In this document: positions 1 through 25,493 of the stretch, one piece after another
How positions within the stretch are numbered: position 1 is the stretch's first letter
Layout of the letters: each line of letters opens with the position of its first letter
Source of the DNA: a virus
Reading direction: 5' to 3' (one strand)
DNA length: 25,493 nt
Virus record (IMG/VR): IMGVR_UViG_3300042355_000114
Span: 1-25,493 of that record
The notes under the pieces: generated by a model
Told to the model about the DNA's origin: nothing
What the model saw: the letters and a program-made list of their open reading frames with translations, nothing else
Database searches by the model: none
Program-made: the position numbers and the translations under genes

Positions 1-6
1 TTCCTT
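1..6 (-). promoter_or_regulatory. Ribosome binding site of the next gene past the left edge
   Basis: Read on the minus strand the first six bases are AAGGAA, a good Shine-Dalgarno core, lying just after the scaffold stop codon. The gene it serves starts outside the window. In P22-type head modules the gene after the scaffold is the major coat protein, so that is the expected product; this is inference from gene order. Confidence 0.5.
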
Positions 7-16
7 AGAAAATAAA

Positions 17-754
17 TTAAAACTTTCGCGCCTGCAACGCTTTCATTTGTCGCGCTCTGTCGGCCTCAATCCACTGGCTGGTCGTCATGGTCTTGATAGA
101 CCGTGGGTCAGTTGTGTCAAAAGACCCAGAACCCACCCCTCGGGCGGTGACTGGTGAAATCGGTTCAGGCGCACCAGAAGTGCGCTTTTGGACGGGGTTC
201 TCGGCTAACCTAGCCTCAAGCCGTCCAATCTCTTTGGCCTGCAAAATAGGCGCTAGTCGAGAAATACGATCTGCCTCTTTCGGATTTGAGCCAAGGTGAT
301 AAACCAAGTCAGGCCCAATGTCCGACGATTGAATCGTCTGTGCCATCACGGTTGTAATCTTCAGGCTGGGGTTGTAGGCAACTTGTTCAAAGTCGCTGTA
401 CTTAGCCCTAGCCGTTTCTTCACGCTCGTGATACCCATCAAGAATCTCAGCTTGCTGTTTCTGGAGTTCCCGCTGCTCAATCAGTTTGTAAGCCTTGGCC
501 TCTGCGTAAGCATCAACCGACTCAAACTGATCTTGCGGAGGTAAGTCCACTGCCACTGCTGGCGCAGGCTGTCGCTCTCGTTCCCACTTTCGCTGCTCTC
601 TTGCGAGGCGTTTACCAATAGCGGCGTCAAGTTCCTCTTGCGAGAATGTTTTAGCTGCTACTTCCGGCGTTTCAACTACAGGTTCTGGAGTAACCGCCGT
701 GGTTTCCAGTTCCGGCGCGGGGGCTAATTCCGCTACTTGCTCTACTTCTGACAT
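17..754 (-). CDS. Capsid assembly scaffolding protein (putative)
   Basis: A 245-residue, very hydrophilic protein. Residues 1-35 are an acidic, Pro/Glu/Val-rich disordered stretch; residues 36-62 (FSQEELDAAIGKRLAREQRK) and about 85-120 are charged helices likely to form coiled coil; the C-terminus (about 224-245) is a basic amphipathic helix ending in QARKF. A small basic C-terminal helix that binds coat protein is the known feature of P22-type scaffolds, and scaffold sits immediately before coat in that module. P22 gp8 is 303 residues, so this one is short. The start is supported by AGGA a few bases upstream of the ATG. Scaffold is called from composition, helix pattern and gene order, not from a sequence match I can prove. 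It would act inside the procapsid, nucleating coat assembly and then leaving. Confidence 0.68.
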   Translation of the reverse strand: MSEVEQVAELAPAPELETTAVTPEPVVETPEVAAKTFSQEELDAAIGKRLAREQRKWERERQPAPAVAVDLPPQDQFESVDAYAEAKAYKLIEQRELQKQQAEILDGYHEREETARAKYSDFEQVAYNPSLKITTVMAQTIQSSDIGPDLVYHLGSNPKEADRISRLAPILQAKEIGRLEARLAENPVQKRTSGAPEPISPVTARGVGSGSFDTTDPRSIKTMTTSQWIEADRARQMKALQARKF

Positions 755-797
755 TTTTGAATCCTAAGATTCCCTGGTCATTGGGCCAGTACAAACA

Positions 798-1142
798 TTA
801 TAGTCCTTGTCCAGGAGTGATGTAAAGAGTCGTGGACGATGCCGCTGTTGCGGTAAAGAATGAGGTCGGCGGGAAGTTGAACACTTCCACGGCCCCAGCT
901 ACAATAGGGATGCCGTTGCCGGTGGTGGTGACTGCTGCGGCATTGGTAACCGCAATAGCCGCCGTTGCACCAACACCTAAGAAGGCGGTTACCGACCCCA
1001 CGTTGACCACTCGGTACTGGTTGGTGGGCGGTGTGACTGCCGTAAAAGTCGGCAGAATCTGCACGGCTGTTGGAGCGCTTGAATTAGCGGTCACTACAAC
1101 GGTTGGGCCGTTTGGAAAAAATGCGGATTGTTCGTTAGCCAT
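798..1142 (-). CDS. Small beta-rich probable virion protein, function unknown
   Basis: This is a 114-residue product beginning MANEQSAFFPNG. An in-frame upstream ATG exists at 1211, but the start at 1142 has AAGGAG seven bases ahead of it and avoids a long overlap with the preceding gene, so it is preferred. The sequence is dominated by Thr, Ala, Val and Gly in alternating hydrophobic pattern, with almost no charged residues, which suggests a compact beta-sandwich such as a head decoration or fibre-associated protein. It lies between the tailspike block and the scaffold. I remember similar short proteins in phages with this type of head module but cannot assign a role. It begins two bases after the upstream 81-residue gene ends. 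Confidence 0.6.
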   Translation of the reverse strand: MANEQSAFFPNGPTVVVTANSSAPTAVQILPTFTAVTPPTNQYRVVNVGSVTAFLGVGATAAIAVTNAAAVTTTGNGIPIVAGAVEVFNFPPTSFFTATAASSTTLYITPGQGL

Positions 1143-1143
1143 C

Positions 1144-1389
1144 TCAAACTCCTTGTGCAGCTTGTGCCGCCTTGTAAGCCGCAACCACAGCCGCCGTATG
1201 CGTTGCAGCACAGATGGCCTTCACACGGGCGTCCTGCTTGCTGTAGTCATCGCCAGGGGCAACGACATGGCGGTGGAAGTTGCCACTGATCTGTTTGCCA
1301 TCTTCCATGATGGCGGTTTTGGTGCGAACTTGCACATTGCCGTTTTCAACAACTTCAATCAGATCAACAGAGATAACTTTTTCTAACAT
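1144..1389 (-). CDS. Conserved small phage protein, function unknown
   Basis: The gene encodes 81 residues. The N-terminal half (residues 3-45) reads as short beta strands around ENGNVQVRTKTAIMEDGKQI; the C-terminal half is an Ala-rich helix ending in KAAQAAQGV. The composition and the HRHVVAPGDD motif resemble a family I recall from many phages of Betaproteobacteria, always annotated as hypothetical. There is no signal peptide or membrane segment. It sits in the head-gene block between the 99-residue protein and the beta-rich protein, so a structural or assembly role is possible, but nothing in the sequence shows it. Confidence 0.6.
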   Translation of the reverse strand: MLEKVISVDLIEVVENGNVQVRTKTAIMEDGKQISGNFHRHVVAPGDDYSKQDARVKAICAATHTAAVVAAYKAAQAAQGV

Positions 1390-1432
1390 GATGCTTTCCT
1401 AGTATGACCCAAGAATCCACTTGGGCTTTGGT

Positions 1433-1732
1433 TTAACAATCGGTTGCGCCAGCGAATTCTGGCAAGGTTTTCAGGTAAGCATATGTCTGAGCAATAAAAT
1501 TGCCGCTGTCCATGCTTGGAGCAAAATTGTAGTCTTTGCGCATTAAATGTTCGCCCGTCGTTTCGTCTTTGAAAGTGACAGCAGCTTTGATGTTTGCCTT
1601 GTCACCAGCCACAGACTCTACTTTGATGTACAACGGTGGCGTGGTTATTGTGGTTTCGCCTGTTTTAACGACAATGCCAACACTAGAAATAAAACCAACG
1701 CCAAAAATTACAAGTGATTTTTTAAGTGCCAT
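1433..1732 (-). CDS. Hypothetical protein following the tailspike gene
   Basis: A 99-residue protein, starting MALKKSLVIFGVGFISSVGI, with GGAAAA ahead of the ATG. Residues 5-20 are hydrophobic and follow two lysines, so this could be a short membrane anchor or signal-like segment, or simply a buried strand. The rest looks like a mixed beta-strand domain with a repeated Lys/Thr/Glu pattern and ends in a Cys. It has the AT-rich composition of the tailspike gene just upstream in the operon, which suggests that it arrived with that module. I do not recognise a family. Confidence 0.5.
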   Translation of the reverse strand: MALKKSLVIFGVGFISSVGIVVKTGETTITTPPLYIKVESVAGDKANIKAAVTFKDETTGEHLMRKDYNFAPSMDSGNFIAQTYAYLKTLPEFAGATDC

Positions 1733-1748
1733 AATTTTTTCCTTTAAT

Positions 1749-3221
1749 TTATATTGCAGTTTTACCGTGTGCCACTAGCACTTCAATAACTAAATCTGAC
1801 CCTGTTGGAGAAAAGCCAGCAGAAGTGTTTAGATCAACTGAAAGCGTACTACCAGCAGCAACAGAATATTTTAAAATATCTGTTCCAGAAAATACTTGGT
1901 TTGCTGTTTGTACAGGCACAGTCGGAAATGATAATTCTGCAAGAGCAGAACCATTCACTTTTGTTGAATAGTAAAAATTGCCCGCAGAAATAGTGTTGGT
2001 GTAATAGGAATTAACCCCAATAACTTTTCCTGTTGTTGGCATTATGTACAACCCGCCAGAAATTGCAGCCTCAGTTGGCATTGGGCTATATGCAGTATTA
2101 GCGGCAACTGCTTTTTGAACAAATCTATACGAAATTACATTTTTATCTGTTTGCGAAACTTTAGGGTAAAAATTTGTTCCCAACAGCCCGCCAATAAGCA
2201 TTGCTGCGGGAAAAGAACACCCGTTAATTAACAAAACCCCAGTAGACGTTACAGCAACCTGTGAGGTGTTAAAAAGTAACGGAGCTACATTAGTTGTGCT
2301 AAATCGGCAATTTAAAAGCGTTAATTTATTAACGCCAGACCCTTGCCCGAAAAATGTTTGCCTCGCATATCCAGCAAAAGAGCAACCATCAAATATAACT
2401 GCGCTGTCTGTCGTGGCACTTGATTCTAAAACGCAATCTAACGTGTTGTTGGCTTCAAAATAGCAATCATTAAAATTAGAAATCATGAATGAAGAGGTAA
2501 CGACACCAGTATCGCACGCCTCAAAAATACAATTTTCAAAATTAAATTGGTAATCTAAATTTGCTCCATAGCGGCAATAATGAAAATAGCAATTTCTAAA
2601 AACAGTTGTTGTTGCTGGGTCATTTAAGTAACCAAGTCCTGCTGCCAAACCATTTCCTAAATAGTCAACCGTTGGGCCTACGCTTCCAGGGCCATTGCCG
2701 CTAATTTCAATTTGCTGGTAAATGTTATCTATGCCAGAGCTTACTAGCAAACCAGTATTGGCAAATCCTTTTTGACCATAAATGGATATGTTGTTAAAGT
2801 ACCCACCATACGAATGCCAAACCCGCATAGCGGTTAAAGTGTTAGTGTCAGTCTGAATTCTGATGTTTTCGATGCGAGTGTTATAGATATTTGTTCCATT
2901 GACAGTAGGCGCAACACCAACATCTAGGGCTTTGTCTGTGCCATAGTATCGGATAATTGGGCCTTTGCCAGTAGTATCTGTACCCAAAGGAATTGAGCCA
3001 AGCCCACGGATACTTGTTCCGCTTACTGTGACAGTTAGCGGCGCTGTTGTTCTATAAATTCCTGATGGAATTTGAATTTCAATTCCGTTGGCTGCGCCAT
3101 AATTAATGGCTGCTTGAATAGCCGTTGTACTATCTGCAACCCCTGCAGGATCAGCACCGTAATCAAGCACATTTACTGGCGAACCAGTAATCATTGAATA
3201 TGAGGCTTTTGTCAACGACAT
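1749..3221 (-). CDS. Tailspike with right-handed beta-helix (pectate-lyase superfamily fold)
   Basis: The product is 490 residues. The segment at about residues 16-40 (VNVLDYGADPAGVADSTTAI) is the entry motif of the pectate-lyase/glycosyl-hydrolase-28-like beta-helix superfamily found in phage tailspikes and depolymerases. After it come repeated short strands with N, D, G and F at turns (for example NFENCIFEAC and NFNDCYFEAN), each about 20-25 residues, as expected for stacked coils of a beta-helix. The last 130 residues form a separate beta-rich domain suited to trimerisation or receptor binding. It would bind and perhaps cleave a surface polysaccharide. AAGGA precedes the ATG. The gene is clearly more AT-rich than portal or TerL, and it lacks its own head-binding domain, which is encoded separately at 3850-4308. 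Enzyme specificity and catalytic residues cannot be read from the sequence. Confidence 0.8.
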   Translation of the reverse strand: MSLTKASYSMITGSPVNVLDYGADPAGVADSTTAIQAAINYGAANGIEIQIPSGIYRTTAPLTVTVSGTSIRGLGSIPLGTDTTGKGPIIRYYGTDKALDVGVAPTVNGTNIYNTRIENIRIQTDTNTLTAMRVWHSYGGYFNNISIYGQKGFANTGLLVSSGIDNIYQQIEISGNGPGSVGPTVDYLGNGLAAGLGYLNDPATTTVFRNCYFHYCRYGANLDYQFNFENCIFEACDTGVVTSSFMISNFNDCYFEANNTLDCVLESSATTDSAVIFDGCSFAGYARQTFFGQGSGVNKLTLLNCRFSTTNVAPLLFNTSQVAVTSTGVLLINGCSFPAAMLIGGLLGTNFYPKVSQTDKNVISYRFVQKAVAANTAYSPMPTEAAISGGLYIMPTTGKVIGVNSYYTNTISAGNFYYSTKVNGSALAELSFPTVPVQTANQVFSGTDILKYSVAAGSTLSVDLNTSAGFSPTGSDLVIEVLVAHGKTAI

Positions 3222-3232
3222 AACTTGTCCTT

Positions 3233-3841
3233 TTACACTTGGTAAATTATTGTTGCATAAACAATAGAACTAGATAAGTCTACGTTCGTTGCCCCAGCGG
3301 TTGCGTTATTTTTATCGAAGATGAACGTTGTTACGCCAGCCCCAGCATAAATACCGCGCATAGTAATTACAGCAGTAGTTGCAGCAATGTAGCCTTGAAC
3401 GGTTGCGCTTCCGTAACTTCCAGATGTAAAAGGCAACCCGCCAACAATAGCAGTAAGAATGCTTGCCGTTACGGGGTAAGTAATAGCCATGTTGCAAGTA
3501 ACCAATCGCCCAATTTTTGTGTATGTTGCGCCGTTAATTCCTAAAGTTAATCCAGCACCAGATTGATCGCTAGGTGTCCAAGTGCCTTCCTCATAGTCAG
3601 CCAGCAACTCGCTAGTCATGCCAGCAGGATGGCTGGTAATAGAAAAGTCAATGCCTTTGCCAGATGTGCCAATAACTAGGTTGCCAGTGGATAGGGTAAC
3701 GTCGCCCGACAGCGTAGGCGAGGCAGACAGTACCGTGTTGCCAGTGCCTGTGCTGGTGGTAACGCCTGTACCGCCGTTAGCTACTGGTAATGTGCCTGTA
3801 ATCCTGCTGGCGTTAATGACTGAATTTGCTACTTTTAACAT
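3233..3841 (-). CDS. Tail fibre / appendage protein with ANGGTG repeat motif
   Basis: This 202-residue protein opens with residues 12-35 reading RITGTLPVANGGTGVTTSTG, the short motif that recurs in phage tail-fibre shafts just before the distal domain. Residues 80-95 (LLADYEEGTWTP) are another signature often seen in small fibre or collar-like tip proteins. The remaining 100 residues are Ile/Val/Thr-rich beta strands that could form a jelly-roll-like tip. AGGA stands upstream of the ATG. It lies between the head-binding-domain gene and the beta-helix gene, and the three probably build one host-recognition structure. Composition is intermediate between the GC-rich head genes and the AT-rich tailspike. 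Confidence 0.68.
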   Translation of the reverse strand: MLKVANSVINASRITGTLPVANGGTGVTTSTGTGNTVLSASPTLSGDVTLSTGNLVIGTSGKGIDFSITSHPAGMTSELLADYEEGTWTPSDQSGAGLTLGINGATYTKIGRLVTCNMAITYPVTASILTAIVGGLPFTSGSYGSATVQGYIAATTAVITMRGIYAGAGVTTFIFDKNNATAGATNVDLSSSIVYATIIYQV

Positions 3842-3849
3842 GGCGATTC

Positions 3850-4308
3850 CTAGTTGTAAACAACTTCAATGATGGATGTGTCGGGCGGTGCTTCGGTAAA
3901 CGTTACCGTGCCGCTAGTGACCGTATAAGTGTTGCGGTTTTGGTAGACGCCGTTGATGTAGATGGCAGTAAAACCATTGACCACCGAGAAAGCAGTTGTT
4001 GTTCCGTCACCCGTAGCATTAGAGGCAAAAGTGCTGCCGTTAATGTTGTCTACCGTCCAGATTAACACGCCTACGCTGGTGTAAAGGGCAAACTTGTAGA
4101 TGCCACCTTCTAGCCACACATTGGCCTCGCCACGGCTGTCCAAGACAATGGGGTTAGTGTTAGCGCTGACGCCAGTGGAATCGGTGTAGGTGGCTAATGG
4201 TGTAGTCGAGCCAGCTTCGTAGGTGTACAGCAGCCCACCGGCCAAAGGTGCGCCGTTGGCATCAAAGAATTGCAGCTTGGGCGTGGGGGATAGTGATGTG
4301 GTAGCCAT
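3850..4308 (-). CDS. Stand-alone tailspike N-terminal (virion-attachment) domain protein
   Basis: A 152-residue protein. Residues 8-90 carry the pattern LQFFDANGAPLAGGLLYTYE, then TYTDSTG, NPIVLDSRGEANVW and WTVDNI, which in many phages forms the N-terminal domain of tail fibres and tailspikes that anchors the fibre to the virion. Residues 95-152 continue as a small beta domain (FTEAPPDTSIIEVVYN at the end). Usually this domain is fused to the receptor-binding part; here it ends and separate genes follow. It starts two bases after the portal stop, with AAGG upstream. The likely role is an adaptor joining the tail to the 490-residue spike. Confidence 0.68.
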   Translation of the reverse strand: MATTSLSPTPKLQFFDANGAPLAGGLLYTYEAGSTTPLATYTDSTGVSANTNPIVLDSRGEANVWLEGGIYKFALYTSVGVLIWTVDNINGSTFASNATGDGTTTAFSVVNGFTAIYINGVYQNRNTYTVTSGTVTFTEAPPDTSIIEVVYN

Positions 4309-4309
4309 A

Positions 4310-6490
4310 TTACATACCTTGGTTTGGTGGCGGCATTATTTCAGGTGGCATCATCATTTCCTGCGGCTCCATTGGCATAGAACTCATCAGATCACCGCTG
4401 GTAATCATGCCTTGCACAGTACCCAGCACAATCTCTTGTATCTGGTCAGGCGTCATGGCAGCGGCCATTGCGGTCATGCGTTTGGTTTCTACATCGTAGG
4501 CTTTAACCTCAGAGTCAAACCGCTTGATCTCCAAAGTCTGCGCTTCCATTGACTCTTGGACGTTTTGCAGCATTTCTTGCATCTGCTGCATTTCCTGCCC
4601 CATTGCCTGCATCTGCATATTGGCAGCTTGCAGGGCTGGGTCTTCATCGTCGCTCAAGAGTTTGGGGTCAATGGTCTTAGCCAGCCGTTTAGCTAACTCA
4701 TCTGCCCCAGGCCAATCCATTGCCTTAACAAACAAGTCGCCTGCAATCTGCATAAGCGCCGGGTTGCCTTGCAGCAGTTGGGCCATTTCTTCTCGTGTCT
4801 CTTGGCGTCTGGTGCTGTAGCTGGGGCCGGTCGTCACCACCACATCGTACTTGCCAACATTGGGGTTGTAGATTTTGTCAATCTCAATGCCTTCTTGATT
4901 GACGATCCGCTTGACCGGCATCTCTTGCGACGGGTCAATCTTTGCCATCTCAGTATCGCCGTCCTCACCAATGATTCGGGCAATACGCTGGGTATCGTAG
5001 ATTTTGGGGATCATGTCCACCAGTTGCCGGGTCACATAGCGTATGGCACGGGCTAAGTTGTCAACATAGTGATAGGTTCCAACGTCACCCTCGCGCTGAC
5101 GGGCTAGGATGGCCTTGCCGCTGCGCTCGTTACCGCCCATGCCCAGACTAGCGTTGTACTGCCCGGTTGCGGCTTTAATGTCTTCAGATGCCCCCGATTT
5201 GGCTTGCAAAAGGCCACTAGAGGCCATCGGAGGCTGGGCACGTTGTGGCAGTGGCAGAGTAGCGCCAGCGCCATCAGTCACATCTGGGTTGACCTCAAGG
5301 TAGGGCCAGTTGGTGGTGTTGGCTGTCTTCCACTGAGTCTCGTACCCCTCGAACTGCCCACCGTAGCCAATAAACGGAGCCTTGGGCGCCAGGGCCAGCA
5401 TCTCAGCTTCCTGGCTCACCCAATAGTTGTACATCCGCTGGGCGTCCTTGGCATTCCGCACCAAACCCGAGACATAAATCTGCCCGTTGACCTCAAACTC
5501 ATTGCCCACCACCCGCACAATGGGGATGTACTTACCCGCCCAATCGCGCTTCTCCAGCACCTCGTAACCGTTGGTCTTGACCCAGCAAACCTTTTCCCGC
5601 TGCGAAATCCGAGTCTTTAACGGCTTGCCGTAAAGCATCTTAAGTTGCTTGTCATCAGGCGTGTTATTAAACGCCGTGATGTTGTTGGGGTACAGGTTGA
5701 GTGTCTCGGCCTTGTACTCCCGATAAAAGTACTCCGCAATCCGGACAGTCTCATCGCGCAGCCATTGCTGTAGGTCTTGATCGCCAATCCCAAGGGACTG
5801 CAAACTACTGATAGGCGCAGCGTCTGGGTACAGGCGCTCGTACTCGTCTTTCGGTACATCGTCAGTGACAAAGCACCACCGCGCATCCGCACCGCATGGG
5901 TCTTGGATTGCAGGATCCATGTAGACCGAGAATGAGTTGCGAATTCGGCCAATCTTGAGTTCCTGGTCAAAGCTGTTCTCATCGCAGTACTCAGTTAGTA
6001 CCCGAATGTAGCCTTCGCCATAGGTAACCTGGTTCTCGCAGGCGGTTGCGTAGGCAATGTCAGCGTCACTGATGTACTCAATGTGCCGCACAATACCGTT
6101 GAATATCTCCGCCATCTCAGGGTCAGCAACGTCATCCGCAGGTATAACTTTGCCGCTGGGCTTGTTGTACCGTTGGTCGTTGGTGACTTGCCGAACGTGC
6201 TGTGGCAGCTTGTTGATAGTCAGGCAGGGACGGGCGTTGATAGTCTGCCCTTGGACGGCCCCGCGAGTCGCCAGTACATCAGCAGGCCACTGCCACTGGT
6301 TGTCTGGACTACCCGCCATAAACCTCAGGTCATCGAGTTCATTGTTGCGCGAGTCGCTAAAGGCATCTATCGCCATCGTCATGCGCGAACGCATGGTGGA
6401 CAGCATATCGCCGTACTCTTTGTCGTCGCCGCCGCCCCCACCAACATCGGCAACCTTGCCAACCTTGTTAATGCCGGTGTAGTCAGCCAT
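4310..6490 (-). CDS. Portal protein, P22 gp1-like
   Basis: The product is 726 residues, essentially the length of P22 portal (725). The N-terminal region (about 35-110) holds RFMAGSPDNQWQW and RPCLTINKLPQHVRQVTNDQ, and residues 140-215 hold the YGEGYIRVLTEY and SVYMDPAIQDPCGADARWCF segments typical of P22-like portals. The C-terminal 100 residues are Met/Gln-rich helix (QAMGQEMQQMQEMLQNVQES), matching the long helical barrel of this family, and finish in a Pro/Met tail. Twelve copies would form the DNA channel at one capsid vertex, where TerL docks during packaging. The start codon shares one base with the stop of the 42-residue gene upstream (TAATG). Identity is confident; what is unusual is that a fibre block, not scaffold, follows it. 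Confidence 0.93.
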   Translation of the reverse strand: MADYTGINKVGKVADVGGGGGDDKEYGDMLSTMRSRMTMAIDAFSDSRNNELDDLRFMAGSPDNQWQWPADVLATRGAVQGQTINARPCLTINKLPQHVRQVTNDQRYNKPSGKVIPADDVADPEMAEIFNGIVRHIEYISDADIAYATACENQVTYGEGYIRVLTEYCDENSFDQELKIGRIRNSFSVYMDPAIQDPCGADARWCFVTDDVPKDEYERLYPDAAPISSLQSLGIGDQDLQQWLRDETVRIAEYFYREYKAETLNLYPNNITAFNNTPDDKQLKMLYGKPLKTRISQREKVCWVKTNGYEVLEKRDWAGKYIPIVRVVGNEFEVNGQIYVSGLVRNAKDAQRMYNYWVSQEAEMLALAPKAPFIGYGGQFEGYETQWKTANTTNWPYLEVNPDVTDGAGATLPLPQRAQPPMASSGLLQAKSGASEDIKAATGQYNASLGMGGNERSGKAILARQREGDVGTYHYVDNLARAIRYVTRQLVDMIPKIYDTQRIARIIGEDGDTEMAKIDPSQEMPVKRIVNQEGIEIDKIYNPNVGKYDVVVTTGPSYSTRRQETREEMAQLLQGNPALMQIAGDLFVKAMDWPGADELAKRLAKTIDPKLLSDDEDPALQAANMQMQAMGQEMQQMQEMLQNVQESMEAQTLEIKRFDSEVKAYDVETKRMTAMAAAMTPDQIQEIVLGTVQGMITSGDLMSSMPMEPQEMMMPPEIMPPPNQGM

Positions 6491-6618
6491 TATTTTTGCG
6501 CCTTCTTTTTGACCGCATACGCTATCGCCACGGCCTGTTTGACAGGCTTGCCTGCCTTGACCTCGGCCCTAATATTGGCTTTAAACGCCGCAGGCGTAGG
6601 TGACTTTTTGAGTGGCAT
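6490..6618 (-). CDS. Tiny basic protein between TerL and portal (42 aa)
   Basis: A 42-codon gene encodes a strongly basic peptide beginning MPLKKSPTPAAFKANIRAEV and ending in AVKKKAQK. The core KANIRAEVKAGKPVKQAVAIA predicts one amphipathic helix with Lys on one face. I remember very similar tiny proteins, with an AGKPxKQAVAIA core, in this exact place in many phage genomes; none has a known role. It lies two bases downstream of the preceding tiny gene, and its stop codon overlaps the portal start, so expression is probably coupled to portal. The high positive charge suggests binding to DNA or to an acidic protein. Confidence 0.72.
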   Translation of the reverse strand: MPLKKSPTPAAFKANIRAEVKAGKPVKQAVAIAYAVKKKAQK

Positions 6619-6620
6619 GG

Positions 6621-6776
6621 CTATTTTTTCTTCGCCGTCTTGGCCGAATTTACAAAATCTTGCTTGCTAGGCGCTGCCTTGCTGCCGACTTTGTTCATCT
6701 TCTCGCCAGAGCCAGCCTTAATACGGGCTTGTTTGGCGTTGATGTTGGCGTAGAGGCCGGGTTTTGAGGTCTTCAT
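6621..6776 (-). CDS. Tiny basic conserved phage protein (51 aa)
   Basis: A 51-residue peptide starting MKTSKPGLYANINAKQARIK and ending FVNSAKTAKKK. The GLYANINAK and AGSGEKMNKVGSKAAP motifs match a small conserved phage family that I recall from many tailed phages, usually between terminase and portal and of unknown function. It is rich in Lys, Ala and Ser with no hydrophobic core, so it is probably disordered or folds on a partner. Its start overlaps the previous gene by four bases (ATGA), indicating translational coupling. Confidence 0.75.
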   Translation of the reverse strand: MKTSKPGLYANINAKQARIKAGSGEKMNKVGSKAAPSKQDFVNSAKTAKKK

Positions 6777-6928
6777 GATTTCTTCCTTGCCATAGGTTTG
6801 TGGAGGCTAGGTTCCATCTTCTTTTCCATAGCGGCATAGGCTTTTTTGCTTGGGGCCATTTTCTTTTCAGCAGCCTCCATTTTTTTGGATTCGCCTTTGC
6901 CAAACGGATTCATTTTCTTTGTAGCCAT
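6773..6928 (-). CDS. Tiny Lys/Met-rich protein (51 aa)
   Basis: This 51-residue peptide runs from MATKKMNPFGKGESKKMEAA to MARKKS. About one residue in four is Lys and one in seven is Met. KKM or KKA recurs (KKMN, KKMEAA, KKMAPSKKA, KKMEPS), giving an imprecise repeat of roughly 8-10 residues that should form a charged helix. The gene precedes the GLYANI protein with an ATGA overlap. I do not know its function; charge and position suggest a nucleic-acid-binding or virion-associated peptide. A different frame covering part of this stretch is also open, but lacks this motif structure and the coupling to its neighbours. Confidence 0.68.
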   Translation of the reverse strand: MATKKMNPFGKGESKKMEAAEKKMAPSKKAYAAMEKKMEPSLHKPMARKKS

Positions 6929-6930
6929 GA

Positions 6931-7185
6931 TTAGCACTTCCATCGTTTAAGGGCTGCTTTAGCACGTTCGCCATCTTTGGCATTCGCCGCTACTGCACCC
7001 ATTCTTGCACAAAATGAATCCTTGCGGCCTTGGTCTGCCTTGGTCTTGGGGTTAGGCGCAGGAGCCTTCAAGTTAGAGCCAGTGGCTGCATTGTAGACAG
7101 CCCTACCCTTGGCAGTCAAACCAGCGCCCTTGGACGTTGGCAGCTTCTCGCCACGCCCAACTGATAGAGATACGTTTTTCTTCAT
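6931..7185 (-). CDS. Small basic DUF6321-like phage protein
   Basis: The product is 84 residues, starting MKKNVSLSVGRGEKLPTSKG. The motifs GRGEKLPTSKGAGLTAKGR, TGSNLKAPAPNPKT and the C-terminal RAKAALKRWKC correspond to a conserved phage family I know as DUF6321, of unknown function. A further in-frame ATG at 7197 would add four residues; the start at 7185 is preferred because it makes the usual ATGA overlap with the TerL stop and has GGGG just upstream. Two Cys (in SFCARMG and the last residue) are conserved in my memory of the family and could bind a metal. It is the first of four consecutive tiny basic genes between terminase and portal. Confidence 0.75.
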   Translation of the reverse strand: MKKNVSLSVGRGEKLPTSKGAGLTAKGRAVYNAATGSNLKAPAPNPKTKADQGRKDSFCARMGAVAANAKDGERAKAALKRWKC

Positions 7186-8729
7186 GACCCCATCCATCCA
7201 GTAGATACCGCCGAGTGATCCGAGTACCTGCGCGGCGCGGCTTCACGGTACTCCCGATGCGCCACAGGGAAAGCAAACGTCACGCATATCGCATCCGCAG
7301 CGTCTGGACTGGCTAAACCTCGGGCTTTCATTTCTTTCTTGCTCTCCAAGAAGATCGTACCCCGTGAGTCAGGCTTCATTAGGGGGCTAATAAGGTCTGT
7401 TTTAAGAAACCTATCCTGCGGAATACTAGCAGATTTCAACCACGCTTTCATATCACCCCACATCTGCGCCCTCATATTTCCATACATTATCGGGTTTTTG
7501 GACTTGTTCCCAAAGTTTACCCCCTTGATCTTGTACCGCTGCTCCTTGAGCCTATCCACAATCCCCGCCCCCAGCCCACCCTCATCAATCACCACCATCG
7601 CAGGCTTGTACTCCTCCATTGCCTCAATGATATGCCCCACCACCGTCATGGTGTCATCACCTCTATACTTCTTTATAGACACAATATCCCGCCCCTGCCG
7701 CACCGCAATCACCGTCGCATCAGCCCCAAATCGCGCAGGATCCACACCAATGATGATAGGCGCTGAGTTGTCCTTGTACTTAGGCCGTTTCATCGCCTCA
7801 TCCACCACATCTGACGGTATAAACTGGTCATCCCCCGCCCGTGGGAACTCACCATACACCTCAACGTGCGCCTGGGCGCTGTCCGGCCCGTATTCATCAA
7901 TAATCCGCCCATAAACCGCCTTGTCCGTACCCTCCACCGTCCTCGCATCCACCACCTTAGTCACCCAAAAGTCCCTCTTTGAGTGAAAAGTCTCGTAAAA
8001 GTACCCCGTGTTGCGCCGTGGGTTAGAAAACGCCAGCCAAAAACGATTCGGCGTGTTCTCCGTGAAGAATCCACCAGTGACAGACCAAATGCTGTCATCA
8101 ATACCTGACGCTTCGTCAAAGATCACCAGCACACCGTCAAAATTGTGTACGCCAGCATAGGCATCTGGGTTCTCCGCTGACCACAGCCTGCCTTCTACAC
8201 CCCAATACCTTGTACCCTTCTTTAAATCCTGCTCCACCAGGTCAGTCAACCATTTAGCCGGCGCCACTCTGGTGGCACTAACTTCAAACCAGTGGCTGTT
8301 CAACCCCATAGCCAGCCACTTGGTTATCTCCGCCCAAGTAATGCTGCGTAACTGATTCTCCGAGTTAGCCGAAATAATGGTTGTGCTGCCAATACGAGTT
8401 GACACCATCCATATAGTCAGCCATGACACTAATGCTGACTTACCAATACCCCGTCCAGAAGATATTGCTTCTTGCAATACGCTGTACATTATCTCTTCGT
8501 TAGATTTACTCTCACCATTTATTTTATTCTTTGCAATATGCTCAGTAATATCTTGCAATACTTCCCTCTGCCATTTTCTTGGGCCAGAGAAATACTCCAG
8601 TGGAGTACCCTTAACTCCCCAAGGAAACAAATACTTAACAAAAGCCAGAGGATTATCTTTTAATGCAGGACTCCAAAGTACCGCCATTAACTCCTGCTCA
8701 TCTTCTGGTTTATATATTGTGGTTTGCAT
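7182..8729 (-). CDS. terL: Terminase large subunit
   Basis: A 515-residue packaging motor. The N-terminal ATPase domain has a Walker A-like loop at residues 91-99 (SGRGIGKSA) and Walker B at 200-206, with the acidic pair of FDEAS (D205, E206). The adaptor segment about 228-240 reads RFWLAFSNPRRNTGYF. The C-terminal RNase-H-like nuclease domain shows IIIGVDPARFGADATV with D330, VVIDEGGLGAGIVDRL with D382, and SPDAADAI with D476 and D479, the usual acidic metal ligands. It cuts concatemers and drives DNA through the portal, and the P22-type portal suggests headful packaging. The ATG at 8729 has no clear Shine-Dalgarno sequence and follows an AT-rich stretch, so translation may be weak. All key residues are present. 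Confidence 0.95.
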   Translation of the reverse strand: MQTTIYKPEDEQELMAVLWSPALKDNPLAFVKYLFPWGVKGTPLEYFSGPRKWQREVLQDITEHIAKNKINGESKSNEEIMYSVLQEAISSGRGIGKSALVSWLTIWMVSTRIGSTTIISANSENQLRSITWAEITKWLAMGLNSHWFEVSATRVAPAKWLTDLVEQDLKKGTRYWGVEGRLWSAENPDAYAGVHNFDGVLVIFDEASGIDDSIWSVTGGFFTENTPNRFWLAFSNPRRNTGYFYETFHSKRDFWVTKVVDARTVEGTDKAVYGRIIDEYGPDSAQAHVEVYGEFPRAGDDQFIPSDVVDEAMKRPKYKDNSAPIIIGVDPARFGADATVIAVRQGRDIVSIKKYRGDDTMTVVGHIIEAMEEYKPAMVVIDEGGLGAGIVDRLKEQRYKIKGVNFGNKSKNPIMYGNMRAQMWGDMKAWLKSASIPQDRFLKTDLISPLMKPDSRGTIFLESKKEMKARGLASPDAADAICVTFAFPVAHREYREAAPRRYSDHSAVSTGWMGS

Positions 8730-8840
8730 GGTGTGAGTATGTTAATAAAAAATGGCAACGGAGAGAATATATATTAAAAAAATAAAAAACGTTCACGAGC
8801 CATCCGTAACCGTGACCACAGCCGCTCGGCCCTCCCCCCC
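8730..8840 (-). other. AT-rich gap between TerS and TerL, possible weak terminator
   Basis: This is the only sizeable gap inside the packaging operon (111 bases). On the minus strand, just after the TerS stop, there is a G-rich stretch, then an imperfect short stem (TCACG ... CGTGA, about 5-6 bp) followed by the run TTTTTTATTTTTTT, which resembles an attenuating rho-independent terminator. Next comes an AT-only patch (AATATATATT). A weak terminator here would lower TerL relative to TerS. The stem is short, so this is tentative. Confidence 0.3.
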
Positions 8841-9332
8841 CTATTCTTGGTCGGCGTCATCATGCACAGCTTGCACAATAGATGCACTCAGCCGCGGTGT
8901 AACGTCCACAACGTCCACAAGGCGCGCCTGGGCAGCGGCGAGCGCTCCACTAATACTAATACGGGTGTCGGACACGGACACGTCTAGGCGATCGCCATAG
9001 ATTTTTGGTGCGAGCTTGCTGAGAAACCATTTTCGGGTATCGACCTGTAGCTGGCGCTGACGGACCATGCCGGGGTCGGTCGCTCCGTTGTCTAACTTAG
9101 CTACTGGTGCATCCGCCAGTTCTAAGATTTCATCAGCCATTTTGTCTAAAAGAGCTTGACGCGCACGGGCGTATTGTTTTGCTAGTTCGGGGTCGGCGTC
9201 AACCGCCCGAAGGAACCTAGCCGGGTCTAGGCCTGTTTTAATGCATGCCTTGCGAAGTGACAACCCTTCAGACACCATTAGGTCAACCGCCAAGTTAGAC
9301 AGTTCTGCCCTTTGATCTGTTACACCATACAT
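8841..9332 (-). CDS. terS: Terminase small subunit
   Basis: The protein has 163 residues. Residues 10-45 form a helix-turn-helix-like unit (LSNLAVDLMVSEGLSLRKAC then GLDPARFLRAVDADPELA), the DNA-recognition part of small terminases. Residues 48-120 contain the oligomerisation segment with ALLDKMADEILELAD, DPGMVRQRQLQVDTRKWFL and KLAPKIYGDRLDV, signatures of this phage TerS family. It recognises the packaging site and regulates TerL, whose gene follows. Translation should be efficient: an almost perfect TTAGGAGGT lies six to eight bases upstream of the ATG. It is the first gene of the leftward operon and faces the control region at 9333-9646. Confidence 0.88.
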   Translation of the reverse strand: MYGVTDQRAELSNLAVDLMVSEGLSLRKACIKTGLDPARFLRAVDADPELAKQYARARQALLDKMADEILELADAPVAKLDNGATDPGMVRQRQLQVDTRKWFLSKLAPKIYGDRLDVSVSDTRISISGALAAAQARLVDVVDVTPRLSASIVQAVHDDADQE

Positions 9333-9401
9333 GTTAGTACCTCCTAACTTAATTTACTGACCCCATAGTCAGCAATGGGTGCATTTTAGCCATGCATCCC
9401 T

Positions 9402-9446
9402 TTACACAATACACATATCCTAAGGATATATGTGTAAATTGTGTAA
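9402..9446. repeat. Imperfect inverted repeat with TTACACAAT ends (operator-like)
   Basis: The outer arms are a perfect 9-bp pair, TTACACAAT at 9402-9410 and ATTGTGTAA at 9438-9446. The inner arms are ACACATATCC (9411-9420) and GGATATATGTGT (9424-9435), complementary except for an extra AT. The whole could be a double operator or a long hairpin. A third copy of TTACACAAT lies at 9471-9479. The left arm covers the place where a -35 would be for a promoter driving TerS. Confidence 0.6.
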
Positions 9447-9478
9447 GAAACGGGCTGTTTTGCCCCTTTTTTACACAA

Positions 9479-9500
9479 TGCACAATGTATGAATTGTGCA
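9479..9500. repeat. Inverted repeat TGCACAAT-N6-ATTGTGCA
   Basis: A perfect 8-bp inverted pair separated by six bases, at 9479-9486 and 9493-9500. Both arms share the ACAAT/ATTGT core with the TTACACAAT sites to the left, so the region holds five related half-sites within 100 bases. This spacing fits a dimeric helix-turn-helix regulator or iteron-binding initiator. Confidence 0.6.
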
Positions 9501-9567
9501 AGAAATGTAAGGGTAAACCCTAACAACCATACTGTACAAACGATCAGTACAAAATACATGGTTTGCT

Positions 9568-9581
9568 GTCACATATGTGAC
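9568..9581. promoter_or_regulatory. Perfect 14-bp palindrome, possible operator
   Basis: GTCACATATGTGAC is its own reverse complement. It lies 65 bases ahead of the first plus-strand gene and just before the AT-rich stretch TAATAAAAT (9592-9600), which could serve as a -10 region. The position suits control of the rightward operon by a repressor or activator. The TGTGA/TCACA halves are reminiscent of CRP half-sites, but the spacing is much shorter than a CRP site, so I do not call it one. Confidence 0.4.
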
Positions 9582-9646
9582 TGACTGGCTGTAATAAAAT
9601 CCGTGACACTACTCCACGTTAACAACCCAAACCAAAGGAAAACACT

Positions 9647-9904
9647 ATGTCGTATTCTGAAATGAACCGCACCACTTACATGGCGCATCGAGCCAGCATC
9701 CGCGCTAATGGTGAGCGTCACGGCTTGAAATGGATTGAGTGCCCATTAGAGCGCGCCGATATGCAACGTCTTTGCAATCAAAACTATGACCACTTGCTGC
9801 AGCGTCTGGCCTATGTCAAGCTAGGTACGCCCGAACTGGCGCGTAATGCCCTCATGTTGACCACTCCATTTAAAACAAGTGAAGCCACACGTTTTGGTGC
9901 CTGA
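9647..9904 (+). CDS. Hypothetical protein, first gene of the rightward operon
   Basis: An 85-residue protein starting MSYSEMNRTTYMAHRASIRA, with AAAGGA about ten bases ahead of the ATG. It is polar and mostly helical, with a Cys in IECPLERADM and another in RLCNQNYDHL. There is no membrane segment or recognisable domain. Residues 8-60 carry several Arg and His, compatible with a small nucleic-acid or protein-binding helical fold. As the first gene after the palindrome-rich region it may be an early gene. I do not recognise it. Confidence 0.6.
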   Translation: MSYSEMNRTTYMAHRASIRANGERHGLKWIECPLERADMQRLCNQNYDHLLQRLAYVKLGTPELARNALMLTTPFKTSEATRFGA

Positions 9905-9941
9905 TCACATCCTGTAGCGCATCACTGGTGCGCTATGTGAT
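9904..9941 (+). repeat. Long RNA hairpin after the 85-residue gene
   Basis: Inner arms TAGCGCA (9915-9921) and TGCGCTA (9929-9935) are perfectly complementary around a 7-base loop, and outer arms ATCACA (9904-9909) and TGTGAT (9936-9941) extend the stem, with a bulge on the left side only. No T-run follows, so it is not a standard terminator; it may protect the upstream mRNA end or be a processing or protein-binding site. Confidence 0.45.
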
Positions 9942-9975
9942 GTCATCCGACATCGTCAACCAACTAGGATCAACC

Positions 9976-10296
9976 ATGAAGCAGACCGTCAACCTTGAGT
10001 CATTTATGCAAGCATTCCATGCTTATAACCGCTATGAGCAATTCGGTTATGACGCCTTGAAGGTATTGTTTGAATACTGCGAAGACATCAACCCAGATAT
10101 GGAACTGGACGTTATCGCGCTTTGCTGCGATTACTCGCATTCTGACACCATGACCATTGCCAATGATTATTGTATTGATCTTTCAGATTGTGCAGAAGCC
10201 GAAGATCGCGCCGATGTTGTCCGTGACTGGCTAAATGAGCATACATCAATCATTGGTGAAACTGATCAGGGTTTTGTTTATTGTTCTGCGTTTTGA
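9976..10296 (+). CDS. Conserved acidic phage protein, function unknown
   Basis: The product is 106 residues, starting MKQTVNLESFMQAFHAYNRY. An in-frame ATG at 9928 exists but overlaps the hairpin; the ATG at 9976 has AGGA at a good distance and fits the family start as I remember it. Motifs FGYDALKVLFEYCEDI and ELDVIALCCDYS are common to a small phage protein family (residues 18-60). The rest is acidic (DCAEAEDRADVVRDWLNEHT) and ends in an aromatic strand. It is predicted soluble and helical. It lies just upstream of the clamp-like gene and is presumably expressed with it. The function is unknown; the acidity would also be compatible with a DNA-mimic or anti-host protein, which is speculation. 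Confidence 0.66.
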   Translation: MKQTVNLESFMQAFHAYNRYEQFGYDALKVLFEYCEDINPDMELDVIALCCDYSHSDTMTIANDYCIDLSDCAEAEDRADVVRDWLNEHTSIIGETDQGFVYCSAF

Positions 10297-10365
10297 GCGT
10301 AATTAACCTAATGCTCTGCGAGCCAGGGCATTGTGGCAATTATGCCAATTAACCTAAGGAAAATT

Positions 10366-11031
10366 ATGGAACACGCAACAATCGAAACCACTACAGCCAC
10401 AATCGACAATGATCTAATGATCATGCCAGGCCATCTTGCAGCCATTGCCATGTTTGCAGCTAAAAAAGATATCCGGCATTATCTAATGGGCGTATGCATT
10501 GACACCGGACCTGCTGGCGCGTTTTTAGTCGCTACCTGCGGCCATGCTATGGCAGTGCACCAGATCGACAATGTGGCTCGGCCTGCCGGTCAACTTATCA
10601 TGCCACTGGTGCCACTTGCCAGCATGATTAAGGCAAATAGGCGCGTTGGTATCAAGTTAACCCTGCCTGCTGGTTTTGCAGGTAAGTATGACAACAATAT
10701 CCGTGTCAAACGTCAGGTAACGCTCGAATCACTCAAGGGTGAAATTTCCATAGTGCCAGAAATGGACGGCATTTTCCCGGACTGGCGTAGAGTGGCGCGT
10801 TATGACGATGCACCATACCCGCAGCAAGTGTTCTTTAATCCTCACTATCTGGTCCGAGTTGCCGATGCTGCGGACCTGATCAGCGAGCGTAAATTTGCGG
10901 TACAGGTCCGCCCAGGTGGCACTGGTGTAGGTTTTGCCACGTTGGACCATGAAGGCAAGACAGTTGCCTATGTAATGCCGATCAGGGGCACCATTGACGA
11001 TCTGCCCAGCAAACCCACAATGACTTATTGA
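10366..11031 (+). CDS. Minimal beta sliding clamp-like protein (DnaN-like)
   Basis: This 221-residue protein starts MEHATIETTT, with AAGGAAA before the ATG; an upstream in-frame ATG at 10333 has poorer signals. Four landmarks of bacterial DNA polymerase III beta subunits appear in the right order: LVATCGHAMAV at 54-64 (DnaN LVATDGHRLAV), FPDWRRV at 137-143 (DnaN FPDYRRV), FFNPHYLVRV at 156-165 (DnaN FNxKYLxDxL) and YVMPIRG at 202-208 (DnaN YVVMPMRL). DnaN is about 366 residues with three domains; this has room for about two, so the ring may be built from three copies instead of two. It would encircle DNA and tether a polymerase. No polymerase gene is in the window. A 13-residue acidic tail follows the MPIR motif. 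Assigned from motifs, without a database match. Confidence 0.7.
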   Translation: MEHATIETTTATIDNDLMIMPGHLAAIAMFAAKKDIRHYLMGVCIDTGPAGAFLVATCGHAMAVHQIDNVARPAGQLIMPLVPLASMIKANRRVGIKLTLPAGFAGKYDNNIRVKRQVTLESLKGEISIVPEMDGIFPDWRRVARYDDAPYPQQVFFNPHYLVRVADAADLISERKFAVQVRPGGTGVGFATLDHEGKTVAYVMPIRGTIDDLPSKPTMTY

Positions 11032-11047
11032 TCAAATAACCCTCTAG

Positions 11048-11064
11048 CCCTTACCCTGTAAGGG
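11048..11064 (+). terminator. Hairpin after the clamp gene, possible weak terminator
   Basis: CCCTTAC and GTAAGGG form a perfect 7-bp stem with a 3-base loop, followed by TTTAT. It stands 17 bases after the clamp stop and 30 bases before the next start. The T-run is short, so it may attenuate transcription or stabilise the clamp mRNA without ending the operon. Confidence 0.4.
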
Positions 11065-11094
11065 TTTATAGCTATCATTTTAGGAGTGAACGAC

Positions 11095-11277
11095 ATGGAA
11101 TCATTGTTTAACGTGTGGGCAGATGGTCAGCATTCAAAAACCACCATCTTGGCAAACAGTATGCCCGATGCACTTGATATATTTTGCGCCCGACATGGGT
11201 TTATAGACCACGCCGACTATTGCCAAGAAAAGCAATTGACAGAATCCAATATCAACATTCAAGAGGTCACAAGGTGA
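11095..11277 (+). CDS. Hypothetical 60-residue protein
   Basis: The product starts MESLFNVWADGQHSKTTILA. A GTG nine bases upstream is in frame, but the ATG at 11095 has TAGGAG at ideal spacing. The pattern of strand (SLFNVWADG), strand (KTTILANS) and helix (PDALDIFCARHGF) looks like a small alpha-beta domain. There are two Cys in the C-terminal half. It opens a chain of very short coupled genes running to 11863. No family recognised. Confidence 0.6.
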   Translation: MESLFNVWADGQHSKTTILANSMPDALDIFCARHGFIDHADYCQEKQLTESNINIQEVTR

Positions 11278-11369
11278 AAAAACTATTGTGGACCCTGATA
11301 CAAGGCCTTATCGGCGCTGCCGTATGGGGTCTTCCCTTTATCTACTATTTTTGGAGCATGAAACCATGA
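11274..11369 (+). CDS. Tiny single-pass membrane peptide (31 aa)
   Basis: A 31-codon gene with a GTG start that overlaps the preceding stop (GTGA). It begins with two lysines and then has a hydrophobic stretch of about 20 residues (LIQGLIGAAVWGLPFIYYFW) ending in SMKP. The lysines suggest an N-in orientation, though the other end also has one. Such peptides in phage early operons can act on host membrane proteins, but nothing specific can be read here. Its stop overlaps the next start (ATGA), which supports it being a real gene. Confidence 0.5.
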   Translation: MKKLLWTLIQGLIGAAVWGLPFIYYFWSMKP

Positions 11370-11509
11370 AAAAGCAAACTTACGTTCAGGCGCTTATGCG
11401 TCAACCAGTAGCATGGATAAAAGCCAGTGCGGCCACGCCTAATGGTCACATGACGCCTATGCATATTTTGCTGCATTATGTGGCGCTTCGCAGAATGGGG
11501 GAGATATGA
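11366..11509 (+). CDS. Tiny hypothetical protein (47 aa)
   Basis: A 47-residue basic peptide starting MKKQTYVQALMRQPVAWIKA. It has three His and several Met, and it probably forms two helices. Both ends are coupled by ATGA overlaps to neighbours. The start has no strong Shine-Dalgarno, so it is likely translated by re-initiation after the membrane peptide. Function unknown. Confidence 0.5.
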   Translation: MKKQTYVQALMRQPVAWIKASAATPNGHMTPMHILLHYVALRRMGEI

Positions 11510-11676
11510 CCGACTATGACGATTGGCGCGACGATGCGCGAGACCAGGCCCGACTTATGGCCGATGATGGCCCTGATGATGGTGAACTAGGCATATGCCC
11601 TGCCTGTAGCGGGTCTGGTGAAGGGATGCATGAGGGTACTACGTGCTATAGCTGCAAAGGGGCGGGAGAATGTTAG
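11506..11676 (+). CDS. Small zinc-ribbon-like protein (DnaJ-type CxxC pairs)
   Basis: The product is 56 residues. Residues 1-29 are very acidic (nine Asp and several Glu in all). Residues 31-56 contain CPACSGSGEG, then CYSCKGAGEC: two CxxCxGxG units of the kind that bind zinc in DnaJ and similar small zinc ribbons. DnaJ has four such units, and here there are two, enough for one zinc site. Small phage proteins of this type are common, and their partners are mostly unknown. It overlaps the previous gene by ATGA and the next gene by seven bases. A protein-protein interaction role is more likely than DNA binding, given the acidic N-terminus. Confidence 0.62.
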   Translation: MTDYDDWRDDARDQARLMADDGPDDGELGICPACSGSGEGMHEGTTCYSCKGAGEC

Positions 11677-11816
11677 ACCACGACATTACCGACAAAATCC
11701 ACCACCTGATGCACCTATATGCATGGTGCAGCCAGGAGGCAATGGAGTACTTGTACTATGAACCGCACGACCCGGTAGACTGGCTCGGCACCCGGTGGGA
11801 GGGTGAACCATGCTGA
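11670..11816 (+). CDS. Tiny hypothetical protein (48 aa)
   Basis: A 48-residue peptide starting MLDHDITDKIHHLMHLYAWC. It is rich in His, Trp, Tyr and acidic residues and ends in GTRWEGEPC. It begins seven bases before the stop of the zinc-ribbon gene and carries GGCGGGAGA ahead of its ATG, a usable ribosome site. Two Cys and four His could bind a metal. No family recognised. Confidence 0.5.
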   Translation: MLDHDITDKIHHLMHLYAWCSQEAMEYLYYEPHDPVDWLGTRWEGEPC

Positions 11817-11863
11817 TGGCCGCCCTATTTGCCGCCCTGCTGGCGCTGCTGCTTAACTTGTAA
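11810..11863 (+). CDS. Possible 17-residue hydrophobic peptide
   Basis: ATG at 11810 opens a 17-codon frame made almost only of Met, Leu and Ala with a Phe and an Asn (MLMAALFAALLALLLNL). GGGAGGG lies about nine bases ahead of its ATG, inside the upstream gene, and the two genes overlap by seven bases. A membrane-inserting helix of this length is plausible. It is too short for coding statistics, and chance cannot be excluded. Confidence 0.33.
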   Translation: MLMAALFAALLALLLNL

Positions 11864-11882
11864 CGATACCTGAAACGATACC

Positions 11883-11905
11883 AAGCCCGACTAACCCTCG
11901 GGCTT
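11883..11905. terminator. Probable bidirectional terminator between convergent operons
   Basis: AAGCCCGA (11883-11890) and TCGGGCTT (11898-11905) form a perfect 8-bp, GC-rich stem with a 7-base loop. It lies after the last plus-strand small gene and overlaps the last codons of the minus-strand nuclease gene. Neither side has a long T-run, so efficiency is uncertain. A direct repeat CGATACC (11864-11870 and 11876-11882) stands just before it. Confidence 0.55.
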
Positions 11906-12223
11906 TGTCGTTTCTATCTGCCGTTTAGCATCCTCGAAACCACGCCCTACGATAACCCGGTGGCCGATACTCTCTAGATACTCTATCCAGTCTTTCTGTA
12001 CTGGCGACACCACGCCGCCCGATTCTTTTTTCATTTCAACCCATAGGTTCCAGGCGGGGATGCAAAGGTCAGGCACCCCAGGGGTTACCCCTTCGGCCTT
12101 CAGCGCAGCCCCTTGGCTGGCCCCACGATGGCCCCCATTTGGCACGGCGAAGATTCGGGTATCAGGGTAAGTTCTGCGAAACCAAGACACAAGCCTGACC
12201 TGCTGTAAATGTTCGGACTCCAT
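11891..12223 (-). CDS. VRR-NUC domain nuclease
   Basis: The protein has 110 residues, starting MESEHLQQVRLVSWFRRTYP. Longer in-frame starts reach 12301, but the ATG at 12223 lies one base after the preceding gene's stop (TAGTATG) and begins at the usual point of the family. Signature elements are RIFAVPNGGHRG (23-34), GVPDLCIP with D52, LWVEMKK with E63 and K65, and VVSPVQKDWIEYL with Q76: the PD-(D/E)xK core of VRR-NUC enzymes. Such stand-alone phage nucleases are thought to cut branched DNA or replication forks. It is the last gene of the leftward replication/recombination operon, next to the helicase, and has all catalytic residues. Confidence 0.86.
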   Translation of the reverse strand: MESEHLQQVRLVSWFRRTYPDTRIFAVPNGGHRGASQGAALKAEGVTPGVPDLCIPAWNLWVEMKKESGGVVSPVQKDWIEYLESIGHRVIVGRGFEDAKRQIETTKPEG

Positions 12224-12224
12224 A

Positions 12225-12422
12225 CTAAAAGGGTACTTCCCAGACCCACAAGTCGCAACCCCCAGGTTCATTTGCAAACTCTGGTGACGGTGCATCGCCA
12301 AACTCGGCGCAAACCCCGTCGGGCCTGTAATAGTCGCAAGTATGGCAAACCCTTGGCGGCTCGGCCTTCAAGGTGGCGCGGTAGTGTGTAACGATTGCGG
12401 GTTCTGGGTGACGGGTATTCAT
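12225..12422 (-). CDS. Small Cys-rich probable zinc-binding protein
   Basis: A 65-residue protein starting MNTRHPEPAIVTHYRATLKA. Four Cys are arranged as CHTC at 26-29, C38 and C56, with aromatic residues around them (CDYYRPDGVC, CDLWVWEVPF), suggesting a single zinc site. An ATG at 12431 is in frame, but the one at 12422 makes the ATGA overlap with the helicase stop and sits at a better distance from AAAAGGA. Small zinc proteins of this kind often sit between helicase and nuclease genes in phage operons. No function can be assigned. Confidence 0.6.
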   Translation of the reverse strand: MNTRHPEPAIVTHYRATLKAEPPRVCHTCDYYRPDGVCAEFGDAPSPEFANEPGGCDLWVWEVPF

Positions 12423-14008
12423 TGGTTCCATGTCCTTTTTAGTACGGTAAAAAAACGGCCTTCACGCTTAAATTCAACGGCGCTCGGTGGCCTGCCCTCG
12501 GTCATTTGCTGGGCCATCTGGTGCAGTTCCGATACCCCATAGTCCAGCGTGACGCCTGCCTGATGGGCAACCTCGGCCAGCAGCCTGCGCGACTTTTCGC
12601 CTGCGTACCCGTCGTGCGTCACTGCCAGATATTCGGTCACTGGCGGGTCTGACAGACCACCGTAGTACGTCACGCTCAACATCTCCCGGCCACTGGCTCG
12701 GCTTATATGCTTGCGCCATGTCCAGCTACTGACTTCCAAGTCAGTACCGTCCTGCCCCATAATGTCCAGATTGTGCAGGCGCAGCGCGGGGCGCTCGGGT
12801 TCGGGGAATGCCTCACCACAAGCCGGGCAGACCCTCACCGATAAGGCGCAGATTTCCTGACAGTGGTCACACACCTTCACCGGCGCTTCGCCCTGCTTGT
12901 CTCCCTTCTTTGGTGGTGGTCGTACGGCAGTGATTGGCCCATGCTGTTCCACCACGCCAGCAAAGTCTAGGACTAGGCAGTCAGTCTTACCCGGCGCGAT
13001 CCGCAGGCCACGCCCGGCCATCTGCACATACAAGCCGGGACTCATGGTTGGCCTCAGCATAGCTATCAGATCAATCCCAGGCGCGTCGAAACCCGTTGTC
13101 AATACGTTGGCATTGGTTAAGGCCCGAATGCGCCCCTGCTTAAAGTCGGTCAGGATGCGGTCACGTTCATTGCTTGGCGTCTCGCCGGTCACGCATTCAG
13201 TGTTGATGCCTTGGGCTTGCAATGCGGTGGCAATATGCTGGGCATGGGCAACCCCGGCGCAAAATATCAACCAAGACCGGCGCTCGGCCCCCAGGCGCAC
13301 TATCTCAGCAGCCACCTTTCGGTTTTTGTCGGTGGTGTCCACCGCAGCCTGTAATTCGGCCTCGATGTACTCGCCGCCACGCTTATGCACCCCGTCCACT
13401 TCCAACTTGGTGGTGGTAAGTTTGCTTCTCAGGGTTGATAGAAACCCTTTGTGAATGAGTTCCTCAATGCTCACCGGCTCAATCAAGGCGTCGAATATGG
13501 CGGGTTTGTCGGTAATGTATCCGTGGCCCAGGCGGTAAGGCGAGGCGGTCAGGCCTATCACCCTCACGTTCGGATTTGTCCGATAGATGTCCGATAGAAG
13601 TGTCCGATAGCCGCCTTCATCCTTGTGGCTCACCAGATGAGCCTCATCTATGATAACCAAGTCAACATGGCCTATTTCCTTGGCCTTGTTCCTGACAGAT
13701 TGGATGCCTGCGAAGGTTATCGGTTCGCCCAATTCTTTCTGGCGCAACCCGGCAGAGTAAATGCCCATTGGCGCGTTGGGCCAGTGTTGGCGCATCTTTT
13801 CGGCGTTCTGCTCAATAAGTTCGCGCACATGGGTCAGCATCAAGATGCGAGTTTCGGGCCAAGATTGCAGCGCGTCCTTGCACAAGGCGGCAATGATGTG
13901 AGACTTACCTGACCCGGTTGGCAGCACCAAACAAGGGTTGCCGGTGTTGCCTGCCTCGAACCATGCGTAAAGTTGATCGATGGTGCGGGTTTGGTAGTCA
14001 CGGAGCAT
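12419..14008 (-). CDS. SF2 DEAD/DEAH-box helicase with zinc-finger insert
   Basis: The product is 529 residues if it starts at the ATG at 14008, which has GGGGGA upstream and shares one base with the methyltransferase stop (TGATG). Counting from one codon earlier, a TTG, motif I is PTGSGKS at 31-37, motif II DEAH at 122-125, motif III LTASP at 154-158 and motif VI QMAGRGLR at 330-337, all intact. At 381-398 CDHC and CPAC form a zinc ribbon; the C-terminal 130 residues are a separate domain not recognised. The family includes ResIII/RecQ-like phage helicases that act in replication initiation or recombination. Its neighbours, methyltransferase, Cas4-like nuclease and VRR nuclease, fit DNA processing. 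Restriction-enzyme R-subunit origin is possible but no nuclease or specificity part is present. Confidence 0.9.
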   Translation of the reverse strand: MLRDYQTRTIDQLYAWFEAGNTGNPCLVLPTGSGKSHIIAALCKDALQSWPETRILMLTHVRELIEQNAEKMRQHWPNAPMGIYSAGLRQKELGEPITFAGIQSVRNKAKEIGHVDLVIIDEAHLVSHKDEGGYRTLLSDIYRTNPNVRVIGLTASPYRLGHGYITDKPAIFDALIEPVSIEELIHKGFLSTLRSKLTTTKLEVDGVHKRGGEYIEAELQAAVDTTDKNRKVAAEIVRLGAERRSWLIFCAGVAHAQHIATALQAQGINTECVTGETPSNERDRILTDFKQGRIRALTNANVLTTGFDAPGIDLIAMLRPTMSPGLYVQMAGRGLRIAPGKTDCLVLDFAGVVEQHGPITAVRPPPKKGDKQGEAPVKVCDHCQEICALSVRVCPACGEAFPEPERPALRLHNLDIMGQDGTDLEVSSWTWRKHISRASGREMLSVTYYGGLSDPPVTEYLAVTHDGYAGEKSRRLLAEVAHQAGVTLDYGVSELHQMAQQMTEGRPPSAVEFKREGRFFTVLKRTWNQ

Positions 14009-14885
14009 CAAAGTCCCCCAAGGAGTCGGTAGGCGGCAGCTGCTTGGAGCGGGACTTGCGCGTTACCCAATCCTTTGAGTCGGTGAACCCGATTGGGAAT
14101 CCCATCAGATGTTCTACCCACTGAGGGTTCAATCGCCCACCATCCTTCTCCACTGCCCAATCCAGCATATCCATGCGGCTCTTGCCGTCCTTGCGTATCA
14201 TTTGTCTCCCCCCCCCCTTGTGAATACGGGCCGTTGGCGTAGGCCACATCCGCACATAACCCGCAAGGCCAAGCATTGAGCTCGACCCGTCCTCGTTCTT
14301 CCTGCGAACCGTCCCCGTACTGGTCTGGAAATGTTTTCCGTGTTTCGCTCGGCGCTCCAGTTCGGGATCTGAGCTCGTCGGCGTAGGTAGCCAAGAGAAA
14401 CCATCTGTCTCTGTGATGCGGCGCTCCGACATCGGATGCGCGTATGCAAAGCCACCTTGTGTCATACCCCAGCGAGGCCAAGTCTCCAAGTACGGTTCCG
14501 AGTCCGTTAGAAAGGATTGCTGATACGTTCTCCAAGAACAACTGTTTTGGTCGTACCACGCTAGCGATTCGCAAGACTTCACGGTAAAGACCTGATCGGG
14601 TTCCATCAGATACGCCTGCTTGCTTTCCAGCGACACTAATGTCTTGGCAAGGGAATCCCGCATGAATAATGTCCACGATGCCGGTGTACTCGGATGGATC
14701 AAACAATTGAACATCCCCCTCCCACACTCGCAAGCCGGGGAACCATCCGTCTGCTGCGCGTTCTCTGAGGATTTGACAGGCATAGGCATCCCACTCAACA
14801 GCGACAACTGGGGTGTGTCCAAGGATGAGGTCGGCAAGGAGTCCACCGCCGTGACCTGCAAAAAGGTGCATGGTTCTTGTTTCAT
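13998..14885 (-). CDS. Overlapping second-frame gene within the methyltransferase gene (possible dual coding)
   Basis: This is an intact 295-codon frame on the same strand as the methyltransferase, shifted so that its codons begin at the second base of methyltransferase codons. Its ATG follows GGGGTGA by three bases, right after the Cas4-like stop. The product is not random-looking: SCSWRTYQQSFLTDSEPYLE (115-134), WPRWGMTQGGFAYAHP, then two WLPTPT/MWPTPT units (165-170 and 213-218), and at the end RLNPQWVEHLMGFPIGFTDS (251-270). From memory, proteins with repeated WPTP units and a terminal LNPxWVEWLMGFPxGWTD are abundant in phages and prophages and annotated as hypothetical. Whether it is translated is unknown; it may be a side effect of constrained methyltransferase codons. 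It overlaps the helicase start by eleven bases. Confidence 0.45.
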   Translation of the reverse strand: MKQEPCTFLQVTAVDSLPTSSLDTPQLSLLSGMPMPVKSSENAQQTDGSPACECGRGMFNCLIHPSTPASWTLFMRDSLAKTLVSLESKQAYLMEPDQVFTVKSCESLAWYDQNSCSWRTYQQSFLTDSEPYLETWPRWGMTQGGFAYAHPMSERRITETDGFSWLPTPTSSDPELERRAKHGKHFQTSTGTVRRKNEDGSSSMLGLAGYVRMWPTPTARIHKGGGRQMIRKDGKSRMDMLDWAVEKDGGRLNPQWVEHLMGFPIGFTDSKDWVTRKSRSKQLPPTDSLGDFDAP

Positions 14886-14913
14886 GTTTCACCCCACTAC
14901 CCTTCCATCCCAC
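14008..14913 (-). CDS. Cytosine-C5 DNA methyltransferase (Dcm-like)
   Basis: A protein of up to 301 residues. Counting from the ATG at 14913: motif I MHLFAGHGGG at 15-24, motif IV GFPCQDIS with catalytic C89, motif VI ENV at 128-130, motif VIII around HHRDR at 166-170, a variable target-recognition region about 175-255, and motif X GLGNAQVP at 281-288. It would transfer a methyl group from S-adenosylmethionine to C5 of cytosine in a short site, protecting phage DNA from restriction. No matching restriction enzyme is seen. The start is uncertain: ATG 14913 has GGAAAGAG upstream, GTG 14892 makes a GTGA overlap with the preceding stop, and ATG 14871 directly opens motif I. The gene is overlapped for nearly its whole length by another frame (13998-14885) and contains a G10 tract. 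Confidence 0.9.
   Translation of the reverse strand: MGWKGSGVKHETRTMHLFAGHGGGLLADLILGHTPVVAVEWDAYACQILRERAADGWFPGLRVWEGDVQLFDPSEYTGIVDIIHAGFPCQDISVAGKQAGVSDGTRSGLYREVLRIASVVRPKQLFLENVSAILSNGLGTVLGDLASLGYDTRWLCIRASDVGAPHHRDRWFLLATYADELRSRTGAPSETRKTFPDQYGDGSQEERGRVELNAWPCGLCADVAYANGPYSQGGGETNDTQGRQEPHGYAGLGSGEGWWAIEPSVGRTSDGIPNRVHRLKGLGNAQVPLQAAAAYRLLGGL
14208..14217 (-). repeat. G10 homopolymer inside the methyltransferase gene
   Basis: Ten consecutive C on the plus strand, ten G on the coding strand, encode the SQGGGE segment of the methyltransferase and, in the other frame, HKGGGR. Runs of this length slip during replication and are the classic switch of phase-variable methyltransferases in bacteria. 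A change of one base here would fuse the N-terminal part of one frame to the C-terminal part of the other or to the third frame. Confidence 0.85.
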
Positions 14914-15902
14914 TCTTTCCGCAACGCCATAACCTGCGGATCAGCAGCCACGCAGGCCGCAGCATTAGCCAGCAGTTCCTTTGACCCATACACCCCCTCA
15001 CCCGGCTCACCGTTGGCAATGCCTTGTCCTTCAATCTCATAGACTGCCACCCAATCGCTTGGCCCTTCCAAGCGTTTCCACGGCACCAAGTCAGGATGGA
15101 TAACGTGAGACTCGCAGCCTGTAAGTTGCGCGTCAGTTGGCACAATGGCGTCCCACTTGGCGCAGTGCCATGTCGAATCAGACAATGGCGTGATGTGGGC
15201 GCAGGTACGGCAGTTGACCTGCTTTGTGGTCTTTGACCCGTGGCAGAAGTCATGGCCTGCACACATCTTGCATTCAAACCAAGTCGGGTCAGTGCTTATC
15301 GGTGGTGGCAGGCGGTCAGTCAGCGCCAGCCTTTGGCCCTTGTCAATTGCCTTGATGGCATGGTCACGGTCATACTCCAGCCGCTCGGTGTAGATGCGGT
15401 CATCGTCTTTGCAGACGGCAACATACAAGGCGCGTTTCAGTTCAGTGCCGTGCATATAGACCTGACATTGGGTGTAGTGCTGGGGCTTAGACTTTGCCAC
15501 GCCATTCTTCTCTAAGTCATTGAATGACTTCAGCGAATGGGTCTTGAACTCCAGAACGTGTTCAGTCTTTGGCGCACCCAGCACACCCTTGCCAATACCG
15601 TCTAGGCTCCCGCTAACGTGACTGCCAAAGTTCACCCGGCGCTGGGTTCCTGATACGCTCATGCCAATAGCGCGGAGATCGCTGATGATTTGCGCTTCCT
15701 CATTGAAACCACGCCGGAACAGTCGCAGGATCCTGCCTTGGAACTTCTCAACCACCGCCCAGCGAAACGACAGCCAAAGCCAGCGTTCGCAGTGATGGCC
15801 CAACGTACTGCAACCCATGTGAGCGCGGGGCTTCTCGGCTCTTGATTGATGGGCGGAGTCAATCAATGAAGTTATGGTAATCTCTGGCTCTGGTATTTGC
15901 AC
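14889..15902 (-). CDS. Cas4/RecB-like PD-(D/E)xK exonuclease with Fe-S cluster motif
   Basis: The gene encodes 337 residues from a GTG start with CAGGAG eight bases upstream. C31 and C38 (CSTLGHHCERWLWL) lie near the N-terminus; the nuclease core shows SGSLDGIG with D101, VLEFKTH with E118 and K120, and QHYTQCQVYMH at 141-151; then CKMCAGHDFC at 211-220 and CRTC at 231-234 give a Cys cluster. One N-terminal and three downstream Cys around a RecB-type nuclease are the hallmark of Cas4/AddB-type 4Fe-4S nucleases. It would resect DNA ends for recombination. The second Cys pair and C247 may form a zinc site. Next genes upstream are DUF669 and Sak4-like, supporting a recombination role. Its stop overlaps possible methyltransferase starts. 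Confidence 0.78.
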   Translation of the reverse strand: MQIPEPEITITSLIDSAHQSRAEKPRAHMGCSTLGHHCERWLWLSFRWAVVEKFQGRILRLFRRGFNEEAQIISDLRAIGMSVSGTQRRVNFGSHVSGSLDGIGKGVLGAPKTEHVLEFKTHSLKSFNDLEKNGVAKSKPQHYTQCQVYMHGTELKRALYVAVCKDDDRIYTERLEYDRDHAIKAIDKGQRLALTDRLPPPISTDPTWFECKMCAGHDFCHGSKTTKQVNCRTCAHITPLSDSTWHCAKWDAIVPTDAQLTGCESHVIHPDLVPWKRLEGPSDWVAVYEIEGQGIANGEPGEGVYGSKELLANAAACVAADPQVMALRKEWDGRVVG

Positions 15903-15934
15903 GGTGTTTTCTCCTGTTAGTTGTTGCTCATGTT

Positions 15935-15965
15935 GACCCCGCCGTTAAAAGCGGGGTCTTTTTTT
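15935..15965 (+). terminator. Strong rho-independent terminator, plus orientation
   Basis: GACCCCGC (15935-15942) and GCGGGGTC (15951-15958) make a perfect 8-bp stem with an 8-base loop, followed by seven T (15959-15965). It is a textbook terminator for plus-strand transcripts, yet the genes on both sides are on the minus strand and no plus-strand gene is seen upstream. It may block antisense transcription into the DUF669 end of the operon. On the minus strand the same hairpin has no T-run; there it could stabilise the mRNA of 15968-16456. Confidence 0.7.
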
Positions 15966-15967
15966 GC

Positions 15968-16456
15968 TTATTTTTTAGCCCAAGGCGGCGCGCTCTTCGC
16001 AGCAGGCGCACCAGCAGCAGGCCCAATAGGCTTGAACGGGGCTACAGCAGCCGGTGTCACGCCACCCAAGGCACGGTAGCCTTTGATCTCATTCCCGGCG
16101 TACTCACCCGTTTTGACCACCAGCTTGATGCCAAGGTTGCCGCCAATCAGTTGGTCAGTGTCCTGCACCTTTGCCAAGCCAATGGCTCGCATGATCTCGC
16201 CAAGCTGCTGGCGTCCGATCTCTTCCGCCTTAGTGCTGGCGTTCTTGATGTTGAGATTGCCAAAGATAACCCGGCCCTGATGCGACGGGCCGGTGATGGT
16301 GTACTTGACAGCAATGTACTTGCCGTCTCCAGCCTTGGTAGCCTTGATCTCAGCGCCTGTGATGCTGGAGTTGTACCAGCCCTCAGGCAATGGCTCAAAG
16401 TTGGAGGTGGAAACGGGCAGCGAGTCAACGCTGAATTCTTCGTCGAGGAAAGCCAT
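15968..16456 (-). CDS. DUF669-family phage protein, probable ssDNA-binding/recombination partner
   Basis: The product is 162 residues starting MAFLDEEFSVDSLPVSTSNF, with AAGGAA before the ATG. Residues 18-125 match the DUF669 pattern: FEPLPEGWYNSSITGAEIKA, then GDGKYIAVKYTITGPSHQGR, FGNLNIKNAS, AEEIGRQQLGEIMRAIGL and the final strand GYRALGG. The last 35 residues are a flexible Ala/Pro tail ending PPWAKK. In many phages DUF669 genes lie beside Sak4/AAA_24 ATPases and nucleases and are believed to act as single-strand-binding proteins in recombination or replication; that is family context, not proof. Both neighbours of this type are in the same operon. A strong hairpin follows the gene. Confidence 0.8.
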   Translation of the reverse strand: MAFLDEEFSVDSLPVSTSNFEPLPEGWYNSSITGAEIKATKAGDGKYIAVKYTITGPSHQGRVIFGNLNIKNASTKAEEIGRQQLGEIMRAIGLAKVQDTDQLIGGNLGIKLVVKTGEYAGNEIKGYRALGGVTPAAVAPFKPIGPAAGAPAAKSAPPWAKK

Positions 16457-16458
16457 GA

Positions 16459-16833
16459 TTATTCCTTTGTGATAGTGAAAGTGGGGCGTCCAGGGGTGGA
16501 CGTAATAGCACCAATCAGAGGCCCGGTCACGGCGTCAGCGGCCGCGCTCCATGCCTTTGCATTGATTTCGGGCTTCCAGCGGAAAAGGCTGGAAAGGTGT
16601 TCGGACAGACCAGCTTCAGCGGCCAGCATCTGGAGTTTATCGGCGTCAATCTTTTTGTTGATGCGGCCCTCGGTCTTGATGACGTAACCGTCAATGGCGT
16701 GTTTGACAGTGCCATCCAAGTCCTTTGGTATGCCGAAAGTCTCGACCATCAGGTCTTCCAGTTCCCGGCGCTCGGCAACTGCCGTGGCTTCTAATTTTTT
16801 GGCGTCAAGCCAGCGTTGATATAAAGTGTTCAT
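16459..16833 (-). CDS. Conserved phage recombination-operon protein (DUF7173-like)
   Basis: A 124-residue protein starting MNTLYQRWLDAKKLEATAVA. Residues 1-35 form a charged helix; residues 45-65 are strands with DGYVIKTEGRINKKID; residues 66-92 read KLQMLAAEAGLSEHLSSLFR followed by WKPEIN, and the end is a strand PGRPTFTITKE. The SLFRWKPEIN and PGRPxFxITKE motifs recur in a family I remember as DUF7173, always in this operon position. It is small, soluble and of unknown function. It overlaps the preceding gene by ATGA and lies two bases from DUF669, so it may belong to the same complex. Confidence 0.72.
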   Translation of the reverse strand: MNTLYQRWLDAKKLEATAVAERRELEDLMVETFGIPKDLDGTVKHAIDGYVIKTEGRINKKIDADKLQMLAAEAGLSEHLSSLFRWKPEINAKAWSAAADAVTGPLIGAITSTPGRPTFTITKE

Positions 16834-17111
16834 TGGGTGTACTCCAGTGCTTGCAGTTTGCTGATCTTTTCGTTGATTTGGTAGATTGACTTTGCAAAAT
16901 CATCTTGCGCTTTTTGTTTGAGAGCCTGCAAGGCCGCGATCTTTTGAGCGGTAGGATCGTAGTTTTCAGGCGCGTCAAACTCAACTTCTTGTTGACCGAC
17001 ATAAGTGCGGTCTTCGGTGTCATCCATCTTGAATGAGGCAATTCTGTATTGCCCTTCTTCTTCCCACTCAAACTTTTGATAATGGACATGGGCCATGATT
17101 TTGATCTTCAT
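16830..17111 (-). CDS. Hypothetical coiled-coil protein in the recombination operon
   Basis: The product is 93 residues starting MKIKIMAHVHYQKFEWEEEG. The first half is beta-strand-like and acidic (YRIASFKMDDTEDRTYVGQQ); the second half (55-93) is a helix with regular hydrophobic spacing (KIAALQALKQKAQDDFAKSI and following), likely a coiled coil. It overlaps the stop of the Sak4-like gene and the start of the next by ATGA. A second ATG at residue 6 is possible. No family recognised; the tight coupling suggests a partner of the neighbouring recombination proteins. Confidence 0.65.
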   Translation of the reverse strand: MKIKIMAHVHYQKFEWEEEGQYRIASFKMDDTEDRTYVGQQEVEFDAPENYDPTAQKIAALQALKQKAQDDFAKSIYQINEKISKLQALEYTQ

Positions 17112-17773
17112 GCCACACCCCCGATTTTGTTGATGATCTCGCCCAGGTCAGGCGCTTCCCAGCCACCCAGCTTGCCGCTACGGTCTTTGGCAAGCCACAG
17201 GCCGTCGCTGTCGCACATCAAGGCGCGTTGGGTATTGCCCTCGGCGTCCTTCTCAACCCGCAGCGCCAAGACCTCATCAAAGAAATAGGGCAAAGCCTGC
17301 CCGGTCTTGATACCCGGCATGGAAGGCGAATACAGCACCCGGCCCATTTCATCCTGAGTCTTCTCCAGCTTGGCTGTCATCAGGACATGGCGTCCGGGCA
17401 GGTCACGGAAGGCCCGAATAATGTCGGCCATCTGTTCCTGCATTGCGCCATAGGCAGCGCGTGGGTCTTTGTTGACCTTTTTTTCGTGATTCAGACAAAC
17501 TTCTGCAATCTCCGAGATAGAGTCCAGCGCCACTGATTTGTGGTCTGAATCCGCTACCCAAGCGTAAGCCTCACGCAAGTCTTCCATGCTGGTGATCTCC
17601 AGATACGGCAGGTCAGCGTCCTGTAAAGACAGCAACCCACCTTCAGCAGACAGAACCACGGGATGCGGTAAAGTCTTAATCAAGCTGGTCTTGCCAGCCC
17701 CTGCTTGCCCGTAGACAAGCAGCTTGACACCGTTGGCTGCAAGGCCGCCAGTACGTTTTAACGAAATAGCCAT
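17108..17773 (-). CDS. Sak4-like RecA-fold ATPase (AAA_24 family)
   Basis: The protein has 221 residues from the ATG at 17773, which has TTAGGAGAG at ideal distance; in-frame codons further up to 17845 lie in the promoter region and are not used. Walker A is GQAGAGKTS at 22-30, Walker B-like SVALDSIS at 80-87 with D84, and a sensor segment is HVLMTAKLEK at 129-138. This size and motif set fit the phage ATP-binding family AAA_24, which includes Sak4 single-strand annealing/RecA-like recombinases. It is the first gene of the leftward operon, followed by DUF669 and a Cas4-like nuclease, a frequent phage recombination set. It probably works on single-stranded DNA in recombination-dependent replication. 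Other P-loop phage proteins of unknown role are the main alternative. Confidence 0.82.
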   Translation of the reverse strand: MAISLKRTGGLAANGVKLLVYGQAGAGKTSLIKTLPHPVVLSAEGGLLSLQDADLPYLEITSMEDLREAYAWVADSDHKSVALDSISEIAEVCLNHEKKVNKDPRAAYGAMQEQMADIIRAFRDLPGRHVLMTAKLEKTQDEMGRVLYSPSMPGIKTGQALPYFFDEVLALRVEKDAEGNTQRALMCDSDGLWLAKDRSGKLGGWEAPDLGEIINKIGGVA

Positions 17774-17823
17774 GTTGGCTCTCCTAAGTTGCGCTTCCGT
17801 CTGTAACTCAGTTCGAAGCGTGG

Positions 17824-17853
17824 TTGCAGTGTAGCACAGGATCATGGTACAGT
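17824..17853 (+). promoter_or_regulatory. Putative promoter of the primase-helicase gene
   Basis: TTGCAG at 17824-17829 and TACAGT at 17848-17853 are separated by 18 bases, close to the sigma-70 pattern. Transcription would start near 17860, giving a leader of about 27 bases before the ATG at 17887. It occupies the same DNA as the opposite promoter. Confidence 0.5.
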
Positions 17854-17858
17854 GTCAA
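17828..17858 (-). promoter_or_regulatory. Putative promoter of the leftward recombination operon
   Basis: On the minus strand a consensus TTGACA (17853-17858) and TACACT (17828-17833), preceded by TGC as in extended -10 promoters, are 19 bases apart. The leader to the Sak4-like ATG would be about 48 bases. The spacer is slightly long, which the extended -10 may offset. Confidence 0.5.
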
Positions 17859-17886
17859 CAACTTTATGACGAAAGATGATAAATAA

Positions 17887-19902
17887 ATGGCAGACCTCTC
17901 AAATATTCTCGGTGGTCCTTGGTCGCCGCCCTCTCAAAAGCACGTTGATGCGCCTGACATACAACTCAAAGATGCCATGCTTGGCGCTGGGTTAAAGCCA
18001 CCGGACATCATCCACCTTGACGGCAAGTTGCACCGTTTTAACAGTGGCACCAAGGGCGAGAAAGGTCACGACAAGCCGGGTTGGTATGTGGTCTTCTCCG
18101 ATGGCGTACCGGCTGGGCGCTTTGGCTGCTGGCGCTCAGGGTTTGAGTCATCGTGGAAAGCAGACATTGGCCGCAGCCTGACGCCGGTGGAGGAGATGGC
18201 GCAGTCCCGGCGCTTGGCGGAGGCCAAGACCCAGCGGGATGCCGAGGTGAAAAAGGCGCGTGAGGTAGCTGCCAACACCGTTGATCTCATTTGGTCGCAG
18301 GCAGGGGCAGCAAGCGCAGAGCATCCCTATTTGCAACGCAAAGGCATCAAGACGCATGGCGCACGGATTACAGGCGACGGCAGGCTGATGGTGCCTCTGT
18401 ACAACTTAGATGGCGAACTATCTAGCATCCAATACATTGACCATCAAGGTGGAAAGCTGTATCACCCTGGTGGACAGACCGGCTCGATGTATTGGCTGGT
18501 CGGCAGCATGGATGACGCCACAACGCTGTACATTGCCGAGGGATTTGCAACCGCAGCCACCATAGCGGAGGTGACAGGCCAGCCTTGCGCGGTGGCTTAC
18601 AGCGCCAGTAACCTAGTGCCGGTGACCGGGATTCTCAAAGAAGGCCATCCCACGCTGGACATTTGCATCGTGGCTGACCATGACGCTAGTGGAGTTGGGC
18701 AGCGCTACGCCGAACAGGCTAGCGCAAAGTTTGGGGTACGCATGACAACACCGCCAGTGCCGGGGGATGCTAATGATTACGTCCAAGCGGGGCATGATTT
18801 GGCTCTGTTGCTCAAGCCGCCTGCACCAGTGATGGACTACCTTATCCATGCCGACGGATTTTCAGCGCAGCCAGCGCCCATTTCGTGGCTTGTAAAGCAC
18901 TGGATACAGGATAAGGCCTTGGTAATGGTGCATGGCCCCAGCGGTGGCGGCAAGACGTTTGTTACCTTAGATTGGATGCTGCACATTGCATCAGGCAAAG
19001 CCACTTGGTTCGGCCACAAGGTCAGACCCGGCAACATGGTGTATTTGGCTGGTGAAGGCCATCACGGCCTGCGCTCACGGATTGCAGCCTGGAAGCATCA
19101 CAACAGCGTCAGCAACCTCAATATGTGGGTCAGCAAGTCAGGCGTAGACCTTAACACTGCCGAGGGGTACTTGAAGGTGGTGGAGGCCATACGGGTGCTC
19201 AAGATCAAGCCTGATGTGATCACGGTGGACACCTTGCACCGCTTTATGGCTGGTGACGAAAACAGCGCCCAAGACGCCAAGACCATGCTGGACGCCTGCG
19301 CGGCACTCATGCAAGAGTTTGGCTGCACCGTCATCTTGGTTCACCACACAGGCGTTTCAGAGGAAGCCCAGCACCGAGCGCGAGGCTCATCCGCATGGCG
19401 TGGAGCCTTGGACATTGAGATCAGCGTCATACCCGCCAAGGGCGACAAGTCCATTGAAATCGTGCAGCGCAAAAGCAAAGACGCCGAGATGGCAGCGCCG
19501 GTCTATGTTGACCTGGAATCGGTGGCAATACCCGGTTGGCTGGATGAAGATGGCGAGGCCGTTACCAGTGCGGTGGTGGTGAAGGGCGAAGTGCCAGAGT
19601 CCAAACAAAAGGATAAGTCGCTTGGGTTTGGCGACTTTGAGAAGGCTTGGTGGTCATCAGGCGCGGAGGAGCGAGGCGGCGCACCTTACCTCACCAAGTC
19701 AGTGCTGCGCGACTACGCCGTTGCCAATGGCATATCAAACTTTGCCGGGGCGCTTGCAGCCGGTTCACGCCGCAATCTGATTGATGGCAAGAACGCCCGA
19801 TACATCAGCAACCTGCTGGACGCTAAGTTGATTGAAGTCCATGAAAACGGCTGGATCGTGATCGACCCTGGTACAGCATCAGGAATGATGTTGAAGAAAT
19901 AG
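17887..19902 (+). CDS. Primase-helicase fusion (Toprim primase + RepA-like hexameric helicase)
   Basis: A 671-residue protein. The N-terminal 130 residues are charged, without the Cys-rich zinc motif of T7 gp4. The Toprim domain spans about 205-305: LYIAEGFATA with E218 and IVADHDASG with D264 and D266. The RecA-like helicase domain spans about 330-540: Walker A GPSGGGKT at 350-357, YLAGEGHHGLRSRI at 386-399, Walker B DVITVDTLHR with D448, then VILVHHTG at 482-489. The C-terminal 100 residues resemble a winged-helix end. It should both prime and unwind at the fork. Toprim plus RepA-like fusion is usual in phages and plasmids. Only a weak ribosome site (AAAGATGATAAATAA) precedes the ATG. Its divergent position opposite the recombination operon fits early control. 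Confidence 0.9.
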   Translation: MADLSNILGGPWSPPSQKHVDAPDIQLKDAMLGAGLKPPDIIHLDGKLHRFNSGTKGEKGHDKPGWYVVFSDGVPAGRFGCWRSGFESSWKADIGRSLTPVEEMAQSRRLAEAKTQRDAEVKKAREVAANTVDLIWSQAGAASAEHPYLQRKGIKTHGARITGDGRLMVPLYNLDGELSSIQYIDHQGGKLYHPGGQTGSMYWLVGSMDDATTLYIAEGFATAATIAEVTGQPCAVAYSASNLVPVTGILKEGHPTLDICIVADHDASGVGQRYAEQASAKFGVRMTTPPVPGDANDYVQAGHDLALLLKPPAPVMDYLIHADGFSAQPAPISWLVKHWIQDKALVMVHGPSGGGKTFVTLDWMLHIASGKATWFGHKVRPGNMVYLAGEGHHGLRSRIAAWKHHNSVSNLNMWVSKSGVDLNTAEGYLKVVEAIRVLKIKPDVITVDTLHRFMAGDENSAQDAKTMLDACAALMQEFGCTVILVHHTGVSEEAQHRARGSSAWRGALDIEISVIPAKGDKSIEIVQRKSKDAEMAAPVYVDLESVAIPGWLDEDGEAVTSAVVVKGEVPESKQKDKSLGFGDFEKAWWSSGAEERGGAPYLTKSVLRDYAVANGISNFAGALAAGSRRNLIDGKNARYISNLLDAKLIEVHENGWIVIDPGTASGMMLKK

Positions 19903-19919
19903 TTATTCTGTGCTAAACT
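19891..19919 (+). promoter_or_regulatory. Promoter of the small-gene operon, close to a leaderless start
   Basis: TTGAAG (19891-19896) and TAAACT (19914-19919) are 17 bases apart, with TGC in front of the -10 as in extended -10 promoters. The -35 lies inside the last codons of the primase-helicase gene. The expected transcription start, about seven bases after the -10, falls on or next to the ATG at 19927, so the mRNA would have almost no leader. Confidence 0.6.
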
Positions 19920-19926
19920 TCTTGAC

Positions 19927-20091
19927 ATGAACAGACTAACCCAACTCAAAGCTAAGTTGAGGGCTGCACAAGCCGAACTTGCAATCCGCACCCGAACGCA
20001 CAACAGTGCGAGTCGGGCTTACAACAAGGTGACTGCCCATATCACCGAACTGGAGAAGAGAATTGCTGACTTGGAGAAAATTTCAAAGTGA
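19927..20091 (+). CDS. Small coiled-coil protein (54 aa)
   Basis: The product starts MNRLTQLKAKLRAAQAELAI and ends ELEKRIADLEKISK. Two helices with heptad-like Leu/Ala spacing (1-20 and 38-53) around a basic middle (RTRTHNSASR) suggest a coiled-coil dimer or hairpin. No Shine-Dalgarno sequence stands before the ATG, and the predicted transcription start is at the ATG, so translation may be leaderless. It heads a chain of about thirteen tiny genes. Function unknown. Confidence 0.62.
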   Translation: MNRLTQLKAKLRAAQAELAIRTRTHNSASRAYNKVTAHITELEKRIADLEKISK

Positions 20092-20251
20092 ATTGCCCAA
20101 CTACAGTGAGGCCGACTTGTTGGCTTTGCTGGACGAGGAACGATTGAAGCACCGCAGAGTGTCCATGCTAGAGCGTATTCACCAACGCTACTGCACCTTA
20201 CGCGCCAGCCGGGAACGGATGGAGATACTAAAAGAAGGAAAACGACCATGA
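20063..20251 (+). CDS. Small helical phage protein with TTG start
   Basis: A 62-residue protein ending ASRERMEILKEGKRP. No ATG fits; TTG at 20063 has GGAG seven bases before it, within the preceding gene. Core residues LPNYSEADLLALLDEERLKH then RRVSMLERIHQRYCTLRA are amphipathic helices and resemble a small family I recall from phages of Betaproteobacteria. Basic and soluble. It overlaps the upstream gene by 29 bases in another frame and the next by ATGA. Function unknown; a regulator or DNA-binding helix pair is possible. Confidence 0.62.
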   Translation: MLTWRKFQSELPNYSEADLLALLDEERLKHRRVSMLERIHQRYCTLRASRERMEILKEGKRP

Positions 20252-20448
20252 CCCTAATGCAACAATTTAAGAGGATGAGTAGGCGGCTTACGCCAGTCGA
20301 GATGGCAGCTACTGAACTTGCAGAGGCTGAACTGCACCGGCTGGAGGCCCACAGTGCGGTGGAGTACGCCACCAGTGTGGTCAGCTACAAAGACGCTAGG
20401 ATTAAGCGCCTGCGGAAGTTCTTGGCTGATGCGGAGAAGGCAGTATGA
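20248..20448 (+). CDS. Small helical protein (66 aa)
   Basis: Starts MTLMQQFKRMSRRLTPVEMA. After a basic N-terminus it is one long Ala/Glu-rich helix (ELAEAELHRLEAHSAVEYAT and KDARIKRLRKFLADAEKAV), likely coiled coil. An AAGGAAAA ribosome site precedes the ATG. It is coupled by ATGA overlaps at both ends. No family recognised. Confidence 0.6.
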   Translation: MTLMQQFKRMSRRLTPVEMAATELAEAELHRLEAHSAVEYATSVVSYKDARIKRLRKFLADAEKAV

Positions 20449-20753
20449 CTGCTATCCCATCAAAGTATTTTGGCATTGGGCCGTACCGGGCTGAACAGAT
20501 AGGGCCAGTTTGGTGGGCTGTGATGAATCGGCACGGCATCAACTGTTTGAATTTTCTGGAGAAGCCTGGTGCCGTTGTGACGACTGAGCCACACGCCAAA
20601 CGGATAGCAGATGAGTGGAACGCCAGAACCAAACCATTCCCCGAGCGCGTTAAAACCTATGTTGCGCCAGTGACCATTCCGATGACCGACGCCGATATGG
20701 CATCTTATGTGTTAAGCCGCCGGTATAACTGGGAGACTAAACGATGGGCATGA
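20445..20753 (+). CDS. Hypothetical protein (102 aa)
   Basis: The product starts MTAIPSKYFGIGPYRAEQIG. The first 60 residues look like a small alpha-beta domain with WWAVMNRHGINCLNF and a segment EPHAKRIADEWNAR that often appears in short phage proteins, where it follows a substrate-like GPVVWxV strand. The C-terminal 40 residues are Thr/Pro-rich, then a helix DADMASYVLSRRYNWETKRW. Soluble and weakly basic. ATGA overlaps on both sides. The function is unknown. Confidence 0.6.
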   Translation: MTAIPSKYFGIGPYRAEQIGPVWWAVMNRHGINCLNFLEKPGAVVTTEPHAKRIADEWNARTKPFPERVKTYVAPVTIPMTDADMASYVLSRRYNWETKRWA

Positions 20754-20845
20754 ACGTCTGGCCCTTCCCCACTGAATTACCACCAGCCGTGCCAATGGGC
20801 AAGCTGCCTTTCAACCCGGCAAACCATGAGGACGCACCATTATGA
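20750..20845 (+). CDS. Tiny Pro-rich peptide (31 aa)
   Basis: A 31-codon frame starting MNVWPFPTELPPAVPMGKLP, with six Pro and no predicted helix. Its ATG overlaps the preceding stop (ATGA) and its stop overlaps the next start (ATGA); it fills the exact gap between two genes, which argues that it is real. Another in-frame ATG lies six bases upstream. Function unknown. Confidence 0.48.
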   Translation: MNVWPFPTELPPAVPMGKLPFNPANHEDAPL

Positions 20846-21123
20846 GCGGCGGACACTTTAACTACAAGCAGCACACGCTGCTGGACATGGCAGATGACAT
20901 AGGTAGCGAGATACTGACCAACGACAGCACCGAGAAGAATGAGTGGGGCAACAACATTGGCAGTCACTATAGCCCTGAAACTATTGCCGAGTTTAAGAAG
21001 GCAGTGAAGGCACTGAAGCTAGCTTACGTTTACGCACAACGCATTGACTGGCTGCTGTCTGGTGACGATGGCGAGGATAGCTTTCACAAACGCTTAAAGG
21101 CACAACTAAAGGAGTTGACATGA
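20842..21123 (+). CDS. Conserved small phage protein (MSGGHFNY family)
   Basis: A 93-residue protein starting MSGGHFNYKQHTLLDMADDI. The SGGHFNY opening is characteristic of a family I remember from many phages and prophages, all annotated as hypothetical. The following helices contain ETIAEFKKAVKALKLAYVYA and QRIDWLLSGDDGEDSFHKRL, typical of the family. Acidic, soluble, helical. GAGGACGCACC precedes the ATG, a modest ribosome site. Coupled on both sides by ATGA. Confidence 0.75.
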   Translation: MSGGHFNYKQHTLLDMADDIGSEILTNDSTEKNEWGNNIGSHYSPETIAEFKKAVKALKLAYVYAQRIDWLLSGDDGEDSFHKRLKAQLKELT

Positions 21124-21347
21124 CAACAAACACAGGAGGCCCAGCGTTTCCGCGCAACATCCTAGACCACGGACACGGCGTTACTACTACCCATGAATCA
21201 GGCATGACCCTGCGCGATTACTTTGCAGCGAAGGCGATGGAGGGGATGTTGGCCTATTCCTACTTACACCCATTAAGCATGGAGGATGGGTGTGCCCGTG
21301 ACGCCTATGATATGGCAGACGCAATGCTGAAAGCGAGGAAAGCATGA
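21120..21347 (+). CDS. Conserved small phage protein (GMTLRDYFAAKAM family)
   Basis: The product is 75 residues, beginning MTTNTGGPAFPRNILDHGHG. Residues 27-46 read ESGMTLRDYFAAKAMEGMLA, a signature found in many small phage proteins, followed by a helix ending in YDMADAMLKARKA. The N-terminal GGPAFP turn is also typical. No enzymatic motif. AAAGGAG lies just before the ATG, so translation should be good. Function unknown; abundance across phages suggests an accessory role against the host. Confidence 0.75.
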   Translation: MTTNTGGPAFPRNILDHGHGVTTTHESGMTLRDYFAAKAMEGMLAYSYLHPLSMEDGCARDAYDMADAMLKARKA

Positions 21348-21562
21348 CACAACCAGAAGCCTTGCGGCTGGCTGACTGTCTGGAAACAGAAAAAGTTGGC
21401 GCAATACTAGGCGACTCAGCCGCCGCCGAACTGCGCCGACTCCATGAGAGCAATCAAGAATTGATAGCGGCGTTGAAAGAAATGCTTGACGGTGAAAATA
21501 AATCATTTCGTGAACTGTGTGAACAGGCCCGTGCAGCAATTGCGAAAGGAGAAACCAAATGA
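21344..21562 (+). CDS. Conserved small helical phage protein (72 aa)
   Basis: Starts MTQPEALRLADCLETEKVGA. The pattern MTQPEALRLADxLE, DSAAAELRRLHESNQELIAA and a closing ARAAIAKGETK matches a small family I recall in phages of Beta- and Gammaproteobacteria. Two helices with Leu spacing suggest a coiled coil. Linked to neighbours by ATGA overlaps. Function unknown. Confidence 0.72.
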   Translation: MTQPEALRLADCLETEKVGAILGDSAAAELRRLHESNQELIAALKEMLDGENKSFRELCEQARAAIAKGETK

Positions 21563-21675
21563 AAGACGATGAAGTAAAAGACCTGTTCGCATGGGGCTGG
21601 GGTGACACTGCCGTTGCCATCGCGGTCGTGTGTGTGATCTTGGTGATTGGCTTTGTTGTGGGATATGTGATATGA
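21559..21675 (+). CDS. Tiny single-pass membrane protein (38 aa)
   Basis: A 38-residue peptide starting MKDDEVKDLFAWGWGDTAVA. The acidic N-terminus is followed by a hydrophobic segment of about 22 residues (AVAIAVVCVILVIGFVVGYV) reaching almost to the end. AAAGGAG stands ahead of the ATG and both ends are ATGA-coupled. It probably sits in the inner membrane; it could be a small inhibitor of a host membrane function or a superinfection factor, but that is speculation. Confidence 0.62.
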   Translation: MKDDEVKDLFAWGWGDTAVAIAVVCVILVIGFVVGYVI

Positions 21676-22058
21676 CAGGATTTGATTCAAAGCGCCAAGC
21701 AGCAAAAGCCAAGCTGGACGATGACGATGCACAAGGCTACATCGCAGACTACGAAGCGGCTCTGAAGATTGCATACGAGATCGGTTTTGAAAACGGCAAG
21801 AAAGCACAGCCAGAGCAGGAGCCTGTGGCGTGGGTTTGTTATGGAGCACCGGGAAAACGCGATATTGACTTTGAGGAAGCCGACATTAACGGACTGCCAA
21901 TCGGGACTAATCTTTACACCACCCCACCAACAGCACAGCGCCCGTGGGTAGGGCTGACGAACGAGGAGATTGACAGTTGTTGGTATCAGTCTGGAGGAAT
22001 AACACCTGGTTTTGCCCGTACCGTGGAAGCCAAACTGAAAGAAAAAAATGATCACTGA
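21672..22058 (+). CDS. Conserved phage protein with PVAW...LYTTPP module
   Basis: The product is 128 residues starting MTGFDSKRQAAKAKLDDDDA; the ATGA overlap with the membrane peptide favours this start over an in-frame ATG at 21630. Residues 1-55 are a charged helical part. Residues 56-95 hold QEPVAWVCYG and LPIGTNLYTTPPTAQRPWVG, and residues 96-126 hold LTNEEIDSCWYQSGG and a short helix. The PVAW...LYTxPP module followed by LTxEEI is very common in small phage proteins and may be a shuffled domain; its role is unknown. Soluble and acidic. Confidence 0.7.
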   Translation: MTGFDSKRQAAKAKLDDDDAQGYIADYEAALKIAYEIGFENGKKAQPEQEPVAWVCYGAPGKRDIDFEEADINGLPIGTNLYTTPPTAQRPWVGLTNEEIDSCWYQSGGITPGFARTVEAKLKEKNDH

Positions 22059-22290
22059 AGACGATGAGTTTGAGCGCATCGAACGTGAGATTAAATGGCG
22101 TCTGGACAGCACCAGATCAACGGTAGTGGCTGATGATTATTATTGGATACCGATTGACCAAGACACTCCGACAAGCATGAAAATCTTGCTGCTTGGGCGA
22201 TCAGGTGTAGCTACGATGGGACACTATGAACACACTCCGGGTACGCAATTTTGGCAATTTTGGGCTCCGTTGCCAAGGAAGCGCCCTTGA
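22048..22290 (+). CDS. Small DUF551-like protein
   Basis: An 80-residue protein starting MITEDDEFERIEREIKWRLD. The second half reads YYWIPIDQDTPTSMKILLLG, then GHYEHTPGTQFWQFWAPLPR, matching the DUF551 layout of an initial WxP strand, a middle strand and a final W.PLP. The first 30 residues are a charged helix added in front. The start overlaps the previous gene by eleven bases. DUF551 proteins are frequent in phages and have no known role. Confidence 0.62.
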   Translation: MITEDDEFERIEREIKWRLDSTRSTVVADDYYWIPIDQDTPTSMKILLLGRSGVATMGHYEHTPGTQFWQFWAPLPRKRP

Positions 22291-22496
22291 AACGTCCCAC
22301 CCAAAATCTTGAGGTGGTGTATACAATCAAACTCAGCAAAGAACAGCGCATCAAACTATTGCAGTTGGGTGGCCCATCTTGGATAAGGAATCAAATTGAA
22401 CGATCTACCAAACTTTGCAGCTTGGGAGCGTCAGACGCTGGACAGGTTCGCCTTGGACGCTTACCTAAGACTTCAAGCGCAACAGGAAGCACTTGA
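22287..22496 (+). CDS. Small protein with TTG start and possible run-on C-terminus
   Basis: A 69-residue frame from TTG at 22287, which has AAGGAAG ahead of it and a TTGA overlap with the previous stop. Residues 9-42 (LEVVYTIKLSKEQRIKLLQL then GGPSWIRNQIERSTK) form a strand plus two helices, like short phage or ribbon-helix-helix-type proteins that normally end soon after this point. Here the frame runs on for about 30 low-complexity residues (CSLGASDAGQVRLGRLPKTS) that overlap the next gene, as if an ancestral stop was lost. Possible DNA-binding regulator; not certain. Confidence 0.5.
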   Translation: MKRPTQNLEVVYTIKLSKEQRIKLLQLGGPSWIRNQIERSTKLCSLGASDAGQVRLGRLPKTSSATGST

Positions 22497-22575
22497 GCAG
22501 CTAAGGGGTGACTTGCGGGATGCCATGAATTTACTTAGGACAAAAACAACGCACGTTCGTCTTGACGGCGTTTGA
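22396..22575 (+). CDS. Small helical phage protein, TTG start, overlapping the endolysin gene end
   Basis: A 59-residue frame too short and start-poor to be found easily: TTG at 22396 has AAGGAA five bases in front, with a stop codon shortly upstream in the same frame. The product LPNFAAWERQTLDRFALDAY, then LRLQAQQEALEQLRGDLRDA, is a helical protein like a small family I recall from phages of Betaproteobacteria. It overlaps the preceding gene by 101 bases in another frame, and its last 41 bases overlap the convergent endolysin gene. Function unknown. Confidence 0.62.
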   Translation: MNDLPNFAAWERQTLDRFALDAYLRLQAQQEALEQLRGDLRDAMNLLRTKTTHVRLDGV

Positions 22576-23011
22576 CTAATCCTGGCAGAACCTTACCACC
22601 GCCCCTGGTGAACTTTAGGAACTCATCTGTCGCCGCTTCAATCTCACCCCGCAGAACCTTCTGACGGAGGGTGCTACGCTGTACGCCTCCCAGACCAAGG
22701 TTAAAGCCAAAACTGACAAGAGCATCGTTTTGACCTTGGGTAAGTACCATAGGAAAAAGTTTGGCGATGCCAGCTTCAAATCGGATGAGATCAGCACTAA
22801 GGATTCCATCTACTTCATCCTTGGAAAACGTCCGGTTATGTTCTGGATGCAATGAGTAAGAGTCTCTTTGATCCAAAGGTAAACGACCCTGAATGGGATA
22901 GAGAACATGACCTACTCCTATTGTCCAGAGTCGAGCAGGGCAACGGTATGGCTTGTATCTGACACCTTCATGGTGCTTGATCATGTCCTTGCACCGTTGA
23001 GAGACTTTCAA
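22535..23011 (-). CDS. Endolysin, GH24 (T4-type) lysozyme
   Basis: The product is 158 residues, starting at TTG 23011, which overlaps the holin stop (TTGA) and follows GGTGGAAAAGA; lysozymes of this kind begin MKVSQR, as here. The catalytic pattern is E15 in HHEGVR, then CPARLWTIGVGH with C24 and T30: spacing E-x8-C-x5-T equals T4 E11-D20-T26, so the usual Asp is a Cys. Many phage GH24 lysozymes have Cys there. The segment ALVSFGFNLGLGGVQRSTL matches the helical lobe. There is no signal peptide, so release depends on the holin. It cleaves the MurNAc-GlcNAc bond of peptidoglycan. It is the last late gene at this end and collides with the plus-strand operon. Confidence 0.92.
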   Translation of the reverse strand: MKVSQRCKDMIKHHEGVRYKPYRCPARLWTIGVGHVLYPIQGRLPLDQRDSYSLHPEHNRTFSKDEVDGILSADLIRFEAGIAKLFPMVLTQGQNDALVSFGFNLGLGGVQRSTLRQKVLRGEIEAATDEFLKFTRGGGKVLPGLVKRRQDERALFLS

Positions 23012-23499
23012 TCTTTTCCACCTTTAAATGCCCTGCCACCAAAATGAAAGCTAATGATCGAAGCAAAGATCAATTGGGTATCGGTATCCCACAGTTTCTC
23101 AATCAGCACATCAAAAGAGATCCCATGATTCCAGGCATAGACAAACCCACCGATCTCAACAAAAGCAAACAGCAGGAAGAAACCGTATGTCAGCAATGGA
23201 CGTACACCTGACCGTAGGTTGACCATCCACTGTGATGCACCCTGACCTATGGCAATGTCGTGAGCATAGATAGCAGTGCGTTCCGATGCCTCTGCTTCTA
23301 TCATCTGGCCTTCTATTCTGATCTCTTCTACCCTTTGCTGTGCTTCAAAGCCTGCTTTGCGGAGTTCTAGTTCACGCTCAATCTGGAGTTGGGCCATTGC
23401 CATCTCATGCTTCTTGTCAGCACGGTCCTGAAAGAAACCCAACAGCTTGGGTAAACCACCAGCCAGAAAGCTGATCAGGGTTGATAGTAGGGTCAGCAT
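23008..23499 (-). CDS. Holin, three-helix GTA-type
   Basis: A 163-residue protein with three hydrophobic segments: about 1-23 (MLTLLSTLISFLAGGLPKLL), 100-122 (RPLLTYGFFLLFAFVEIGGF) and 141-156 (TQLIFASIISFHFGGRAF). Between the first two lies a charged helix (26-88; KKHEMAMAQLQIERELELRK and on). This layout matches the holin family of three transmembrane helices first noted with gene transfer agents (PF11351), common in marine and freshwater phages. It would form holes in the inner membrane that let the endolysin out. The next gene, the endolysin, overlaps its stop. The family assignment is from layout and motifs only. Confidence 0.82.
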   Translation of the reverse strand: MLTLLSTLISFLAGGLPKLLGFFQDRADKKHEMAMAQLQIERELELRKAGFEAQQRVEEIRIEGQMIEAEASERTAIYAHDIAIGQGASQWMVNLRSGVRPLLTYGFFLLFAFVEIGGFVYAWNHGISFDVLIEKLWDTDTQLIFASIISFHFGGRAFKGGKD

Positions 23500-23501
23500 G
23501 A

Positions 23502-23957
23502 TTAGCCTTTCAGATCAAAACTAAGATTGGCATGGCGGGGGTATTGAACGACTCGCTCACCCTCTGGGCATTTGTATTTGATCGTTGCCAACAGCGTTGC
23601 TGTACCCAGCGCAATCTTTTCTTTTCGCACCATAGTCAACTGGTAGGTAAACGTGTCAATCTGTGGCCCTGCTGGGCCGCTGAACTTGCTTGCCGTTGTC
23701 GTTGCCTCATGCACCATGCCTGCCGCATCCCTAATGCTTGGCGTAAAACTTTCAACAGAGCAGTCATCGCGCTTTTTGATTCGGGCCACTGTGACGTTGA
23801 TGGGCTGTCCAGCGGCTGCTGTGATCTTAAAATGCTCTGGCGCCCACTCCAATATAGCCCGGTCAAACCAGCCAAACTTGTCTGCCAAGGTGTAACCGCC
23901 GCCAATGGCTGCAATGCTTGCTGCAACGGCTCCTATGGCTTTTGTAAGGTCAATCAT
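23502..23957 (-). CDS. Membrane-anchored protein of the lysis cassette, function unknown
   Basis: The protein has 151 residues, starting MIDLTKAIGAVAASIAAIGG; an in-frame ATG at 24005 exists, but the one at 23957 has GGAAGAA and an ATGA overlap with the upstream gene. Residues 5-25 are a single hydrophobic helix, then a soluble beta-rich domain (about 40-151) with ITAAAGQPINVTVARIKKRD and a Cys pair (one near residue 66, one near 130) that could form a disulfide if periplasmic. Position just before the holin suggests a role in lysis or its control. It lacks the lipobox expected of an outer-membrane spanin. Two bases separate it from the holin start. Confidence 0.58.
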   Translation of the reverse strand: MIDLTKAIGAVAASIAAIGGGYTLADKFGWFDRAILEWAPEHFKITAAAGQPINVTVARIKKRDDCSVESFTPSIRDAAGMVHEATTTASKFSGPAGPQIDTFTYQLTMVRKEKIALGTATLLATIKYKCPEGERVVQYPRHANLSFDLKG

Positions 23958-24208
23958 TTCTTCCAGAACTGGACAAGTGAATAGACAATAGCTGCTGCTG
24001 CCCAAATGCCAACGCCACGGTTAACCCACTGATCGACTTTGCGGTCAACGCGCTGCAATGCAGCATCATGGATGCCAATCTTGACCTCCACGTTTCCGAT
24101 GCGTTCGCCCTGGGTAGCCTGCCGTTCCTCGAACAAGATCAGCTTGCCAACAGCATCGGTCAGCTTGTCAACCTTGCTTTCAAGGCGTCGGAAATCATCG
24201 TCAGTCAT
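23954..24208 (-). CDS. Small tail-anchored coiled-coil membrane protein
   Basis: An 84-residue protein starting MTDDDFRRLESKVDKLTDAV. Residues 1-60 are a heptad-like coiled coil (LESKVDKLTDAVGKLILFEE), and residues 66-80 are hydrophobic (GVGIWAAAAIVYSLVQF), followed by WKK. Single C-terminal membrane segment with an N-terminal coiled coil is a recurrent type beside holins in phage lysis cassettes, sometimes termed holin-like or DUF7201-like. It overlaps its neighbours by ATGA. It may regulate holin timing, which is inference from position. Confidence 0.62.
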   Translation of the reverse strand: MTDDDFRRLESKVDKLTDAVGKLILFEERQATQGERIGNVEVKIGIHDAALQRVDRKVDQWVNRGVGIWAAAAIVYSLVQFWKK

Positions 24209-25002
24209 CTGAATGTCCCGTTGTTGATAGCATCTAGCAGGCGCTTGCCGTACTTTTCTACCGCCGCCTTGGTGATGACGTACTCACCGCCCTGCAAAGC
24301 ACCGTAGCCATCGTCTGGAGCAGGGGCGCGGCCCATCAGACGGTCGGGTGTGACCATGCCGCCTTGGTTGTAACCCAGATCAGAAGCAGATTCAGGACTG
24401 CCGCCAAATTCACCAGTGCCAACGCCGCCACCAAAACCGCCACCAGCGCCAGCAGGACTGCCACCAAATCCGCCGCCAAAAGTGTCCAAAGCCGTTCCGG
24501 TAACAGATGGCTGCGACACTGGTGAACTCATAGCTTCATAAGCCATAGGGGCCAAACCCGTCCCAGTAATACTTGGTTGCTCCATTGGGCCACCAACGGT
24601 AGGGCCACTAAAGCCTAGCCTGTCGCCGCTGTCGTCAACGTAATTATCAACGGTTGGCGCATCGTACAAGCCTTTCTCACTAGCCTGAAACCCCTGCCTA
24701 GCCACATCCATCGCCGCATTCGCAGGCGCAAGCTGTGAAGCCTCGTAGGCGGACATACCTGCGTTGGCTAACCTTCCAATGTTGAACGCCGCACCAACAC
24801 CGGGAACCATGCTAAGACCAAAACGCGCCCCTGGCGACATATTGTTATAGAAATCCCGAAAGCTAGACCTATCTTGCGCTGGGCCTAACCCCATTGGGCC
24901 AGATGGCGGGGCGTTACCAACGCCTTGATAGCCCTCGCCACCCATCATGTTCTGCCGCTGACGCTTACGCAGCATCTCGTTGAAAGCATTGAGGTAGTAC
25001 AT
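24205..25002 (-). CDS. Gly-rich probable virion-associated protein with GGEYVI C-terminal module
   Basis: The product is 265 residues. The N-terminal 60 residues are basic and helical; 60-85 are moderately hydrophobic (FGLSMVPGVGAAFNIGRLAN); 140-172 contain a duplicated unit, QPSITGTGL (142-150) and QPSVTGTAL (164-172); 174-203 are Gly/Phe-rich. The C-terminal part holds NQGGMVTPDRLMG (212-224), DDGYGALQGGEYVI (230-243) and KYGKRLLDAINNG, a module found at the end of many large phage structural or tail-tube-associated proteins. AAGG is upstream of the ATG. It is one of the last late structural genes before lysis and may be an ejected or tail protein; no enzymatic motif is visible. Confidence 0.55.
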   Translation of the reverse strand: MYYLNAFNEMLRKRQRQNMMGGEGYQGVGNAPPSGPMGLGPAQDRSSFRDFYNNMSPGARFGLSMVPGVGAAFNIGRLANAGMSAYEASQLAPANAAMDVARQGFQASEKGLYDAPTVDNYVDDSGDRLGFSGPTVGGPMEQPSITGTGLAPMAYEAMSSPVSQPSVTGTALDTFGGGFGGSPAGAGGGFGGGVGTGEFGGSPESASDLGYNQGGMVTPDRLMGRAPAPDDGYGALQGGEYVITKAAVEKYGKRLLDAINNGTFR

Positions 25003-25017
25003 ATCAAGCCTTGGGTG

Positions 25018-25493
25018 TTACTGTGGGCCTATCATGGCGTTTTGGTTTGGCTGGTTGGTAAATGTTGGCAAACCCATCAAAGAACGCAAAACTGCCTCAT
25101 TGCTACCCGCCAGCGCGTTAACGCCCGGACGATTGTAAGTCGGGATAGCGCGGTTTTGGGCAAACGGAGACATCAAGTAGCTTCGTGCTGCGCCTGAAAC
25201 CATTTGCGGTGCCAATGCGCCAGCAACAGCGCCTATACCTGCGCCGTATGGGCCACCTAAAGCGTTGCCGCCTAAACCTCCAACCCCCATGCCAACGGTA
25301 TTCATCATGGTTTGAGCGCCGGGGGTTCCCATAGTTCCTGGTGGCGTCATAACGGGCCGCGCAATGTTTGCAAAACGCGCTATCAAATCCAAGTCGCCGC
25401 TAAAGTATCGGCCTCTGGTCTGCAAATCATTTGCTAATGTTCGCGCATTAACAGACCCGCCACCTTCCACAATTGCATCTTCTACAGAATGAC
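25018..25493 (-). CDS. C-terminal part of a large virion protein (5' end beyond window)
   Basis: The frame is open to the right edge, so the true start is outside; a GTG at 25470 is in frame but has no good ribosome site and probably is not used. The visible part begins HSVEDAIVEGGGSVNARTLA and continues TRGRYFSGDLDLIARFANIA, a motif I recall near the C-terminus of large phage ejection or internal virion proteins. Then follow Gly/Ala-rich segments (GMGVGGLGGNALGGPYGAG, IGAVAGALAPQM) that look like a membrane-interacting helix pair, and a polar tail ending QNAMIGPQ. It is expected to be part of a protein delivered with the DNA. It lies 15 bases before the Gly-rich gene. Confidence 0.55.
   Translation of the reverse strand, partial: HSVEDAIVEGGGSVNARTLANDLQTRGRYFSGDLDLIARFANIARPVMTPPGTMGTPGAQTMMNTVGMGVGGLGGNALGGPYGAGIGAVAGALAPQMVSGAARSYLMSPFAQNRAIPTYNRPGVNALAGSNEAVLRSLMGLPTFTNQPNQNAMIGPQ

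Follow-up and report, generated by a model that had tools for sequence, protein, structure and literature searches.

A probable two-subunit C5-cytosine methyltransferase of phages and prophages, with the recognition and motif IX part nested in the +1 frame of the catalytic gene

M.EcoHK31I, M.AquI and M.EaeI are C5-cytosine methyltransferases made of two polypeptides. The small subunit of M.EcoHK31I is reportedly nested in the gene of the large one, in another frame, an arrangement said to have been described by Lee, Kam and Shaw in 1995. The large subunit of this enzyme, which acts on YGGCCR, carries motifs I to VIII and X together with a predicted recognition domain, and the small subunit contributes only motif IX (PMC3404938); the YGGCCR enzymes have a clear TL motif (PMC2413257). 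In M.AquI (CYCGRG), motifs I to VIII are found in one chain and the recognition region and motif IX in the other (PMC3404938). Actinophage methylases can also contain the ShiLan domain, an out-of-frame insertion of an HNH endonuclease (PMC11855218). The literature searched, which covered few subscription papers, contained no description of the kind of dual coding reported below for phage methyltransferases, nor of its spread through phages and prophages of many phyla.

The locus analysed here lies in a 25.5-kb phage contig, called the window throughout (the whole stretch of 25,493 nucleotides), which also encodes a terminase, portal, scaffold, primase-helicase, Sak4-like annealing protein, Cas4-type exonuclease and helicase. 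A preliminary description of the sequence had proposed two intact frames on the same strand, one of them a C5 methyltransferase with C89 in PCQ, ENV and GLGNAQVP, and both frames, on the minus strand, as well as all three motifs were confirmed. The methyltransferase frame, alpha, is open from the first GTG at 14913 to 14008, and its probable start is the GTG at 14892 (14008-14892), which overlaps the TGA of the upstream exonuclease-like gene (14891-14889) as GTGA. The second frame of the same DNA and strand, beta, is almost wholly nested within alpha and encodes 295 amino acids from its candidate start, ATG 14885 (13998-14885, minus strand). This ATG lies seven bases past the GTGA, and the ends or starts of three genes are found inside ten bases (14885-14892). 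Position 2 of the beta codons coincides with the alpha wobble position, and the beta wobble position with position 1 of alpha; since the two wobble positions fall on different bases, selection on each frame leaves distinct marks.

Alpha carries the features by which a C5 methyltransferase is recognised, namely motif I (FAGxGG), PCQ (motif IV), ENV/ENS (motif VI), motif VIII and motif X. In the window it comprises motifs I to VIII, with PCQ at 14652, ENV and motif VIII, and motif X (GLGNAQVP, 14073-14050), and motif IX is absent; the combination of motif IX and a recognition domain in the same chain, a further mark of these enzymes, is not found in alpha. It matches phrog_363 (E=4e-59) and Pfam PF00145 (E=1.2e-33), the latter only over profile positions 2-169 of 324. 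Dual-coded genes from other genomes likewise cover only positions ~1-196 of the 324 in PF00145, compared with 1-321 in canonical enzymes. The invariant residues are present across 70 relatives and motif X occurs in all 70 alpha proteins, while motif IX and the TL core, both sought in the same proteins, occur in none (0/70 each). In the AlphaFold model of alpha the catalytic core is predicted with confidence and, by Foldseek, matches M.HhaI; residues 183-247, a stretch governed by the beta frame, have a pLDDT below 50 and are predicted to be disordered. Alpha is a methyltransferase frame without motif IX and without a folded recognition region.

Shadow frames of conserved proteins resemble one another, and for this reason the second frame was judged against codon shuffling, in which each methyltransferase is recoded by permuting its own synonymous codons. 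For the window, 20,000 such shuffles yielded a mean of 4.9 second-frame stops and a probability of 0.00045 for none; when the codon usage was taken from six other genes of the window, the mean rose to 8.7 and P(none) was < 5e-5. The real third frame has 14 stops. These values bear out the earlier suspicion that so long a stop-free run is unlikely by chance, and the evidence from the family is far stronger. A tblastn search with the second frame matched 91 phage records, and loci were gathered either via this frame, which brings a selection bias, or via the methyltransferase N-terminus alone (up to the start of LASLGYD), which gave the only set free of that bias, the 80 loci closest to the window's methyltransferase. 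Both frames were matched in 266 of 268 loci; of the two exceptions, L009 is a fragment and L010 the window's own locus in truncated form. In these 266 relatives, drawn from phages, prophages and metagenomes, the frames always overlap and always in the same +1 phase (266/266), and the earlier supposition that dual coding is a property of the whole family is supported.

When 174 lineages (80% protein clusters, GC 43-69%) were scored, the real second frame exceeded all 60 shuffles in 173 of them, typically with ~250 bits against ~70. Strong depletion of second-frame stops begins, family-wide, only ~15 codons before PCQ, and between 10 and 90 codons past PCQ there are none in 150 lineages, against ~295 expected. 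Among the usable lineages collected by the N-terminus only, the second frame stays open over the whole stretch that begins at PCQ and ends 20 codons short of motif X in 39/39 (2.2 expected) and the third frame in none of the same 39; segment limits were set by regular expression in two analyses, with a few loci omitted, nine of them in this openness test. As a negative control, nine canonical C5 enzymes encoded in the same host genomes scored 0 bits, with stops as in their shuffles.

Substitutions reveal on which frame selection acts. Between the window and its relative L003, methyltransferase codons 1-80 differ by 7/5/21 changes at positions 1/2/3, whereas codons 81-220 differ by 17/3/3 (Fisher P=9e-5 for the contrast); the latter segment (14229-14648, minus strand, P0002 numbering) displays the beta-type pattern against the nearest relatives. 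Extending the comparison to 77 separate close pairs, compared pairwise and not in a tree-based model, the wobble share of position 1 and 3 changes is ~0.75 before motif IV and 0.66-0.90 in most bins up to PCQ+20, with one bin at 0.50. It is 0.51-0.67 from PCQ+20 to +80, drops to 0.00-0.42, with most values under 0.3, over the 100 codons that precede motif X, and reaches 0.92 directly after this motif. Pooled changes at positions 1/3 stand at 252/776 versus 181/37 (P=2e-59). The methyltransferase frame governs the substitutions upstream of motif IV and beyond motif X; the profile of the wobble share indicates that in the middle both frames are under constraint, and from motif VIII to X mainly the second. 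Synonymous change in the methyltransferase frame, singled out beforehand as a check on dual coding, is reduced both against L003 and in the 77 pairs. Throughout the family, each frame is conserved at the protein level. Of the two outcomes envisaged in the preliminary description, shuffles, stop depletion, substitution patterns and negative controls settle the matter in favour of the overlooked overlapping gene and against the annotation artefact. An artefact of codon bias was also considered and is ruled out by the shuffles, the negative controls and the substitution patterns.

The product of the second frame can be approached through its family and its motifs. Its residues 72-271 match positions 39-282 of the phrog_1008 profile (E=6.5e-25), which makes beta a member of PHROG 1008 ('DNA methyltransferase'), an entry that carries no remark on overlap with another methyltransferase frame or on subunit status. 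Beta alone has no match in Pfam, NCBIfam or PDB, whole-length HHalign comparisons with canonical methyltransferases and with alpha gave no match, and its structure model is poor, with a confidence too low for structural comparison (pLDDT 56). The identity of beta is drawn from fused relatives and a short motif. Its C-terminal end, LNPxWVEWLMGFPxGWT, resembles canonical motif IX (LTPREcARLQGFPDxF). In the window this motif-IX-like segment, LNPQWVEHLMGFPIGFTD (14079-14132, minus strand), lies over alpha IEPSVGRTSDGIPNRVHRL. The preliminary description had linked the motifs of the two frames in two places: its overlay of beta WPRWGMT on alpha LASLGYDT holds (14460-14480, minus strand; TWPxWG is kept in the family alignment), but the terminal segment falls just before GLGNAQVP and not over it. 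Two PTPT units on the minus strand precede the motif-IX-like end, LPTPTS over alpha ATYADEL (14373-14390) and WPTPTA over alpha VAYANGP (14229-14246), the second 32 residues upstream of motif IX. They resemble the TL motif of C5 recognition domains, P(STCA)PT(ILV)(TASV), and the spacing from WPTPTA to motif IX fits that motif (PMC2413257). Of 95 beta proteins, 60 contain the core P[STCA]PT, where residue-shuffled controls predict 2.8.

Such resemblance of motifs, taken by itself, would be a weak link, and the fusions found in actinophages constitute the stronger one. In the actinophage loci L306 and L022, phrog_1008 positions 131-323 are matched in the methyltransferase frame, after motif VIII (E ~2e-57), and the PF00145 match of L306 (1-314) spans this very part, which identifies the C-terminal half of beta with the recognition/IX(/X) part of a complete single-chain enzyme. 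The stretch of L306 homologous to LNPQWVEHLMGFPIGFTD is found in frame, between the recognition domain and motif X. These sequence matches establish homology between the C-terminal half of beta and the recognition/IX part found in single-chain C5 enzymes, and beta is most likely the part that recognises the DNA target. Both single-chain actinophage enzymes, L306 (2468-3616, 2712-3113) and L022, have repeated LPTPTxxD units in the methyltransferase frame. In two further actinophage loci, L016 and L310, the recognition region, motif IX and motif X are all in the second frame, a split like that of M.AquI, and L025 has motifs IX and X in the first frame, with the recognition region left in the second. 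Among these loci the parts across both frames sum to a full set.

Other relatives show further variation of the same region. Beta usually has no annotation as a gene of its own; in L013 (Paenibacillus phage Bloom) and L016 (Mycobacterium phage Inventum) both frames or split pieces are already annotated, without comment, as two 'DNA (cytosine) methyltransferase' genes. Compared with the window, L005 (3001-3876) has the whole stretch from the last PTPT unit to motif IX replaced between near-identical flanks, and neither frame is interrupted in either version; the pattern looks like an exchange of specificity cassettes for the target. The N-terminal half of beta (C-ESLAxYDxxxxSWxTxQ...TWPxWGxMRxG) overlaps motifs IV-VIII and is conserved in the second frame family-wide. 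It has no counterpart in canonical enzymes, and in an actinophage set that includes the single-chain enzymes it exceeds codon-shuffle expectation in the +1 frame in 38 of 42 loci.

Considering all of this, we regard it as quite probable that the stretch encodes a two-subunit C5-cytosine methyltransferase in which beta, with the recognition region and motif IX, is nested in alpha. The second product, left unidentified in the preliminary description, is best read as this part of the same enzyme. Alpha would fold as the catalytic domain with motifs I to VIII and X, and the flexible stretch linking these motifs would be mostly a by-product of the beta frame. Beta would provide the missing parts, namely motif IX and the region of target recognition in which the PTPT units lie, and the two chains would pair into one working methyltransferase that may methylate the phage DNA, probably as a protection against host restriction. 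The two-polypeptide enzymes M.EcoHK31I and M.AquI (PMC3404938) offer a precedent for this reading. We infer that beta is translated as a separate chain, binds alpha and sets the target, and that the enzyme serves to protect the phage DNA. A simple two-subunit model does not account for the N-terminal half of beta, which remains in the second frame even in L306.

The main rival accepts that the beta frame is real and has it reached by frameshifting or slippage from alpha, which would give a fused chain of motifs I-VIII, recognition region and motif IX. The place where beta begins bears directly on this question. The preliminary description had beta initiate at 14885; the frame is open from this ATG and a plausible ribosome site is present, but the claim found no support, as the first ~78 codons of beta evolve as plain methyltransferase codons, with no sign of second-frame selection near the window. 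Beta need not start there, judging from the sequences compared, and internal candidates in the window include ATG 14714, 14663 and 14606. Across the family no beta start is conserved beyond chance, which speaks for the frameshift: an internal ATG after PCQ occurs in 56 loci against 56.1 expected, and GAT at the candidate codon is not enriched but rather depleted. A homopolymer, the run of ten C at 14208-14217 (ten G on the coding strand), lies within both frames. Three near relatives from different metagenomes (L006-L008) have nine C instead of ten, which swaps the C-termini, such that the methyltransferase N-terminus runs into beta motif IX and the N-terminal half of beta stops; this fusion also speaks for the rival. 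The alternate frame is conserved among the relatives as a whole and interrupted, in these three, by a one-base change; the shorter tract could reflect phase variation, or else a sequencing error in the homopolymer that all three share. In genes of the L016 type one +1 shift would produce a complete enzyme. In the window, though, the fusion would be without motif X, which is present only in the alpha frame, L025-type genes would require two shifts, and beta is conserved far upstream of any required junction (0 stops from PCQ+10), where a fusion has no need of it. We therefore hold the frameshift to be unlikely.

A second possibility is that beta functions separately, for instance as a regulator or anti-restriction factor of the phage, and merely shares the methyltransferase DNA. 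Its N-terminal half, without known counterpart and in the second frame even where the enzyme is a single chain, would suit such a protein. Yet the methyltransferase frame misses precisely what beta has, actinophages have the C-terminal half of beta in the methyltransferase's own frame, and no stand-alone beta without a methyltransferase frame occurs among the 266 loci, all of which makes a separate function quite improbable. That the second frame should be a mere shadow of methyltransferase motifs and codon bias, without selection of its own, is hardly credible: all conserved beta motifs do overlie conserved methyltransferase motifs, as in the pairs VAYANG/WPTPTA and EPxVGRxxDGIPNRV/LNPxWVEWLMGFPIG, and ~70 of the 250 bits of similarity survive codon shuffling, but the codon-shuffle, stop-depletion and substitution-pattern tests with their negative controls refute it.

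Read as a nested two-subunit enzyme, the locus stands close to the described systems without coinciding with any of them. It resembles M.EcoHK31I in that alpha has motifs I-VIII and X and beta, by homology via L306 and L022, would have motif IX; it differs in that M.EcoHK31I keeps the predicted recognition domain in its large subunit, whereas alpha has neither a TL core nor a fold there, and in that selection before motif X acts on the second frame. The split of M.AquI is matched by the actinophage loci L016 and L310, including motif X next to IX in the second frame; in M.AquI motif X belongs to the small subunit, whereas in the window the large frame retains it and the two frames overlap over almost their whole length. 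With ShiLan the locus shares a hidden second frame in a phage methylase gene, an open methylase frame and a disordered host-frame product (PMC11855218), but ShiLan is a mobile insertion of an unrelated nuclease, and the second frame of the window belongs to the conserved body of the enzyme itself. What is new with respect to the known two-polypeptide enzymes is the recognition region in the nested frame together with dual coding across a whole family.

Altogether, it seems likely that a very widespread clade of phage and prophage C5 methyltransferases, found in many bacterial phyla and on archaeal contigs, represents an ancient pair of overlapping genes on the same strand, in which the catalytic gene holds the recognition/IX subunit in its +1 frame, and that the recognition region and motifs IX and X have changed frame in the course of evolution; on this account most annotations of these genes describe a one-chain enzyme and omit the specificity subunit. 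If this is true, many 'stand-alone' C5 methyltransferases of phages and prophages would be half-enzymes whose specificity subunit is hidden in the other frame. Single ORFs, once cloned, would then look inactive, and predictions of specificity made from the annotated frame would rest on a meaningless stretch. The family is a large and old case of same-strand overlapping genes with strong statistics, suited to the study of how two proteins share one DNA, and the actinophages offer natural intermediates in the form of nested, AquI-like split and single-chain versions.

Follow-up and report, generated by a model that had tools for sequence, protein, structure and literature searches.

We propose that the run of ten G residues on the coding strand of this viral DNA is a slippage-prone contingency site with three states, situated in a phage C5-cytosine methyltransferase of the two-polypeptide type whose subunits are encoded in overlapping reading frames; we place the probability of this reading at roughly 0.7. 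The run looks like a natural switch, and probably a reversible one, with reversibility within a single phage being an inference. The proposal draws on the tract itself, the conservation of both frames, natural alleles of three kinds, tract-length polymorphism between copies with identical flanks, observed at the level of contigs only, and off-phase copies at one of the tract sites (site 3) that have not decayed.

The window, i.e., the whole stretch of DNA that was analyzed, is a viral record, 25,493 bases long, whose genes include portal, terminase, Cas4-type exonuclease, Sak4-like and primase. On its plus strand, positions 14,208 to 14,217 are ten C residues, equivalent to G10 on the coding (minus) strand, and the run is indeed where the sequence-only reading had placed it. 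The premise of that reading, namely that the gene is dual-coding, also holds, since the run is read as Q-GGG-E in one frame (frame B) and as K-GGG-R in the other (frame A; Table 1). No other G or C run of at least nine occurs in the window, the next longest being the C8 at 8834–8841. A run of ten G has an expectation of 0.07 per dinucleotide-preserving shuffle and was present in 7 of 100 shuffles; further, runs of seven G are not in excess, with the six observed matches being reached by 27 of 100 shuffles. By itself, then, the run is only moderately improbable and amounts to mild evidence; hence, the case rests on its relatives. The C8 just mentioned (G8 on the minus strand) lies at the end of the gene for the terminase small subunit (8841–9332, minus strand), which lies upstream of that for the large subunit (7182–8729, minus strand).

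Table 1. Coordinates in the window of the tract, the two overlapping genes, their motifs and their neighbors.
Feature	Positions	Strand	Basis or remark
G10 tract	14208..14217	(-)	Three Gly codons in both frames: A Gly224-226, B Gly233-235
Frame B (alpha), C5-cytosine methyltransferase, 301 aa	14008..14913	(-)	PF00145, PHROG_363, AlphaFold
Catalytic PCQ, motif IV, B residues 88-90	14644..14652	(-)	Alignment; G9-G17 follows in other contigs (site 2)
Motif X, B residues 282-289, GLGNAQVP	14047..14070	(-)	Conserved in alignment, AlphaFold model
Frame A (beta), 295 aa, ATG start, motif-IX-like block NPQWVEHLMGFP	13998..14885	(-)	PHROG_1008
Motif IX block, A residues 253-264	14094..14129	(-)	Conservation and comparison with L292
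Helicase gene, downstream neighbor	12419..14011	(-)	Pfam and gene context
Cas4-domain exonuclease gene, upstream neighbor	14889..15902	(-)	Context

Frame B, which starts with a GTG at 14,913 (an ATG of the same frame lies at 14,871), matches PF00145 (1.3e-33) and PHROG_363 (2.9e-59) and carries motifs I, IV (PCQ), VI (ENV), VIII and X in one chain; the presence of motifs I, IV, VI and VIII together satisfies the definition of a C5-cytosine DNA methyltransferase. The residues G22 G23, P88 C89, E128 N129 and R168 R170 are invariant across 55 aligned sequences. The AlphaFold model of B, for which the top Foldseek matches are M.HhaI, is confident over approximately residues 11–190 and the motif X helix; it is of low confidence over 193–273, which is where the recognition domain would lie, B having been modeled alone. 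The tract falls in this low-confidence linker, between motifs VIII and X.

Frame A, in which the tract lies upstream of the motif IX block, matches PHROG_1008 (6.5e-25). It found no meaningful family in Pfam and no match among PDB sequences; its AlphaFold model, made of A alone and not of a complex, is poor (mean pLDDT 57) and yielded three Foldseek matches, none of them significant. Its best-conserved block, NPxWVEWLMGxP, is kept in the 55 aligned sequences. We identify this block as motif IX because a single-frame relative (L292) has an A-type block between motifs VIII and X of one chain (RLNPDWVEWLMGYPISWTD...MALGNSVVP). The dual genes thus depart from the monomeric layout, in which a single chain carries VIII, IX and X in that order, since their block is in frame A: going by the motif assignments, motif IX has a frame of its own in the dual genes and motif X stays in B. 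The shift from frame B to frame A is identical in 80 of 81 distinct loci with both signatures. In the 117 pairs that are intact, the third frame is never open, averaging 13 stops; the openness of the other two frames in this set is partly due to how it was selected. L292 itself (108–1160) contains motifs I–VIII, IX and X in one chain and has, open elsewhere in another frame, an A-like stretch (profile positions 106–239), which makes it a possible evolutionary intermediate.

Two-polypeptide C5-methyltransferases are already known from M.AquI and from M.EcoHK31I, the latter being coded in overlapping frames. In M.EcoHK31I, the larger chain has motifs I–VIII and X and the smaller one only motif IX (PMC3404938, of which a part was available), and the alpha and beta chains of the phage pair meet precisely this division. 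The phage form differs from M.EcoHK31I in being dual-coded over almost its entire length, and in that some phage lineages possess a frame-exchanging tract of G8–G17, nothing of which is mentioned for M.EcoHK31I in the available part of that source (PMC3404938). The two protein families matched by frames B and A, PHROG_363 and PHROG_1008 (‘DNA methyltransferase’), are listed apart, and the descriptions returned for them contain neither the overlap nor the tract.

The flanks of the tract in the window (site 1) recur in seven other viral contigs; with the window included, five copies have G10 and three have G9. The G10 copies keep both frames. In the G9 contigs (L007, L008 and L009), which come from three datasets and have common substitutions not found in the G10 copies, upstream B runs into downstream A to give 304 codons, such that the catalytic half of B is joined to the C-terminus of A, with A itself reduced to 229 codons; both downstream frames are still open. 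The G10 and G9 sister lineages are ~95% identical at this site, and tract length tracks lineage (G10 in 5/5 and G9 in 3/3); hence, frequent switching is not shown in this group. At the homologous KGGG site, G10 is also seen in two further lineages (L109–L111 and L184), within different flanks, and a member of the first of these, L118, has G8, with A joined to the C-terminus of B and B shortened. The truncations and fusions that the sequence-only reading had predicted from slippage therefore exist as natural alleles in both directions, and the comparison of relatives that it called for did reveal different lengths (G10, G9 and G8) at this site, as well as differences between identically flanked copies at a second one. 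It had also held that mixed Gly codons in relatives would speak against the run. This is borne out in part: in L112 and L113, of the same lineage as L109–L111, the run is lost through an interrupting substitution, and B of L113 retains GGG via a mixed codon; A then reads KGVG, and Gly-Gly-Gly in both frames can be written only as a homopolymer. Altogether, seven of ten copies at site 1 are in phase, two are B-to-A and one is A-to-B. Matches with G3 to the site-1 flank pattern (L053, L082 and L096) were taken as chance. In L006 (2973–3876), unrelated sequence takes the place of the target-recognition stretch that surrounds the tract site, with both flanks and both frames kept, which is an exchange of the recognition cassette within a dual-coded gene.

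For a family-wide view, a motif IX pattern scan that is independent of G tracts recovered at least 120 stretches. Sorting of loci with the A and B profiles gave 226 with a B N-terminus, 159 of them complete, corresponding to 128 distinct sequences in 99 clusters; the 128 include overlapping pieces of one contig (e.g., L112/L191), and L312 (G10, A-to-B) is not among them, as it lies outside the complete-gene filter. Both frames are intact in 117, B alone is broken in six, with A intact and no tract, and both frames are swapped in five. Such swaps occur in 5/17 sequences with a run of at least eight G as against 0/111 without one (Fisher P 2e-5), and each of the five has the run at the swap point; in the sample not chosen for tracts, among the matches listed, the corresponding figures are 2/7 versus 0/60 (P 0.009). 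Runs of at least nine G number eight in the 117 dual genes (110 kb, among the matches listed), all of them G on the sense strand, as against six G or C runs in 920 kb of the same contigs outside the dual genes (Poisson P 9e-7) and an expectation of 1.0 under a Markov-3 null; unrelated contigs, at lower GC, have two in 591 kb. Thus, the family displays the enrichment of long, uninterrupted coding tracts over background that is expected of a contingency locus, and the supposition of the sequence-only reading that poly-G is rare in phages does not extend to this methyltransferase family. L223, L233, L236 and L270 have an interrupted B next to an intact A, without any G tract, and represent other routes to breaking or splitting alpha.

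The named-collection records examined comprise 11 cultured phages, three plasmids and one environmental genome. Both frames are unbroken in 13 of these 15 and one frame is broken in the other two (L494 and L496); the only run of at least seven G is the G8 of Synechococcus phage S-H1. Most phage and plasmid records examined (L199, L198, L494 and others) name just one of the two overlapping methyltransferase genes; both frames are annotated in Escherichia phage K1ind1 (‘Mte8-like’), a Paenibacillus phage and a mycobacteriophage. A pattern scan of genome contigs gave one match, in a Terriglobia MAG, which appears chance-like, and the site-2 tract was found in 0/297 genomes of the phylum of that MAG.

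Beyond the site seen in the window, tracts occur after PCQDIS (site 2, scanned at a threshold of at least nine G) and after motif VIII (site 3, at least ten G), with 106 and 69 stretches found, respectively, and lengths from 9 to 17. All 91 distinct site-2 tracts (95, depending on how duplicates are removed) and 63 of 65 at site 3 lie within dual-coded genes; this is informative since the search patterns were not restricted to dual genes, though both use C5-methyltransferase motifs. At site 2, 63 of the 91 are in phase, eight are B-to-A, 15 are A-to-B and five are incomplete. Site 3 looks randomized among the three states (18 in phase, 18 B-to-A and 19 A-to-B, with nine incomplete and one other).

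The alternative that survives best, which we nevertheless regard as unlikely, is that the tracts are merely mutational hotspots: glycine-rich loops under dual coding would force G homopolymers, and slips in them would break a dispensable methyltransferase without any switch being selected. Given that GGG in both frames requires a homopolymer, the G10 may be a by-product of dual coding at site 1, where interrupted runs also exist (L112 and L113), and many dual-coded genes do without a tract, 111/128 sequences having no run of at least eight G and 14/15 named records none of at least seven. Against this, the variable position of the site-2 loop is seldom Gly (four of 78 genes, with Lys in 52), and where Gly does occur it is always encoded by an uninterrupted run of G9–15; with loop length constant when in phase (11 residues in 53/55), the sequences of this loop argue for the run itself rather than the residue. 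Nor do tracts of 14–17 G fit a mere hotspot, as an interruption would stabilize them. Further, the off-phase copies at site 3 are not decaying, for away from contig edges all four frame arms are open in 16/16 B-to-A and 14/15 A-to-B copies, just as in 16/16 in-phase ones. The same four-arm test at site 2, where the profile match is often broken downstream, was passed by 18/54 in-phase, 2/6 B-to-A and 8/13 A-to-B copies.

Considerably harder to sustain is the view that the tracts are real but of fixed length, with the scatter arising from library PCR or assembly stutter. The tract data are indeed from metagenome contigs, the exception being L380, an off-phase G9 copy whose record number resembles that of an isolate genome; longer tracts scatter more at site 3, and PCR or Illumina stutter at G12–G15 could yield part of this scatter, chiefly there. 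Yet short site-2 tracts are mostly in phase (28/30 at G10), which means that the G10 length calls are not random, and the G9 haplotype of the window's group comes with its own linked substitutions in three datasets. Tract records with a readable state form 52 pairs whose flanks match to 97% or more; length differs in 36 of these and state in 32. In five pairs, each from two datasets, the flanks are 100% identical over 416–600 nt and the tract length alone differs: L256/L406 (G15/G13), L329/L401 (G14/G15), L338/L391 (G17/G10), L347/L412 (G11/G12) and L395/L410 (G15/G13). Hence, length does differ between otherwise identical copies, and the frame with it, with identical flanks at site 2 and up to 99.5% identity at site 3; copies that are identical or nearly so are separated by as much as seven G (G17/G10) or three G, unlike the plus-or-minus-one pattern of stutter, which is least able to explain this seven-G difference and the lineage-linked G9 alleles. 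Slightly less credible still is programmed slippage by polymerase or ribosome, whereby one DNA length would give alpha, beta and the fusions together and DNA length would matter less: at site 3 both downstream frames are open at any length, so that a slip would in every case yield a long product, and homopolymers are slippery for both machineries (reported for poly-AT in the available part of PMC3711429), but the observed lengths cover all residues modulo 3, a variety for which a programmed site has no need, and in most relatives the alpha and beta frames are intact although no run is present.

Under the three-state reading that we favor, slipped-strand mispairing during phage DNA replication would most likely alter the tract length, and because one-G insertions and deletions move ribosomes between the frames, the locus would have three states. 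In phase, as with the G10 here, separate alpha (motifs I–VIII and X) and beta (the target-recognition region and motif IX) are predicted. With one G fewer (G9), the catalytic half of alpha would be linked to that end of beta which carries motif IX, and beta truncated; this B-to-A fusion would have the motif order of the monomeric enzyme but would lack motif X. With one G more or two fewer, the first half of beta would be followed by motif X of alpha, and alpha would end after motif VIII (after motif IV at site 2); such an A-to-B state should be inactive and is probably off, the activity being inferred. Inference likewise underlies the enzyme states and the methylation phenotype as a whole, including the supposition that only the in-phase state, and perhaps also the alpha–beta fusion, methylates, and the same applies to the idea that a single phage population switches often and reversibly. 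The likely benefit, for which we infer that selection maintains the tract, is variation of the modification against host restriction or methyl-dependent defense. Only tentatively, and with more doubt than conviction, do we extend this to the suggestion that each one-base step brings the halves of two conserved proteins into new pairings, such that genomes specifying a two-chain enzyme, a fused one of altered activity or specificity, and none at all always coexist as bet-hedging against these host systems.

Descriptions of phase variation mostly concern cellular bacteria. If our reading is true, tailed phages switch the modification of their own DNA stochastically, through a poly-G contingency locus present at three or more sites in one viral gene family, with over 150 distinct tract records, and the overlapping frames would make the switch join two proteins instead of merely stopping one. 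Phasevarions and type III mod methyltransferases, in which changes in homopolymer length alter the reading frame (PMC3711429), and other phase-variable poly-G/poly-C methyltransferases resemble the phage locus in that tract length sets the methyltransferase frame; to the extent that the partial sources describe them, the phasevarion and type III mod systems are cellular and on/off, whereas the neighboring frame in the phages is long and conserved, such that a shift links two proteins. A closer likeness in outcome comes from Helicobacter canadensis, where poly-G tracts late in genes alter the C-terminal sequence without stopping expression (PMC2823697, available in part); these alternative C-termini differ mostly by a few residues, whereas in the phages the other frame encodes a conserved subunit that has a motif of its own. 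Among the titles and opening lines of abstracts retrieved from the open-access literature, none reports poly-G switching of a phage methyltransferase or frame exchange between overlapping methyltransferase genes.

Two further tracts were noticed outside the dual-coded genes. The contig L256 has a second G10 (9739–9748) in another DNA methyltransferase-like gene, recognized by eye from an LLTDPPYN motif; tracts may thus also occur in methyltransferases outside the C5 family. In L061, a G9 relative, a G9 at 5324–5332 lies in a different gene, the start of whose translation is, again by eye, PP-loop/PAPS reductase-like.
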